Shown: piece after piece, positions 1 through 64,000 of the stretch | Numbering within the stretch: the stretch's first letter is position 1 | Layout of the letters: each line of letters starts with the position of its first letter | Assembly (NCBI GenBank): GCA_947458265.1 | Contig: CANGYF010000010.1 | Location: 62,001 to 126,000, forward strand | DNA length: 64,000 nt | Direction of reading: 5' to 3' | Source: Betaproteobacteria bacterium | Lineage (GTDB): Bacteria > Pseudomonadota > Gammaproteobacteria > Burkholderiales > CAIKXV01 | Made by a program: the position numbers and the translations under genes | Notes under the pieces: generated by a model | Databases searched by the model: none | What the model was told of the DNA's origin: nothing | What the model saw: only the letters and a program-made list of their open reading frames with translations

Positions 1-1440
1 CCCCATCGCCGGCAGGTAGAAGCGATAGGTGTTCTTGCCGGCCGCCTTCGCCTGGTACATCGCGATGTCGGCGTGCTTGAGCAGCAGTTCCGGCGTCGCG
101 CCGTCGCGCGGGTAGGCGGCGATGCCGAGCGAGGTCGACACGAACAGCTGGCGCCGTTCGATGGTGAACGGCCGCTCGAACGCCTGGAAGATCTTCGCGA
201 TCACCATCTCGGCATGCTCGGCCTGCGCGAGGTCGGCGAGGATCAGTGCGAACTCGTCGCCGCCGAGCCTTGCGACGGTGTCGTGGGCACGCACGCATTC
301 GGTCAGGCGCGCGCCGGCGGCGCGCAGCAGCACGTCGCCAGCCGCATGGCCCAGCGTGTCGTTCAGCGTCTTGAAGCGGTCGAGGTCGAGGTAGAGCAGC
401 GCGACGGCCTTGCCGCTGCGCTGTGCATGGCCGAGGGCCTGCGACAGGCGGTCGATGAACAGGTTGCGGTTCGGCAGCCCGGTGCGGTCGTCGTAATGCG
501 CGAGGTAGTTGATGCGCTTCTCGGTGCGCTTGCGCTCCGAGATGTCGGACACCATGCACTGGATCGAGTGCGCGCCGGCGAAGCTCATCGGCGTGGCGAT
601 CAGTTCAGCCTCGAATTCGGCTCCGTTCATGCGCAGCAGCTTCACCTCGGCGCGCGTGGTGGTGCCGCGCTTGCTGGTGTGCGCGAGGCGTTCGGCCAGG
701 CTCGGGCGCGAATCGCGCTGCACATGGCCGACGATGCTGCGTCCGATCAGTTCGTTGACGCTCGCTGCGCCGAGCATGCGCGCGAGGGCGGCGTTCGAAT
801 AGACGAAGCGGTCGCGGGTGAGCACGAAGATGCCCAGCGGTGCAGTCTCGACCAGCGCCCGGTAGCTGGCCTCGCTGTCGCGCAGCGCCGCGGCGGAGCG
901 GTCGCGCTCGATCACGATGCTCACCAGGTCGGTCGCACCGTTCACCAGGTCGAGCTCGCGCTGGCTCGGGCGGCGGCAGTCCCGGTAATAGACAGCGAAG
1001 GTGGCTATCGCCCTGCCGGACGTGTCGAGGATCGGCGTCGACCAGCAGGCGCGCAACCCGTGCTCGAGCGTGATCGGCGCACAGGTGATCCAGGCAGGGT
1101 GCGTGGCGATGTCCTCGACGATCACCTGCCGTCCGGAATACGCGGCGAAGCCGCACGAACCTCCCTGCGGTCCGATCGGCAGCCGGTCGATCGCCTGGCT
1201 GTACGCTTCCGGCAGGCTGGGTGCCGCCGCGACATGGATGCGTTCATCGAGGATCAGCAGCACCGCACACAGGGCGCCCGGTGCCTGCGCCTCGATGGTC
1301 CTGCACAGCGCGCCGAGCACGTCGGGCAGGCTTGCGCCACTGGCGATCATGCCGAGCAGCACACGGCTGGCGACCAGTTCGCGCTGGGGCGCAACGGCGC
1401 TGGCAGCGATCGCTTCGGTGCTGGACTCGCTGCTGCTCAT
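1..1440 (-). CDS. GAF-PAS-GGDEF signalling protein, 3' end outside the window
   Basis: Cyclic-di-GMP signalling enzyme. The minus frame opens with ATG at 1440 and is still open at base 1, giving 480 codons. An N-terminal GAF-like sensor (about residues 20-180) is followed by a PAS segment (about 190-300) and a diguanylate cyclase domain. The active-site motif RLGGDEF reads from about 245-270, and RAHD lies exactly five residues before GGDEF, which matches the product-inhibition I-site. The last visible residues (MYQAKAAGKNTYRF, then YLPAMG) are the usual end of a GGDEF domain that continues into an EAL domain, so a phosphodiesterase half probably lies beyond the window. There is no signal peptide or membrane segment, so a cytosolic location is likely. 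Cyclase activity is well supported; the GAF and PAS ligands are unknown. Confidence 0.9.
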   Translation of the reverse strand, partial: MSSSESSTEAIAASAVAPQRELVASRVLLGMIASGASLPDVLGALCRTIEAQAPGALCAVLLILDERIHVAAAPSLPEAYSQAIDRLPIGPQGGSCGFAAYSGRQVIVEDIATHPAWITCAPITLEHGLRACWSTPILDTSGRAIATFAVYYRDCRRPSQRELDLVNGATDLVSIVIERDRSAAALRDSEASYRALVETAPLGIFVLTRDRFVYSNAALARMLGAASVNELIGRSIVGHVQRDSRPSLAERLAHTSKRGTTTRAEVKLLRMNGAEFEAELIATPMSFAGAHSIQCMVSDISERKRTEKRINYLAHYDDRTGLPNRNLFIDRLSQALGHAQRSGKAVALLYLDLDRFKTLNDTLGHAAGDVLLRAAGARLTECVRAHDTVARLGGDEFALILADLAQAEHAEMVIAKIFQAFERPFTIERRQLFVSTSLGIAAYPRDGATPELLLKHADIAMYQAKAAGKNTYRFYLPAMG

Positions 1441-1606
1441 GTCGTGAAGCCCGTCGGGGGGACATCCCCTTGAAGACTCTGGATGTTACGGGATCGAGGC
1501 GTGCGCCGGAAGCGCTCGACACCTCAGGTCATCGTCGCATGCCCGCAGCGATGCGGTAAACCGTCGTGGCAGCAACTGCGTTGAGATCTACGGGGAGATC
1601 GTCCTG

Positions 1607-2005
1607 GTGCCTGCCGTTTCCATCTTTTCGATGCTGCGTCGTCAACAGTCCGTCACCCGGGCGCGAAGCCGTTCGCGCGCCGTCCGTGCCGCCTGCGTCG
1701 CGCTGGTTGCGGCCTTCGCGGGTGGGTGTGCGACCACTACGGATCTGGGGCGCACCGAACGGTTGCCCGAAGGCACGCTACCACCATCGAAGGAAGTCGG
1801 GCCGCCGGTCAACATCCAGCCTGCGCCGCTGGCACGCGATGAGTACCGGGGCGTGCCGCGTCATCCGTGGGCCTACGGCCCAGCCTACGGTCCGGTCTAC
1901 GGCCCCATCTACGGTCCCGGCTGGTACGGGCCGCGCTGCTTCGACCCGGTGTTCTGCGGCCCGCGCGGACGTTCCGGTTTCGGCCTGCACTACCGGATGT
2001 TCTGA
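1607..2005 (+). CDS. small YGPx-repeat lipoprotein
   Basis: Unrecognised family. The 132-residue product has a basic N-terminus, a hydrophobic stretch (about 29-40) and a lipobox ending AFAGGC near residue 41, so it is probably an outer-membrane or periplasmic lipoprotein. The first start is a GTG at 1607; an in-frame ATG at 1631 (residue 9) leaves a more ordinary signal peptide and may be the true start. The mature part is rich in Tyr, Gly and Pro, with the tetrapeptide YGPx repeated four to five times near residues 89-107, then a short tail with two cysteines. It is monocistronic and ends 26 bp from the convergent rfaE2. Function unknown. Confidence 0.65.
   Translation: MPAVSIFSMLRRQQSVTRARSRSRAVRAACVALVAAFAGGCATTTDLGRTERLPEGTLPPSKEVGPPVNIQPAPLARDEYRGVPRHPWAYGPAYGPVYGPIYGPGWYGPRCFDPVFCGPRGRSGFGLHYRMF
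1872..1930 (+). repeat. 12-bp coding repeat (YGPx tetrapeptide)
   Basis: About five imperfect copies of a 12-bp unit, each containing TACGG(C/T)CC, encode Y-G-P-x in the lipoprotein. The third bases vary between copies while the amino acids hold, which suggests the peptide pattern is kept by selection. Confidence 0.7.
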
Positions 2006-2031
2006 GCTGTACCTTCCTGAGTGCGGGAAGG

Positions 2032-2547
2032 CTACAGGCTGCGGATGCGGTCGAGCAGTGCGGTCGTCGATCGCTGGTGTATGAACGGTATCGATACAAC
2101 CCGGCCGCCGCGCTCGGTCACGCCTGCAGCACCGACGATCCGCTCGACCGGCCAGTCGCCACCCTTGACCAGCACCCCGGGTGCGATCGCTTCGATCAGC
2201 GCCAGCGGCGTATCGCTATCGAACCAGGTGACGAGGTCGACGCATTCCAGCGCCGCCATCACCGCCATCCGGTCGGCCAGCGTGTTGACCGGACGGTCGT
2301 CGCCCTTGCCCAGGCGCCGCACCGACGCATCGCTGTTCAGCGCGACCACCAGCGAAGCACCGAGCGCCCGTGCCTGCGCCAGGTAGGTCACATGGCCCCG
2401 GTGCAGAAGATCGAAGCAGCCGTTGGTGAACACCATCGGCGCATGCAGGGCCGCCGCACGCCGGGGTGCATCCTCGGGCGCGCACAGTTTGCGCTCGAAT
2501 GCAGGCGCAACCGGCGCGTCGTCAGGGGCCCCGGGCTCCGCGGGCAT
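2032..2547 (-). CDS. rfaE2: D-glycero-beta-D-manno-heptose 1-phosphate adenylyltransferase
   Basis: Transfers AMP to heptose 1-phosphate to form ADP-heptose for the LPS inner core. The 171-residue product matches the free-standing C-terminal half of HldE. The cytidylyltransferase-fold signature [16 protein letters not shown] (residues 41-56) contains the HxGH nucleotide-binding motif, and LVKGGDWP (126-133) is typical of the family. The ATG at 2547 is chosen because the longer open frame upstream is only antisense or shadow sequence of the neighbouring gene. The start lies 5 bp after the di-iron protein gene, so it probably shares a transcript with that gene and the MerR regulator. No kinase half (HldA) is in the window. 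Confidence 0.92.
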
Positions 2548-2552
2548 CCGGA

Positions 2553-3416
2553 TCAGGCGACCACCGGTGCGTCTGCCGGCAGCGGTGCGCCGGCGGCGTT
2601 CAGCGCCTTGCGATAGCGGTTCAAGGACTGCACGGTATCGAAGCTCTGGCCGAGCAGCGTCGACAGTTTCTTCAGGATCGAGCCGACCACCTTGCTTTCC
2701 CAGTCGCGGTCGAAGCGGATCTGCTGGTCGAGCCAGTGTTCCAGCCACGCCGGATCGGGCAACCGGCTCTGCACCGTGTCGTTCGGGAACAGCGCCTTGT
2801 TGACGTGCAGGTTGGTCGGGTGCAGCGCCTGGCCAGTGCGGCCTGCCGAGGCCATCAGCACGCCGACCTTGGCAAACGCGCGCCGTGCCTCGTCGCCGAG
2901 GCGTTCGATCGCCTGCTGCATGTAGCGCAGGTAGGCGCCGCCGTGCCGTGCCTCGTCGTGCGACACCAGGCGGTAGATGTGCTGGATTACCGGCTCGGTA
3001 TGCCACTCGGCCGCGCACTGGTACCACTGCGTCAGGCGCAGTTCGCCGCAGAAGTGCAGCGTGAGCGTCTCGAGGTAGGGCGCCGGATCGAAATCGAAGC
3101 GCACCGCGTGCAGTTCTTCCTCGGTCGGCAGCAGGTCGGGCCGGAAGCGGCGCAGGTACTCCATGAGTACCAGCGAATGCTTCTGCTCCTCGTAGAACCA
3201 GACGGACATGAAGGCGGAGAAATCGCTGTCATGCCGGTTGTCGCGCAGGAACATCTCCGTCGCGGGCAGTGCAGACCATTCGGTGATCGCGTTCATCTTG
3301 ATGGTCTGCGCCTGCTCGTCGGTGAGCAGCGAGGCATCGAACGAGTCCCAGGGGATATCGTCTGCCATGTTCCAGCGGACTTTCTCCAGCTGGCGGAAGA
3401 TCTTTGGATAGAGCAT
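2553..3416 (-). CDS. ferritin-like di-iron protein, acyl-ACP-desaturase-like
   Basis: A mostly helical, 287-residue soluble protein with a carboxylate-bridged di-iron signature. EEQKH (residues 76-80) and DEARH (154-158) are spaced like the EENRH/DEKRH pair of soluble acyl-ACP desaturases; a Glu in [10 protein letters not shown] (E125) fits the intervening iron ligand. The first-helix ligand is probably E46 or E54. By family knowledge such proteins activate O2 for desaturation or oxygenation of acyl chains; the substrate is inferred. An alternative ATG at 3449 adds 11 residues and overlaps the upstream regulator; neither start has a strong ribosome site. The gene follows the B12-type MerR regulator by 8 bp and precedes rfaE2 by 5 bp. 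Confidence 0.75.
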
Positions 3417-3424
3417 CAGGGGTT

Positions 3425-4354
3425 TCAGTCCGACAGGCGGGCCCGCCATTCACCCAGGGCGGTGATGATCTGTTCGAGCCCGCGAAGTACCTCGATCCCC
3501 TCGCCGGGGGTACGGGCACGCAGCATGGCGTCGCCGCCCACCCAGAGGGCCACGCTCGCCGGAAGCATCTCGCGTAACTCCCGGATACTACCGGTCGCGA
3601 GGCGTGCCGGGAAAGCGGAACTGAACGAAATGGTCACGATATCGACATCGTGCGCCAGGGCGGCCGCCACGATATCCGCTCCCGGCGTCTCGACGCCGAG
3701 CGGGACGCAGTACACGCCCTCGAGCGTCAGCAGCGCTTCGGCCATCAGCAGGCCCATGCCATGCTGCTCGCCGGGCAGGGTGGTGAGCAGCACGCGCGGC
3801 GAGTGGCCGCGCAGCTGGATGCTGGCGATCGCGTTGCGCAGCAGACCCTGCATCTGCTCGGTGTACAGGTGCTCCTCGAACACGGCGATCTCGCCGCGCA
3901 CCCAGGCATTGCCGATCGCGCGGTTCAGCGGCACGACGATATCGAGCACGAACGGCCGCAGGCCGTCGCGAAGCAGGTTCTGCGTCAGTGTCTGGCGCAG
4001 CTCGAGTGCCTTGTGCGAGCGCACCAGGTTCAATAACGCATCGACGTCCGGGCTGTGCGCCGGACTCTCGGCCTCGTTGCACAGCGCATTGAGCTCGTCG
4101 AGCGTCTTGGCGATGATCTTGCTGGGCCGGTGCCCCTGGTCGAGCAGGCGCTTGAGCAGCCGCAGCTTGTCGACCTGGTCGGACGGGTAGATGCGCTCGC
4201 CGTGGGCGTCGCGGTAGGGCTGCGGAAACCCGTAACGGCGCTCCCAGACGCGCAGCGCGTCCTTCGAGAGGCCGGTGTCGCGCTCGACCGAACTGATGTT
4301 CACCGGGGCGCGGTCGCCACCGATTTCTTCAGCTATCGAATACTTCTTGTCCAT
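3425..4354 (-). CDS. litR: MerR-family B12-dependent photoreceptor regulator (CarH/LitR type)
   Basis: A 309-residue transcription regulator. The MerR-type winged helix is N-terminal (about 17-75, with ALRVWERRYGFPQP as recognition region), followed by a four-helix B12-capping domain and a Rossmann B12-binding domain. Two diagnostic motifs are complete: W151-x9-E161-H162, the Trp/Glu/His cap over adenosylcobalamin, and E196-x-H198-x-x-G201, whose His coordinates cobalt. In CarH and LitR this arrangement makes a dark tetramer that represses DNA and falls apart in green/blue light. It is transcribed away from the FAD-oxidoreductase operon, from a shared 256-bp region, the usual layout for these repressors. 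Light response is inferred from motifs and context; a purely B12-sensing role is the alternative. Confidence 0.9.
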   Translation of the reverse strand: MDKKYSIAEEIGGDRAPVNISSVERDTGLSKDALRVWERRYGFPQPYRDAHGERIYPSDQVDKLRLLKRLLDQGHRPSKIIAKTLDELNALCNEAESPAHSPDVDALLNLVRSHKALELRQTLTQNLLRDGLRPFVLDIVVPLNRAIGNAWVRGEIAVFEEHLYTEQMQGLLRNAIASIQLRGHSPRVLLTTLPGEQHGMGLLMAEALLTLEGVYCVPLGVETPGADIVAAALAHDVDIVTISFSSAFPARLATGSIRELREMLPASVALWVGGDAMLRARTPGEGIEVLRGLEQIITALGEWRARLSD

Positions 4355-4610
4355 GATGGAGATTAGACACCGGCGTTGGGATTTCGGATCCTACCTCGCA
4401 AAGGCGATACTGACTAGGACAAACAATTTGTGCGGGTGTCCGCTGTGTACCAGCCTGCGGTGTCCCCGGACGCGGCGTCTTGTCGCCAAGTCGTCCGAGG
4501 CGGCGGAAATGATGCAGCACAGTCGATGCCCACGCAAACGCGCTCGATTAACATCCGGGAACGCCCGGGCCGGGGCGCTGGAATCGATCTTCCTGGAAGG
4601 ATGAACGCGG
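4355..4610. promoter_or_regulatory. divergent promoter/operator region of the photoreceptor locus
   Basis: This 256-bp non-coding stretch separates the two head-to-head transcription units and must hold both promoters. It contains an AT-rich patch with dyads (listed separately) and no open frame of note. No pair of -35 and -10 hexamers stands out, so promoter positions are not called. The FAD-oxidoreductase start codon is preceded by a GGAAGG ribosome site at 4595-4600. Confidence 0.6.
4417..4465. promoter_or_regulatory. candidate LitR/CarH operator: nested inverted and direct repeats
   Basis: ACAAA-caa-TTTGT (4419-4431) is a perfect 5-bp dyad. GGACA (4417-4421) and TGTCC (4437-4441) form an outer dyad, and TGTCC recurs at 4461-4465, 24 bp further on. 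The cluster lies between the divergent genes, where a MerR-type repressor would bind. Assignment to this regulator is inferred from position only. Confidence 0.4.
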
Positions 4611-5981
4611 GTGCAGCAGACAACCATTGCAGTCGTGGGATCGGGCATTTCCGGGCTGGCAGCCGCCTGGCTGCTGAGAAACCGCTATCGCGTCACCCTG
4701 TTCGAGGGTGGCGACCGGGCCGGCGGCCATACCAATACCATCGATGTCGACGTCGACGGCCAGCGCTTCCCGGTCGACACCGGCTTCCTGGTGTTCAACG
4801 AGCGCACCTACCCGAATCTGATCGCGCTGTTTGGTCTTGTCGGCGTGCCGTCGGTGACCAGCGACATGTCCTTCAGCGTCTGCATCGAGCAGCCACGGCT
4901 GGAGTGGGCCGGCACGTCGGTCGCGTCGCTGTTCGCGCAGAAGCGCAACCTGCTGCGGCCGCGCTTCTGGGGGATGCTGGCTGACATCGCACGCTTCAAC
5001 CGCGAGGCACCCGGGTTCGTCGATCCCGATCCGGCGCAACCGATGGACCTCGGCACCTTCCTCGAGCGCGGCGGTTACGGCCAGGCGTTCCGCGACTGGT
5101 ACCTGCTGCCGATGGCGGCGGCGATCTGGTCCTGTCCGGTGGAGGCGATGCGCGCCTTTCCGGTGGCGAGCTTCATCCGCTTCTTCGTGAACCACGGCCT
5201 GCTGCAGGTGACGAGGCGGCCGCGCTGGATGACGGTCACTGGCGGTGGCCGGACGTACGTGCGCCGGCTGTGCGCGGACCTGCCGGACGTCAGGCTGTCC
5301 ACGCCGGTCTCCGAGGTGCGCCGGCTGCAGGATGGCGTCGAGCTGACGGCCGGTGGCCGTACCGAGCGCTTCGACCAGGTCGTGTTCGCCTGCCACAGCG
5401 ACCAGGCGCTGTCGGCGCTGGCGGATCCCTCGGCCGCCGAGGCTGGACTGCTCGGGGCGGTGCGCTACCAGCCGAACGTGGCCTGGCTGCATACCGACAC
5501 GTCCTTCCTGCCGCGCTCGCCGGTGGCCTGGGCTGCCTGGAATTATGCCGGCTCGGGCGATGGCGACCGGGCGCGCGGCGAGGCCACCCCGGTGGCGCCC
5601 GCCGACGCTGGCGCCTCGGTGAGCGTGACCTACCTGATCAACCGGCTGCAGCCGCTGCCCACCGCCACGCCGGTGATGGTCACGCTCAATCCGCATCGTC
5701 CGGTCGACGGCGCGCGCGTGATCCGGCGCATCGAGTACGCCCATCCGATGCTGGATGCGCCGGCCCTCGCGGCACAGCAGCAGCTGCCGTCGATCCAGGG
5801 CACGAACCGCACCTGGTACTGCGGCGCATGGACCGGCTACGGATTCCATGAGGACGGGCTGAAGTCGGCGCTGGTGGTGGCGGCAGGCCTGGGCGTGCAG
5901 GCGCCCTGGGCGTCTGCCGGTGGCGTGGGCGGGCAGCTGGTATCCGCGTCCGTCGGCGCTGCGGCGGTGACGACCGGATGA
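4611..5981 (+). CDS. FAD-dependent amine-oxidase-like oxidoreductase
   Basis: A flavoprotein of 456 residues. The dinucleotide-binding motif VVGSGISGLAAAWLL is at residues 8-22 and is followed by FEGGDRAGGHTNT, the second FAD-contact segment. FDQVVFACHSDQAL near 250 and YCGAWTGYGFHEDGLKSA near 403-420 are the usual C-terminal FAD-binding parts of amine oxidase and carotenoid-desaturase relatives. It starts at GTG 4611, with GGAAGG ten bases upstream; an ATG at 4601 is out of frame. Its stop overlaps DUF1365 by four bases. Proteins of this kind sit beside DUF1365 and Cfa-like genes in light- or singlet-oxygen-induced clusters, where one is known to act in furan fatty acid formation. Acyl-chain dehydrogenation is the likely but unproven role. 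Confidence 0.85.
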   Translation: MQQTTIAVVGSGISGLAAAWLLRNRYRVTLFEGGDRAGGHTNTIDVDVDGQRFPVDTGFLVFNERTYPNLIALFGLVGVPSVTSDMSFSVCIEQPRLEWAGTSVASLFAQKRNLLRPRFWGMLADIARFNREAPGFVDPDPAQPMDLGTFLERGGYGQAFRDWYLLPMAAAIWSCPVEAMRAFPVASFIRFFVNHGLLQVTRRPRWMTVTGGGRTYVRRLCADLPDVRLSTPVSEVRRLQDGVELTAGGRTERFDQVVFACHSDQALSALADPSAAEAGLLGAVRYQPNVAWLHTDTSFLPRSPVAWAAWNYAGSGDGDRARGEATPVAPADAGASVSVTYLINRLQPLPTATPVMVTLNPHRPVDGARVIRRIEYAHPMLDAPALAAQQQLPSIQGTNRTWYCGAWTGYGFHEDGLKSALVVAAGLGVQAPWASAGGVGGQLVSASVGAAAVTTG

Positions 5982-6778
5982 GCGCGACCGCGCAGGCGGG
6001 TGACCGGTTGGCGCCGGCGATCTGCGCCGGCGAGGTGCTGCACCGGCGCCTGGCTCCGGTCGGCCATGCGTTCCGGTATCCGGCGTTCTTCCTGCGCATG
6101 CCGCTGTCCTGGCTGGAATGCGCGGACCCGCCTGGCCGGCCGCGGCTGTTCGCCCTCGATCGGTTCAATCTGTTCAGCCTGAGGCGGCGTGATTACGGTG
6201 CGCGCGACGGCTCGCCGCTCGGTCCGTGGATCCGCCGGCTTCTGATGGACAATGACCTGCAGGCGGTCGATGGCGAGGTTGTGCTCTATACACTGCCGCG
6301 CGTATTGGGCTATGCATTCAATCCGGTCAGCTTCTGGATGTGCCACGACCGCGAGGGACGGTTGCGTGCCGTGCTGTGCGAAGTCAGCAATACGTTCGGG
6401 GAGCATCACAACTACCTCGTGTCCCGTCCCGATGGTGGCGCGATCGGTACCGGCGTGCACCTGCGGGCGCGCAAGGTGTTCCATGTGTCGCCGTTCTTTC
6501 CGGTCGATGGCGAGTACGGCTTCCGTTTCCATGAAGACGAGGGGCGCTGTCTGTTCAGGATCGATTACGAGCGTGCAGGCCTTCCTCAGTTGAACACGTC
6601 GCTGTCGGGCCAGGCCGCGCCGCTGACCGACGCGCGGCTGCTGCCCGCGTTCCTGCGCCTGCCGTGGCTGATGGCAGGCGTGATTGTGCGCATCCACCTG
6701 CAGGCGCTCAGGCTGTGGTGGAAGGGCGCCGTTTTCCATCGCAAGCCCTTGCCACCGGTCGAAACGACCACGCGATAG
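5978..6778 (+). CDS. DUF1365 family protein
   Basis: A 266-residue member of DUF1365, a family of unknown biochemical function. The segment LPRVLGYAFNPVSFWMCHD (about 106-124), followed by EVSNTFGEHHNY, is typical of the family and carries clustered His, Asn and aromatic residues. No signal peptide is present; a hydrophobic stretch near 229-245 may associate with membrane. Translation is coupled to the preceding FAD oxidoreductase by an ATGA overlap. DUF1365 genes nearly always accompany an FAD oxidoreductase and a Cfa-like methyltransferase, so a role in fatty-acyl modification is a reasonable inference. Confidence 0.85.
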   Translation: MSATAQAGDRLAPAICAGEVLHRRLAPVGHAFRYPAFFLRMPLSWLECADPPGRPRLFALDRFNLFSLRRRDYGARDGSPLGPWIRRLLMDNDLQAVDGEVVLYTLPRVLGYAFNPVSFWMCHDREGRLRAVLCEVSNTFGEHHNYLVSRPDGGAIGTGVHLRARKVFHVSPFFPVDGEYGFRFHEDEGRCLFRIDYERAGLPQLNTSLSGQAAPLTDARLLPAFLRLPWLMAGVIVRIHLQALRLWWKGAVFHRKPLPPVETTTR

Positions 6779-6845
6779 CGGCGCCCGCGAGTGACCGTAC
6801 CGACATGCGGCAGCGGCGCCCGGATTGTCCAGAAAGGTTTCATCG

Positions 6846-8120
6846 ATGACTGAAGTCACTGTCGAGCAGGCCCGCGATACCGATGCCCGGCCGGTTACCG
6901 ACCAGGAGGCCGTGCGCCGCATCCGCGCAGCGATGCCGCCTGCGGGCCAGCTTTTCATGCGGGTGCTCGACCAGGTCCGCGTCGGCCGCATCGACCTGGT
7001 GACGCCGGAAGGCGAATGGCTGTCCTGCGGCGGCGAGTCGGGTCCGCAGGCGACGCTGACCCTGAGGTCGTGGGAGGCTGCCGAGGGCATCCTGCGCAAG
7101 GCGGACATCGGGCTCGCCGAGGCCTACATGGCCGGCGACTGCGACATCGACCGTCCGGCCGACCTGCTGACCATCGCGCTGCTCAACCAGCAGCACATCG
7201 AGCGCGCGTTCTACGGCAACTGGATGGCGGTGCTCTGGTACCGCCTGCGCCACTGGTCGCGCGCGAACACGCGCTCCGGCAGCCGGCGCAACATCGTCGC
7301 CCACTATGATCTGGGCAACGATTTCTACAAGCTGTGGCTGGACCCGACGATGAGCTATTCGTCGGCGTGGTTCGCGGGCAACCTGGCACAGCCGCTCGAA
7401 CAGGCGCAGCAGGCCAAGTACGAACGCATCCTCGACCGGCTCGGCGCCCGGCCGGGGGAGCACATCCTCGAGATCGGTTGCGGCTGGGGCGGCTTCGCCG
7501 AGGCCGCTGCGCGGCGCGGCTGCCGGGTGCGCGGCATCACGCTGTCGCCAGCGCAGCTCGAATACGCACGGCAGCGCGTCGCCGATGCCGGCCTGGCGGA
7601 TCGGGTCGAGCTGTCGTACACCGACTATCGCGATATCGACGGGCAGTACGACCATGTGGTGTCGATCGAGATGTACGAGGCGGTGGGCGAGCGCTTCTGG
7701 CCTGCGTACTTCCGGGCGATCCGCGACGTGCTGAAGCCTGGCGGGCGAGCGGTCATCCAGGGCATCACGATCCACGATGAAGTGTTCGGACGCTACCGCC
7801 GTGGCACCGATTTCATCCAGCAGTACGTGTTCCCCGGGGGCATGCTGGCCTCGGAGAGCGCGTTCGCAAAGCAGAGCGAACGCGCGGGGCTGCGCCTGCA
7901 TGCGAGCGAGGCGTTCGGTCGCGACTATGCCGAGACCCTGCGCCGCTGGCTGAAGGCATTCACCGACGCGGAGCCGCGGGTGCGGGCGCTCGGCTTCGAT
8001 GACCGCTTCATCCGCATGTGGCGCTTCTACCTGTGCTACTGCGCCGCCGGCTTCGATTCCGGCCGTACCGACGTGCTGCATTTCGAGCTGTCGCGAAGCG
8101 TTGCGGGAGCCTCCCGATGA
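6846..8120 (+). CDS. Cfa-like SAM-dependent fatty-acyl methyltransferase
   Basis: A 424-residue member of the cyclopropane-fatty-acyl-phospholipid synthase family. HYDLGNDFYKLWLDP (153-167) and the SAM site EIGCGWGGFAE (209-219) are clear, and E278 in MYEAVGERFW matches the family's active-site Glu. Two bicarbonate-site residues of E. coli Cfa look changed: the YSCAY cysteine is Ser173, and the loop with the catalytic His reads IQGITI. Such changes are seen in relatives that make methyl or methylene rather than cyclopropane products, so another product, such as the methylated precursor of furan fatty acids, is plausible. The ATG at 6846 has AGAAAGG eight bases upstream; a TTG at 6825 is less likely. 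The stop overlaps the next gene by four bases. Confidence 0.88.
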   Translation: MTEVTVEQARDTDARPVTDQEAVRRIRAAMPPAGQLFMRVLDQVRVGRIDLVTPEGEWLSCGGESGPQATLTLRSWEAAEGILRKADIGLAEAYMAGDCDIDRPADLLTIALLNQQHIERAFYGNWMAVLWYRLRHWSRANTRSGSRRNIVAHYDLGNDFYKLWLDPTMSYSSAWFAGNLAQPLEQAQQAKYERILDRLGARPGEHILEIGCGWGGFAEAAARRGCRVRGITLSPAQLEYARQRVADAGLADRVELSYTDYRDIDGQYDHVVSIEMYEAVGERFWPAYFRAIRDVLKPGGRAVIQGITIHDEVFGRYRRGTDFIQQYVFPGGMLASESAFAKQSERAGLRLHASEAFGRDYAETLRRWLKAFTDAEPRVRALGFDDRFIRMWRFYLCYCAAGFDSGRTDVLHFELSRSVAGASR

Positions 8121-8728
8121 ATGGCAAGTCGGCCGCCAGCCGGCGCAGGTTGCTCGCTTCGGGGGGCGCGGTGGCGGGCGCGCTGGCCCTGCGCTGGCCT
8201 GCGGCGACGCTGGTTGCGGGAGGGGCCCCAGTGGTGGCGGCCGCCGCGACCGTGAACCATGCGCTGTCGCGCCTGCCGCCGCTGGTGCTTGCACAGTCGG
8301 GCGAATTGCGCCGACTGGGCGCGGGCACCATGCGCTGGTTCGGCCTGCATGTGTACGACGCGGCGCTGTGGGTGCGCGAGGGCGCCTGGGATGCCTCCGA
8401 TATCTTCGCACTCGACATCCTCTATGCGCGCGACATCTCGGGCAAGGCGCTGGCCGATAGCAGCATCACCGAGATGAAGCGCGTCGGCTTCACCGACGAG
8501 GCGCAGCATGCCCGATGGCTGCCGGCGATGGCGCGCATCTTCCCCGACGTCGGCCGTGGCGACCGGCTGGTCGGGCTCAACATCAAGGGCGGAGCGACCT
8601 TCTTCAACCAGGACCGACTGCTCGGCAGCATCGACGACCCGGTGTTCGCCCGTGCCTTCTTCGCGATCTGGCTCGATCCGCGCACGCGCGAACCACAGCT
8701 GCGCAATCGCCTGCTCGGCACGGCCTGA
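8117..8728 (+). CDS. chalcone-isomerase-like periplasmic protein
   Basis: A 203-residue protein with an N-terminal twin-arginine-like signal (SRRRLLASGG, then a hydrophobic run to about residue 45) and a chalcone-isomerase-like fold. RWFGLHVYDAALW (about 75-87) is typical of the bacterial family, which has no flavonoid substrate and whose function is unknown. The ATG at 8117 overlaps the methyltransferase stop. It is a standard companion of Cfa-like and DUF1365 genes, and may bind fatty acids in the periplasm; fatty-acid binding is known for plant relatives, the role here is inference. Confidence 0.8.
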   Translation: MNGKSAASRRRLLASGGAVAGALALRWPAATLVAGGAPVVAAAATVNHALSRLPPLVLAQSGELRRLGAGTMRWFGLHVYDAALWVREGAWDASDIFALDILYARDISGKALADSSITEMKRVGFTDEAQHARWLPAMARIFPDVGRGDRLVGLNIKGGATFFNQDRLLGSIDDPVFARAFFAIWLDPRTREPQLRNRLLGTA

Positions 8729-8729
8729 C

Positions 8730-10025
8730 ATGCCTGCACCGGCGCATACCAGGCAGGCCGTCCAGGAGCGGCTCGCAACGTCGCAACTGGCGGCCTACAG
8801 CCTGTTCAGCGTGCCGCTGCTGATGACTGCGCTGCCGATCAACATCCTCCTGCCAGCCTTCTACAACGAGCGCACCGGCCTGTCGCTGTCTGTCATCGGG
8901 ATCGTGTTCTTCCTCACGCGGCTGGTCGATGCGGTCGCCGACCCACTGCTCGGGGCCTGGGTCGATGCGCAGAAGCAGCGCGCCTCCTACCTGCCGCCGG
9001 TGCTGATCGGCGCGCCGGTGCTTGCACTGGGCTTCGCGCTGCTGCTGCAGCCGCCGGCTGGCCTGGGCGAGGCGGCGGCCGCAGGCTGGCTCACCCTCAC
9101 GCTGGTGGCTGCCTATGTCGGCTACTCGCTGGCGATCGTCGCCTACCAGGCCTGGGGATCGGAACTCGCCCATGACGATGCCGGGCGTGCACGCATCACC
9201 GGTGCACGCGAGGGCGCAGGCCTGGTCGGCGTGCTGGTCGGGGCGGTGCTGCCCCAGGTGCTCGGGATGGCCGCGCTGGTCGCGGTGTTCATCGCCGCGC
9301 TGCTGCTGTCGCTGCTGCTGCTCGCCCGCTTCGCGCCGCGGCCTGCGCGCCGGGACGCGCCGCCAGACGGCCTGCGCGGCAATCCGTTCTCGGCCTTCGT
9401 CGTGCCGCTGGCCAGCAGCCGGTTCCGCTGGCTGCTCCTGGTGTTCGCGCTCAATGCGATCGCGCCGTCGATCACCGCGACGGTGTTCCAGTTCTTCGTC
9501 GCCGACCGGCTCGGTCTGGCTGATAAGGTGCCCGCCTTCCTCGCGCTGTACTTCATCGCTGGCGCGGCGAGCATGCCGCTGTGGATGAAGCTTGCCACCC
9601 GTTTCAGCCTGCACGTGGTCTGGCTGGTGGGGATGGTGGCCGCGGTGGCTGCCTTCGTCTGGGCGTACTGGCTCGATGCCGGCGCGCTGTGGGGCTTCGC
9701 GGCGATCTGCGTGCTGTCCGGCTTCGCTTTCGGCGCAGACCTCGCGCTGCCGCCGGCGCTGCTTGCGCGCGTGGTCGATGCCAACGGCCATGGCGGCCAG
9801 CGCGAAGGCGCCTACTTCGGCCTGTGGAACTTCGTGAACAAGCTGACCCTGGCCATCGCCGGCGGCATCGCCCTGCCGCTGCTGGAAGGGCTGGGCTATG
9901 TCGCCGGTTCGCAGGACGCCACGGCGCTGTCCGCGCTCGCGTTCACCTATGCCATCGTCCCCTGTGCGCTCAAGCTCGTCGCCGCCGCGCTGCTGTGGTC
10001 GGCCTGGCGCAATGCCCGTTTCTGA
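8730..10025 (+). CDS. MFS transporter of the GPH (sugar/cation symporter-like) family
   Basis: A 431-residue inner-membrane protein with about 12 hydrophobic segments. LTRLVDAVADPLLGAWVDA (about 61-79) is the conserved loop of the glycoside-pentoside-hexuronide:cation symporter family. The start is the ATG at 8730, one base after the preceding stop; longer readings upstream run through the neighbouring gene. Family members import sugars or similar solutes, but relatives in Cfa/DUF1365 clusters have no known substrate. Its place inside the operon suggests export or flipping of a lipid-related compound, which is speculative. Confidence 0.82.
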   Translation: MPAPAHTRQAVQERLATSQLAAYSLFSVPLLMTALPINILLPAFYNERTGLSLSVIGIVFFLTRLVDAVADPLLGAWVDAQKQRASYLPPVLIGAPVLALGFALLLQPPAGLGEAAAAGWLTLTLVAAYVGYSLAIVAYQAWGSELAHDDAGRARITGAREGAGLVGVLVGAVLPQVLGMAALVAVFIAALLLSLLLLARFAPRPARRDAPPDGLRGNPFSAFVVPLASSRFRWLLLVFALNAIAPSITATVFQFFVADRLGLADKVPAFLALYFIAGAASMPLWMKLATRFSLHVVWLVGMVAAVAAFVWAYWLDAGALWGFAAICVLSGFAFGADLALPPALLARVVDANGHGGQREGAYFGLWNFVNKLTLAIAGGIALPLLEGLGYVAGSQDATALSALAFTYAIVPCALKLVAAALLWSAWRNARF

Positions 10026-10086
10026 GTGTCCGGCCCTGGTCGGCCGTTCCAGCCCGCCTGTTCCTGATCCTTCCCGGAGGTCCCCG

Positions 10087-10656
10087 ATGAATGCAACCGT
10101 TTCCCGCTTCCTGCCCGCGCGCCTGGCGTACGGTCTGCGCGCACTGCTTGCCGCGGTGATGGCGGCGATGCTCGCAGGCTGTGCAGCGGTCGATCCGCAG
10201 GTCTATTCCGCCGAGAAGCCGATGCTCGACCTGAAGACCTACTTCAACGGCACGCTGGTCGGCCATGGCATGTTCCAGAGCCGATCTGGCAAGGTCGAGC
10301 GGCGCTTCGTGGTGACCATCGATGCGAAGTGGGAGGGCGACGTCGGTACCCTCGACGAGCGCTTCGAGTGGTCCGACGGCGAGAAGCAGCGCCGGGTATG
10401 GAAGATCACCCGGACCGGCGAGGGCACCTACACCGGTACCGCGGACGACGTGGTCGGCACCGCCCAGGGCCGAGCGGCGGGTAATGCGCTGTACTGGACC
10501 TACACGCTCGCACTGCCGGTGTCCGGCCGCACCTGGCATGTGCGCTTCGACGACTGGATGTACCTGATCGACGACAAGGTCATGCTCAACACCGCCGTGA
10601 TGAGCAAGTGGGGCATCCGCCTCGGCCAGGTCACGCTGAGCTTCACCCGCAAATGA
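10087..10656 (+). CDS. DUF3833 lipoprotein
   Basis: A 189-residue predicted lipoprotein with lipobox MLAGC ending at Cys33, then a soluble domain matching DUF3833. The mature part is rich in beta strands and includes LKTYFNGTLVGHGMFQSRSG, a lipocalin-like opening. The ATG at 10087 follows CGGAGG by about seven bases, a good ribosome site. It ends in an ATGA overlap with the DUF3429 gene. The family is a regular member of these clusters; carrying or binding modified lipids between membranes is a guess. Confidence 0.82.
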   Translation: MNATVSRFLPARLAYGLRALLAAVMAAMLAGCAAVDPQVYSAEKPMLDLKTYFNGTLVGHGMFQSRSGKVERRFVVTIDAKWEGDVGTLDERFEWSDGEKQRRVWKITRTGEGTYTGTADDVVGTAQGRAAGNALYWTYTLALPVSGRTWHVRFDDWMYLIDDKVMLNTAVMSKWGIRLGQVTLSFTRK

Positions 10657-11117
10657 ACCTGGCCGCGAACCTGCGCGACGCGCCGGCAGCGGCGCTGTGG
10701 CCCGGGCTTGCCGGCCTGCTGCCGTTCCTGGCGTGTGCGCTGCTGCCGCTGGCCACCGATGCGGCCTGGCATCCATTGCAGCAGCAGGCACTGGTGGCCT
10801 ATGGGGCGCTGATCCTGACCTTCGTCGGCGCCATCCACTGGGGCATCGCACTGATGGCGCCGCGGCAGCCGGCCGCCGGCGCCTGTTTCGCCTGGTCGGT
10901 GGTTCCTGCGCTGTGGGGATGGCTCGCGCTGTTCCCGTCCTTCGTCGTGTCGCTGGCCCTGCTCGGCGCGGGCTTCATCGTGCAGCTGGCCGTGGACTAC
11001 CGCGTCGCGGCCGTGTTCGGCCTGCCTGCGTGGTACCTTGCGCTCCGCTCGCTGCTGACCTCCGGCGTGCTGCTGTCGCTGTTGCTGGCTTCTCTGGCTG
11101 CAGCGCTCGCCGGCTGA
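10653..11117 (+). CDS. DUF3429 membrane protein
   Basis: A 154-residue inner-membrane protein with four to five hydrophobic helices. GLAGLLPFLACALLP comes near the N-terminus, and YGALILTFVGAIHWGIAL (about 50-67), with the motif GAIHWG, is characteristic of DUF3429. Function unknown. Its start overlaps the DUF3833 stop. In related clusters this slot is often filled by another small membrane protein, so its exact partner role is unclear. Confidence 0.78.
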   Translation: MNLAANLRDAPAAALWPGLAGLLPFLACALLPLATDAAWHPLQQQALVAYGALILTFVGAIHWGIALMAPRQPAAGACFAWSVVPALWGWLALFPSFVVSLALLGAGFIVQLAVDYRVAAVFGLPAWYLALRSLLTSGVLLSLLLASLAAALAG

Positions 11118-11172
11118 GCGCGCGCATGCACGCCATCACTCCGATCCACGCACCGGGCAAAAACCTGACGCC

Positions 11173-11949
11173 ATGTTGAATGTCCCGATCCAGGACTGGA
11201 AAGGCAAGCGCGTCTGGCTGATCGGTGCCAGCAGCGGCATCGGCCTCGCGCTGGCGAAGGCCCTGATCGCCCGCGGCGCCAGGGTGGCGGTGTCGGCGCG
11301 CAATGGCACTGCGCTGCACGAACTGGCGGCCTCCACCAAGCCGGCCAACGTGCTGCCGCTGCCGCTCGATGCGACGTCCCTCGACCAGCTCGAGTCGGCG
11401 TTGCGCGAGATGGTCGATGCATGGGGCGGCATCGACGTCGCGCTGTTCCTGCAGGGCACGCACGAACCGGTGCGTGCATGGACGCTGGATTCCGCGGTCG
11501 CACACCGCCTGGTCGACACCAACCTGCTGTCGGTGCTCGACGCGCTCGCAGTGGTGCTGCCGCAGATGCTGCGCCAGGGCAACGGCGGCATCGCGATCTG
11601 CTCGTCGGTGGCCGGCTACCGCGGCCTGCCCACCAGCCTGGTCTACGGCGCAACCAAGGCCGCGCTGATCAACCTCGCCGAGACGCTCTACATGGACCTC
11701 GCGCCGCGCGGCATCGGCGTGTGGATCGTCAACCCCGGTTTCGTGAAGACGCCGCTGACCGACCGCAACGAGTTCACGATGCCAGCGCTGATCAGCGCCG
11801 AGGAGGCTGCCTCGCAGATCATCGCCGGCCTGGCGAGCGGTCGTTTCGAGATCCACTTCCCGAAACGGTTCACGCGCTGGCTCAAGCTGCTCCGGCTGCT
11901 GCCCTACGGGCTGTACTTCCGGCTGGTGCGCCGACTGACCGGACTGTGA
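11173..11949 (+). CDS. short-chain dehydrogenase/reductase
   Basis: A 258-residue classical SDR. The nucleotide-binding motif GASSGIG is at residues 18-24, the catalytic Ser is in CSSVAGYRG, and the YGATK tyrosine/lysine pair is near 158-162. The final 30 residues are basic and hydrophobic (KLLRLLPYGLYFRLVRR), which suggests membrane association, consistent with a lipid-like substrate. It follows DUF3429 after 55 bp and precedes the SnoaL-like gene by 7 bp. NAD(P)H-dependent reduction or oxidation of an acyl-chain intermediate is inferred. Confidence 0.88.
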   Translation: MLNVPIQDWKGKRVWLIGASSGIGLALAKALIARGARVAVSARNGTALHELAASTKPANVLPLPLDATSLDQLESALREMVDAWGGIDVALFLQGTHEPVRAWTLDSAVAHRLVDTNLLSVLDALAVVLPQMLRQGNGGIAICSSVAGYRGLPTSLVYGATKAALINLAETLYMDLAPRGIGVWIVNPGFVKTPLTDRNEFTMPALISAEEAASQIIAGLASGRFEIHFPKRFTRWLKLLRLLPYGLYFRLVRRLTGL

Positions 11950-11956
11950 GCAGGCC

Positions 11957-12397
11957 ATGAGCAGGATGGATACCCATGTCGCACTGGCACGCGTCGAAGC
12001 CCTGTACTCGGGGCTGGCACCGGGCCGCACCGGCGAGTTGCGCGATGCCTACTCGGCCGATGCGTACTTCCGCGATCCGTTCAACGAGGTGCGCGGGCCG
12101 GAGGCGATCGAACGCATCTTCGTGCACATGTTCCAGCAGTTGGACTCGCCGCGCTTCGTGGTCATCGAGCGCGCGGTCGACGGCGATACCGCCTGGCTCA
12201 CCTGGGACCTCGAGTACCGGATGAAGCCGGGCCAGCCGATGCGCCGCATCCACGGCGCATCGCAGTTGCGCTTCGATGCCGACGGACGCGTGCGCCACCA
12301 CCGGGACTACTGGGATGCAGCGGGCGAACTGTACGAGACCTTCCCGCTGCTCGGCGGCCTGCTGCGGATGCTCAGGAAGCGCCTGGGCGCCAGCTGA
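11957..12397 (+). CDS. SnoaL/NTF2-like protein
   Basis: A 146-residue cone-shaped alpha+beta barrel protein of the nuclear-transport-factor-2 superfamily. It opens with a helical segment, then DAYFRDPFNEVRGPEAIERIF (split between about 34-54) and RVRHHRDYWDAAGELYE near the end, both typical of SnoaL_2 domains. Such proteins are either enzymes acting on small hydrophobic molecules or ligand-binding subunits. It is the last gene of the rightward operon, and ends 9 bp from the convergent BON lipoprotein gene. Catalytic residues cannot be assigned. Confidence 0.8.
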   Translation: MSRMDTHVALARVEALYSGLAPGRTGELRDAYSADAYFRDPFNEVRGPEAIERIFVHMFQQLDSPRFVVIERAVDGDTAWLTWDLEYRMKPGQPMRRIHGASQLRFDADGRVRHHRDYWDAAGELYETFPLLGGLLRMLRKRLGAS

Positions 12398-12406
12398 GCC
12401 TCCGCG

Positions 12407-13030
12407 TCACTTCGGCGGCGCTGCTGCCGGCTCGACCGGCGGGCGCTTGATCAGCTCGAACACTCGCACCACGCGCGTGACGCCACTGGTGGTGCGTGCG
12501 ATATCGGCTGCCTGGTCGGCCTCTGCGGCGGTGACCAGGCCCATCAGGTAGACGACGCCGGCCTCGGTGACCACCTTCACATGGTTGGCCTGTACCCGCG
12601 GATCCTTGCCGCGCGCCTGGTTGTCGACGATGCGTGCCTTGACTCGCCCGGTGATGAACGAATCGTTGCTGCGCGCGGTGAGCGAGCTGGGCCCCGCGAT
12701 CTGCATCTCGTTCTGCACATGGCGCACGTTCGGATAGGCGCGCACCAGCTTCTCGATGCCGGCGCGCACCTGCTCGGTGGTGGCCTCGCCGGTGATCAGT
12801 ACCACGCGGTTGAAGGAGGTGAGGTTGGTGTTCGACACCTTGCCGAACTGCGTGCTGACATCGTTCGCCAGCCGCAGTTCGATGTTCTGGTCGTCGACCA
12901 CGGTGCCGGTGGTGCGCCGGTCGTCCGCGACGAGCACGCCGGTGGCTACGCCACCGACGATCAGCGGCACGCAGCCACTGGCAAGGACTCCGGACAGTGC
13001 GATCGTCAGTGCAGCCAGGCGTCGGTTCAT
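12407..13030 (-). CDS. dual-BON-domain outer-membrane lipoprotein (DolP/YraP-like)
   Basis: A 207-residue lipoprotein. The signal peptide ends in the lipobox LASGC at Cys20. It is followed by two BON domains (about 45-115 and 120-190), a fold that binds anionic phospholipid in E. coli DolP, where it protects outer-membrane integrity and BAM function. The ATG at 13030 overlaps the SIS gene stop by four bases. The order lpoA-yraN-SIS-BON is the E. coli yraM-yraN-diaA-yraP order, which supports the assignment. Confidence 0.9.
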   Translation of the reverse strand: MNRRLAALTIALSGVLASGCVPLIVGGVATGVLVADDRRTTGTVVDDQNIELRLANDVSTQFGKVSNTNLTSFNRVVLITGEATTEQVRAGIEKLVRAYPNVRHVQNEMQIAGPSSLTARSNDSFITGRVKARIVDNQARGKDPRVQANHVKVVTEAGVVYLMGLVTAAEADQAADIARTTSGVTRVVRVFELIKRPPVEPAAAPPK

Positions 13031-13632
13031 GGTGCCTCCTTGGGGAACATGATCTGGTCTATGGCGTCGCAGATGCAGTGCAGCGCGAGGATGTGGACTT
13101 CCTGTACATGGGCGGTGCTGGCATGCGGCACGCGCAGTTCGATGTCGCCATCGCACAGGCTGCGCCCTATGCTGCCGCCATCGCGGCCGGTCAGTGCCAC
13201 GACCCGCATGCCGGCCGCGCGCGCTGCCTCGATGGCGGCCGCGACGTTCGGCGAATTGCCCGAGGTCGAGATCGCCAGCAGCACGTCGTCCTTTCGGCCC
13301 AGCGCCTGGACCTGCTTGGAGAACACCAGCCGATAGTCGTAGTCGTTCGCGATCGAGGTCAGGGTCGAGCTGTCGGTGGTGAGCGCGATCGCCGCGAGCG
13401 GCGGGCGCTCGCATTCGAAGCGGTTGAGCAGCTCGGCCGCGAAGTGCTGTGCATCGGCGGCCGAGCCGCCATTGCCGCAGGCCAGCACCCGCCCGCCGGC
13501 CACCAGCGTCGCGGCCATCATGCGCCCGGCTGCCAGGATCGGTGCGGCCAGCATGGGGGCGACTTCCCGCTTCAGGCGGGCACTTTCCTCGAATCGTGCG
13601 GTGATGCGATCGAGCAGTTCATTGGGTTCCAT
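13027..13632 (-). CDS. diaA: SIS-domain protein, DiaA/GmhA family
   Basis: A 201-residue sugar-isomerase (SIS) protein. CGNGGSAADAQHFAAEL (about 52-68) and ISTSGNSPNV (about 112-121) are the phosphosugar-binding loops. HILALHCICDAID near the C-terminus matches both GmhA and DiaA. The position between yraN and a yraP-like gene favours DiaA, which binds DnaA and promotes replication initiation; sedoheptulose-7-phosphate isomerase (GmhA) activity cannot be excluded, since the glutamate and histidine of the isomerase site appear present. Confidence 0.82.
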   Translation of the reverse strand: MEPNELLDRITARFEESARLKREVAPMLAAPILAAGRMMAATLVAGGRVLACGNGGSAADAQHFAAELLNRFECERPPLAAIALTTDSSTLTSIANDYDYRLVFSKQVQALGRKDDVLLAISTSGNSPNVAAAIEAARAAGMRVVALTGRDGGSIGRSLCDGDIELRVPHASTAHVQEVHILALHCICDAIDQIMFPKEAP

Positions 13633-13702
13633 CCACCCATTCTACGACGCAACACGCGGGCAGGCATCGTCGCGGCCGGTTGCGCCAGGACGGTCCCGCG
13701 CC

Positions 13703-13729
13703 GTCGGTCAGGCGCTGTCGGTCAGGCGC
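13703..13729. repeat. 14-bp tandem repeat at the yraN stop codon
   Basis: GTCGGTCAGGCGC occurs at 13703-13715 and again at 13717-13729, separated by one T (14-bp unit). The second copy contains the yraN stop (TCA at 13722-13724 on the plus strand), so the end of the gene appears duplicated. Confidence 0.75.
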
Positions 13730-14084
13730 CGGGCTGGAAGGCATCGCGGATCCACTCGAGCTGCCCGGCCTCGATCAGCACGACATCGAAGCGGCAGGGC
13801 TGCGCTGTGCAATGCATCACCTGGCGGTAGAACTCCGCTGCCCGGGCCAGCCGCAGCTGCTTGGCCGGGGTGATGCTCGCTGCGGCGCCGCCGAATGCCG
13901 ACGATGCACGACGGCGTACCTCGACGAACACCAGCGTGCCATCGGTGTCGCGGGCGACGATGTCGAGCTCGCCGGCACGGCAGCGCCAGTTACGCGACAG
14001 CACGCGCAGGCCTGCACGGGCCAGATGCGCGGCTGCGAGAGCCTCTCCTTCCGCGCCATCGGCTTGCCGGGTGGTACGCGCCAT
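13722..14084 (-). CDS. yraN: YraN/UPF0102 nuclease-fold protein
   Basis: A 120-residue member of UPF0102 with a restriction-endonuclease-like fold. CRAGELDIVARD (about 34-45) and FVEVRRR (about 52-58) carry the Glu/Asp and E-x-R/K positions of the predicted metal site. The family's exact role is unsettled; Holliday-junction or recombination nucleases are suggested by fold. It lies 11 bp after lpoA and about 90 bp before the SIS gene, in the conserved order for this locus. Confidence 0.92.
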   Translation of the reverse strand: MARTTRQADGAEGEALAAAHLARAGLRVLSRNWRCRAGELDIVARDTDGTLVFVEVRRRASSAFGGAAASITPAKQLRLARAAEFYRQVMHCTAQPCRFDVVLIEAGQLEWIRDAFQPGA

Positions 14085-14095
14085 CGGAAGGGTCG

Positions 14096-15289
14096 CTACC
14101 TGCGTTCGGTGCCCGGCACCAGCTGCCCCTGCCAGACCTGCGCCGATACCGGCTCGCGCACCAGCCAGTTGCCGCGCTCGAGCGTGATGCGGCCGGTGAC
14201 GCCGTCTAGCGACAGCCCGGGCAGGATGCCGCGTTCGACCGCGAGTTCGGCCAGCCGGTAGGCGTCTATGCCCAGCGCGTACAGGCGTTCGTTCTCGGGC
14301 GCGAGCGCCGGCTGGCTGCGCGGGAACACCATCACCGCGGCATGGTCCGGCTCGAGCAGCCAGGGCATGTCGAGCAGGCGGGTGCCGTTGAGGTCAGTGT
14401 TGGCATTCGGGTCGATCGGGCCGGACCACAGCTGTGAGGTGGCATAGGTGGGCAACTGCTTGTCCAGGAAAGGGCGCACGGCTCGTGCCGTCGGCAGGTC
14501 GGCGGCGATGAACACCATGTCCGCGCCCTGGCTGGCGGTAGTTGCGCGCATCCGGTTCATCGCGGCGAGGTCGGTGACGGCTGCGTGCTGGCCGGCGATG
14601 GTGCCACCGCCCTCGGAGAAGGCTTCGATGAAGGCCTGCTGCAGGCGGCGCGAGAATGCGTTGGGCTGGGTCAGGACCAGCGCGCGGCGAAGCCCGTCGC
14701 GCAGGGCAAGCCGCGCGACCTGGCGCGCTTCCGCCTCCGTCGACAGGCCGAACAGGAACAGGTTGCGCGCCAGGCGGGGATCGCCTTCCACGATGTTCAG
14801 CGCCAGCGTCGGCACGATCACCGGTGCGCTCGACGCCAGGCCGTTGGCGAGCGCGGTGACCTGGTCGCGGATCAGCGGACCGACAATCGCCTGCGCATCG
14901 GCAGCGAGGGCATGGTTGTAGCTGGCGATCACGTCGTTCGGCTGGTCGCCGATCGGGATGAAGCGCAGGTCGATACGCGCCTTCGCCGCAGACTGCGCCC
15001 ATGCGGCTGCGATGCCGTTGCGTACGTGGGTGGCCGCGCGTCCGAACACCGGGGATTCCAGCGGCAGCAGCACGGCGACGATACGCGCACCTGCCGCCGC
15101 GGGTGCGGCTGCGGCCTGCAGGGGTGCACTGGTTGCCGGGGCACGGGCGCCCTGCGCAACCGGCGACGGCTGGGCGGCGACAATCCCGATCCCGGCCAAT
15201 GAAAGCGCAGCAGCGGACAGCACGCTGGTCACCAGGGTGCGGATGCCGCAGACTTGGCGGCGCAACGCGAGGACTACGAGATGCAGCAT
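14096..15289 (-). CDS. lpoA: LpoA-like penicillin-binding-protein activator
   Basis: A 397-residue periplasmic protein with the C-terminal periplasmic-binding-protein fold of LpoA/LppC. The N-terminus is basic, then hydrophobic (about 20-40), with no lipobox cysteine, so it looks secreted rather than lipid-anchored, unlike E. coli LpoA. IVAVLLPLESPVFGRAATHV near residue 70 starts the binding fold. The family stimulates PBP1a-type transpeptidases. The N-terminal TPR-like half of E. coli LpoA is absent, as in other short betaproteobacterial versions. The start codon overlaps the divergent rsmI start; a later start within the signal sequence is possible. Confidence 0.85.
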   Translation of the reverse strand: MLHLVVLALRRQVCGIRTLVTSVLSAAALSLAGIGIVAAQPSPVAQGARAPATSAPLQAAAAPAAAGARIVAVLLPLESPVFGRAATHVRNGIAAAWAQSAAKARIDLRFIPIGDQPNDVIASYNHALAADAQAIVGPLIRDQVTALANGLASSAPVIVPTLALNIVEGDPRLARNLFLFGLSTEAEARQVARLALRDGLRRALVLTQPNAFSRRLQQAFIEAFSEGGGTIAGQHAAVTDLAAMNRMRATTASQGADMVFIAADLPTARAVRPFLDKQLPTYATSQLWSGPIDPNANTDLNGTRLLDMPWLLEPDHAAVMVFPRSQPALAPENERLYALGIDAYRLAELAVERGILPGLSLDGVTGRITLERGNWLVREPVSAQVWQGQLVPGTERR

Positions 15290-16162
15290 GAAGGAGAAGA
15301 TCCCGGGCGACCGGCCTCTGGAACGGGCGGATTATATGTGGTGGCCACGCCCATCGGGAACCTGGGCGATCTATCGCCGAGGGCGCGATCGATACTCGAG
15401 GCTGCCGACTGGATAGCCGCCGAGGATACGCGCGTCACCCGCAAGCTGTTCTCGGCAGGCGCGCCAGCACCGCGCGGGCGCATGCTGCCGCTGCATGCCC
15501 ACAATGAGCATGCTCAGGCTGAACGCATCGTCGAACTGCTGCGGGGCAATGCGATGGTCGCGCTGGTCAGCGATGCCGGCACACCCGCGATCAGCGATCC
15601 CGGTGCCACGGTCGTGCGCGCCGCGCGCCTGGCCGGGCAACCGGTGTTCGCCGTGCCCGGGCCGAATGCGGCGATCGCGGCGTTGTCGGTGAGCGGTCTC
15701 GAGCCGTCCGCCTTCCTGTTCTGCGGCTTCCTGCCGGCCACCGGCGAGCGGCGTCGTGGTGCCATCGACGCGGTGCGCCATGTGCCGGCCGCGCTGGTGT
15801 TCTACGAGTCGCCGCATCGGGTGGTCGAGTCGATGGCCGACCTGTGCACGGTGCTCGGCGGGTCGCGCACCGTCGTGATTGCGCGCGAGCTGACCAAGCT
15901 CTTCGAGTCGGTGCATGCCTGCCCGCTCGCCGATGCGGTCGCCTGGCTGGAGGCGGACCCGGATCACCGCCGGGGCGAGTTCGTGCTGGTGGTCGACGAG
16001 CCCGGAGCGGCACCGGCCGCCGGCGACGTGGAGACCGAGCGCGTGCTGGTCGAACTGCTGGCCGAGCTGCCCGCGAGCCGTGCGGCGCACGTGGCATCGC
16101 GCCTGTGCGGCGTGCCGCGCGACCATGCGTACAAGCTCGCGCTCGCGCTGAAGAGCCGCTAA
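15281..16162 (+). CDS. rsmI: 16S rRNA (cytidine1402-2'-O)-methyltransferase
   Basis: Methylates the ribose of C1402 in the decoding centre of 16S rRNA. The product, about 293 residues, shows LYVVATPIGNLGDLSPRA near the N-terminus, AEDTRVTRKL, and LVSDAGTPAISDPG (about 95-108), all hallmarks of RsmI in the tetrapyrrole-methylase fold. The ATG at 15281 overlaps the lpoA start codon by nine bases on the other strand; a GTG in frame near the conserved domain is an alternative if the genes do not overlap. Confidence 0.95.
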   Translation: MQHEGEDPGRPASGTGGLYVVATPIGNLGDLSPRARSILEAADWIAAEDTRVTRKLFSAGAPAPRGRMLPLHAHNEHAQAERIVELLRGNAMVALVSDAGTPAISDPGATVVRAARLAGQPVFAVPGPNAAIAALSVSGLEPSAFLFCGFLPATGERRRGAIDAVRHVPAALVFYESPHRVVESMADLCTVLGGSRTVVIARELTKLFESVHACPLADAVAWLEADPDHRRGEFVLVVDEPGAAPAAGDVETERVLVELLAELPASRAAHVASRLCGVPRDHAYKLALALKSR

Positions 16163-16210
16163 GCTCTTCGCGTTCCGTCCTGTCCCTGCGCTGCCCTCGA
16201 GGATGTCGCC

Positions 16211-17299
16211 ATGAATGCCACCGTTGCCGCCAACGAATCGAAAGCCACCTCGGCGACCATCGACCGCATCGAGCTGACGCAGCCCGACGACTGGCACCTG
16301 CACCTGCGCGACGGCGAACACCTGCCTGCAGTGCTGCCGTTCACCGTGCGCCAGTTCGCGCGCGCGATCGTGATGCCCAACCTGCGCCCGCCCGTGACTA
16401 CCACGGCGATGGCGGTGGCCTACCGCGAGCGCATCCTCGCCGCGTTGCCGGCGGGGAGCCGCTTCGACCCGCTGATGACGTTGTACCTGACCGACCGCAC
16501 GACGGCGGCCGAGATCGAGGCGGCGGTCGCCTCCGGCGTCGTGAAGGCGGTGAAGTACTACCCGGCGGGTGCGACGACGAACTCGGATTCGGGCGTGACC
16601 CATGTCGACCGCACGCGCCCGGCACTGGAGGCGATGGAACGCCTGGGCCTGCCGCTGCTGGTGCATGGCGAGGTCACCGACCAGAGCGTCGACCTGTTCG
16701 ACCGCGAACTGGCCTTCATCGAGCGCACGCTGGCCCCTCTGGTGCGCGACATGCCTGGCCTGCGCGTCGTGATGGAGCACATCACCACCCGCGATGCCGT
16801 GGCGTTCGTCGAATCCTGCGGTCCGAACGTCGCTGCCACACTCACGCCGCACCATCTGTTGATGAACCGCAACGCGATCTTCGTCGGCGGCATCCGGCCC
16901 CACTACTACTGCCTGCCGGTGCTCAAGCGGGAGGTACACCGCCAGGCGCTGATGGACGCGGCCGTCTCGGGCAACCCGAAGTTCTTCCTGGGCACCGACA
17001 GCGCCCCGCATGCGCGGCACACGAAGGAGGCCGACTGCGGCTGCGCCGGCTGCTTCAATGCGCATGCCGCGCTCGAGCTCTATGCCGAGGCATTCGACCG
17101 TGCCGACGCGCTCCACCGCTTCGAGGCGTTCGCGAGCTTCCATGGCCCCGACTACTACCGGCTGCCGCGCAACACCGGCAAGGTGGTGCTGGTGCGGGAA
17201 CGCTGGGATGCGCCTGCGGAGTACCCGTATGGCGGTGACACGCTGGTGCCCCTGCGCGCCGGAGAGCCGCTGCAGTGGCGGATGCTGCCGGCGGCCTGA
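16211..17299 (+). CDS. pyrC: dihydroorotase
   Basis: Cyclises N-carbamoyl-aspartate to dihydroorotate in pyrimidine synthesis. The 362-residue product is the class II type, close to E. coli PyrC (348 residues) with a short extra N-terminus. DDWHLHLRDG (about 26-35) gives the two His metal ligands and an Arg; VKAVKYYPAGATTNSDSG contains the carboxylated Lys; EHITTRDA and LGTDSAPH carry the remaining His and Asp. It starts 48 bp after rsmI with ATG 16211, preceded by GAGG. It is followed by rnpB. Confidence 0.97.
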   Translation: MNATVAANESKATSATIDRIELTQPDDWHLHLRDGEHLPAVLPFTVRQFARAIVMPNLRPPVTTTAMAVAYRERILAALPAGSRFDPLMTLYLTDRTTAAEIEAAVASGVVKAVKYYPAGATTNSDSGVTHVDRTRPALEAMERLGLPLLVHGEVTDQSVDLFDRELAFIERTLAPLVRDMPGLRVVMEHITTRDAVAFVESCGPNVAATLTPHHLLMNRNAIFVGGIRPHYYCLPVLKREVHRQALMDAAVSGNPKFFLGTDSAPHARHTKEADCGCAGCFNAHAALELYAEAFDRADALHRFEAFASFHGPDYYRLPRNTGKVVLVRERWDAPAEYPYGGDTLVPLRAGEPLQWRMLPAA

Positions 17300-17373
17300 G
17301 TCCGCCACAGCGGGAAGCCACCCGCGCGCCCGGCGCAGTCGCCGAAAGATCGGGGCCGGGGCGGGCATTGGGC

Positions 17374-17379
17374 TACACT
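17374..17379 (+). promoter_or_regulatory. -10 box of rnpB
   Basis: TACACT lies eleven bases before the first paired base of the RNase P RNA. A matching -35 hexamer is not obvious in the GC-rich sequence upstream. Confidence 0.55.
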
Positions 17380-17389
17380 GTGTCCGCGT

Positions 17390-17760
17390 GAAGTCAGCCA
17401 GACAGTCGCCGTACCGGCTTGCCGGTGCGGAGGAAAGTCCGGGCTCCACAGAGCGGGATGCCGGCTAACGGCCGGGCGCAGCAAGCGGTGGCGAAAGCCA
17501 TCGCCCAAGGCGACGGAAAGTGCCACAGAGAACAGACCGCCGATGGCCGAAAGGCACAGGCAAGGGTGAAACGGTGCGGTAAGAGCGCACCGCGGTCGCG
17601 GCAACGCGAACGGCACGGCAAACCCCATCCGGAGCAAGACCAAATAGGGGGGCATTGGCGCTGCTCGCGTTGCCCCCGGGTAGGTCGCTCGAGCCGTCGG
17701 GTAACCGCCGGCCCAGATGAATGACTGTCCTCGACAGAACCCGGCTTATCGGCCGACTTC
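17390..17760 (+). ncRNA. rnpB: RNase P RNA, bacterial type A
   Basis: Catalytic RNA of RNase P, which trims the 5' leader of tRNA precursors. The ends pair: GAAGTC-rich at 17390 with GACTTC at 17755-17760 (P1 helix). Conserved blocks are all present: GGAGGAAAGTCCGGGCTCC near 17427, ACAGA-rich J sequences near 17525, AGGGTGAAACGGTGCGGTAA near 17562, and CGACAGAACCCGGCTTATCGG (17731-17751) at the 3' end. The length of about 371 nt is usual for type A. It is read in the same direction as pyrC but probably from its own promoter. Confidence 0.97.
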
Positions 17761-17894
17761 ACGCACCTTTCCTGCCGTTCGTCCCTTCGTGGTGCTCCCG
17801 CCGGCCCCTGCTTCCTGGCCGCCGGGACCTCCACCAGACGCCCGGACCGTTGCGAACTTAAAGTAGAACCTTCAGTTCCACGGTTACGGCACTC

Positions 17895-17915
17895 ATTTCA
17901 TTCGAGTAATGAAAT
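17895..17915. repeat. 8-bp AT-rich inverted repeat upstream of the dcw promoter
   Basis: ATTTCATT-cgagt-AATGAAAT is a perfect dyad with a 5-base spacer, about 65 bp upstream of the -35 element. It could be an operator for an unknown regulator or a small hairpin. Confidence 0.55.
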
Positions 17916-17957
17916 CGAGCCCGCTTGCTGGCTTCGTCAGTTAAGTCCTTGTTCGCC

Positions 17958-17971
17958 CACGATAAATCGTG
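17958..17971. repeat. 14-bp palindrome upstream of the dcw promoter
   Basis: CACGAT-AA-ATCGTG is a 6-bp dyad with a 2-base centre, ending 9 bp before the -35 hexamer. Position and symmetry suggest a protein-binding site. Confidence 0.5.
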
Positions 17972-17980
17972 CCCGCGCCG

Positions 17981-18009
17981 TTGACCCACGGAAAGATTAG
18001 GGTTAACGT
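17981..18009 (+). promoter_or_regulatory. candidate main dcw promoter (Pmra)
   Basis: TTGACC (17981-17986), a 17-bp spacer and TAACGT (18004-18009). The -35 matches the sigma-70 consensus at five of six bases; the -10 is weaker. It leads directly into the MraZ boxes and lies about 120 bp before mraZ. Confidence 0.6.
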
Positions 18010-18034
18010 GGGGGCAGGTGGAAAGAAGTGGTGA
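18008..18034 (+). promoter_or_regulatory. MraZ operator: three TGG boxes at 10-bp spacing
   Basis: TGGG (18009), TGGA (18019) and TGGT (18029) recur exactly every 10 bp. MraZ is known to bind repeated TGGG-type boxes at this spacing just ahead of mraZ, each half-ring subunit reading one helical turn. The boxes begin at the promoter's -10, so binding would block transcription. Autoregulation is inferred from this match. Confidence 0.72.
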
Positions 18035-18127
18035 TTTGCGGATATTCCAGGCCTGACCCGGCTGGAAGACCTCGCAACACCCTTTTCCTTTCGACAAAGA
18101 CAGGGCCGACAGGCCGGGAGAGTCCGG

Positions 18128-18574
18128 GTGTTCCGAGGTGTCGCACAGCTCAGCATGGACGGCAAGGGCCGGCTGGCGATCCCGACGAAGTATCGCGATG
18201 CGCTGCTTGCGCAGGGCGACGGCCGTCTCGTGGTGACGGCCGACCCGAGCCGCTGCCTGCTGCTCTACACGCTGCCCGAATGGGAGCCCATCTACGACCA
18301 GCTGATGAAGCTGCCGAGCTTCGACGACCGTGTGCGCGGACTGCAGCGGCTGATCGGCGGCTATGCAGACGATGTCGAGATGGATTCCCAGGGCCGCATC
18401 CTGGTCGGGCCGGCGCTGCGCGAATTCGCGTCGCTGACACGCTCGGTGACGCTGGTCGGGCAGGGGCGGAAGTTCGAGATCTGGGACGGCGGTCGCTGGA
18501 GCGAGCAGAGCGCGCGCGTCTCGGGCTTCCCGGGCGGCGGGATGCCGCCGGGCCTGGAGGGCTTCTCGCTGTGA
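18128..18574 (+). CDS. mraZ: transcriptional regulator MraZ
   Basis: DNA-binding repressor of the division and cell-wall operon. The 148-residue protein has two AbrB-like half domains with the repeated DxxGR motif: [17 protein letters not shown] (residues 10-26) and [15 protein letters not shown] (about 85-99). It starts at GTG 18128 with a GGGAGAG ribosome site upstream. It follows its own candidate operator and its stop overlaps rsmH (GTGA), coupling the two. Confidence 0.96.
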
Positions 18575-19530
18575 ACGGGGGCTCGCGGCACGCACCCGTG
18601 CTGCTGGAGGCCGCGGTCGAGGCGATGGCGGTCAGGCAGGCGGGAACCTACGTGGACGGGACGTTCGGACGCGGCGGCCACAGCCGTGCCCTGCTCGGAC
18701 GCCTCGGTCCGGACGGCCGATTGGTCGCCTTCGATCAGGACCCTGACGCGATCGAACATGCGCGGGAGATCATCGATGCACGCTTCCATATCGAACACGC
18801 GAGCTTCCACTCGATCGACGAGCGGCTGCGTGCGCGCGGCATCGCCAGCGTCGACGGCATCCTGCTCGACCTGGGCGTCTCGTCGCCGCAGCTCGACACC
18901 GCCGAGCGGGGATTCAGCTTCAGGAACGACGGTCCGCTCGATATGCGGATGGATACCACACAGGGTGAGACAGCCAGCGCGTGGCTTGCGCGCGCGAGTG
19001 AAGGCGACATCCGCGGAGTAATCAGGGACTATGGCGAAGAACGGTATGCTCAATCGATTGCAAGAGCGATTGTTGCGGCAAGAGCGCAGCAGCCGATCAC
19101 CCGCACACGTCAGCTTGCCTCACTCGTGGCGTCTGCGGTCCGCACGCGGGAGCCTGACAAGGACCCGGCGACACGCACCTTTCAAGCTCTACGGATTCAC
19201 GTCAATCAAGAGCTTGCGCGGCTCGAGATAGCGCTGCCGAAATGCATCGATGCGCTCAACCCCGGCGGGCGCCTCGTGGTGATCAGCTTCCATTCGCTGG
19301 AAGACCGCATCGTCAAGCAGGCCATGCGCGCCGCTGCCCAGCCCGCGCAGCCGCCGCTGCGCCTGCCGCTGCGCGCTGCCGAGATGCCGACGCCGCTGGT
19401 CCGGCGACCCGCCAAGGCGGTGCGTCCCGACCCGGCCGAGGTCGCGGCCAATCCGCGCGCGCGCAGCGCGGTGATGCGCTGGGTCGAGCGCGCGGCACCA
19501 GCCGCCGCGGCCGACCCTGTGGAGCATTGA
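18571..19530 (+). CDS. rsmH: 16S rRNA (cytosine1402-N4)-methyltransferase
   Basis: Methylates N4 of C1402 in 16S rRNA, the same nucleotide whose ribose is methylated by RsmI, encoded 3 kb upstream. The 319-residue product shows [13 protein letters not shown] at the N-terminus, the SAM loop [13 protein letters not shown] (about 30-42), and [18 protein letters not shown] near the C-terminus. It starts at GTG 18571, overlapping the mraZ stop; the longer open frame upstream crosses mraZ and is not used. Confidence 0.97.
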
Positions 19531-19537
19531 GCGCGTG

Positions 19538-19900
19538 ATGACCCGGGTGAACCTCATCCTGCTTGCGCTGCTCATCGCCTCTGCCCTGGGTACGGTCGCG
19601 TCGCAGCACAAGGCGCGCCGCCTGTTCTCCGAGCTCGAACGCGAGCAGGTGGTGCAGCGCCGGCTCGAAACCGAGTTCCGCCAGCTGCAGCTCGAACAGA
19701 GCACCTGGGCCATGCACTCACGCATCGAGAAGGTCGCGCTCACCCAGCTGAAGATGCAGATGCCGGTTCCCGCGAAGGTGCAGGTGGTTGCACGCAGCGA
19801 GCCGGCAGGACCGCGCACCTCGGCACCCGCATCCGCGCCGGTCGCGGCTGACGGCGCGGCTGAAAAGGCTGCGCGACCGGCGCAGGGCGGTGTGCGGTGA
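19538..19900 (+). CDS. ftsL: cell division protein FtsL
   Basis: A 120-residue bitopic divisome protein: a short cytoplasmic N-terminus, a membrane segment (about 4-19) and a periplasmic coiled coil (about 25-70) rich in Glu, Arg and Leu heptads that would pair with FtsB and FtsQ. The C-terminal 40 residues are Ala/Pro-rich and low in complexity. ATG 19538 is preferred to an adjacent GTG at 19535. It lies between rsmH and ftsI and overlaps ftsI by four bases. Confidence 0.9.
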   Translation: MTRVNLILLALLIASALGTVASQHKARRLFSELEREQVVQRRLETEFRQLQLEQSTWAMHSRIEKVALTQLKMQMPVPAKVQVVARSEPAGPRTSAPASAPVAADGAAEKAARPAQGGVR

Positions 19901-21636
19901 GCGTCGCGCGCGCCTCGTCGGTGCCTCAGGTCGCGCTGAAGCTGCCGCGCGGACGGGCCCGGCTGTTGCTCTTCGGGGTGATGGTCGGGTTCGCCATCAT
20001 GCTCGGCCGGGCGTTCTTCCTGCAGGGCATGCATGACGATTTCCTGCAGGCGCGCGGCGAGGCGCGCTTCACCCGGGTGATCGAGATCCCGGCCAACCGT
20101 GGTGTGATCACGGATCGCGACGGGGAGCCGCTCGCCATCTCCACGCCGGTCGAGTCTGTCGCGGCCAACCGCGGCGAAGACGTGAAGATGACCGACGCCC
20201 AGGCGGCCGCGCTGGCGAAGCTGCTCGAGACCGATGTCGTCGGCATCCGCAAGCGGTTGGCCGAGGCCGGCCGCGACTTCGTGTTCCTGAAGCGTCATAT
20301 GCCTCCCGACCAGGCCGCCCGCGTGCTGCAGCTGAAGATCCCGGGGCTGGTGCTGCAGCGCGAGTACCGCCGCTACTATCCGGCGGGCGAGGTGGCTGCG
20401 CACATGGTCGGCTTCAACAACGTCGACGACCAGGGGCAGGAAGGCATCGAGCTCGCCTACCAGGAATGGCTCGCGGGCAAGCCGGGCAGCCGCCGGGTGC
20501 TCAGGGACAAGCGCGGCCAGATCATCGAGGACATCGAGAGCCTGCGCGTGCCGCAGCAGGGGCGCGACCTTGCGCTGTCGATCGACCGCAAGATCCAGTA
20601 CCTGGCCTACCGTGAGTTGAAGGCCGCGGTCGCGCAGCACAAGGCAAAGGCCGGCAGCGCGGTGGTGATCGACGTGCAGACCGGCGAAGTGCTCGCGCTC
20701 GCCAACCTGCCGGCGTTCAACCCGAACAACCGTGGCAACCTGACTGGCCAGCAGACCCGCAACCGGGCGATCATCGACCTGTACGAGCCCGGGTCGACGA
20801 TGAAGGCGTTCACCATCGCCGCCGGCCTCGAAGCCGGCATCGTGCGTCCGGAGACCATGATCAACACCGCGCCCGGGTCGATGACCATCGGGCCGGCCAC
20901 CATACGCGACGTGAGTCCGCTGGGCACGCTGAACGTCATTCAGGTGCTGCAGAAGTCTTCCAACGTCGGATCGGCCAAGATCGCCCTGCAAATGCCTCCG
21001 GCGCAGTTGTGGCAGGCGTTCAGCGACGCCGGCTTCGGGCTGCCGACCAAGGTCGGCTTCCCGGGCGAAGGCCATGGCCGCCTGCGCGCGCCGAAAACCT
21101 GGCGGCCGATCGAGCAGGCGACGATGTCCTACGGCCACGGGCTGTCGGTGACGCTGCTGCAGATCGCGCGCGCCTATTCGATCTTCGCCACCGACGGCGA
21201 GATGCGGCCGATCTCGATCGTTCGCGTGGACACGCCGCCCCCGGCGACCCGGGTGATCTCCGCCGAGACGGCGCGCCAGGTGCGCGAGATGCTGGAGCTC
21301 GCGACCGGCCCGGGCGGCACCGCCCCGCGGGCGCAGGTGGCCGGCTACCGGGTCGGCGGCAAGACCGGTACCGCGCGCAAGATCGAGAACGGCGTCTATG
21401 TCTCGCGCTATGTCGCCTCGTTCATCGGCTTCGCACCGGCTTCCGCGCCGCGCGTGATCATCGCGGTGATGATCGACGAGCCTTCGAACGGACAGTACTA
21501 CGGCGGACAGGTCGCTGCCCCGCTGTTCAGCCAGATCGCCGCCGGTGCGCTGCGCATGCTGGGCGTGGCCCATGACGCACCGGTCAACAACATCGTGCTG
21601 CCGCCGCCGGGTGCCGAAGTGAAGGAGGAGGTGTGA
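19897..21636 (+). CDS. ftsI: peptidoglycan D,D-transpeptidase FtsI (PBP3)
   Basis: Septal class B transpeptidase, 579 residues. It has one N-terminal membrane helix (about 24-43), a dimerisation domain, and a transpeptidase domain with all three active-site motifs: S-x-x-K in EPGSTMKAF (about 300-308), S-S-N in KSSNVG (about 352), and K-T-G in GKTGTARK (about 489). It starts at GTG 19897 inside the end of ftsL, and its stop overlaps murE. Confidence 0.97.
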   Translation: MSVARASSVPQVALKLPRGRARLLLFGVMVGFAIMLGRAFFLQGMHDDFLQARGEARFTRVIEIPANRGVITDRDGEPLAISTPVESVAANRGEDVKMTDAQAAALAKLLETDVVGIRKRLAEAGRDFVFLKRHMPPDQAARVLQLKIPGLVLQREYRRYYPAGEVAAHMVGFNNVDDQGQEGIELAYQEWLAGKPGSRRVLRDKRGQIIEDIESLRVPQQGRDLALSIDRKIQYLAYRELKAAVAQHKAKAGSAVVIDVQTGEVLALANLPAFNPNNRGNLTGQQTRNRAIIDLYEPGSTMKAFTIAAGLEAGIVRPETMINTAPGSMTIGPATIRDVSPLGTLNVIQVLQKSSNVGSAKIALQMPPAQLWQAFSDAGFGLPTKVGFPGEGHGRLRAPKTWRPIEQATMSYGHGLSVTLLQIARAYSIFATDGEMRPISIVRVDTPPPATRVISAETARQVREMLELATGPGGTAPRAQVAGYRVGGKTGTARKIENGVYVSRYVASFIGFAPASAPRVIIAVMIDEPSNGQYYGGQVAAPLFSQIAAGALRMLGVAHDAPVNNIVLPPPGAEVKEEV

Positions 21637-23150
21637 CCGCGCATGCTTCCGCCATGCCGGCCTTCGACCCGGCTACCCTCGTTCCGCTGGGCCTGCCGGT
21701 GACCTCGCTCGCGCTCGACAGCCGCCGGGTGCAGCCTGGCGACGTGTTCGTTGCCTGCCCCGGTCGCTCGGTCGATGGCCGTTCCTTCATCGCGCAGGCG
21801 CTCGCGCGTGGTGCGGTCGCCGTGCTCTGGGACGCGTCCGGCGGCTTCCGCTGGGATCCGTCCTGGCGGGTGCCGAACCTGCCGATGGAAGGCTTGCAGC
21901 ACCGGCTGGGTGCGCTGGCGAGCCATGTGTACGGCCATCCGTCGCGTGCGCTGTCGGTGATCGCGGTCACCGGCACCAACGGCAAGACCTCGGTCACGCG
22001 CTGGATCGCGCAGGCCCTGCAGGCGAGCGGGCGCAAGTGTGCGGTGGTCGGCACCCTCGGCGCCGGCTATCCCGGCGATGCCTCGATGCAGTCGCTGGCC
22101 AACACGACGCCGGATGCCGTGACCCTGCACGCCGCTCTCGCGCGCTTCGTGCGCGAGGGGGCGCAGGCCGTGGCGCTCGAAGCCTCGTCGATCGCGCTCG
22201 ACCAGCACCGGCTCGATTCGGTGGAGATCGACGTTGCCGTGTTCACCAACCTCACGCGCGACCACCTCGACTACCACCCGGACTTCGAGGCCTACGGCGC
22301 GGCGAAGGAGCAGCTGTTCCACTGGCCGGCGCTGGGCCGTGCAGTGATCAACCTGGACGATCCGTTCGGGCGCGGGCTCGCTGCCCGCGCTGCTGCGCGC
22401 GGCGTGCCGGTGCTCGGCTTCGGGCTGCACCAGCCCGGCTGCGCGCTCGCCGGCCACGACCTGCGGCTGGACCGTCGCGGGTTGCGCCTGGAGATTGCGG
22501 TGGACGCGCTCCGGGTCCCTGTTTCGAGCAGCCTGCTCGGCGAATTCAATGCGTCCAACCTGCTCGCGGCGGCTGGTGCTCTGGTCTGCTCGGGCGTCGA
22601 TGCCGCGCGGCTGGGTGAACTGCTGTCCACGGTCGATGCACCGGCCGGGCGCATGGAGCGGGTGTCTGTCGGTGCATCCGCGGACCTGCCGCTGGTGGTC
22701 GTCGACTACGCCCACACCCCGGATGCGCTGGCCAAGGCGCTGGAAACCCTGCGCCAGGCGCTGCCCGAGGGTGGCCGGCTGGCCTGCGTGTTCGGCTGCG
22801 GTGGCGATCGAGACCCGGGCAAGCGGCCGCTGATGGGCGCGATCGCGGCGCGGCTCGCCGACCGGGTCTGGGTGACCAGCGACAACCCGCGCAGCGAACC
22901 GGCTGCGCGGATCATCGATGCGGTGGTAGAAGGCGCGCGCGGCGAGCGGGCACCTTCGATGCTGCGCGTCGAGGCAGATCGGGCCCTTGCCATCTCCCTG
23001 GCGGTGGCGGAGGCCGGAACGGCCGATATCGTGCTGGTCGCGGGCAAGGGCCATGAAGCCTGGCAGGAGATCGCGGGCGTGCGGCAACCGTTCGACGATC
23101 GATCTGTCGCCGCGGACGCGTTGCGCGCGCGCGCAGGAACGGGAGGCTGA
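21633..23150 (+). CDS. murE: UDP-MurNAc-L-Ala-D-Glu:meso-diaminopimelate ligase
   Basis: Adds the third stem-peptide residue in the cytoplasm. The 505-residue Mur ligase has the ATP loop TGTNGKTSVTRW (about 112-123). The motif DNPR (about 418-421) is the known marker for meso-diaminopimelate rather than lysine, as expected in a Gram-negative. It starts at GTG 21633, overlapping ftsI. Confidence 0.97.
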   Translation: MTAHASAMPAFDPATLVPLGLPVTSLALDSRRVQPGDVFVACPGRSVDGRSFIAQALARGAVAVLWDASGGFRWDPSWRVPNLPMEGLQHRLGALASHVYGHPSRALSVIAVTGTNGKTSVTRWIAQALQASGRKCAVVGTLGAGYPGDASMQSLANTTPDAVTLHAALARFVREGAQAVALEASSIALDQHRLDSVEIDVAVFTNLTRDHLDYHPDFEAYGAAKEQLFHWPALGRAVINLDDPFGRGLAARAAARGVPVLGFGLHQPGCALAGHDLRLDRRGLRLEIAVDALRVPVSSSLLGEFNASNLLAAAGALVCSGVDAARLGELLSTVDAPAGRMERVSVGASADLPLVVVDYAHTPDALAKALETLRQALPEGGRLACVFGCGGDRDPGKRPLMGAIAARLADRVWVTSDNPRSEPAARIIDAVVEGARGERAPSMLRVEADRALAISLAVAEAGTADIVLVAGKGHEAWQEIAGVRQPFDDRSVAADALRARAGTGG

Positions 23151-23154
23151 GCCG

Positions 23155-24606
23155 ATGGCGATGATGGAGCTGTCCGATGTCGTGCGCATCACCGGTGGCA
23201 GGCTGATCGGCCAGGATGTGCCGATCGAGTCGGTGGTCATCGATGGACGGCGGGTCGCGCCCGGCGCCTTGTTCGTGGCGATCAGCGGTGAAACCTTCGA
23301 CGGCCACGAGTTCCTGGGCCAGGCGGCGAGCGCCGGGGCCGTCGCAGCCCTGGTCGGCAGCCAGCCGCTCGCCGAGGGCCGCGTCCGCAATGTGCTCGAC
23401 CTGCCGCTGGTGGTGGTCGAGGACACGCGGCTTGCTCTCGGGCAGCTCGCCGCCGCGCGGCGCGAGCAGCTGCGCGGTCCGCTGGTGGCGATCACCGCGA
23501 GCAACGGAAAGACGACGATCAAGGAAATGACCGCCGCCATCCTGCGCGCCGAGGCGGCGCTGCACGGCACCACGCCGCTGGCGCTGACCGCAGACCCGGA
23601 AGCCTTGGACAAGGCGGCTTCGGCTTCGGTGCTCGCCACCCTGGGCAACCTCAACAACGAGATCGGCGTGCCGCTGACCCTGCTCAGGGTCGACCCGGCA
23701 CACCGCTATGCGGTGATCGAGATGGGCATGAACCACCCTGGCGAGATCGCACGCCTGACCCGCATCGCCCGCCCCGACGTCGTGGTGATCGGCAACGCCG
23801 GGGTCGCGCACATCGAGAACCTGGGTTCGCGCGAGGCGATCGCCGAGGCGAAGGGCGAGATCATCGAAGGCCTGAAGCAGGGCGGTACCGTGGTCATCAA
23901 CGCCGACGATCGTTTCGCCGGGCGCTGGCGCGAACTCGCGGGCACGCACGGTGTCGTCGACTTCGGGCTGGAGCATGCGGCATCGGTCAGCGCGCGCTGG
24001 CGGCTGGACGAGGAGGGTGCAGACCTGCGCCTGCGCACTCCGATCGGCGAGGCGCAGGCACGCATCAACGTGCCCGGGCTGCACAACGTGCGCAATGCAC
24101 TGGCTGCCACCGCCGCGACCATCGCCTGCGGCGTCGGCCTGGACGCCGTGCTCAAAGGGCTGGCCGGATTCCGGCCGGTTGCGGGGCGACTGCGACTGCT
24201 GCCCGGACTCGAAGGTTCGACGCTGATCGACGACAGCTACAACGCCAACCCGGACAGCGCGCTCGCCGCGATCGAAGTGCTCGCCGAACGCGAAGGCGTG
24301 CGCGTGCTGGTGCTTGGCGACATGGGCGAGCTCGGTGCCGGCGCACCGCAGATGCACGCCGAGGTGGGTGCTGCCGCCCGGCACTTCGGGCTCGACCTGG
24401 TGCTCACCCTGGGCGAGCAGGCGGCGCGGGCGAGCGAAGCCTTCGGAGCTCCCGGCCGCCACTTCGAGGACATCGATGCGCTGGTGGCCGCTGCGCGCCG
24501 GGTGCTCGATCCGAAGGTCACGGTGCTTGTGAAGGGTTCGCGCTTCATGCGCATGGAGCGCGTGGTCGCCCAGCTCGCCGCTGCGCCCGTCGAGGGAGCG
24601 CACTGA
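23155..24606 (+). CDS. murF: UDP-MurNAc-tripeptide:D-Ala-D-Ala ligase
   Basis: Completes the cytoplasmic pentapeptide. The 483-residue Mur ligase has the ATP loop ITASNGKTTIKEM (about 115-127), EMGMNHPGEI (about 190-199) and the C-terminal DDSYNANP (about 360-367). ATG 23155 follows GGGAGG, and a second ATG at 23161 is possible. It lies 4 bp after murE and 3 bp before mraY. Confidence 0.96.
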   Translation: MAMMELSDVVRITGGRLIGQDVPIESVVIDGRRVAPGALFVAISGETFDGHEFLGQAASAGAVAALVGSQPLAEGRVRNVLDLPLVVVEDTRLALGQLAAARREQLRGPLVAITASNGKTTIKEMTAAILRAEAALHGTTPLALTADPEALDKAASASVLATLGNLNNEIGVPLTLLRVDPAHRYAVIEMGMNHPGEIARLTRIARPDVVVIGNAGVAHIENLGSREAIAEAKGEIIEGLKQGGTVVINADDRFAGRWRELAGTHGVVDFGLEHAASVSARWRLDEEGADLRLRTPIGEAQARINVPGLHNVRNALAATAATIACGVGLDAVLKGLAGFRPVAGRLRLLPGLEGSTLIDDSYNANPDSALAAIEVLAEREGVRVLVLGDMGELGAGAPQMHAEVGAAARHFGLDLVLTLGEQAARASEAFGAPGRHFEDIDALVAAARRVLDPKVTVLVKGSRFMRMERVVAQLAAAPVEGAH

Positions 24607-24609
24607 CCG

Positions 24610-25692
24610 ATGCTGCTCGCCCTCGCCCAGTGGCTGACCCAGTACGAACGCGCGTTCAACGTGTTCAGCTACCTCACGTTGCGCGCGATGCTGGCGACGA
24701 TCACCGCCGTGTTCATCTGCCTGATGGTCGGCCCGGCGATGATCCGCAAGCTCACGCTCTACAAGATCGGACAGTCGGTTCGCGACGACGGCCCGAAGTC
24801 GCACCTGGCCAAGAGCGGTACGCCGACGATGGGTGGCGCGCTGATCCTGGTTTCCATCGCCGTCACCGTCCTGCTCTGGGCCGACCTGACCAACCGCTTC
24901 GTCTGGGTGGTGCTGGTGGTGATGCTGGGCTTCGGCGTGGTCGGCTGGGTCGACGACTACCGCAAGGTCGTCTATCGCAACCCGAAGGGCCTGTCCGCGC
25001 GCGCCAAGTACTTCTGGCAGTCGGTGATCGGGCTGTCGGCCGCGATCTTCCTCGCCTGGAGCGGCAGCGCGGCACAGACCGAGCTGATCGTGCCGTTCTT
25101 CAAGAACTTCGCCTATCCGCTGGGCGCGATCGGCTTCGTGGTGCTGACCTACTTCGTGATCGTCGGTACCAGCAATGCGGTGAACCTGACCGACGGGCTC
25201 GACGGGCTGGCGATCCTGCCTACGGTGATGATCGGCTCGGCGCTCGGCATCTTCGCCTACGTCGCCGGCAACGTGGTGTTCGCGAAGTACCTCGGCTTCC
25301 CGATGATCCCGGGAGCGGGAGAGCTCACCGTGTTCTGCGCGGCGATCGCCGGGGCCGGACTGGGCTTCCTCTGGTTCAACGCCTACCCGGCCGCGGTTTT
25401 CATGGGCGATGTCGGTGCGCTGGCGCTCGGCGCCGCGCTGGGCACGATCGCGGTGATCACCCGGCAGGAGATCGTGCTATTCGTGATGGGCGGCGTTTTC
25501 GTGGTCGAGACGCTGTCGGTGGTGCTGCAGGTCGCCTCGTTCAAGCTCACCGGCAAGCGGATCTTCCGGATGGCGCCGCTGCACCACCACTACGAACTCA
25601 AGGGCTGGAAGGAGAACCAGGTCGTGGTTCGCTTCTGGATCATCACCGCGTTGCTGGTACTCGCCGGCCTGTCCACGCTGAAGCTGCGCTGA
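24610..25692 (+). CDS. mraY: phospho-MurNAc-pentapeptide transferase
   Basis: Makes lipid I by moving phospho-MurNAc-pentapeptide onto undecaprenyl phosphate at the inner membrane. The 360-residue length is normal. About ten hydrophobic segments are present, together with the family signatures [12 protein letters not shown] (about 68-79), GWVDDYRKV (about 115-123), [11 protein letters not shown] (about 195-205) and [16 protein letters not shown] (about 321-336), which include the catalytic aspartates and the histidine triad. Confidence 0.98.
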
Positions 25693-25699
25693 GCACGCG

Positions 25700-27175
25700 A
25701 TGACGACCGCCCGCCCCGCCTCCCCCGCAAGCTCCGCCGCACGTGCGATCGGAGCGGGCACGGCGGGACGACGGCATGAGGCCGAACGCGTCGCCGTGGT
25801 CGGGCTTGGCGCGACCGGCGTGTCCTGCGTGCGCTTCCTCGTGCGCCACGGCGCGGCGGTCGAGGCCTGGGACACGCGCGACGATCCGCCCGGTGCGCGC
25901 GAGCTGCGCTCCGCGCTGCCCGACGTGTCGCTGCACCTCGGCGCGATCGCATCCTCGGCGCTCGATGGCTTCGACTGGATCGCGCTGTCGCCGGGCGTGC
26001 CTCGAACCGAACCGGCGGTAGCGAGGGCGCTTGCACGCGGTATCCCCGTCCTGGGTGACATCGAGATCTTCGCGCGCCACCGCCACTCGCTGATGCCCGG
26101 CACGAAGACGATCGCGATCACCGGCACCAACGGCAAGAGCACGGTGACCGAGATGGCGGGCGAGATGGCGCGCCGTGCCGGGCTGGACACGCTGGTGGCC
26201 GGCAACATCGGCCTGCCGGTGCTCGATGCACTCGGCGAGATCGAAGCCGGTAGCCGGCCGCCGCAGGCGATCGTGCTCGAGCTGTCGTCGTTCCAGCTCG
26301 AGTCGACGTCTAGCCTGGCCGCCGACGCGGCGACGATGCTCAACCTGTCCGAAGACCACCTGGACCGCTATCCTGGCATCGCGGCCTACGGCGCGGCCAA
26401 GGCGCGCATCTTCCAGGGCGAGGGCATCCAGGTGCTCAACCGCGACGATCCGGCATCGATGGGCATGCGCATCGACGGCCGGGCGCTGCATTCGTTCGGT
26501 ACCGGGCATCCCGGTTCCGACCTGGAATGGGGTGTCGTGGCTGCGCCTGCCGGCGACGGCCCGTGGCTCGCGCAGGGCGCTGCGCGCCTGATGCCGGTCC
26601 GGGAGCTGCCGGTGCCGGGGATGCACAACGTCGCCAACGCGCTGGCGGCGCTGGCGCTGGCGCGCGCGATCGACCTGCCGTATCCGGCGCTGCTCGAGGC
26701 GCTGCGTGGCTTCCGCGGCCTGCCGCACCGGATGCAATGCATCGCGGAGGTCGACGGCGTTTGCTACTACGACGATTCGAAGGGCACCAACGTCGGGGCG
26801 ACCGTGGCTGCGCTGGCCGGCTTCCCGAAGCCCGTCGTGCTGATCGCTGGCGGCGACGGCAAGGGGCAGGACTTCTCGCCGCTCGCGCCGGTGGTGGCGC
26901 AGGCTGCGCGTGCAGTCGTGCTGATCGGTGCGGACGCCGGGCGCATCGCCCAGGCACTGCAGGGCATCGACGTGCCGGTGGAGCGCGCGGAGTCGCTCGA
27001 CGCCGCCGTGGCGCGCGCACGGGAACTCGCGCGCAGCGGCGACGCAGTCGTGCTGTCGCCGGCCTGCGCCAGCTTCGACATGTTCCGCAACTACGTGCAT
27101 CGCGCGCAGGTGTTCCTGAAGGTGGTCAGCGCGCTCGCGCCGTCGCGCGTGCCGGCCAGGAAGGACGGGACGTGA
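25700..27175 (+). CDS. murD: UDP-MurNAc-L-alanine:D-glutamate ligase
   Basis: Adds D-glutamate as the second stem residue. The 491-residue product carries an unusual Ala-rich N-terminal extension of about 30 residues before [17 protein letters not shown]. The ATP loop [13 protein letters not shown] is near 138-150, and [15 protein letters not shown] is near 357. It begins 7 bp after mraY, and its stop overlaps ftsW by four bases. Confidence 0.96.
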
Positions 27176-28341
27176 GCGCGATCTACTACGAGGCCGAACG
27201 CCCGCGGCGGGTGATGGCCGACTACGACCAGAGCCTGGTCTGGTCGGTGCTGCTGCTGATGGCCATAGGCATCGTGATGGTCTACTCGGCCTCGATCGCG
27301 ATCGCCGAAGCGGGGCGCTTCACCGGCAACCGTGCGCACTTCTACCTGGTGCGGCAGTCGGCGTTCGTCGCCATCGGCCTGGTCGCCGCGATGGTCGCGT
27401 TCCAGATTCCGACCACGCTGTGGCAGCGCTTCGCGCCCTGGCTGTTCGGGTTCGGCGTCCTGCTGCTGGTGCTGCTGCTGGTGCCCGGCGTCAGCCGCGA
27501 GGTGAATGGTGCCCGCCGCTGGCTGCCGCTGGTGGTGATCAACCTGCAGCCGTCCGAACTGGTCAAGTTGTTCGCGGTGGTCTACGCAGCCGACTACACC
27601 GTGCGCAAGGCCGCCTACGTCGACAGCCTGAAGAAGGGTTTCCTGCCGATGCTGCTGGTGATGCTGTTCACCGGCGCATTGCTTCTGCGCCAGCCCGATT
27701 TCGGCGCGTTCTTCGTGATCATGCTGATTGCGATGGGCATCATGTTCCTCGGCGGCATGAACTGGCGCGTGTTCGCCGGCCTGCTGGTTCTGCTGGTCGC
27801 CGGCTTCGTCACCCTGATCGTCACCTCGCCCTACCGGCTGCAGCGCATCATCGGCTTCATGGACCCGTGGGCCGATCCGTTCGGCAAGGGCTACCAGCTC
27901 TCCCATGCGCTGATCGCATTCGGGCGCGGCGAGTGGCTCGGCGTCGGTCTGGGTGCCAGCGTCGAGAAGCTGTTCTACCTGCCGGAGGCCCACACCGATT
28001 TCGTGCTAGCGGTGATCGCCGAGGAGCTCGGCTTCGTCGGCGTTGCCGGCGTGATCGGGCTGTTTGCATGGATCGCCTGGCGTGCGTTCTCGATCGGTGC
28101 CCAGGCTGCACGCCTGGAGCGCAGCTTCCAGGCGCTGGTCGCACAGGGCGTCGGCCTGTGGATCTCCGCGCAGGCGTTGATCAACATGGGCGTGAACATG
28201 GGCGTGCTGCCGACCAAGGGGCTGACGCTGCCGATGCTGTCCTTCGGCGGCAGCGCGGTGCTCGCCAACTGCCTCGCCCTCGCATTGCTCCTGCGCGTGG
28301 ATTACGAGAACCGCAGGTTGATGAAGGGGATGCCAGCATGA
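27172..28341 (+). CDS. ftsW: septal peptidoglycan glycosyltransferase FtsW
   Basis: SEDS-family polymerase that acts with FtsI, 389 residues and about ten membrane helices. The Glu/Arg-rich N-terminus stays cytoplasmic. [19 protein letters not shown] (about 110-128) and [14 protein letters not shown] (about 276-289), with the catalytic-loop residues, mark the family; [18 protein letters not shown] near the end is also standard. It starts at GTG 27172, overlapping murD, and its stop overlaps a 38-codon reading frame. Confidence 0.96.
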
Positions 28342-28454
28342 GCCACCCGGCGAGGGGCCCCGCGCCAGCGGGGATCGACGGCAAGGCGAGTGCTGGCGGG
28401 CACGGACGGCCGTTCTCGTGCATGGGTGGCTGCCTGGCGGAGGTGCCGGCATGA
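28338..28454 (+). CDS. possible 38-residue small protein between ftsW and murG
   Basis: A short frame whose ATG overlaps the ftsW stop (ATGA at 28338) and whose TGA overlaps the murG start (ATGA at 28451), so it fills the whole gap between the two genes. The predicted peptide is Gly/Ala/Pro-rich with SCMGGC near the end and no membrane segment. By my count about 84 percent of its codons end in G or C, like the neighbours. It resembles no family I know. It may be a real small protein, or only a coupling device that carries ribosomes to murG. Confidence 0.4.
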
Positions 28455-29533
28455 GCGCACCGCGCACCCTCATGGTGATGGCCGGTGGCACCGGCGGCCA
28501 TATCTTCCCGGCGCTGGCGGTCGCGCAGTGGCTGCGCAGCGCGGGCTGGAACGTGGTCTGGCTCGGTTCGCCAGGCGGCATGGAATCGTCGATCGTGCCG
28601 CAGTACGGCTTCGAGATCGAGCCGGTGCGCTTCGGTGGCGTGCGCGGCAAGGGCCTGCTGCGCCTGGCGCGGTTGCCGTTCGACCTGAACCTGGCGTTCT
28701 GGCAGTGCGCGCGGGTGATCTTCCGCCGTCGTCCGGACGTGGTGCTGGGCATGGGCGGCTACATCGCTTTCCCCGGCGGCATGATGGCTTCGCTGCTGCG
28801 CCGGCCGCTCGTGGTACACGAGCAGAACTCGGTGCCCGGCCTGGCCAACCGCGTGCTGGCGCGTATCGCCGACCGGGTGCTGTGCGCGTTCCCCGACGCC
28901 CTGGGCAATGCGGTGGCTTCCGAGTGGACCGGCAACCCGGTGCGCGAGGCGATCACGACGATCGCCGCCCCGGCCGAGCGCTTCGCCGGCCGCGAGGGTC
29001 CGCTGCGCCTGCTGGTGATCGGCGGCAGCCTGGGCGCGCAGGCGCTCAACACCTGCGTGCCCGAAGCCCTCGCCCTGCTGCCGGCCGAACGGCGGCCGAT
29101 CGTGGTGCACCAGTCGGGGCGCGACCACCTGGGTGCACTGCAGGAGCGCTATGCAAAGGCTGGCGTCGAGGCCACGCTGCTGCCGTTCATCGACGACATG
29201 GCATCGCGCTATGCCGAGGCGGACCTGGTCATCGCGCGCGCCGGTGCCACTACCGTCGCGGAACTGGCCTGCGCTGGCCTGGCCTCGGTGCTGGTGCCGT
29301 TCCCGCATGCGGTCGACGACCACCAGACGGTGAACGCGCGGTTCCTCGTCGAGCGCGGCGCGGCCTGGCTGATCCCGCAGGCCGAGCTCACGCCCGCGCT
29401 GCTGGCCAGCCGGATCGACGCAATCGACCGCGCGGGGCTTCTGGCGATGGCCGAACGCGCCCGCGAGGTGGCGAAACCCGATGCGACGCGGCGCGTCGCG
29501 CAGGTCTGCATGGAGGTGGCCGATGCGGCATAA
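28451..29533 (+). CDS. murG: undecaprenyl-PP-MurNAc-pentapeptide GlcNAc transferase
   Basis: Converts lipid I to lipid II on the cytoplasmic face of the inner membrane. The 360-residue GT-B protein has the glycine loop [16 protein letters not shown] (about 9-24), [10 protein letters not shown] (about 101-110), [12 protein letters not shown], and the donor-site segment [16 protein letters not shown] (about 263-278). The start is the ATG at 28451; an in-frame ATG at 28418 is rejected because it lies inside the small frame without conservation. It overlaps murC by 11 bases. Confidence 0.97.
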
Positions 29534-30935
29534 GGTCCGCCACGTGCATTTCGTCGGCATCGGTGGCAGCGGCATGTCGGGCATCGCCGAGGTGCTGGCC
29601 AACCTCGGCTATTCGGTCAGCGGCTCCGACCTCGCCGATAGCGCGACCACCCGCCGGCTGCAGAAGGTCGGCATCCGCGTCGATATCGGCCATGCCGAGG
29701 CCAACGCGGCGGGTGCCGACGCGCTGGTGGTGTCCACCGCGGTGAAGGAGGACAACCCGGAACTGGTCGCCGCGCGCGCCTCGCGCACCCCGATCGTGCC
29801 GCGGGCGCTGATGCTGGCCGAGCTGATGCGCCTCAAGCAGGGCATCGCGATCGCCGGCACGCATGGCAAGACCACCACCACCAGCCTGATCGCCAGCGTG
29901 CTCGCCGAGGGCGGCCTGGACCCGACCTTCGTGATCGGCGGTCGCCTGGAAGCGGCAGGCAGCAATGCCAAGCTGGGCAGCGGCGAATTCCTGGTGGCCG
30001 AGGCCGACGAGTCGGACGCGTCCTTCCTGTACCTGACCCCGGTGGTCTCGGTCGTCACCAACATCGACGCCGACCACATGGAGACCTACGGCCAGGATTT
30101 CGGCCGCCTGAAGCAGGCGTTCGTCGACTTCCTGCAGCACCTGCCGTTCTACGGCAACGCGGTGCTGTGCATCGATGACGCCAACGTGCGCGAGATCCTG
30201 CCGCGGGTGACCAAGCCGGTGACCACCTACGGGCTGGCCGAGGGTGCACAGGTGCGCGCGCACTCGATCGAGCACATCGAGGGCGGACAGATGCGATTCA
30301 AGGTCGCGCGGGTGAACGGCACGACCTTGCCGGAACTGGAGGTGATGCTCAACCTGCCCGGCGTGCATAACGTGCAGAACGCGCTGGCCGCGATCGTGGT
30401 CGGCATGGAAGTCGGCGTCGACGATGCGGCCATCGTGCGCGCCCTGGCAGAGTTCCGCGGCGTCGGCCGTCGCTTCCAGCGCTGGGGCGATGTCGAGGTG
30501 CCGGGCGGCGGTGGCTCGTTCACGCTGGTCGACGACTACGGCCACCACCCGGTCGAGATGGCCGCGACGCTTGCCGCCGCGCGCGGTGCCTTCCCCGGGC
30601 GTCGGCTGGTGCTCGCGTTCCAGCCGCACCGCTACACGCGCACCCGCGACTGTTTCGAGGATTTCGTGCGCGTGCTGTCGACGGTGGATGCGCTGGTGCT
30701 CACCGAGGTCTATGCCGCCGGCGAGGCGCCGATCGTCGCTGCCGACGGCCGCGCGCTGGCGCGGGCGGTACGCGTCGGCGGCAAGGTCGAACCGGTGTTC
30801 GCCGAGACGGTCGCCGAACTGCCGGCTGCGATCGCGTCGTTCGTCAAGCCCGGCGACGTCGTGCTGACGATGGGTGCCGGCTCGATCGGCGGCGTGCCGG
30901 CCCGGCTGCGCGCACTCGGGCAGGGGGCGGAATGA
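29523..30935 (+). CDS. murC: UDP-MurNAc:L-alanine ligase
   Basis: Adds L-alanine, the first stem-peptide residue. The 470-residue product begins [20 protein letters not shown], the family's N-terminal nucleotide-fold signature. The ATP loop [13 protein letters not shown] is near 115-127, and [14 protein letters not shown] near 337 is also typical. The start lies inside the 3' end of murG, and its stop overlaps murB. Confidence 0.97.
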
Positions 30936-31906
30936 ACATGGCCGAACCCGTCCAGTTCATGCCGGCCCCGACGCAACCGCTGCGCGGCGAGCTGCGCAGC
31001 GACGTGGCGATGTCCAGGCATGTGAGCTGGCGCGCCGGCGGACGGGCCGACCGGGTCTACATCCCGGCCGATCTCGACGACCTGGCGAGCTTCATGCAAA
31101 CGCTGCCAGAGGCTGAACCGGTGCTGGTAGTCGGGCTGGGCAGCAACCTGCTGGTGCGCGATGGAGGCTTCCGTGGCACCGTGGTGCTGCTGCACGGGGT
31201 GCTGTCGTCGGTGGAACTGCTGCCCGCGGACGACGCCGGCGTGCCGACGCGGATACGCTTCGATGCAGGCGTCGCCTGCCCGAAGGTCGCGCGCTTTGCC
31301 GCGATGCACGGGCTGGAGGGCGCGGAGTTCCTGGCCGGCATCCCGGGCACGATGGGCGGCGCGCTGGCGATGAATGCCGGCTGCTACGGCAGCCAGACCT
31401 GGGACCGGGTGATTGGCGCGAGCCTGCTCACGCGCGATGGCCTGCGCATCGAGCGGGTTCCGGCCGAGTTCGACCTGGGTTACCGGCATGTCGAACTCGC
31501 GGCTGGCGCACGGCGAGGCAGCCTGTCGCCGGTGCTCGGGCGGGACGAATGGTTCATCCGGGCGACTATCGGCCTGGTGGCCGGCGACAGTGCGCGCGCG
31601 CGCGCGCGGATCAAGGAATTCCTGTCGCGCCGGATCGCGACCCAGCCGCTGCAGCAGCCCAACGCCGGGTCCGTGTTCCGCAATCCACCCGGCGACCATG
31701 CGGCGCGCCTGATCGAGTCGTGCGAGCTCAAGGGCCTTGCGATCGGCGGCGCGGAGGTGTCGACGAAGCATGCGAACTTCATCGTCAACCGCGGTGGCGC
31801 CAGCGCGGCGGACATCGAGGCGCTGGTCGAGGCCGTGCGCGGACGGGTGCTGCAGCAGGCCGGGGTCGACCTCGTGCCCGAGGTCCGGATCGTGGGGGAC
31901 GCTTGA
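30932..31906 (+). CDS. murB: UDP-N-acetylenolpyruvoylglucosamine reductase
   Basis: FAD- and NADPH-dependent reduction that yields UDP-MurNAc. The 324-residue product is short and lacks the tyrosine loop of E. coli MurB, so it is the type II form. [15 protein letters not shown] (about 69-83), [18 protein letters not shown] (about 136-153) and [14 protein letters not shown] (about 246-259, with the catalytic Ser) are clear. The reading frame overlaps murC and, by one base, ddl. Confidence 0.96.
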
Positions 31907-32826
31907 TGGACGGCATGTCGAAGTTCGGCAAGGTGGCGGTGCTGCTCGGCGGCCGCAGCGCGGAGCGCGAGATCTCGCTGCTCTCGGGCAATGCAGTGCT
32001 GGCCGCGCTGCGTTCGCTGGGCGTCGATGCGCATCCGTTCGACCCCGCCGAGCGCAGCGTATTCGAGCTCTCGACCAGCGGATTCCAGCGCGCGTTCATC
32101 TCGCTGCATGGCCGCTACGGCGAGGACGGCACGGTACAGGGCGCGCTCGAACTGATGGGTATCCCCTATACCGGCAGCGGCGTGGCTGCCTCCGCGCTGG
32201 CGATGGACAAGCTGCGCACGAAGATGGTCTGGGTGGCGGGCGGCATACCGACCCCGGCCTGGGACGTGCTGACCGAGGCTTCCGATCCCGCGGCGGTCGT
32301 CGCCAGGGTCGGGCTGCCGATGATCGTCAAGCCCGGACGGGAAGGCTCGACCCTCGGCCTGACCAAGGTGACCGACGTTTCCCAGGTGCGCGCGGCCTGG
32401 GAGCACGCGGCCGCGTTCGACCCGCTGGTGCTGGCCGAGGCGTTCATCGCCGGGCGCGAACTGACCGCCGGCTTCCTTGGCGAGCAGGCGCTGCCGCTGA
32501 TCCGCATCGAGGCGCCGCAGGGCAACTACGACTACCAGAACAAGTACTTCAGCGACGAAACGCGCTACCACTGCCCGAGCGGGCTGGACGCGGCGAAGGA
32601 AGCCGAGATCCAGGCGCTGACGATGCGCGCGGCGGCGCTGCTCGGCTGCGAGGGCTGGGGCCGCGCCGACCTGATCCTGCGCGACGACGGGTCCGTGCAG
32701 ATGCTGGAGATGAATACCTCGCCCGGCATGACAGGCCATAGCCTGGTGCCGATGGCTGCGCGCCAGGCCGGCCTGTCGTTCGAGCAGCTGGTGCTGCGCA
32801 TCCTGGAGATGGCCCATGCTGGCTGA
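31906..32826 (+). CDS. ddl: D-alanine:D-alanine ligase
   Basis: Joins two D-alanines for MurF. The 306-residue ATP-grasp enzyme shows [19 protein letters not shown] (about 10-28), [15 protein letters not shown] (about 65-79), [10 protein letters not shown] (about 143-152) and [16 protein letters not shown] near the C-terminus. The ATG shares its A with the murB stop. It is the ddlB position of the dcw cluster, and overlaps ftsQ by 11 bases. Confidence 0.97.
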
Positions 32827-33607
32827 CGCCTGGGACCAGCCCGCGCTGCTCAATGCGGCAGCGAATACGCTGTACGGCCTCGCGACCGTGCTCGGCCTGT
32901 ACGCGCTGTTCTTCCTGGTGATCCACCTGCCGATCTTCCCGATGAAGGAAGTACGCGTGCTTGGCGAACTGCAGAACGTGACCCGCGAGCAGGTCGAGAC
33001 CACAGTGCGCAAGCAGCTCACCGGCAACTTCTTCACCGTCGATCTTGCCGGTGCGCGCAAGGCGTTCGAGCGGCTGCCGTGGGTGCGCAGGGTGGAAGTC
33101 CGTCGGGTCTGGCCCGACCGGCTGCACGTGGTCCTGGACGAGCATGTCGCGATCGCCCGCTGGGGCGATTCCGGGCTCGTCAATACGCACGGCGAGGTGT
33201 TCTCCGCGGCGTCGGATGCGAAGCTGCCGGTGTTCAACGGCCCGCCCGGCAGCGCAGCCGAGATCGCGAGCCGCTACACCGTCTTCCGCGACGAGCTGGC
33301 GCGGGTACGCCAGGCGCCGGCCGAGATCACCCTGTCGCCGCGCCGGGCCTGGGAGCTCAGGCTCACCAGCGGGCTGGTGCTCAAGCTGGGCCGCGACCAG
33401 GTCAACGAACGGATGGCGACCTTCCTGTCGGTGTACGAGGGCACGGTGGCACCAGTGTCCACGCGCCTGGACTATGTCGACCTCCGATACCCGAACGGCT
33501 TCGCGGTGCGCATCAGCGACGTGCGCGAGCCCGAGAGGGACAGGCGCAGCGACGGCAGGCCGAGTCCGCGCAGCGTCGAACCGAAACCTGTGGAGCGCCG
33601 GTCATGA
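32816..33607 (+). CDS. ftsQ: cell division protein FtsQ
   Basis: A bitopic divisome scaffold of 263 residues: cytoplasmic N-terminus, membrane helix (about 20-40), then the POTRA domain starting at [20 protein letters not shown], and the FtsQ beta domain (about 115-240). The last 30 residues are charged and low in complexity. It overlaps both ddl and ftsA. Confidence 0.95.
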
Positions 33608-34842
33608 GCAAGATCCGAGACAGCAAGAACCTGATCGTCGGCCTCGACATCGGCACCTCAAAGATCGTGGCGATCGTCGCCGAGGTGAAGCCGGATGGCG
33701 AGCTCGAGATCATCGGCATGGGACAGCATCCTTCGCGCGGGCTGAAGAAGGGCGTGGTCGCCAACATCGATTCGACCGTGCACTCTATCCAGCGCGCGCT
33801 CGAGGAAGCCGAGCTGATGGCCGACTGCAAGATCAAGGATGTCTACGCAGGCATCGCCGGCAGCCACATCAAGAGCTTCAACTCGCACGGCATGGTCGCG
33901 ATCAAGGACAAGGAGGTCACCCAGACCGACGTCGATCGCGTGATCGAGACCGCGAAGGCGGTCAGCATCCCGAACGACCAGCAGATCCTGCACATCCTGA
34001 ACCAGGAATTCATCATCGACGGACAGGAGGACGTGCGCGAGCCACTAGGCATGAGCGGCGTCCGGCTCGAGGTCAAGGTGCACATCGTCACCGGTGCGGT
34101 GTCGGCGGCGCAGAACATCGTCAAGTGCGTGCGCCGCTGCGGGCTGGAGGTCTCGGACCTGATCCTGCAGCCGCTGGCTTCGGCCTGGGCTGTGCTGTCC
34201 GATGACGAGAAGGACCTTGGCGTCTGCCTGGTCGACATCGGCGGTGGCACGACCGACATCGCGGTTTTCTCGCAAGGCGCGATTCGCCACACCGCGGTGA
34301 TACCGATCGCGGGCGACCAGATCACCAACGACATAGCAATGGCATTGCGCACCCCGACCAAGGATGCCGAAGACATCAAGGTCCGCTATGGATGCGCCCT
34401 CGCAAAGCTCGCCGACGCACGCGAGATGGTCGAGGTGCCCGGCGTCGGCGACCGCGGCGCGCGCGAAATGTCGCGCCAGACGCTGGCCGAGGTGATCGAG
34501 CCGCGGGTCGAGGAGCTCTATTCGCTGGTGCAGGCCGAACTGCGCCGCACCGCATACGAGGAACTGCTGTCCTCGGGCATCGTCATCACCGGCGGCAGCG
34601 CGGCGATGCTCGGCATGGTCGAGCTCGGCGAGGAGGTCTTCCACATGCCGGTGCGGGCAGGCGTCCCGCAGTACTCAGGCGGCCTGTCCGAGGTGGTGCG
34701 CACGCCGCGCTTCGCCACCGGCGTCGGGCTGCTGGTGGCCGGGCAGCGGCAGGTGATGCGCATGTCGACCTCGCGCGCATCGCGCGGACCGGTCGGCAAC
34801 GCACTGGCCAGCCTGAAGGGATGGTTCCAGGGGAATTTCTGA
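33604..34842 (+). CDS. ftsA: cell division protein FtsA
   Basis: Actin-like protein that tethers FtsZ filaments to the inner membrane. The 412-residue product has LIVGLDIGTSKIVAIV (about 10-25) and LVDIGGGTTDIAVF (about 209-222), which are the phosphate-binding loops of the actin/Hsp70 fold. The C-terminal amphipathic helix NALASLKGWFQGNF is the membrane-targeting sequence. It starts at ATG 33604, overlapping the ftsQ stop. Confidence 0.97.
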   Translation: MSKIRDSKNLIVGLDIGTSKIVAIVAEVKPDGELEIIGMGQHPSRGLKKGVVANIDSTVHSIQRALEEAELMADCKIKDVYAGIAGSHIKSFNSHGMVAIKDKEVTQTDVDRVIETAKAVSIPNDQQILHILNQEFIIDGQEDVREPLGMSGVRLEVKVHIVTGAVSAAQNIVKCVRRCGLEVSDLILQPLASAWAVLSDDEKDLGVCLVDIGGGTTDIAVFSQGAIRHTAVIPIAGDQITNDIAMALRTPTKDAEDIKVRYGCALAKLADAREMVEVPGVGDRGAREMSRQTLAEVIEPRVEELYSLVQAELRRTAYEELLSSGIVITGGSAAMLGMVELGEEVFHMPVRAGVPQYSGGLSEVVRTPRFATGVGLLVAGQRQVMRMSTSRASRGPVGNALASLKGWFQGNF

Positions 34843-34954
34843 GGCACCCGCAGTGGCGGGGGCCCGGTAGAAGGTGAAGCAACGCGACGGCAGCATGGCA
34901 GCAGATGTATCTGAAGCAAACAACATGAGTTCAACCCGGCAAGAGGAGAAGTCG

Positions 34955-36151
34955 ATGTTCGAGATTCTCGATTCGTCGAATCAAGAGGCGGTGATCAAGG
35001 TGATCGGCGTGGGCGGCTGCGGCGGCAATGCGGTCGACCACATGGTCCTCAGTGGCGTCCACGGCGTGGAGTTCATCTGCGCGAACACCGATGCGCAGGC
35101 GCTCAAGCGCTGCCAGTCGAAGAACCAGCTGCACCTGGGCAGCGCCCTGACCAAGGGACTGGGCGCAGGTGCGAACCCCGAGATCGGGCGTCAGGCCGCG
35201 ATCGAGGACCGCGAGCGCATCGCCGAGGCGATCCGCGGTGCGGACATGCTGTTCCTGACCGCCGGCATGGGCGGCGGCACCGGCACCGGCGCAGCCCCGG
35301 TGGTGGCCGAGATCGCCAAGGAGATGGGCATCCTGACCATCGCCGTGGTGACCAAGCCGTTCACCTTCGAGCGCAAGCGGGTACGCGTCGCCCAGGAAGG
35401 CATCGAGGCGCTGTCGCAGTTCGTCGACTCGCTGATCGTGATCCCGAACGACAAGCTGATGGAAGTGCTTGGCGCAGACGTGACGATGCAGGACGCGTTC
35501 AAGGCGGCCAACGAGGTGCTGCACGGCGCGGTGGCCGGCATTGCCGAGATCATCACGCTGCCGGGCATGATCAACGTCGACTTCGCCGACGTGCGCACGG
35601 TGATGTCCGAGACCGGCATCGCGATGATGGGTTCGGGCAGCGCCTCCGGCGTCGACCGCGCCAAGATCGCCGCCGAGCAGGCAGTCGCCTGCCCGCTGCT
35701 GGAGAACATCGACCTCAACAACGCGCGCGGCGTGCTGGTCAACGTCTCGGGCGCGGCCTCGAAGCTGAAGCTGGGCGAGATCCATGAGGTGATGGAGACG
35801 GTGAGCGAATTCCTCGCCGACGACGCCACCACCATCGTCGGTTCGGTGTTCGACGATGAGATGGGCGACTCGATCCGGGTCACCATCGTTGCCACCGGGC
35901 TCGGCAATGCGGTCAACCGCGCCCAGCCCAAGGCGTTCACTGTCGTGAAGACCGGAACGGACAACGTCCCGGTCGAAATGGTTGCGCACGGCGCCGGGGC
36001 TGCTGCCTCCGGCGTCAACTACGGTGAACTCGACGTGCCGGTGGTTTTCCGGCGCAAGACGCGGGATGCGACCGCGACGGTCGAGGCGCTCAAGCAGTCG
36101 GGGCTGGAGATGTACGACATCCCCGCGTTCCTGCGCAAGCAGGCTGACTGA
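34955..36151 (+). CDS. ftsZ: cell division protein FtsZ
   Basis: Tubulin-like GTPase that forms the Z ring. The 398-residue product has [15 protein letters not shown] near the N-terminus, the tubulin signature [10 protein letters not shown] (about 105-114), and the C-terminal conserved peptide [10 protein letters not shown] that binds FtsA and ZapD. ATG 34955 is chosen because AGAGGAG lies seven bases before it; in-frame starts at 34874 and 34925 lack such a site. A 112-bp gap separates it from ftsA and may hold a promoter, though none is clear. Confidence 0.97.
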
Positions 36152-36173
36152 GCGGGCAGGGCTGCAGAGGAAG

Positions 36174-36200
36174 CGGGGATGCGCCGGGCATCCCCGTTTT
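36174..36200 (+). terminator. rho-independent terminator after ftsZ
   Basis: CGGGGATGC (36174-36182) pairs with GCATCCCCG (36188-36196) around a 5-base loop, followed by TTTT. The perfect 9-bp stem, 22 bp after the ftsZ stop, should end or attenuate the dcw transcript before lpxC. Confidence 0.85.
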
Positions 36201-36275
36201 CCCGGTTTCGATGCCCGGATAGGCGTTAACATAGAAGGCTTGGCTTCGATATCTGTCCAAGGTCGGACAACAGGA

Positions 36276-37187
36276 ATGCTCAGACAACGCACCCTCAAGA
36301 CGAAGATCAGCACAACCGGCGTCGGCCTGCATACAGGCCACAAGGTCGACATGACCTTGCGTCCGGCTGCGCCCGATACCGGGATCGTGTTCCACCGGAC
36401 TGACCTCCCCGGTGCGGCCGACTTGCCGGCGCTTGCGCACGGGGTGACGGATACCCGCCTGGCGACCTGCCTGGGCGAGGGCGAGAACAAGGTCTGGACG
36501 ATCGAACACCTGATGTCCGCGCTGGCCGGGCTCGGCATCGACAACCTGCATGTCGACCTGTCCGGCCCCGAACTGCCGATCATGGACGGCAGCGCCGGGC
36601 CATTCGTGTTCCTGGTCCAGTCTGCGGGCATTGAAGAACAGCCGGTGGCGAAGCGCTTCGTCCGCGTACTCAAGCCGGTCGAGCTGGTGCAGGGCGACAA
36701 GGTCGCCCGACTGGACCCGTTCGAGGGGTTCCGCATCACGCTGTCGATCGACTTCCAGCACCCGGTGTTCGAACGTTCGGGCAACAAGGCGACCATCGAT
36801 TTCGCCGAGCAGTCGTACCTGCGCGAAGTCAGCCGGGCACGTACCTTCGGTTTCATGCAGGACGTGGAAGCGATGCGCGCCCAGGGGCTGGCGCTGGGCG
36901 GCACGCTCGACAACGCCGTGGTCATGGACGAGTACCGGGTGCTCAACCCGGACGGCCTGCGCTACGCCGACGAATTCGTGAAGCACAAGGTCCTGGACTG
37001 CGTCGGCGACCTCTACCTGCTCGGCCATCCGCTGATCGGTGCCTTCACCGGGCACAAGACCGGCCATGCCATGAACAACCAGTTGCTGCGCGCACTGCTT
37101 GCCGATGCCAGCGCGTTCGAGACCGTGAGCTTCGACCAGCAGGATACCGCCCCCGCCTTCGCCCGCCTGCTGCCGGCCTTCGGCTGA
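36276..37187 (+). CDS. lpxC: UDP-3-O-acyl-N-acetylglucosamine deacetylase
   Basis: Zinc enzyme for the committed step of lipid A synthesis. The 303-residue length is normal. [19 protein letters not shown] starts the protein; [16 protein letters not shown] (about 76-91) holds one zinc His and the base Glu; [14 protein letters not shown] (about 254-267) holds the HKxGH motif. ATG 36276 follows AGG. A TAACAT at 36227-36232 may be the -10 of its own promoter, after the terminator. Confidence 0.97.
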
Positions 37188-37193
37188 TCGCCC

Positions 37194-37382
37194 GTGGCGA
37201 TCGTCCTTCGGCTGATCCTGTTCGCAGTGATCGCCACGATCGGCGTCTCGCTGGTCCTGTACGTGTTCACCGGGCAGCGCCGCTACCGGGTGTTCGCCTG
37301 GAACACGTTCAAGTTCTGCGTCGTGTTCCTGCTCGCGATGTCCCTGCTGCTGATCCTGGAGCGGGTGATCCTCGCCGTCTGA
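37194..37382 (+). CDS. small two-helix membrane protein
   Basis: A 62-residue protein with two hydrophobic segments (about 3-25 and 40-61) joined by a basic loop, GQRRYRVFAWNTFKF. It starts at GTG 37194, 6 bp after lpxC, and probably shares its transcript. No function is known to me. The clean two-helix pattern and tight spacing suggest a real gene. Confidence 0.7.
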   Translation: MAIVLRLILFAVIATIGVSLVLYVFTGQRRYRVFAWNTFKFCVVFLLAMSLLLILERVILAV

Positions 37383-37419
37383 GCCCCTCCAGGGCCAGCG
37401 CGGCGCTGTCAGCTTTGTA

Positions 37420-37863
37420 TCAGCGGGGCCCCTTTTTTCGCGTTCCGAGCGACTGCAGGGCCTTTTTCAGCCGCTGATCGCTGACATTCGCCGCCAATCG
37501 CATCAAGTCTGCCTGTGCCTGCGCCGATAACGGTGCCGGTGGCGGCAATCCTTCCGCCGCAGGTGCGCGGGCGTCGCCTGGTTGCAACACGACTTTGATT
37601 GACGTAACCTGCGCCTCGTTTTTGCGGATTTCTGCCGCCAGCCTTGGTGTCATCTGGCTCACCGAGGTCGCTACTGCAGGGCTCGAAGTCACGATTGTCA
37701 GTACGCCGTCGCGCACAGCGGCGACCGAAACACAACCCGAAACCCAAACCGGAAGCAGTTCGTCCAGTCGAGCCTGCAGCCTCCCGAGGCGCCGGGCTTC
37801 TCCGTGCAGGACCCGCAGTCGGTCTTCCGACTGCACGAAGTCGCCGACCGAACGCGAGGTCAT
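37420..37863 (-). CDS. dciA: DUF721 protein DciA, replicative helicase loader
   Basis: A 147-residue basic protein of the DUF721/DciA family, which helps load DnaB helicase at the origin in bacteria lacking DnaC. LDELLPVWVSGCVSVAAVRDG contains the typical DUF721 core, followed by a low-complexity linker and a Lys/Arg-rich tail (RKKGPR). ATG 37863 is chosen; a TTG at 37944 would add 27 residues and overlap the divergent M23 gene. Its place between lpxC and secA on the opposite strand is the usual one. Confidence 0.85.
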   Translation of the reverse strand: MTSRSVGDFVQSEDRLRVLHGEARRLGRLQARLDELLPVWVSGCVSVAAVRDGVLTIVTSSPAVATSVSQMTPRLAAEIRKNEAQVTSIKVVLQPGDARAPAAEGLPPPAPLSAQAQADLMRLAANVSDQRLKKALQSLGTRKKGPR

Positions 37864-37944
37864 CGGGGCCCAGCCATCGAGCAGGGCCGCCCGCACCTCG
37901 CCGTGCCGTGGCAGTGCGGGCTGGACGAAGCGGAGATCGAACAA

Positions 37945-38898
37945 TTGAACGTCATCATCGTTTCAGGAAATCTTGGTAGCGGAAAAACGATAGCACTGAA
38001 CGGGTACCAGGCTGCAGGACTCCTGGCCTTGCTGTGCCTGTTCATTGCCATTCTGGTGACCGGTGCGCATGCTGCAGTGGGCCGTTTCGGCGGCCAGTCC
38101 CTGTTCGGTGAACAGGCCGCGGCGCCTGCCGACGACGGCCAGGTGGTGCTGCGCGAGAGCATCGACATGATGGCCACGCGCCTGGGCGAGATGCAGGCGC
38201 GCCTGCTGCGTCTGGACACGCTCGGCGAGCGGCTCGCCCGCAGCGCCGGCTTCAAGCCGCAGGAATTCATGTTCGACCAGGCGCCCGGGCGCGGCGGCGC
38301 ACTGCCGTCCCTGTCCACCGGGCGGGGCGCTGCGGCCGGTCCGGCGGTCGCGCCGGGCCCGGGCGCCGCGATCCCGCGCGAACTGTCGGTCGGCGAACTC
38401 GGGCAGAAACTCGACCTTCTTTCTCGTCAGGTGGATGACCGCGCCGAACGGCTGGGCATCATCGAGTCGATCGTCAGCATGGATTTCGCGCGGCGCACGT
38501 TCGTGCCGAGCGGTCTTCCGGTGTCCACCGGCCAGTTCTCGTCCAATTTCGGATGGCGGATCGATCCGTTCACCGGCCGCAATACGTTCCACGATGGTGT
38601 CGACTTCTTCGCCGAGCCTGGCACGCCGATCGTCGCTGCCGCCAGCGGTGTCGTGACGGTGGCGGAATTCCATGCCCAGTATGGCAACATGGTCGAGATC
38701 GACCACGGCAACGACCTGGTGACCCGTTACGCCCATGCCTCGCTGCTGCATGTGCGGGTGGGCGACGTGGTGCGGCGCGGCCACCGGATCGCCGACGTGG
38801 GTTCGACCGGACGCTCCACCGGCCCGCACCTGCATTTCGAGGTGCGGCACCGCGGCCTCGCGCAGAACCCGAACCGTTTCCTGAAGACCACCGGCTGA
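37945..38898 (+). CDS. M23 family murein peptidase
   Basis: A 317-residue membrane-anchored LytM-type protein. It has a short cytoplasmic start, one membrane helix (about 22-43), a coiled-coil region (about 70-100 and 150-175) and a C-terminal M23 domain. The zinc ligands are visible in NTFHDGVDFF (HxxxD) and GPHLHFEV (HxH). Homologues begin NVIIVS, so the TTG at 37945 is the likely start; frames further upstream are antisense to dciA. No missing catalytic residue is seen. It probably cuts peptidoglycan cross-links. Confidence 0.85.
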   Translation: MNVIIVSGNLGSGKTIALNGYQAAGLLALLCLFIAILVTGAHAAVGRFGGQSLFGEQAAAPADDGQVVLRESIDMMATRLGEMQARLLRLDTLGERLARSAGFKPQEFMFDQAPGRGGALPSLSTGRGAAAGPAVAPGPGAAIPRELSVGELGQKLDLLSRQVDDRAERLGIIESIVSMDFARRTFVPSGLPVSTGQFSSNFGWRIDPFTGRNTFHDGVDFFAEPGTPIVAAASGVVTVAEFHAQYGNMVEIDHGNDLVTRYAHASLLHVRVGDVVRRGHRIADVGSTGRSTGPHLHFEVRHRGLAQNPNRFLKTTG

Positions 38899-39077
38899 GC
38901 GGCCGGTCCGCCCGGCCTTACCTCGCGCCGGCCTCCGGCCGGGGGGTGAAATCGGGCCTGGCGCCCGCAATCTCGACGAATCCGGCGGTTGGTCCGCTTT
39001 CAAGAGGGTCTACCCGGTTAAACTAGGGAGTTTCCCGGCCAACCGGGCCGCCCCCGGCAACCCTCCAGCAGCGACCG

Positions 39078-41834
<2,757 letters not shown>

Positions 41835-41939
41835 GCCAGCGGGCCAGGCGGCCGTCCGCCGCCGGCCCTGGCGAGCGGTCTGCCAGCGCTGCCCCGTGCA
41901 GCGCATGGCGCAACTGTTCGATCGAGAGGAACTGAAGCG

Positions 41940-43169
41940 ATGCCCGTCAATCTGTCCCCGCCGGATCCCGCCTCCCTGTCGCCGGTCGCCGGCGTCGAAC
42001 TCGGCTTCGCAGAAGCCGGCATCCGCAAGGCGGGCCGGCGCGACCTGATGCTGGTACGGCTCGCGCCGGGCACCCGGGTGGCTGGCGTGTTCACCCAGAA
42101 CAGCTTCGCCGCGGCCCCGGTGCAGGTCTGCCGCGAGCACCTGGCGCTGGGCGGCGAGGTGCGCGCGTTGCTGGTCAACGCCGGCAATGCGAACTGCGGT
42201 ACCGGAGTGCGGGGGCTGGCCGATGCACGGCTGTCCTGCGACTGGGTGGCGGCCGCCATCGGCTGCAAGCCGGGCGAAGTGCTGCCGTTCTCCACCGGCG
42301 TGATCCTCGAGCCGTTGCCGATGCCGAAGATCGAGGCGGCGCTGCCTGCCTGCGTGGCGAGCCTGGGTGCCGACCACTGGGCGCAGGCGGCCTCGGCCAT
42401 CATGACCACCGACACCGTGCCCAAGGGGTATTCGGCGAAGGTCGTGCTGGACGGCGTGACCGTCACGGTCACCGGTATCGCCAAGGGCGTCGGCATGCTG
42501 CAGCCGAACATGGCGACGATGCTGGCCTACCTGGCGACCGATGCGGCATTGTCCGGCGAGGTGCTGGCGGCGCTGGTCAAGCGCGTCGCCGACCGTTCCT
42601 TCAACCGCGTGACCGTCGACGGCGATACCTCCACCAACGACTCGTTCGTGCTGATGGCGACCGGACAGTGCGGCGCCGCGCCCATCGCGACCGATGCCGA
42701 TCCGCGGCTGCCGGTGCTCGAAGCCGCACTGGTCGACGTGGCGGCCCGGCTGGCCCAGGCCATTGCGCGCGACGGCGAAGGCGCGACCAAGTTCATCACG
42801 GTCGAGGTCTGCGGCGGCGCCGACGAGGCCGAGGCCCTGCGCGTGGCGCGCGGCGTGGCCAACTCGCCGCTGGTGAAGACCGCGCTGTTCGCCTCCGATC
42901 CGAACCTTGGCCGCCTGCTGATGGCGATCGGCAATGCCGGCGTTGCGGGCCTCGACACCTCGCGCGTGCAGGTGAGCCTGGGCGACGTGAATGTCATCGT
43001 CGACGGCGGCCGTGCCGCGAGCTATCGCGAGGAAGACGGCGCGCGCGTCATGAAGCCGGCCGAGATCACCATCCACATCGACCTCGGTCGCGGCAGCGCC
43101 GCCACCACGGTCTGGACCTGCGACTTCTCCTATGACTACGTCAAGATCAACGCGGAATACCGCACCTGA
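41940..43169 (+). CDS. argJ: bifunctional ornithine acetyltransferase/N-acetylglutamate synthase
   Basis: Recycles the acetyl group in arginine synthesis. The 409-residue precursor cuts itself before the Thr in the motif [13 protein letters not shown] (about 185-197, ATML), giving alpha and beta chains. TTDTVPKG and [15 protein letters not shown] are also conserved. The 105-bp gap after secA contains an imperfect GC hairpin without a T-run. It is followed by the DUF815 gene after 7 bp. Confidence 0.97.
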
Positions 43170-43176
43170 GGCTACC

Positions 43177-44091
43177 GTGGCCGTCGAGCTTCCGGCTGCG
43201 GCCCTGTCCCGCCTGGCTGACGCTGCCGAGCGGCTGGTCGAGGGACTCGCACACCTGGCGCCACCGCCGGCGCCGGTGATCGACTGGAACGGCGCGGTTG
43301 CGTTCCGCTGGCGGCGGCGCAATGGCCACGGGCAGCTGCTGCCGGTCACGCACCGGCACCGAATCGACCTCGCCGACCTGCAGGGCGTCGACACCCAGAA
43401 GAAGCTGGTCGACCAGAACACGCGCCAGTTCGTGCAGGGGGCGCCGGCCAACAACGTGCTGCTGACCGGTGCGCGCGGCACCGGCAAGTCATCCCTGGTG
43501 AAGGCAGTGCTCAACCGCTACGCATCGAAGAAGCTGCGGCTGATCGAGGTCGACAAGCAGGACCTGCTCGATCTGCCCGAGATCGTCGATGCGATCAGTG
43601 CCCGGCCCGAGCGCTTCATCCTGTACTGCGACGACCTGTCGTTCGAGGCCGACGAGCCGGGCTACAAGGCGTTGAAGACGGTGCTCGACGGTTCCATCTC
43701 CGCCGCATCCGAGAACGTGGTGGTCTATGCGACGTCCAACCGGCGCCACCTGATGCCGGAGTACATGAACGAGAACCTCGAGTACAAGCACGTCGGCGAG
43801 GAGATCCATCCGGGGGAGACCTCGGAGGAGAAGATCTCGCTGTCCGAGCGCTTCGGGCTCTGGGTGTCGTTCTGGCCGTTCACCCAGGACGAGTACCTCG
43901 CGATCGTCGACCACTGGCTTGCGCATTTCGGCGTGCAGGACATCGGCTCCACGCAGGTGCGCGAGGCGGCGCTGCAGTGGGCGCTCGGCCGAAGCTCGCG
44001 CAGCGGGCGCATCGCCTGGCACTTCGCCCGCGACTGGGCCGGCCGGCAGCAGATGGGCGCAGCCGCACGGCAGAAGCGAACGCGCGGCTGA
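43177..44091 (+). CDS. DUF815 family ATPase
   Basis: A 304-residue AAA-like ATPase. NNVLLTGARGTGKSSLVKAV (about 90-109) is the Walker A loop, and RFILYCDDLSFE (about 147-158) the Walker B. TSNRRHLMPEYM supplies a sensor-type Asn/Arg. The biological role of DUF815 is unknown. GTG 43177, 7 bp after argJ, is preferred; an ATG at 43132 would overlap argJ by 38 bases. The gene sits between argJ and the Nudix-ThiE gene as in many betaproteobacteria. Confidence 0.85.
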   Translation: MAVELPAAALSRLADAAERLVEGLAHLAPPPAPVIDWNGAVAFRWRRRNGHGQLLPVTHRHRIDLADLQGVDTQKKLVDQNTRQFVQGAPANNVLLTGARGTGKSSLVKAVLNRYASKKLRLIEVDKQDLLDLPEIVDAISARPERFILYCDDLSFEADEPGYKALKTVLDGSISAASENVVVYATSNRRHLMPEYMNENLEYKHVGEEIHPGETSEEKISLSERFGLWVSFWPFTQDEYLAIVDHWLAHFGVQDIGSTQVREAALQWALGRSSRSGRIAWHFARDWAGRQQMGAAARQKRTRG

Positions 44092-44093
44092 GC

Positions 44094-45071
44094 ATGGAAG
44101 GCGTCGACCGCCCGGTTGGCGCAATGCCGCCGCCCGTGCTGCAGGTGGTGGCCGGTATCCTCGAGCGCGACGACGGCCGGGTTCTGATCACCCAGCGGCC
44201 GGAAGGAAAGGTCTACGCCGGCTACTGGGAGTTTCCCGGCGGCAAGGTCGAGGCCGGCGAGTCGGCGTTCGAGGCGATCGCCCGCGAATTGCGCGAGGAA
44301 CTCGCGGTCGAGGTGGAGGTGGCGTATCCGTGGCTGCGGCGGCGCTTCATCTATCCGCATGCAACGGTGGAGCTGCGTTTCCTGCGCATTCCGAAGTGGC
44401 GCGGCGAGGTGCATGGCAACGAAGGACAGGCGTTCAGCTGGGAGCCGGCCGATGCGCCCAGGGTCGAGCCGATGCTACCGGCCAACGGTCCGATCCTCGC
44501 CGCCTTGCGCCTGCCGTTCCATTACGCGCTGACCCAGGCGGTCGAGGTCGGCGTGGATGCGCAGCTGGCGGCGCTCGATGCCGCCCTGCTGCGCGGGCTG
44601 CGCCTGGTCCAGGTGCGCGAGCCGGGGATGTCCGAAGGCGCGCTGGCCGCGTTCGCACGCGAGGTCGTGCTGCGCGCGCACCGGGCCGGCGCGCGCGTGC
44701 TGGTCAATGGCAATGCCGACCTGGCACGCCGGGTCGGCGCCGATGGCGTGCACCTGCGCGCCGCGCAGCTGGCCGCACTGTCCGAGCGGCCGGCGCTGCC
44801 GCTGGTGGGCGCATCCTGCCATGATGCCGCGGAGCTGGAGCAGGCCGGCGCGCTCGGCTGCGATTTCGCGGTGCTCGGGCCGGTCGCGGCCACGCTCACC
44901 CATCCCGGAGCGCGTCCGCTCGGCTGGCGCGCGTTCGCGGCGCTGGCCTCGGCGTCGACGATCCCGGTCTATGCACTGGGCGGCCTGTCGCCGTCCGACC
45001 TCGACGCTGCGCGCAGCCACGGCGCGCAGGGCACGGCCTTCCAGCGCGCCGCCTGGCAGCCATACACCTGA
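44094..45071 (+). CDS. Nudix hydrolase fused to a thiamine-phosphate-synthase-like domain
   Basis: A 325-residue two-domain protein. Residues about 15-140 form a MutT-type Nudix domain; the Nudix box GGKVEAGESAFEAIAREL continues REELAV, with Ala where Gly is usual near the end. Residues about 150-325 form a TIM barrel like thiamine phosphate synthase, with LVQVREPGMSEGAL, RVLVNGNADLARRVGADGVH and FAVLGPVAATLTHPG. The N-terminal half probably cleans 8-oxo-dGTP or a related nucleotide; the ThiE-like half in such fusions has no proven thiamine role. It lies 2 bp after DUF815. Confidence 0.93.
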   Translation: MEGVDRPVGAMPPPVLQVVAGILERDDGRVLITQRPEGKVYAGYWEFPGGKVEAGESAFEAIARELREELAVEVEVAYPWLRRRFIYPHATVELRFLRIPKWRGEVHGNEGQAFSWEPADAPRVEPMLPANGPILAALRLPFHYALTQAVEVGVDAQLAALDAALLRGLRLVQVREPGMSEGALAAFAREVVLRAHRAGARVLVNGNADLARRVGADGVHLRAAQLAALSERPALPLVGASCHDAAELEQAGALGCDFAVLGPVAATLTHPGARPLGWRAFAALASASTIPVYALGGLSPSDLDAARSHGAQGTAFQRAAWQPYT

Positions 45072-45081
45072 GCGCACGAGC

Positions 45082-47808
45082 ATGACTGCATCGATGACCG
45101 CACGACCGGATCCTTCCCTGCTGACGACCTTCGAGGTCGATGGCCAGCCTCTGCGCCGCATCGACCTCGCGCGCATGCTGCCCGGCCCGACCCTCGATCG
45201 GCTGCCGCGCACGCTGCGCCTGCTGTTCGAGAATGCGGCGCTGCATGCGCCTGCGCGGCTCACCGCGCTGGTCGGCGCCGACGGTGCGATCGACCGCAGC
45301 CGCGAGCTCGACTTCTTCCCGGCACGGGTGCTGATGCACGACACCACCTGCCTGCCGGCGCTGGCCGATTTCGCTGCCATGCGCGATGCAGTGGCGGCGC
45401 TGGGCGGCGACCCTTCGCGGGTGAACCCGGTGATCCCGGTCGACCTGGTGATCGACCATTCGGTCACGGTCGAACATGCCGGCAGCCCGGACGCAGCGCG
45501 CCTGAACCTCGAGATCGACTTCCGGCGCAATTCCGAACGTTATCGCTTCGTCAAATGGGCGCAGCAGAGCCTGTCGAACTTCCGCGTGATGCCGCCGGGC
45601 AGCGGCATCCTGCACCAGATCAACCTCGAGTTCCTGGCCGAGGTGGTGAAGGTGTCGGAGGCGCACGACGGCGGCGCACCGATCGCCTGGCCGGACACGC
45701 TCGTCGGCACCGACAGCCACACGCCGATGGTCAATGCGCTGGGCGTGCTGGCCTGGGGTGTCGGCGGCGTCGAGGGACAGGCCGCGATGCTCGGTGAGCC
45801 GCTCGCGATGCAGGTGCCGAAGGTGGTCGGCGTGCGGCTCGAAGGCCACCTGCCGGCCGGGGTGACCGCCACCGACCTTGCGCTGCACGTGACCTCGATG
45901 CTGCGCGCGCATGGCGTGCTCGGCTGCTTCGTCGAATTCTGCGGGCCGGGCGTCGCAGCCCTGTCGGTCGCCGACCGCGCAACCGTGGCCAACATGGCGC
46001 CCGAGTACGGCGCCACCTGTTCCTTCTTTCCGATCGACACGGCCACGCTCGGCTACCTGCGCACTACCGGCCGCAGCCCGGCCTGCGTCGCGCGGGTCGA
46101 GGGACATGCCCGTGCGCTGGGTACCTGGCTCGAGCCCGGGGACGCCGATCCTGCCTTCGACGAGACGCTGTTGCTCGACCTGTCCGCGATCGAGGCGATC
46201 GTCGCCGGACCGCGCTATCCCCATGAGCGCAAGCCGCTGGCGTCGGTACGCGCCGATTTCCTGCAGGCGCTGCCGGCGCTCGCGCCGAAGCCGCACGACG
46301 CCACCTCCCCGGCGCTGCCGGAGGCCGGCCATCCGCGCACCTTCCCGGCACCCGATGGTGGCACGCCCCTGCGCGACGGTGCGGTGGTGCTGGCTGCGAT
46401 CACCAGCTGCACCAACACGTCCAATCCGGCGCTGCTGGTCGGTGCCGCACTGCTCGCGCGCAATGCGCGCCGGCGCGGCCTCGCCTGCAAGCCCTGGGTG
46501 AAGACCTCGCTCTCGCCAGGCTCGCGCGTGGTGGCCGGCTACCTGTCGGCTTCCGGGTTGCAGGATGACCTCGACGCGCTGGGCTACCACGTGGCCGGGC
46601 TGGGCTGCATGACCTGCATCGGCAACTCCGGGCTGCTGCAGCCCGAGGTGGTCGCCGCGGTCGAGCGCCAGGGGCTGTGCGGCATCGGCGTGCTGTCCGG
46701 CAACCGCAACTTCGACGGCCGGGTGAACGCACTGCTGTCCGGCGCCTACCTGGCTTCGCCGGCCCTGGTGGTCGCCTATGCGCTGGCAGGCACGGTGGAC
46801 ATCGATCTCACCCGCGACCCGCTCGGGCAGGATGCCGAGGGCCGACCGGTGTTCCTGGCCGACCTCTGGCCGTCGGACGAGGAGATCCGCGCGGTGGTCG
46901 AACGCCATGTGCTGCCCGCGCGCTTCGCGGCCGCCTACGAGGGTGTCACCGACGGCCCGCCGGCATGGCAGGCGATCGACGCACCCGGCAGCACCTGCTT
47001 CGCATGGGAACCTGCATCCGACTACATTCGCAGGCCGCCCTACTTCGACGGGCTGAGCGCGGAGGCGCCGGGGCTGCGCCCGATACGCAATGCCCGGCTG
47101 CTGCTCAAGCTCGGCAACGACATCACCACCGACCACATCTCGCCGGCGGGGACCATCCCGGCGGCCAGCGTCGCCGGTCGCTACCTGATGGCACGCGGTA
47201 CGGTCGAGCGCGACCTCAATCAGTACTCGACCCGGCGCAGCAACCACGAGGTGCTGCTGCGCGGGGCTTTCAGCAACCGCCGCCTGCGCAACGAGGTGCT
47301 GTCGGCGGAGACCACGCCGGCCGGCGGCCATGCGTTCGATCTGTCGGGCTCGCGCGTGCTGCCGGTGTACGAGGCCTCGGCCGGATACCGCGATGCGGGC
47401 GTGCCGCTGGTGATCCTGGCTGGCCGCAACTATGGCGCGGGTTCCAGCCGCGACTGGGCAGCCAAGGCACCGGCACTGCTCGGCGTGCGGGTGGTGGTGG
47501 CCGAGAGCTTCGAGCGTATCCACCGCAGCAACCTGCTGGCGTTGGGCGTGCTGCCGCTGCTCTACGATGCGGGCATCGACCGGCACGACCTGTGTCGCGA
47601 TGGCCGGGAGACGTTCGCCTTCGACGGCATCGAATCGCTGGCGGTCGGGCGCAACCGGGTCGAGGTCGAAGTCACGCGTCCGGGCGGCAGCCGCGCGACC
47701 TTCACCCTCTGGTGCGTGCTCGAGTCCTCGCGCGAGCTGGGCTGGCTTCGGCACGGGGGCGTGCTGCAGCGGATGGTGCGGCGGTTTGCCGGCGCTTCGG
47801 ACGCCTGA
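45082..47808 (+). CDS. acnA: aconitate hydratase, AcnA type
   Basis: Interconverts citrate and isocitrate in the TCA cycle. The 908-residue product is of AcnA/IRP1 length. ITSCTNTSNPALL (about 437-449) and GLGCMTCIGNSGLLQPE (about 505-521) give the three cysteines of the [4Fe-4S] cluster. LVGTDSHTPMVNALGVL and GAGSSRDWAAKAP are active-site segments. ATG 45082 or 45094 are both possible. It follows the Nudix gene after 10 bp. Confidence 0.95.
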   Translation: MTASMTARPDPSLLTTFEVDGQPLRRIDLARMLPGPTLDRLPRTLRLLFENAALHAPARLTALVGADGAIDRSRELDFFPARVLMHDTTCLPALADFAAMRDAVAALGGDPSRVNPVIPVDLVIDHSVTVEHAGSPDAARLNLEIDFRRNSERYRFVKWAQQSLSNFRVMPPGSGILHQINLEFLAEVVKVSEAHDGGAPIAWPDTLVGTDSHTPMVNALGVLAWGVGGVEGQAAMLGEPLAMQVPKVVGVRLEGHLPAGVTATDLALHVTSMLRAHGVLGCFVEFCGPGVAALSVADRATVANMAPEYGATCSFFPIDTATLGYLRTTGRSPACVARVEGHARALGTWLEPGDADPAFDETLLLDLSAIEAIVAGPRYPHERKPLASVRADFLQALPALAPKPHDATSPALPEAGHPRTFPAPDGGTPLRDGAVVLAAITSCTNTSNPALLVGAALLARNARRRGLACKPWVKTSLSPGSRVVAGYLSASGLQDDLDALGYHVAGLGCMTCIGNSGLLQPEVVAAVERQGLCGIGVLSGNRNFDGRVNALLSGAYLASPALVVAYALAGTVDIDLTRDPLGQDAEGRPVFLADLWPSDEEIRAVVERHVLPARFAAAYEGVTDGPPAWQAIDAPGSTCFAWEPASDYIRRPPYFDGLSAEAPGLRPIRNARLLLKLGNDITTDHISPAGTIPAASVAGRYLMARGTVERDLNQYSTRRSNHEVLLRGAFSNRRLRNEVLSAETTPAGGHAFDLSGSRVLPVYEASAGYRDAGVPLVILAGRNYGAGSSRDWAAKAPALLGVRVVVAESFERIHRSNLLALGVLPLLYDAGIDRHDLCRDGRETFAFDGIESLAVGRNRVEVEVTRPGGSRATFTLWCVLESSRELGWLRHGGVLQRMVRRFAGASDA

Positions 47809-47878
47809 TCCGCGACTGACCTGCGCCCCGCCCTGGGGTAGCATCGCCGCATAACGACAGCGCCTGTGGAGGCGGTAC

Positions 47879-48931
47879 ATGGACAGCACCCATTCCCGGA
47901 TCGCAGGACCGGTGTCAGCGCCCGTACGCGCCGTCGCGTCGGCTGCACTGTTGCTGGGCCCGGCCCTGCTCCTTGCCCCGGCGACCACCGTGGCGCAACC
48001 AGCCTCTGGCCGGGCGGCGGCGGCGGCCGAACGGTACCCCGACCGGCCGATCCGGCTGCTGGTGGGCTTCGCGCCCGGCGGTGGTGCCGACACCGCGGCA
48101 CGGCCGGTGGCGCAGCGGCTGGCCGAGGCGATCGGCCAGCAGGTGGTGGTCGACAACCGTCCCGGCAGCAGCGGCAACGTCGCCGCCGAGATCGTCGCCC
48201 GTGCCAGCCCGGACGGCTACAGCGTGCTGTTCGGCACCATCGCGAACTTCGCGATCAACCCGATGATCTTCGAACGGCTGACCTACGACCCGGTGCGCGA
48301 TTTCGCCCCGGTGACGCTCGCCGCCGCGCCGGTGAACGTGGTGGTGGTGCATCCGTCCGTGCAGGCCTCGACCATGAAGGAGTTTATCGCCCTGGTCCGC
48401 GCGAAGCCGAACACCATCAACTATGGCAGCTCAGGCATTGGCGGCACCGGCCACCTCGCCGGTGAACTGATGTCGCTGATGGGCGGGCTGGTGATGACCC
48501 ATGTGCCGTACAAGGGCGGGGCGCCGGCGGTGGCCGACCTGATCGGGGGCAATATCCCGATGGTGATCACGGTGGTGCCGGGCGCGATGCCGCAGGTCCG
48601 GGCCAACCGTGCCCGCCTGCTCGCGGTCACCACCGGCAAGCGTTCCGCGCTGCTGCCCGATACCCCGACCATCGCGGAAAGCGGCCTGCCCGGCTTCGAG
48701 GCCAACAACTGGTATGGGGTCGTCGTGCCGGCCAAGACGCCGCAGTCGATCGTCACCCGCCTGAACACCGAACTGGTCAAGGTGCTCAACTCGCCCGGGC
48801 TGCGCGAGACCTACGCGAACCAGGGTATCGAGGCGATCCCGAGCACGCCGGCCGAGTTCACCGCCTACATCCGGTCCGAGATCGTGAAGTGGGGGAAGAT
48901 CGTGAAGGCGGCGGGCATCAAGGCCGACTGA
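47879..48931 (+). CDS. Bug/TctC-family periplasmic solute-binding protein
   Basis: A 350-residue extracytoplasmic receptor with a signal peptide (hydrophobic run about 20-40) and the family opening YPDRPIRLLVGFAPGGGADT. VVVDNRPGSSGNVAAEIVA and GELMSLMGGLVMTHVPYKG are typical. Such receptors, greatly expanded in Bordetella and relatives, bind carboxylates; no TctAB membrane genes lie nearby, so its partner is unknown. Adjacency to acnA makes a citrate-like ligand tempting but unproven. Its end overlaps the convergent hydrolase gene by 14 bp. Confidence 0.93.
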   Translation: MDSTHSRIAGPVSAPVRAVASAALLLGPALLLAPATTVAQPASGRAAAAAERYPDRPIRLLVGFAPGGGADTAARPVAQRLAEAIGQQVVVDNRPGSSGNVAAEIVARASPDGYSVLFGTIANFAINPMIFERLTYDPVRDFAPVTLAAAPVNVVVVHPSVQASTMKEFIALVRAKPNTINYGSSGIGGTGHLAGELMSLMGGLVMTHVPYKGGAPAVADLIGGNIPMVITVVPGAMPQVRANRARLLAVTTGKRSALLPDTPTIAESGLPGFEANNWYGVVVPAKTPQSIVTRLNTELVKVLNSPGLRETYANQGIEAIPSTPAEFTAYIRSEIVKWGKIVKAAGIKAD

Positions 48932-49865
48932 CGGCCAGGAAGCGCTCGTACTCGGCCAGGAAGGACACGCCGACCTCGAAGTGCGGCAGTGCCCCGGTCT
49001 GGAACACGGTGAAGCTCCAGTTGGGCCGGCCGCGGACGGTGTCGATGCCGCGATAGTCGACGAAATCGCCGCGCACGCCATGGGACATCCAGACCGGCAT
49101 CGCCAGCTTCTCGTACAGCGCGTTGATGTCGGTGCTGAACAGGCAGGCGGTGAGGAAGCTGATCGGCGCATGCCAGGCCCCTGGTTGCCGGGTGGTGATC
49201 ACGTCGTAGGCCCACATGCCTTCGTCGATGTCCTTGCCGCCCCAGGTGCGCTGCAGGAAGTAGCGGATGACTCCTGGCCGGGTCAGCCAGCGGAACACCG
49301 GCGCGCCGATCCCCGGGCGGCTCAACACTCGGTACAGGGCATCCACCTTGCGCGATCCGCCGGCAGGCGCATACCGCCGGCGGGCGCCGCTGAAGCCGGT
49401 CGGGCTGACCAGGGCCAGGCTGCGGAAGGCCCGGGGATCTTCGGTAGCGGCACGTGCCAGGAACTCGGATGCCAGCGACAGCGCCAGCGCATCGACCGGC
49501 ACGGGTCCATGGTCGCGGTGGACCTGCGCGACCACCGCATGCAGCGCGTCCGTCATCTGCCTGGGCGTGTACTCCCCCGGTCGACGCTCGGAAAATCCGT
49601 ATCCGGGCAGGTCGAGGCTGTAGACCGGGCGCGAGGCAGCGAAGTGCTCGTGCAGCGGCCGCACTTCGTAGGCAGAGGCGGCCGCGTTGACGCTGTGCAC
49701 CAGCAGCATCGGCGCCGCCAGGGACGCAGCGCCCGGCGCCGGCCCCGCCCGGTAGCAGCAGACCTGTCCGGTCGGAGTGTCGATCAGCAGCCGTTCGCCG
49801 CTGACGGCTGGCGGCAGCAAGGGACTGTCGTCCCCGGCTGCGAGCGGCTTCCGCGGGTCATTCAC
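48918..49865 (-). CDS. alpha/beta hydrolase with non-canonical nucleophile elbow
   Basis: A 315-residue alpha/beta-hydrolase fold protein. [19 protein letters not shown] is the usual loop before the catalytic region. The expected G-x-S-x-G elbow reads A-L-S-L-A ([13 protein letters not shown], about 125-137), keeping the serine but replacing both glycines. The likely acid is the Asp in VRGDFVD, and the His is in LPHFEVG near the C-terminus. It may be an active esterase or hydrolase with altered geometry. The substrate is unknown. It overlaps yacG by eight bases. Confidence 0.85.
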
Positions 49866-50064
49866 CCGATTCGTCCATCGGCTTGACCACGTCGGGTACC
49901 CGGTAGTCCTCGCTCGCCCAGGCGCCGAGGTCGATCAACCGGCAGCGCTCTGAACAGAAAGGCCGGAAGCGGTTGGACGTGCTCCATTCCACGGTCGTGC
50001 CGCATTTCGGGCACGCGACCTTTCGGATCCTGACAATGTCGGGGCGGGTGGGCTCGGCAGCCAT
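49858..50064 (-). CDS. yacG: DNA gyrase inhibitor/zinc-binding protein YacG
   Basis: A 68-residue zinc protein. CPKCG (18-22) and CSERC (37-41) supply the four zinc ligands, and [14 protein letters not shown] is the conserved tail. E. coli YacG binds GyrB and blocks DNA binding. In most relatives it directly follows coaE-zapD; here those genes are 6.7 kb away, on the far side of the cytochrome operon. Confidence 0.94.
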
Positions 50065-50364
50065 GGTTGTTGCAGTGCGGGGCGGCGCAACGGTTCGAGG
50101 CGATGCATCGAGTGTACCCGTATGCGCCGGGCCGGGCGGTGCGGTGCCGAGCGGGTGCTCGGTGCGACCTGCGTGTCACGTATCTGCGCAGCTTGTACAG
50201 CACAAAAGAGTCAAGTACCCCAGCTTCCGGACGATAACCAACGACCAATGCACAATTGTGACAACCCTTCCCTGACGGAAGTGAAGGAGGCGACTGCTTT
50301 CGGACTGAAAGCGGTGGGCGTCGTCTTGCGCTAGCAGGACGCAACCGGGAGGCGAGGAAATCGG
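50065..50364. promoter_or_regulatory. divergent region between yacG and the cytochrome operon
   Basis: A 300-bp non-coding stretch that must hold promoters for both directions. From about 50190 it is AT-richer. ACAATTGT (50252-50259) and TTGTGACAA (50256-50264) are overlapping dyads, and small hairpins follow (CTTCC-ctga-GGAAG type near 50269, CTTTC-gga-GAAAG type near 50298). No firm promoter call is possible; GGGAGGCGAGGA just before ATG 50365 is the ribosome site. Confidence 0.5.
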
Positions 50365-52458
50365 ATGCGAACGGAACGGCGGGTGATCCGGCTGGGCCTC
50401 GGGGCGAAGTTCACCCTGACGGTGCTGACCATCCTCGCCTGCACGATGGCGGCCAACACGCTGTATTCGGTGTACGCGTCGACCAGGTTCCACGAGAAGC
50501 AACTGGTCGAGCGTGGGCGTGCGCTCGGGCGCCTGATCTCTCTCGTGAGCCCCGAGGCCATCCTGGGCTTCGACTTCCTGCTGCTCAACGATTACACCCG
50601 CCAGGTGTCGGCGCAGCCCGACGTCGTCTATGGCGTGATCCTCAGCCCGAAGGGTTCGCCGCTGAGCGCCTACATCGACGACTCCGATCCCTTCGTGCGG
50701 GCGCGGATCAATGCGACCGGGTCGACCGACATCACCCGCCTGCTGCAGGAGCTCGACCACCAGCCGGAGCTGATCCGGCTCGAGTTCCCGATCGTGCACA
50801 ACGACGTCGAGCTCGGGCGCTTCCTGGTCGGCATGAGCAAGCAGTCGCTGCATGCCGAATCGCGGCGCCGGCTCGCGTTCCAGCTCATCGCGCTGACGGC
50901 GCTCGTGATGTTCCTGTGCGCGGCGATCTACCTCGCCTTCAGGGCCAACGTGCTGTTCCCCATCCAGGCGCTGATATCGGCCTCGCGCAACGTCGGTCGC
51001 GGCCAGTACACGCGGGTCGACGTCAAGTCCGAGGACGAGCTCGGCCAGCTGGCGCAGGCGTTCAATGCGATGGCCGAGGAGGTCAGGCGCGAGCAGGCCA
51101 AGCTTCACCGGCAGGCCAACTTCGACACCCTGACCGGGCTGCCGAACCGGCTGATGGCGCTGGACCGCATCAACCAGGCGATCAACCGTGCGCGTCGGAC
51201 CTCGCAGCGCTTCGCGCTGTTCTTCATCGACCTGGACAACTTCAAGAGCGTCAACGACTCGCTCGGCCATGCGGTCGGCGACGAACTGCTGGTTGCCACC
51301 GGCATGCGCGTGCAGGCCATTCTGCGAGATGCCGATACCGTCGCGCGGCTGGGCGGTGACGAGTTCCTGGTGCTGGTGCCCGACGTGGTCAACGAACTGC
51401 AGGCCGAGGAGATCGCCGAGCGGCTGGTACGCACGATTTCGCAGCCGCAGACCCTCAGTGGCAGGAAGGTGGTCGCACGCTGCAGCATCGGCATCGTCGT
51501 GTTCCCGGACAACGGCGAGACCGCGGCCGCGCTGATGGCCAATGCCGACAACGCGATGTACCAGGCGAAGGCCAGCGGCCACGGCTCGGCGATCTTCTTC
51601 ACCGAGGACATGAACACCCGCCTGCATCAACGCATGCAGATGGAGCAGGACCTGAACCAGGCGCTGGAGCTCGGGCAGCTTGCCTTGCACTTCCAGCCGA
51701 TCTACAACGCGGCCGCGCGGTGCCACCGAGGCGCGGAAGTGCTGCTGCGCTGGCAGCACCCGGAGCGAGGCAGCGTCGGCCCTGCGGAGTTCATCCCGCT
51801 GGCGGAGGCTACCGGCCAGATTGTCGCCATCGGCGACTGGGTGCTCGAGCAGGCCTGCCGCAAGTGGTCGCAATGGCACCGTGCCGGACTCGGTCCGGAT
51901 TTCCTCGCCATCAATATCTCGCGCGTGCAGTTCAGGAAGCGGTTCGCCCGGCGGCTGGGCGAACTGATGACCACCTACGAGATTCCGCCACACGCCCTGG
52001 AGCTGGAGATCACCGAAAGCGTGCTGCTCGATGACCACCACCACGTGGCCGAGGAGTTGAACAGTCTGCGCGCGATCGGCGTCACGCTTTCCCTGGACGA
52101 TTTCGGAACCGGCTATTCGTCGCTGAGCTACCTCAAGCGTTTCCGTTTCGACGTGCTGAAGATCGACCGCAGCTTCGTGTCCGGCCTGCCGGACAAGCCG
52201 GAGGACGTGCTCCTGGTCAAGGCCATCCTGGCGATGGCCAAGGGACTGGACCTGAAGGTCGTTGCCGAGGGCGTGGAGTCGGACGACCAGCTGCAGTTCC
52301 TGTCCGCCCAGGGCTGCGACTATGTGCAGGGATACCTGCTGGCGAGCCCGATGGACGAGACGGCATACGGCAGATACCTTGAATCGCTGATGGTGCGGGC
52401 CGAGCCGGTGGCCCTGGTTGCGACCCGCAACCGCCGCAGGGCCGGGACCTCTGGCTGA
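50365..52458 (+). CDS. membrane GGDEF-EAL c-di-GMP enzyme
   Basis: A 697-residue inner-membrane signalling protein: membrane helix (about 13-34), a periplasmic sensor (about 35-170), a second helix (about 172-193), HAMP (about 194-246), GGDEF (about 252-415) and EAL (about 430-680). GGDEF is intact (330-334), with RDAD five residues before it as an I-site. The EAL signature reads EVL (458-460); the phosphodiesterase residues in ITESVLL, DDFGTGYSSLSYLK, KIDRSF and VVAEGVES are kept, so both activities are possible. It is the first gene of a five-gene operon, which suggests its periplasmic domain reads the compound handled by the following proteins. Confidence 0.93.
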   Translation: MRTERRVIRLGLGAKFTLTVLTILACTMAANTLYSVYASTRFHEKQLVERGRALGRLISLVSPEAILGFDFLLLNDYTRQVSAQPDVVYGVILSPKGSPLSAYIDDSDPFVRARINATGSTDITRLLQELDHQPELIRLEFPIVHNDVELGRFLVGMSKQSLHAESRRRLAFQLIALTALVMFLCAAIYLAFRANVLFPIQALISASRNVGRGQYTRVDVKSEDELGQLAQAFNAMAEEVRREQAKLHRQANFDTLTGLPNRLMALDRINQAINRARRTSQRFALFFIDLDNFKSVNDSLGHAVGDELLVATGMRVQAILRDADTVARLGGDEFLVLVPDVVNELQAEEIAERLVRTISQPQTLSGRKVVARCSIGIVVFPDNGETAAALMANADNAMYQAKASGHGSAIFFTEDMNTRLHQRMQMEQDLNQALELGQLALHFQPIYNAAARCHRGAEVLLRWQHPERGSVGPAEFIPLAEATGQIVAIGDWVLEQACRKWSQWHRAGLGPDFLAINISRVQFRKRFARRLGELMTTYEIPPHALELEITESVLLDDHHHVAEELNSLRAIGVTLSLDDFGTGYSSLSYLKRFRFDVLKIDRSFVSGLPDKPEDVLLVKAILAMAKGLDLKVVAEGVESDDQLQFLSAQGCDYVQGYLLASPMDETAYGRYLESLMVRAEPVALVATRNRRRAGTSG

Positions 52459-52496
52459 GCCGAAAGGCCGATGCGGCCTTTCAGGGGAATGGCAGG

Positions 52497-53396
52497 ATGG
52501 ATGATCGATCTGCAAGGAACATGGACCGCAGGCGGGTACTGACCCGGGCGCTGCCGTTCGTCTGCCTCGCCGGCTCCGCGTTGGTGGCGCCGGCGCTGCA
52601 GGCGGCAGAAGAGCCGCTGGTGATGGGGATCTTCCCGCGCAACAAGCCCGCCGAGACGACCACGATGTACACGCCGCTGGCGAACCTCCTGAGCGAGCGG
52701 CTCGGCAGGAAAGTCATTCTGGCGACGGCCCGGGATTTCGAGTCGTTCTCGCGCTCGGTGCAGGAAGGTCGCTACGACATCGTCTTCTACAACCAGTTCC
52801 AGTACATCCAGTCGTCGAGATCCTACGTCGTGATTGCGCACAACGAGGAGTTCGGCCGCAGCGCGGTGGCGGGTGCGCTGTATGTGCGCAAGGACAGTGG
52901 CATCACGCAGGTGTCCCAGCTGCGCGGACGCACGATCATCTTCGGCGGTGGCCGCGACGCCATGCTCAGCTACATTGCGCCGCGCTTCCTGTTGATGCAG
53001 GCAGGGTTGAACGAAGAGGATTTCAAGTCCGAGTTTGCGGTGAATCCACCCAATGCGGTCGTGGCGCTGTCACTGAAGCAGGCCGACGCGGCCGGCGGTG
53101 GCGAAATACTCATAGACTTGGCAGCAGTCAAGAAGACCATCAATACGGACGACATCCGTATCCTTGCGTCGACAGAATCGTTGCTGTTCCTGCCCTGGGC
53201 GGTGAAGCGCACGATGCCGGCCAGACTGCGCGGTGCCATCCAGTCCGTCATGGTCGATCTCGACGGCAGCGAAGCTGGCCGCGCCGTGCTGAAGTCGGCG
53301 CTGACCACGGGAATACGTAAGGCGCAGGAAAAAGATTACGATCCGCATCGTCGGATGATCAACGCGGTGTTCGGCAAGGGAGCACCACCCAGATAG
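52497..53396 (+). CDS. PhnD-like periplasmic oxyanion-binding protein
   Basis: A 299-residue periplasmic-binding-protein-type II fold of the PhnD (phosphate/phosphonate/phosphite) family. The signal peptide contains DRRRVLTRAL, a twin-arginine-like motif, so Tat export is possible. MGIFPRNKPAETTTMYTPLA, YDIVFYNQFQYIQ and LRGRTIIFGGG match the family. No ATPase or permease gene is near, so it probably works as a sensor or redox-system partner rather than in ABC uptake. Start ATG 52497; ATG 52521 is equally plausible. It is 38 bp after the GGDEF-EAL gene and 15 bp before the first cytochrome. Confidence 0.85.
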   Translation: MDDRSARNMDRRRVLTRALPFVCLAGSALVAPALQAAEEPLVMGIFPRNKPAETTTMYTPLANLLSERLGRKVILATARDFESFSRSVQEGRYDIVFYNQFQYIQSSRSYVVIAHNEEFGRSAVAGALYVRKDSGITQVSQLRGRTIIFGGGRDAMLSYIAPRFLLMQAGLNEEDFKSEFAVNPPNAVVALSLKQADAAGGGEILIDLAAVKKTINTDDIRILASTESLLFLPWAVKRTMPARLRGAIQSVMVDLDGSEAGRAVLKSALTTGIRKAQEKDYDPHRRMINAVFGKGAPPR

Positions 53397-53411
53397 CAAT
53401 AGCGACAGTCC

Positions 53412-53981
53412 ATGGACCAGCCGTCTCCGCCAACAGAACCCAGGGAATCGCGAGCGACGGCGGTCCGGAATCGGCTGCTTCGCTACAAGGCACCGGTACT
53501 GGTCGCACTGATGGCCGCCTTCGTCCTCTGGGCCCACGTCGGGTCCGGCGTGCCGGTGTTCCGCTCCGACTCGCCGGCCGAGCCCGGCTGGGAACGATTC
53601 CGCGCCGACTACGACATCGATCATTTCGGGGGCGACGGCCAGTTCGCGCGCGCGGTGCGCAATGGCTACAACCTTGTCCACTACACCGAGCGGCATGCGC
53701 CGCGCTTCACCCGCGCTGCCGTCGGTACGGCGGTCACCTCATGTGCCGGTTGCCATTCGGTGGAAGACCTGGCGTACAGCTTCGTCAATTCGGATCGTGT
53801 CGATCCGAAGCTCGGCGTCCGCATGTCGTTCGAGGACCGCGTGCGCTGGTGCTATGCGAATTCGCTGAACGGCTTCGTGCCGACGATCTACGATCCGGCG
53901 GTGCGTGACATCCGCCTGCTTGCGCGCGCAGTGGCGCGCCACCTCGGTCTGGGCGAAGGGGCCAGAAGGGACGGAGCCTAG
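53412..53981 (+). CDS. membrane-anchored monoheme c-type cytochrome, SoxA/TsdA-like
   Basis: A 189-residue protein with an uncleaved N-terminal helix (about 28-45) and one periplasmic heme domain. CAGCH (111-115) binds the heme. VRWCYANSLNGF (144-155) contains Cys147, placed like the second heme ligand Cys in the SoxA/TsdA fold, where His/Cys ligation marks the thiosulfate-active heme. The spacing (32 residues) is shorter than in TsdA. It is followed by the diheme cytochrome after 2 bp. Function in sulfur-compound oxidation or electron transfer is inferred. Confidence 0.78.
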   Translation: MDQPSPPTEPRESRATAVRNRLLRYKAPVLVALMAAFVLWAHVGSGVPVFRSDSPAEPGWERFRADYDIDHFGGDGQFARAVRNGYNLVHYTERHAPRFTRAAVGTAVTSCAGCHSVEDLAYSFVNSDRVDPKLGVRMSFEDRVRWCYANSLNGFVPTIYDPAVRDIRLLARAVARHLGLGEGARRDGA

Positions 53982-53983
53982 CC

Positions 53984-55087
53984 ATGTCGACGATGTCCTG
54001 GCGCATATTGAAAGTGGTCGCGCTTGTGCTGGTGCTCGGCGGCTTCTATGGGCTTGCCGTGTACAAGCACGCCGAGCGCGAGGCGATCCGGCAGGCGCCG
54101 GTAGTGTTGACCGAGGCCTGCGCCGAGAAGCTGTCGCGCTACGGACTGGCCGCCGGTCCGGTTTACCGGTCGCCGTACATGCTCCAGCGCACGGGGCTCG
54201 CGCCGGCGATGGCTGGCTATTCGGAAGAGGACGTGCGCGCGATCCAGCGCGGCTGCAACATCATCGACGACACCCAGGGCCGGCTGGCGAGCGACAAGGC
54301 GAGCGAGCGCTGGAACGCGCCGCGCTTCATCCGCGGTACGCACGCCAGCTGCAACCAGTGCCATCAGGGCGTGGGCGACAAGCAGGACGCGGACGGCAAC
54401 CGCCTCAAGGGTTCGCTCAGCCTGGGTGCTTCGTGGGTCATGGCGGACATGTACGACCGGTTCACCGGGCTGCTGCTGCCGTTCGAACTGCGCCAGATGC
54501 AGTGCTACATCAACTCGTCCAACGGTTACAAGCCGAACATCGCCGACGACCTGATCCGGGACGTGACGGCATACACGCGTTTCCTGTCCGCGGCGCTAGG
54601 ACTCCAGATCGGCACCAGCTACGAAGAGCAGGGTGTAGACGAGATACCGGCGTCGTTCACCGGCAAGCAGGGCGACGATTACATTCGCGGCGAGGCGCTG
54701 TACAAGGAGAAGTGCCAGCACTGCCATGGACCCCAGGGCCACGGCGTGGAAGTCGCCGGTCGCCTGATCGGGCCGGCGGTGGCGGGACCCAACGCCTGGA
54801 ACATGCAGTCGCGCAACTACTTCTACTACGTGGCGACGATCCTGCCCGGGTTCATCTGCCGCAACATGCCGCTCGGTGCGGAGAACACGCTGAGCAACCA
54901 GGACTGCCGCGACATCGCGTACTTCATCAGTAACCTTCCGCGTCCTGCAGGTGATAAGCAAGGACCGCTGGTAGCGCTGCAGCAGCAGGCGCTGATGCGC
55001 ATCATGCCGCCCCTGCTGCGCTGGAGCGAAGCCGTGATGGAACGGACGGCGCAACCGGCGCCGCAAGCACCGGTCGCCGCGCGATGA
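53984..55087 (+). CDS. membrane-anchored diheme cytochrome c, thiosulfate-dehydrogenase (TsdA)-like
   Basis: A 367-residue protein with an N-terminal anchor (about 9-26) and two heme domains. The first has CNQCH (123-127), then Cys174 in RQMQCYINSSNG, 47 residues later, where TsdA has its His/Cys-ligated active heme. The second has CQHCH (244-248), and RNMPLG (Met295) supplies a likely Met ligand; the run to FISNLPRP closely follows the TsdA C-terminus. TsdA joins two thiosulfates into tetrathionate. Substrate identity is inferred from these motifs only. It overlaps the SulP gene by four bases, so the two are translated together. Confidence 0.8.
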   Translation: MSTMSWRILKVVALVLVLGGFYGLAVYKHAEREAIRQAPVVLTEACAEKLSRYGLAAGPVYRSPYMLQRTGLAPAMAGYSEEDVRAIQRGCNIIDDTQGRLASDKASERWNAPRFIRGTHASCNQCHQGVGDKQDADGNRLKGSLSLGASWVMADMYDRFTGLLLPFELRQMQCYINSSNGYKPNIADDLIRDVTAYTRFLSAALGLQIGTSYEEQGVDEIPASFTGKQGDDYIRGEALYKEKCQHCHGPQGHGVEVAGRLIGPAVAGPNAWNMQSRNYFYYVATILPGFICRNMPLGAENTLSNQDCRDIAYFISNLPRPAGDKQGPLVALQQQALMRIMPPLLRWSEAVMERTAQPAPQAPVAAR

Positions 55088-56697
55088 GTTCGCTGGCGGC
55101 TATCGAGCGCCAGCGGCAGGCGTTCGTCCGGGACTGGCCGCAGACCAGCGGGAACCTCCTGGTCGGCTTGACACTGGCACTGGTCACGCTGCCGCAGGCA
55201 GTGGCCTTTTCCGTCACGCTTGCCGGTGTACCGCCGCACTTCGGTATCTATGCCGCGATCTGGGGCGTGCTCTTCTGCGCGATGCTGAACCCGTCGAGGG
55301 TGTTCCATGGCGGTCCGAACACGGCGATGTCGGCGACTATCGGCGTCACCCTGCTGCCGGTCGCCCCGCCGTTCGGCGCCGAGTACATGGGCTATGCGCT
55401 GACGCTGTGCCTGCTGTGCGGCCTGATCCAGATGATGTTCTACGTGATCCGCCCGCTGGGCCGGATGCTCGACCTGGTCAGCGAGCCGGTGATCAACGGC
55501 ATGATCTGCGGCATCGGCCTGTTCCTCATCTTCAAGTCGCTGACTACCTTCGGTGGGCTGCCGGTGAACACCGAGGTCGAGTGGCCGCTGTGGATCGCCT
55601 GGCAGTCGTTGCTTGCTGTGCTCGAGATCGGCAACCTGCATGCGATCCAGATCGGGCTCGTCACGCTGGTTACCTGCTTCGCCGTGCAGCAGGTGCCACG
55701 CATGCGCAACTGGGCGATCCTGGTCGGCATCGCGGCGGGCACGCTGTATTCGCAGTACATCGAAGCGAACCTGGGCACGCAGGTGAGCCTGATCGAGAAG
55801 ATCGGCAACCTGTCTTCGATCGGGTTCGTGCTGCCATCGATACCGCTGTTCAGCCAGGAGGCCATGCCGGACATCATCGCCATACTGCCGGGTGCGGTGA
55901 CGCTGGCCCTGCTCGGCCTGTTCCAGACCGTTGCGGCGATGCGTCGCATGAATCGCAAGGCGGGCGGCTACACCGACAGCCGCAAGGCGATCTTCTCCGA
56001 CGCAACCTCGAACTGCCTGCTGCCGTTCCTGTCCTCGATGCCTACCTGCGCCTCGTTCAATCGCATGTGGCTGGTACACCGCCTCGGCGGCCACAGCCGC
56101 CTCGCGATCGTCAGCTCCGCCATCTGGCTGCTCGTGCTGGTGCTGTTCCTCGCGCAGGTCATCGCGGTGATCCCGATGCCCGCGATGGCTGCGGTGATCA
56201 TGCTGCTCGGTGCCAACATGATCAACTGGGAGGACATCAAGCCGCACTTCAAGGACCGGCGCGAGGCGATCGTATTCACCGTGTCCTTCCTGTCCGTCCT
56301 GTTCCTCGACCTGTTCGGCGCGGTCATCGTCGGTTCGGTGCTCGCGGTCGCCTATGCGAAGTGGGAGCAGGCGCACCCGAACATCAGCCTTGCCGGCAAC
56401 GTACTGAAGATCCGCGGCAACCTGTACTACGGGTCACTGCCGGTGATCGAGGCGATGTACCACCGCGCGATCGCGAACGAAGGCAGCGTGGTGATCGATT
56501 TCTCCGAATGCTTCTACATCGACCAGGAAGGCATCCGCTGGCTGAGGGCGGCCAAGGAAGCGCAGCGCGCCGCGCTCGCGGACCGTCGTCGCAACGATGA
56601 GCGGCGTGGTTTCGAGCGCCGTGCCGCCGTGGACGGCACGCGCAGGTCCGGTCGCCGGCGCGGCAAGAAGGATCGCCGGATCCGGTCCGAGTTCTGA
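55084..56697 (+). CDS. SulP-family anion transporter with truncated STAS and Arg-rich tail
   Basis: A 537-residue inner-membrane protein with about 11-12 hydrophobic segments. PQAVAFSVTLAGVPPHFGIY (about 37-56) and HGGPNTAMSATIG are SulP signatures, so sulfate, bicarbonate or another anion is the likely cargo. The C-terminal STAS domain starts normally (about 435) and keeps VVIDFSECFYIDQEGIRWL, but stops after the following helix and continues as about 37 residues with RRRNDERRGFERR, rich in arginine and lysine. The tail could contact membrane, nucleic acid or c-di-GMP. It is the last gene of the operon. Confidence 0.86.
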   Translation: MSSLAAIERQRQAFVRDWPQTSGNLLVGLTLALVTLPQAVAFSVTLAGVPPHFGIYAAIWGVLFCAMLNPSRVFHGGPNTAMSATIGVTLLPVAPPFGAEYMGYALTLCLLCGLIQMMFYVIRPLGRMLDLVSEPVINGMICGIGLFLIFKSLTTFGGLPVNTEVEWPLWIAWQSLLAVLEIGNLHAIQIGLVTLVTCFAVQQVPRMRNWAILVGIAAGTLYSQYIEANLGTQVSLIEKIGNLSSIGFVLPSIPLFSQEAMPDIIAILPGAVTLALLGLFQTVAAMRRMNRKAGGYTDSRKAIFSDATSNCLLPFLSSMPTCASFNRMWLVHRLGGHSRLAIVSSAIWLLVLVLFLAQVIAVIPMPAMAAVIMLLGANMINWEDIKPHFKDRREAIVFTVSFLSVLFLDLFGAVIVGSVLAVAYAKWEQAHPNISLAGNVLKIRGNLYYGSLPVIEAMYHRAIANEGSVVIDFSECFYIDQEGIRWLRAAKEAQRAALADRRRNDERRGFERRAAVDGTRRSGRRRGKKDRRIRSEF

Positions 56698-56748
56698 CCG
56701 CAGAGCGCAACCGCTGGTTGCAGCCCTCCTGCCTGCATGCGAGGCGGG

Positions 56749-57549
56749 TTACAGGTTGCAGAAGGTGAGGTCGAACGGAATGTCGGCCTCGTATACCTTC
56801 GGCCGGTCGCTGCCGGGCACCTGCTGCGTGAAGCGGATGTTCAGCATGTAGCGGTTGGCGCTGACCTCGGGCACGCACGGGAATTCGCGCGCGACGCGCA
56901 CCCGTACCAGTTGCACGGCCCGGCCGGCGAGCATCTGCTGGAACACGCCCTGGGCGGCGATGCGCTGCGACGATTTGCCGCTGTCGCGCAGGATGCGCAG
57001 TACGATGGTCAGGCTGTCGCGCAGCGGCAGGAATGGCGCCATCCACTGGTTGAGGTCGGCACGGCGTTCCTCGATCGGACGGTGCTGCCAATAATGGTAG
57101 GTCGGCAGGTCGAACTCGCACACGCCACCCGGGATGTTCGAGCGCTGGCGGATGCTCATCAGCCATTCGTTGTCGCGTACGTCCTGCCCGATCTTTCCGG
57201 TCAGGTTGTAGAGGCTGCCGGCAGCATGGTCGATATCGCGCAGTACCGCGTCCAGGGCATCGACCGAGATCTGCGGATTGCTGCGCAGTGCCTCGAGCGA
57301 ATGCTTCTGCCGCTCGAGCTCCTGCAGCAGGTCGGACTTCAGGTCGGCCCGGCTCGCCACCTCGATGATCTCGAACAGCGTGACCAGCGCAGTGTGGTGC
57401 TCCAGCGGATGGTCGCGCGAGACGAAATAGGCGAGCTTGTCGTAGAGGTCTTCCAGCCTGAGCAGCGTTCGCGTGCGCTCATTCAGTGGAAACTCGTAGT
57501 CGATCACGGTAGCTGCGGTCTGCTCGGGTAGCGTGTGCGAATCGAACAT
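56749..57549 (-). CDS. zapD: cell division protein ZapD
   Basis: A 266-residue cytosolic FtsZ-bundling protein. It opens with YEFPLNERTRTLLRLEDLYDK, the family hallmark, and is helical to about residue 150, then forms a beta domain ending YEADIPFDLTFCNL. It would bind the FtsZ C-terminal peptide seen in ftsZ of this window. It follows coaE by about 60 bp. Its usual neighbour yacG is displaced. Confidence 0.95.
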   Translation of the reverse strand: MFDSHTLPEQTAATVIDYEFPLNERTRTLLRLEDLYDKLAYFVSRDHPLEHHTALVTLFEIIEVASRADLKSDLLQELERQKHSLEALRSNPQISVDALDAVLRDIDHAAGSLYNLTGKIGQDVRDNEWLMSIRQRSNIPGGVCEFDLPTYHYWQHRPIEERRADLNQWMAPFLPLRDSLTIVLRILRDSGKSSQRIAAQGVFQQMLAGRAVQLVRVRVAREFPCVPEVSANRYMLNIRFTQQVPGSDRPKVYEADIPFDLTFCNL

Positions 57550-57609
57550 GCTTTTTCGCAGGATCTCGCGGCAGTGTTTGCGGAGATCAACGACGCACGG
57601 CTCTTCAGT

Positions 57610-58281
57610 TCAGGCGTCCGGCTGGCGGGGGCGCGCTGCCGTCCGTTTCGATTGCGCAAGGCGCAGGTACTGCTGGTGCAACCGCTCGACCTGCGGCGCG
57701 AGCGCGGACTCGTCGCCGTCATTGTCGATCACATCGTCCGCCATTGCGAGTCGCTGCTCGCGCGCGGGCTGGACCGCGATGATGGCAGCTACCTGCTCCC
57801 GGGACAGCCCGCTGCGCTGCACCACCCGTTCGATCTGCCGATCACGAGAACAGTCTACCACCAATATCCGGTCCATCCGTTCCCGGTATCCGCTCGTGGC
57901 CGACAGCAGGGGCACCGCGAGCAGCACGTAGGGTGCGCTGCTTCTGCCCAGGTCCTGCAGTGCAGCAGCCCGGATCATCGGGTGCAGGATCGATTCCAGC
58001 TGAAGGCGCCGGGTCGGGTCGGCAAATGCCTGCTCGCGCATCCGCGCCCGGTCGAGTGCCCCGTCGGGGCGCGCCGCCCCCGGGCCGAATGCCGCCACGA
58101 TGGCCGGCATGGCTGCGCCAGCCGGGCCAGTCAGGCGGTGGGCGATCGCATCGGTGTCGACCAGCCCGGCGCCGCGGGCGACAAGCAGGTCGGCTGCAGT
58201 CGATTTCCCGCTGCCGATGCCGCCGGTCAGTCCGACCACGAACGGCCCCGTCGCCTGCATGCGCTCGGCCGGCTCGTTCAC
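57610..58281 (-). CDS. coaE: dephospho-CoA kinase
   Basis: Last step of coenzyme A synthesis. The 223-residue product has the P-loop VGLTGGIGSGKSTAADLL (about 16-33), LVDTDAIAHRLTGP and the lid region RQIERVVQRSGLSREQVAAI. A Met eight residues in is an alternative start. It lies 6 bp after pilD, in the conserved pilC-pilD-coaE-zapD order. Confidence 0.96.
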   Translation of the reverse strand: MNEPAERMQATGPFVVGLTGGIGSGKSTAADLLVARGAGLVDTDAIAHRLTGPAGAAMPAIVAAFGPGAARPDGALDRARMREQAFADPTRRLQLESILHPMIRAAALQDLGRSSAPYVLLAVPLLSATSGYRERMDRILVVDCSRDRQIERVVQRSGLSREQVAAIIAVQPAREQRLAMADDVIDNDGDESALAPQVERLHQQYLRLAQSKRTAARPRQPDA

Positions 58282-58287
58282 CGAGGG

Positions 58288-59154
58288 TCAGCCCATCAGC
58301 TTCAGGTACCCGGCGATGATGCCGTCGCCCCAGACCAGCGCGATCACGCCTGCGATCACCAGGTAGGGGCCGAACGGCATCGGTACGCTACGTCCCATCC
58401 GGGCGGCTGCGATCAGGCCGATGCCGATTACCGCGCCGGCCAGCGACGACAGCAGGATCACCAGCGGCAGTGCCTGCCAGCCGAGCCAGGCACCGATGGC
58501 GGCGAGCAGTTTGAAGTCGCCATAGCCCATGCCTTCCTTGCCGGTGACCAGCTTGAACACCCAGTAGACCGTCCACAGCGACAGGTAGCCTGCGGCGGCG
58601 CCGACGACAGCCTCCTGCAGCGGCGCGAACACGCCCCAGATGTTCACCAGCAGGCCGGCCCACAGCAACGGCAGGGTAAGGCTGTCGGGCAGCAGCTGGG
58701 TGTCGAAGTCGATCAGCGCGAGCGCGAGCATCGTCGCGCAGAAGGCGAAGGCCAGCACCGCGACTGGCCCGAAGCCGAAATGCCAGGCGAGGAAGCCGGC
58801 GATCGCGCCGGTCGTCGCCTCGACCAGCGGATAGCGCATCGGGATCGGCACTCGGCATGCGGCACAACGACCACGCAGCGCCATCCAGCTCACCAGGGGC
58901 AGGTTCTGCAGCGCCGTGATCTGCGCGTTGCAGGACGGGCAGCGAGACCTGGGCGTGGCCAGGTTGAACGTTGGTTGCGCTTCGGGCTCGCTGCCGGACA
59001 ATTCCGCGCACTGGGCCGCCCACTCGCGTTCCATCATCTTCGGAAGCCGATGAACGACCACGTTGAGGAAGCTGCCGATCGCCAGCCCGACCAGTACGGC
59101 GACACATACCCAAAGCGCGGGCTCGCTGCGCAACAGTTCGAGTGCGTCGTTCAT
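58288..59154 (-). CDS. pilD: prepilin peptidase/N-methyltransferase
   Basis: Cleaves and methylates type IV prepilins and pseudopilins at the inner membrane. The 288-residue protein has seven to eight membrane helices, a cytoplasmic zinc domain with CPSC and CAAC pairs, and the two catalytic aspartates in IDFDTQLLPDSL and GYGDFKLLA. It is 16 bp after pilC. Confidence 0.96.
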   Translation of the reverse strand: MNDALELLRSEPALWVCVAVLVGLAIGSFLNVVVHRLPKMMEREWAAQCAELSGSEPEAQPTFNLATPRSRCPSCNAQITALQNLPLVSWMALRGRCAACRVPIPMRYPLVEATTGAIAGFLAWHFGFGPVAVLAFAFCATMLALALIDFDTQLLPDSLTLPLLWAGLLVNIWGVFAPLQEAVVGAAAGYLSLWTVYWVFKLVTGKEGMGYGDFKLLAAIGAWLGWQALPLVILLSSLAGAVIGIGLIAAARMGRSVPMPFGPYLVIAGVIALVWGDGIIAGYLKLMG

Positions 59155-59170
59155 ATGCAGGACAGAGGGA

Positions 59171-60397
59171 TCAGACCACCTGGCCCATCTTGAAGATCGG
59201 CAGGTACATCGCGATCACCATGCCGCCGATCAGGGTGCCCAGCACGACCATGATGATCGGCTCCATCAGGCTGGACATCGCGTCGACCGCGTCGTCGACC
59301 TCGGCCTCGTAGAAGTCCGCGACCTTGGACAGCATGCTGTCCAGTGCGCCGGATTCCTCGCCGATCGCAACCATCTGCAACACCATGCTCGGGAAAACCT
59401 CGACGCCCTGCATCGACACGGTCAGGCTGGTACCGGTGGAGATCTCCTGCTGGATGCGCTTGGTCGCCTGCATGTACACCGCGTTGCCGGCTGCGCCGGC
59501 CACCGAGCCCAGCGCCTCGACCAGCGGCACGCCCGCGGCGAACATGGTCGACAGCGTACGCGCCCAGCGGGCGATCGACGCCTTCTGGATGATCTCGCCG
59601 AAAACCGGCACCTTCAGCATCAGCCGGTCCATGCCGTTGCGCATCGCCTCGGATTTCCGGTAGGCGGAGCCCAGGGCGTACAGCGCACCGCCCACGGCGC
59701 CGAAGATCGCCCACCAGTAGGTGACGAAGAAGTCCGAAATGGACATCACGATCAGCGTCGGCGCCGGCAGTTCCGCGCCGAAGCTCGCGAACACCGTCTT
59801 GAACGAGGGAATCACGAAGATCATGATGACCGCGGTGATCACGAAGGCGACCACGATGATCGACACCGGGTAGAACAGGGCCGACTTGATCTTGCCCTTG
59901 ATCGCAAGGATCTTTTCCTTGTAGGTCGCGAGGCGGTCGAGCAGCGAGTCGAGGATACCGGCCTGCTCGCCGGCTGCGACCAGATTGCAGAACAGATCGT
60001 CGAACTGGTCGGGGAACTTGCGAAAGGCCTGGTTCAGGCTGGAGCCGGTCTCGACGTCGGTCTTGATCGCCATCAGCACCTTCTGCACCGCCGGATTCGA
60101 ATGGCCCTTGCCGACGATGTCGAATGCCTGCAGCAGCGGCACGCCGGCCTTCATCATCACCGCGAGCTGGCGGGTGAAGATGGTGATGTCCTTCTCGGTG
60201 ATCTTGCGCCCGGAACCGACCCGCTGCTTCTTGACCTTGACGAACGACAGCCCCTGCCGGCGCAGCTGGGCGACGACGACGTTCTCGCCGTTCGCGCGCA
60301 TTTCGCCGCGCACCGCCTTGCCGCTCCTGTCCTGGCCCACCCATGAATAGAGGTAGTCCTGGACTTCCTTCTTGCGGCCCTGGGTAACTGTGGCCAT
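59171..60397 (-). CDS. pilC: type IV pilus inner-membrane platform protein
   Basis: A 408-residue GspF/PilC protein with three membrane helices and two repeated cytoplasmic domains. ITIFTRQLAVMMKAGVPLLQ starts the first domain (about 71-90) and ARTLSTMFAAGVPLVEAL the second; GTLIGGMVIAMYLPIF is the last helix. It binds the pilus ATPases. The usual upstream gene pilB is not here: 128 bp of non-coding DNA separate it from the CNNM/CBS gene. Confidence 0.96.
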   Translation of the reverse strand: MATVTQGRKKEVQDYLYSWVGQDRSGKAVRGEMRANGENVVVAQLRRQGLSFVKVKKQRVGSGRKITEKDITIFTRQLAVMMKAGVPLLQAFDIVGKGHSNPAVQKVLMAIKTDVETGSSLNQAFRKFPDQFDDLFCNLVAAGEQAGILDSLLDRLATYKEKILAIKGKIKSALFYPVSIIVVAFVITAVIMIFVIPSFKTVFASFGAELPAPTLIVMSISDFFVTYWWAIFGAVGGALYALGSAYRKSEAMRNGMDRLMLKVPVFGEIIQKASIARWARTLSTMFAAGVPLVEALGSVAGAAGNAVYMQATKRIQQEISTGTSLTVSMQGVEVFPSMVLQMVAIGEESGALDSMLSKVADFYEAEVDDAVDAMSSLMEPIIMVVLGTLIGGMVIAMYLPIFKMGQVV

Positions 60398-60498
60398 CGA
60401 CTGCGCTCCGCCTGGTGCGAGAACCGGAATAAGGTACTACATCGATACTGCTTCCTGAACCCCGGTTTGTAAAGGCTCTCTGCCGGCCGGCGCCTCGG

Positions 60499-60535
60499 TT
60501 CAGCCACTCAGTTCAGCCACTCAGTTCAGCCACTC
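60499..60535. repeat. 13-bp tandem repeat at the end of the CNNM/CBS gene
   Basis: TTCAGCCACTCAG occurs at 60499-60511 and 60512-60524, with a partial third copy at 60525-60535. The third copy contains the stop codon of the minus-strand transporter gene (TCA at 60526-60528), so the gene end has been duplicated in tandem. Confidence 0.85.
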
Positions 60536-61830
60536 CGGTCGAGCGCCATGTCCGGGACGTCTGCGTCCACCCGGGGGTGGATGCGGACCGAGCGGATCGA
60601 ACGCTCCTGCGTCTGCACGACCTCGAGCGGATATCCGGCGATCTTCACCGTGGTTCCGGGCTCGGGCAGGTCACGCAGGTAGTCGACGATCAACCCATTG
60701 AGTGTTTTCGGCCCGTCCATCGGCAACTTGAGGTCCAGCTTCCGGTTCAGGCTGCGCAGTGTGGTGCTGCCCTCCACCAGGACGCTGCCGTCCTCGCTGC
60801 GGGCGAAGGTGTCGCCGCGCCCCGGCGCGGTGGTCGTGAACTCGCCCACCAGTTCCTCTAGGATGTCCTCGAGGGTTACCAGGCCCTGCAGTTCACCGTA
60901 TTCGTCGACGATCAGCCCGATCCGCTCGTGCTGTTCCTGGAAATGGGCAAGCTGGGTGAACAGCGCGGTGCCGGCCGGTACGAAATAGGGTTGGGCGAGC
61001 AGCGCCTCGATGTCCGAGGCTTCTGCCAGGCCGCCCTGGCGCACCAGCGACAGCGCCCGGCGCACATGCAGGATGCCGATCACGTTGTTCAGGTCGCCGC
61101 GGCAGACGACCAGCCGGGTGTGATAGCAGGTGGCGATCTCGGCGAGCAGCTGTTCGGGCGGCGATTCCAGGTCGAGCCACTCGACCTGTCCGCGTGGGGT
61201 CATCACGTCGTCGACGGTGATCCGCTCGAGCTCGAACAGGTTGACGAGGATGCTCCGATGCTTCTGCGGTATGTAATGTCCGCCCTCGAGCACCAGCGTG
61301 CGCAGTTCCTCCGGCGTCATGTTCTGCCTGCCCTCGTCCTTGGGCTTCAGGCGCAGCAGCCACAGGATCGACTGCACGAACAGGTTCACGAACCAGACGA
61401 CCGGCCAGGCGATGCGCAGCAGCGGCGTGAGCACATAGGCCGAGGCGAGCGCGATGCGTTCCGGATAAGTGGCCCCGATGATCTTCGGCGTGATCTCCGA
61501 CAGCACCAGGATGCAGAAGGTCACCCCGGCGCTGCCGATCCACAGCGCCCACTCGTTCTCGCCCAACGTGCGGAACATGATGACCGTGAACAGGGCGGCC
61601 GACAGGCTGTTGACGAAGTTGTTCCCGAGCAGCACGACGCCGAGCAGCCGGTCGGTGCGGTCGAGCAGGGCTGCAGCCATGATCGCGCCCCGGTTGCCGG
61701 TGCTCACCAGGTGGCGCAGCCGGTATCGGTTGAGCGCCATCATGCTGGTCTCGGCGATCGAGAAGAAGCCGGACACCAGCAACAGCACGAACAACGCCAC
61801 GAGTAGCGTCTGCAGCGGGATTTCGTTCAA
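60526..61830 (-). CDS. HlyC/CorC family protein with CNNM, CBS and CorC domains
   Basis: A 434-residue membrane protein of the CNNM/CorB group, linked to magnesium homeostasis. The DUF21 membrane domain (about 1-185, with FFSIAETSMMALNRYRL) is followed by a CBS pair (about 200-325) and a CorC/HlyC domain (about 340-425). The neighbours YpjD and Ffh match the E. coli ffh-ypjD-yfjD order, which supports orthology to YfjD/CorB. The substrate is not shown by the sequence. Confidence 0.9.
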   Translation of the reverse strand: MNEIPLQTLLVALFVLLLVSGFFSIAETSMMALNRYRLRHLVSTGNRGAIMAAALLDRTDRLLGVVLLGNNFVNSLSAALFTVIMFRTLGENEWALWIGSAGVTFCILVLSEITPKIIGATYPERIALASAYVLTPLLRIAWPVVWFVNLFVQSILWLLRLKPKDEGRQNMTPEELRTLVLEGGHYIPQKHRSILVNLFELERITVDDVMTPRGQVEWLDLESPPEQLLAEIATCYHTRLVVCRGDLNNVIGILHVRRALSLVRQGGLAEASDIEALLAQPYFVPAGTALFTQLAHFQEQHERIGLIVDEYGELQGLVTLEDILEELVGEFTTTAPGRGDTFARSEDGSVLVEGSTTLRSLNRKLDLKLPMDGPKTLNGLIVDYLRDLPEPGTTVKIAGYPLEVVQTQERSIRSVRIHPRVDADVPDMALDRSG

Positions 61831-61903
61831 GGTTCCCCGAGGTCTTTGACGAGACTGTCAGTGTAACGGACGGTGGCGGCAGCGCCATGCCGGCCCGGCC
61901 GGA

Positions 61904-62767
61904 TCAGCGGCCGACCAGAAACACCTCGACCACGAATTTCGTGCCCACGTAGGCCAGCACCAGCAGGCCGAACCCCCACAACGTCCAGCGCAGCGCGATC
62001 CGGCCGCGCCAGCCGAACAGGAAGCGGCCGACCAGGAGGGCGGCGAAAATCGCCCAGGAGATCAGCGTGAACACGTTCTTGTGCGTGAAGGTGAGCGGTA
62101 TTCCGAACAGTTCCTCGGAGAACAGCAGCCCGCTGAGCACCGTGGCCGACAGCAGGACGAAGCCGGCGACGATGATCCGGAACAGCATCGTCTCCATCGT
62201 CAGCAGGGGTGGTAGCCCGGCCAGGATCGGCGGCAGCGAACCGGTGCGCAACTGGCGGTCGAGCGAGGACAGCAGCAGCGCATGCAGCGCCGCGATGGTC
62301 AGCAGACCGTAGGCCAGCAGGGCTACGATCACATGGGCGGTGAGCATCACGAAGCCGGCATGTGGCATCGGTTCCTGCGTGCCGAGCACCGCCGGGGCGA
62401 GCGAGCAGAGGGCTGCAGCCGGGAACACCAGCAACTGCAACCCGCGCAGGTTGTAGAAGAAGCTGCCGAGCCAGTGGATCGCGACCGTGACCAGCACGAT
62501 CGCGGACATCGCGACGCCGACACCCACGAAGACCTTGCCGTCGTGGAAGACCGCGGTGCCGACGCTCCAGGCGTGGACCAGCAGGATGAGGCCGACGATC
62601 GCCTGCTCGCCCCGGGGCGGGTGCCAGCGGGTCGGCAGTTCGATCGTCTGTCCGGGCGCGGACCCCACCTGACGGGGCTGGCGCTTGCGCGTCAACTGGT
62701 GGCCGAGGTACGCGGCGAAAGCGCCATAGGCTAGCGCGCTCAACAGATACGGTAGACTTCCGGACAT
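61904..62767 (-). CDS. ypjD: YpjD-like cytochrome-c-assembly-family membrane protein
   Basis: A 287-residue inner-membrane protein with eight hydrophobic helices, belonging to the CcsA/CcmC-like family. AHVIVALLAYGLLTIAALHA and THKNVFTLISWAIFAALL contain the conserved histidines of the membrane bundle. In E. coli the neighbouring gene of ffh is ypjD, which is linked to CorB function rather than heme delivery. It diverges from ffh across 114 bp; TAGACT a few bases upstream of its start is a possible -10 box. Confidence 0.88.
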   Translation of the reverse strand: MSGSLPYLLSALAYGAFAAYLGHQLTRKRQPRQVGSAPGQTIELPTRWHPPRGEQAIVGLILLVHAWSVGTAVFHDGKVFVGVGVAMSAIVLVTVAIHWLGSFFYNLRGLQLLVFPAAALCSLAPAVLGTQEPMPHAGFVMLTAHVIVALLAYGLLTIAALHALLLSSLDRQLRTGSLPPILAGLPPLLTMETMLFRIIVAGFVLLSATVLSGLLFSEELFGIPLTFTHKNVFTLISWAIFAALLVGRFLFGWRGRIALRWTLWGFGLLVLAYVGTKFVVEVFLVGR

Positions 62768-62881
62768 GATTCGAGTCTACACGAACGTCCTTTGGCTTCG
62801 TCAGTGCCTGCCTTCCAGCCTGCCCGGTGCAGGCGCGGCGCTCCCTCGGCCCGACGCCGGTTGCCCAGCGGTGGAGGCACG

Positions 62882-64000
62882 ATGCTCGAATCGCTGACCG
62901 AACGCCTTTCGCGCGTCGTCAAGTCGCTCAGGGGCGAGGCGCGGATCACCGAATCGAACATCGCCGATGCGCTGCGCGAGGTTCGGCTGGCGCTGCTTGA
63001 CGCCGACGTCGCGCTGCCGGTGGCCAAGGACTTCATCGCGCGGGTGCGCGAGCGCGCGCTCGGCCAGGACGTGCTGACCAGCCTGACCCCCGGCCAGGCG
63101 GTGGTCGGCATCGTGCACCGGGAACTTGTCGCGCTGATGGGCGAGGCCGGTGTCGGCCTGGACCTGGCGGTGCAGCCGCCGGCTGTGTTCCTGATGGCCG
63201 GCCTGCAGGGTTCCGGCAAGACCACCTCTTCGGGCAAGCTGGCGAAGCTCCTGCTGTCGCAGAAGAAGAAGGTCCTGCTCTGCTCCGCCGACGTGTACCG
63301 GCCGGCCGCGATCGAGCAGCTGCGCACGCTGGCGAAGCAGGTCGAGGCCGGCTTCTACGAGGCGCCGGCCGACGCGAAGCCGGTCGAGATCGCACTCGGT
63401 GCACTCGACCATGCGAAACGCCACTACTTCGACGTGCTGATCGTCGACACCGCCGGTCGGCTGTCGATCGACGAAGCGATGATGGACGAGATCCGCTCGC
63501 TGCATGCGGCGGTCAAGCCGGTCGAGACGCTGTTCGTGGTCGACGCGATGCAGGGCCAGGACGCGGTGAACGTTGCCCGGGCCTTCGGCGAGGCGCTGCC
63601 GCTGACCGGCGTGATCCTTACCAAGCTCGACGGTGATTCGCGCGGCGGCGCCGCGCTGTCGGTGCGCGCGGTCACCGGCAAGCCGATCAAGTTCGTCGGC
63701 GTCGGCGAGAAGCTGGCCGGCCTGGAAGCCTTCCATCCCGAGCGCATGGCCTCGCGCATCCTCGGCATGGGCGACGTGCTGTCGCTGATCGAAGACGCGC
63801 AGAAGAACGTCGACGTCGCCGAGGCCGAGAAGTTCGCGCGCAAGATGAAGTCCGGCAAGGGCTTCGACCTGGAAGACTTCCGCCAGCAGATTGGCCAGAT
63901 GAAGAAGATGGGCGGCCTGACCTCGCTGCTCGACAAGCTGCCCGGTGACCTGGCGAAGATGGCCCAGGGCGCGAAGGTCGACGACCGCATGATCCTGCGC
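62882..64000 (+). CDS. ffh: signal recognition particle GTPase Ffh, 3' end outside the window
   Basis: Co-translational targeting of membrane proteins, with 4.5S RNA and FtsY. 373 codons are visible. The N-domain begins MLESLTERLSRVVKSLRG. The G-domain shows GLQGSGKTTSSGKLAKLL (about 108-125), DVYRPAAIEQL, VDTAGRLS and TKLDGDSRGG. The M-domain has just started with MKKMGGLTSLLDKLPG. ATG 62882 follows GGTGGAGG, a good ribosome site. Confidence 0.97.
   Translation, partial: MLESLTERLSRVVKSLRGEARITESNIADALREVRLALLDADVALPVAKDFIARVRERALGQDVLTSLTPGQAVVGIVHRELVALMGEAGVGLDLAVQPPAVFLMAGLQGSGKTTSSGKLAKLLLSQKKKVLLCSADVYRPAAIEQLRTLAKQVEAGFYEAPADAKPVEIALGALDHAKRHYFDVLIVDTAGRLSIDEAMMDEIRSLHAAVKPVETLFVVDAMQGQDAVNVARAFGEALPLTGVILTKLDGDSRGGAALSVRAVTGKPIKFVGVGEKLAGLEAFHPERMASRILGMGDVLSLIEDAQKNVDVAEAEKFARKMKSGKGFDLEDFRQQIGQMKKMGGLTSLLDKLPGDLAKMAQGAKVDDRMILR

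Follow-up and report, generated by a model that had tools for sequence, protein, structure and literature searches.

TsdA, characterized in Allochromatium vinosum and Campylobacter jejuni, combines a SoxA-type domain that carries a His/Cys haem with a cytochrome c domain that carries a His/Met haem. Cys123 is the ligand of the first haem, and Arg109, Arg119, Ser127 and the main chain of Gly221 contact thiosulfate (PMC4423706). The C. jejuni enzyme has Asn at the position of Lys208 (PMC6879331). Control of sulfur oxidation by c-di-GMP has been reported from one case, which is light driven: in Qipengyuania flava, a blue-light LOV protein, a diguanylate cyclase and a PilZ c-di-GMP receptor that stimulates TsdA form the control system (PMC10267684).

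Periplasmic sensing of oxyanions by PhnD-like proteins is known from AioX and ArrX (PMC5908839), and PhnD-like domains report thiosulfate or tetrathionate in the thiosulfate sensor ThsS and in TtrS (PMC5408782). In the AioXSR/ArrXSR, TtrSR and ThsSR systems the receptor is paired with or fused to a membrane signalling protein, a histidine kinase, and lies with it beside the redox enzyme that it serves. For c-di-GMP networks, a review states that SBP_bac_3 is the sole PBP-clan family to have been studied (PMC8846402).

The window, a 64,000-nucleotide stretch of contig CANGYF010000010.1 from a Betaproteobacteria bacterium, contains a cassette of five genes, here called A to E (Table 1). As in Q. 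flava, c-di-GMP is tied to a TsdA-type enzyme; there a PilZ receptor acts on TsdA in response to blue light, whereas the present c-di-GMP enzyme lies, together with a ligand receptor, in the presumed operon of a TsdA relative. The preliminary description knew of no system of this composition, and literature searches for the combination likewise found none. Our reading, which we hold tentatively and at a little less than even confidence, is that the cassette is a sulfur-oxyanion redox and transport core joined to a periplasmic ligand-to-c-di-GMP sensor.

Organization and distribution of the cassette

All five genes have the same orientation, and their open reading frames bear out the spacing first described for 50365-56697: from A to D the intergenic gaps measure 38, 15 and 2 bp, and D and E overlap by 4 bp. 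From this spacing and its conservation the genes are probably co-transcribed. No sigma-70-like promoter was found, and an Rfam search of the cassette region gave no match. A TctC-type substrate-binding gene beside the site (47879-48931, + strand) belongs to a type often met near the cassette in the Burkholderiales.

Table 1 Features of the cassette and its borders in the window
Feature	Position	Strand	Description
Gene A	50365-52458	+	697 aa; HAMP-GGDEF-EAL, inner membrane, periplasmic sensor domain
Gene B	52497-53396	+	299 aa; exported PhnD/PtxB-like solute-binding protein, PF12974 Phosphonate-bd
Gene C	53412-53981	+	189 aa; membrane-anchored monohaem cytochrome, SoxA/TsdA fold
Gene D	53984-55087	+	367 aa; membrane-anchored dihaem TsdA-like cytochrome
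Gene E	55084-56697	+	537 aa; SulP anion transporter, truncated STAS, Arg-rich DRR-repeat C-terminal tail
SulP Arg-rich tail	56583..56694	+	about residues 500-537, DRRRNDERRGFERR...GRRRGKKDRR
Left cassette boundary	50065..50364		300 bp separating yacG (- strand) from gene A
Right cassette boundary	56698..56748		51 bp separating the SulP stop from zapD (- strand)
yacG	about 49858-50064	-	short gene, identity read by eye
zapD	56749-57549	-	right neighbour of the cassette

Scanning one genome per species (84,980 species) with an alignment of gene C, we found 33 loci in Beta- and Gammaproteobacteria, a count from which divergent members may be missing because the scan relies on short seed patterns. 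Carriers include Aromatoleum, Azoarcus, Marinobacterium, Motiliproteus and MAGs of the Acidiferrobacteraceae; Marinobacterium rhizophilum and Aromatoleum toluclasticum are carriers that exist in culture. C-D-E is contiguous in every locus with a long enough contig, and A and B adjoin it except in four gammaproteobacterial MAGs (L090-L093): in L090 a divergent PF12974 gene adjoins C-D-E, and in L091-L093 neither A nor B lies beside it. Most betaproteobacterial MAGs have the order A-B, the other lineages B-A, and the outer neighbours of the cassette are not conserved. A separate search of 399 Burkholderiales genomes found strong C homologues in 15, from three genera, which carry the complete A-B-C-D-E block wherever the contig is long enough, in settings that differ between the genera. 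Two seemingly new D loci in a class-wide search were loci already in the collection. Chance adjacency of the five genes is ruled out by the 33 loci: the five families are neighbours across several taxonomic families and not in this genome alone.

The cassette in the window sits between zapD and yacG. In one relative in which no cassette was found (G005) and in another that carries it elsewhere (G001), zapD, yacG and abh are directly consecutive, yacG having been matched there with a query one base out of frame; in a third, which also carries the cassette elsewhere (G008), no more than about 300 bp separates zapD from abh. Relatives with no cassette at this position have yacG next to zapD, so the block has been acquired, relocated or lost as one piece. 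No relatives were found in a scan of viral contigs with gene C, and a plasmid search with gene D returned only distant TsdA-like matches (<60% identity). The block is a real, transferable and self-contained unit, made of a redox and transport core, C-D-E, and a detachable sensor, A-B. The earlier idea of a single five-gene device holds in that A to E travel together, but has to be amended in that A-B is an add-on to the core, absent from four lineages and variable in order.

Several further observations concern individual loci. The coaE-zapD-yacG neighbourhood, intact in relatives, is split by the cassette in the window. Two tandem PhnD-like genes lie between the GGDEF-EAL gene and the cytochromes in L066 (3629-5508) and L079 (8052-9880), which suggests receptor duplication, and in L066 and L075 the cassette is followed closely by another, divergent SulP gene (9155-10570 and 13438-14844, respectively, both - strand). 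The SulP frame of L091 is broken at about 12300 by an apparent short duplication, whereas that of its relative L092 is open. Two environmental MAG records titled Bordetella parapertussis (L064 and L071) carry the cassette; these names look unreliable.

Cytochrome D and its relation to TsdA

D is assigned by Pfam to Cytochrom_C and gave no match to SoxA-TsdA_cyt-c (PF21342) at E<=1; its best solved relative is TsdA (4wqc, E 5e-20). It shares the two-domain, two-haem architecture of TsdA: two CxxCH motifs, the predicted haem-1 ligand Cys174, the haem-2 ligand Met295 and the His equivalents are present in 34/34 homologues. The equivalents of TsdA Arg119 (Arg170) and Ser127 (Ser178) are found in 34 and 33 of the 34, respectively, and the Lys208 position is Asn, as in C. 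jejuni TsdA and our TsdA comparison set.

Other features set D apart. Unlike TsdA it has one N-terminal hydrophobic anchor, an N-terminal extension with two invariant cysteines (Cys46 and Cys91) and two further invariant cysteines, Cys292 and Cys308, around the haem-2 Met. Where TsdA has Arg109, 14 residues before the haem Cys, no basic residue stands in register: Phe160 is found there in 34/34 homologues (the neighbouring Arg159 is kept in 29/34). Also absent is the GAG loop of the electron-transfer domain that lines the active site, in place of which all 34 homologues have Ser276-Arg277, whereas the TsdA comparison proteins have a GAG-like loop wherever the motif was found. In a two-domain tree D forms a clade (support 100/100) that falls outside the TsdA set and is set off by a long stem, and in the class-wide search its orthologues scored at least 634 bits and the next matches at most 92 bits. 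The AlphaFold model of D is poor (pLDDT 59). Because tested TsdA features are missing, D should not be called TsdA; its sequence places it in a distinct sister clade, as a predicted redox enzyme.

With neither the GAG loop nor a basic residue matching Arg109, and on so long a branch, D may have a substrate other than that of TsdA. The same core could then serve a different substrate: D and C would act on some other thiol, on sulfite or on an organosulfur compound, and the anion carried by SulP would be sulfite, sulfate or bicarbonate. Of the alternatives this survives best, and we regard it as unlikely though worth serious attention. The invariant Ser276-Arg277 pair, the four extra cysteines, the lost residues and the long stem speak for it, and so does the carrier Motiliproteus, which has no SoxY; on the other side stand the almost invariant equivalents of the haem Cys, Arg119 and Ser127 and the presence of SoxY in most carriers. 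Among the Burkholderiales, SoxY occurs in 13/15 carriers and 234/384 non-carriers (Fisher p 0.035, for genomes that are related and not independent). Of the additional carriers 14/15 have it; Motiliproteus alone does not, so the cassette can do without the Sox pathway. Since the carriers are related and Sox genes are common in the order, this co-occurrence is weak evidence, and supports only a general sulfur-oxidizing lifestyle of the carriers.

Cytochrome C, the SulP transporter and the sensor pair

C has one N-terminal hydrophobic anchor and falls into no confident Pfam family (SoxA-TsdA, E 0.18). Profile comparison matches C to D across the catalytic domain at 98% probability, and in a tree of this domain the two are sisters (90/97) on the TsdA side with SoxA elsewhere, although long branches make the exact placement uncertain. 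With an AlphaFold model of C (pLDDT 85), the top Foldseek matches in the PDB are TsdA and then SoxA (probability 1.00; best E 0.0045, a modest value). The CxxCH motif and Cys147 are invariant in 36/36 homologues, and the positions of TsdA Arg119, Arg109 and Ser127 vary. C is, as far as its sequence tells, a degenerate relative of the D catalytic domain that has lost most TsdA substrate residues. It shares with SoxA and SoxAX the fold and the Cys at the haem-ligand position, but is single-domain, membrane-anchored and sister to the D domain, with no soxX, soxY or soxZ adjoining. SoxA identity of C is rejected, as the tree places it with the D domain and away from SoxA. The preliminary description had noted CxxCH followed by a haem-ligand Cys in both cytochromes, and this Cys is indeed invariant in all 36 C and 34 D sequences. 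Its label 'SoxA/TsdA-like' needs narrowing: both cytochromes group beside TsdA and not with an unrelated family, but C is not SoxA by descent and D is a sister to TsdA.

E matches PF00916 (E 3e-46), and STAS over positions 12-66 of 106 only. Like other SulP transporters with STAS it has the transmembrane part and the start of this domain, but the domain ends at about half and is followed by an Arg-rich tail. Every E protein inspected from a locus that has A ends in the DRR-repeat tail, whereas the four E proteins from loci lacking A end at the truncated STAS. Two of these four loci were included in a tree and are sisters, so the correlation of the tail with A may reflect one evolutionary event and is a lead only. 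In its own genome, a DNA pattern for the DRR motif gave mostly out-of-context matches. That SulP is a c-di-GMP-controlled gate, its tail receiving local c-di-GMP or docking on A, is a speculative and improbable idea.

The way in which the tail tracks A also bears on a different view of the cytochromes, in which C and D would be a redox sensor and not an enzyme of energy metabolism, their redox state and ligand-bound B together setting A, with SulP as the regulated target. C has lost substrate residues yet keeps an invariant Cys-ligand position, as such a sensor might. The four lineages that keep C-D-E without A argue against it, because in them the core serves a purpose independent of this c-di-GMP enzyme, and we judge a purely sensory role improbable.

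Both c-di-GMP active sites of A are intact by sequence: its GGDEF domain with the RxxD I-site and the EAL catalytic glutamate are conserved in 25/25 homologues, and the remaining EAL motifs are preserved both in A of the window and in each of the eight homologues examined. B starts with a hydrophobic stretch (signal peptide) and matches PF12974 (E 2e-49); its best solved relative by sequence is PtxB, ArrX is the nearest among sensors, and AioX is also related. The oxyanion pocket of PhnD and AioX consists of Ser-Thr-Ser and a His (PMC5908839). These residues are not conserved in B, which has GG.DAM (Asp-Ala-Met) and Pro at the aligned positions, invariant within B. TtrS-like receptor domains that align to B through the pocket loop have an A-F-G-G type loop, unlike B; matches in the class-wide TtrS-family search were dominated by kinase domains. 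The predicted pocket of B thus resembles neither that of phosphonate or arsenic binders nor that of TtrS-like sensors, and B is expected to bind some anion in the cleft between its lobes.

As the preliminary description stated, B has no ABC partners: neither permease nor ATPase lies beside it in the window or belongs to the conserved block. With these partners missing and the pocket lost, phosphonate uptake is rejected. B might still be a receptor for phosphorus or arsenic anions, sensing phosphite, phosphonate or an arsenic oxyanion, and its link to sulfur a coincidence. Its kinship with PtxB and ArrX is in keeping with this, but the altered pocket, the TsdA-like and SulP partners of B and a neighbourhood in the window free of phosphonate and arsenic genes make it very improbable. 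Least credible of all is that A-B regulates general lifestyle and shares only its mobility with C-D-E, an idea compatible with the absence of A-B from four lineages and its swapped order but hard to square with the pair remaining next to C-D-E, in either order, across numerous chromosomal contexts in which every outer gene differs.

Proposed function and its meaning

Of these readings, a sulfur-oxyanion core with a c-di-GMP sensor is the best supported, and rests on homology. At its His/Cys haem D would form or cleave an S-S bond of a small sulfur oxyanion, possibly of the thiosulfate or polythionate type, and its His/Met haem would pass the electrons on. C would be a non-catalytic partner or a redox-sensing subunit, and SulP would be the inner-membrane carrier of the anionic substrate or product. 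B, with a periplasmic anion bound, could dock on the periplasmic domain of A and shift A towards making or degrading c-di-GMP, and the lifestyle signal of the cell would then register that the compound is present. We infer this link between sensing, redox chemistry and c-di-GMP. A-B resembles AioXSR/ArrXSR, TtrSR and ThsSR in its PhnD-like receptor and membrane signalling protein, and in their place beside a redox enzyme, but its output would be c-di-GMP turnover by a GGDEF-EAL protein and its pocket motif differs.

By sequence, the D family defines a sister clade of TsdA without prior characterization, and the pairing of a PF12974 receptor with a GGDEF-EAL protein, of which the literature searched contains no described case, would define a sensor type. 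If SulP were gated as outlined above, a periplasmic sulfur-anion signal would open or close the flux of anions to a new class of TsdA-like enzyme. In the cassette a c-di-GMP enzyme and a periplasmic receptor share one transferable block with two TsdA-related cytochromes and an anion transporter, which makes the direct reading of sulfur compounds into c-di-GMP a testable question.
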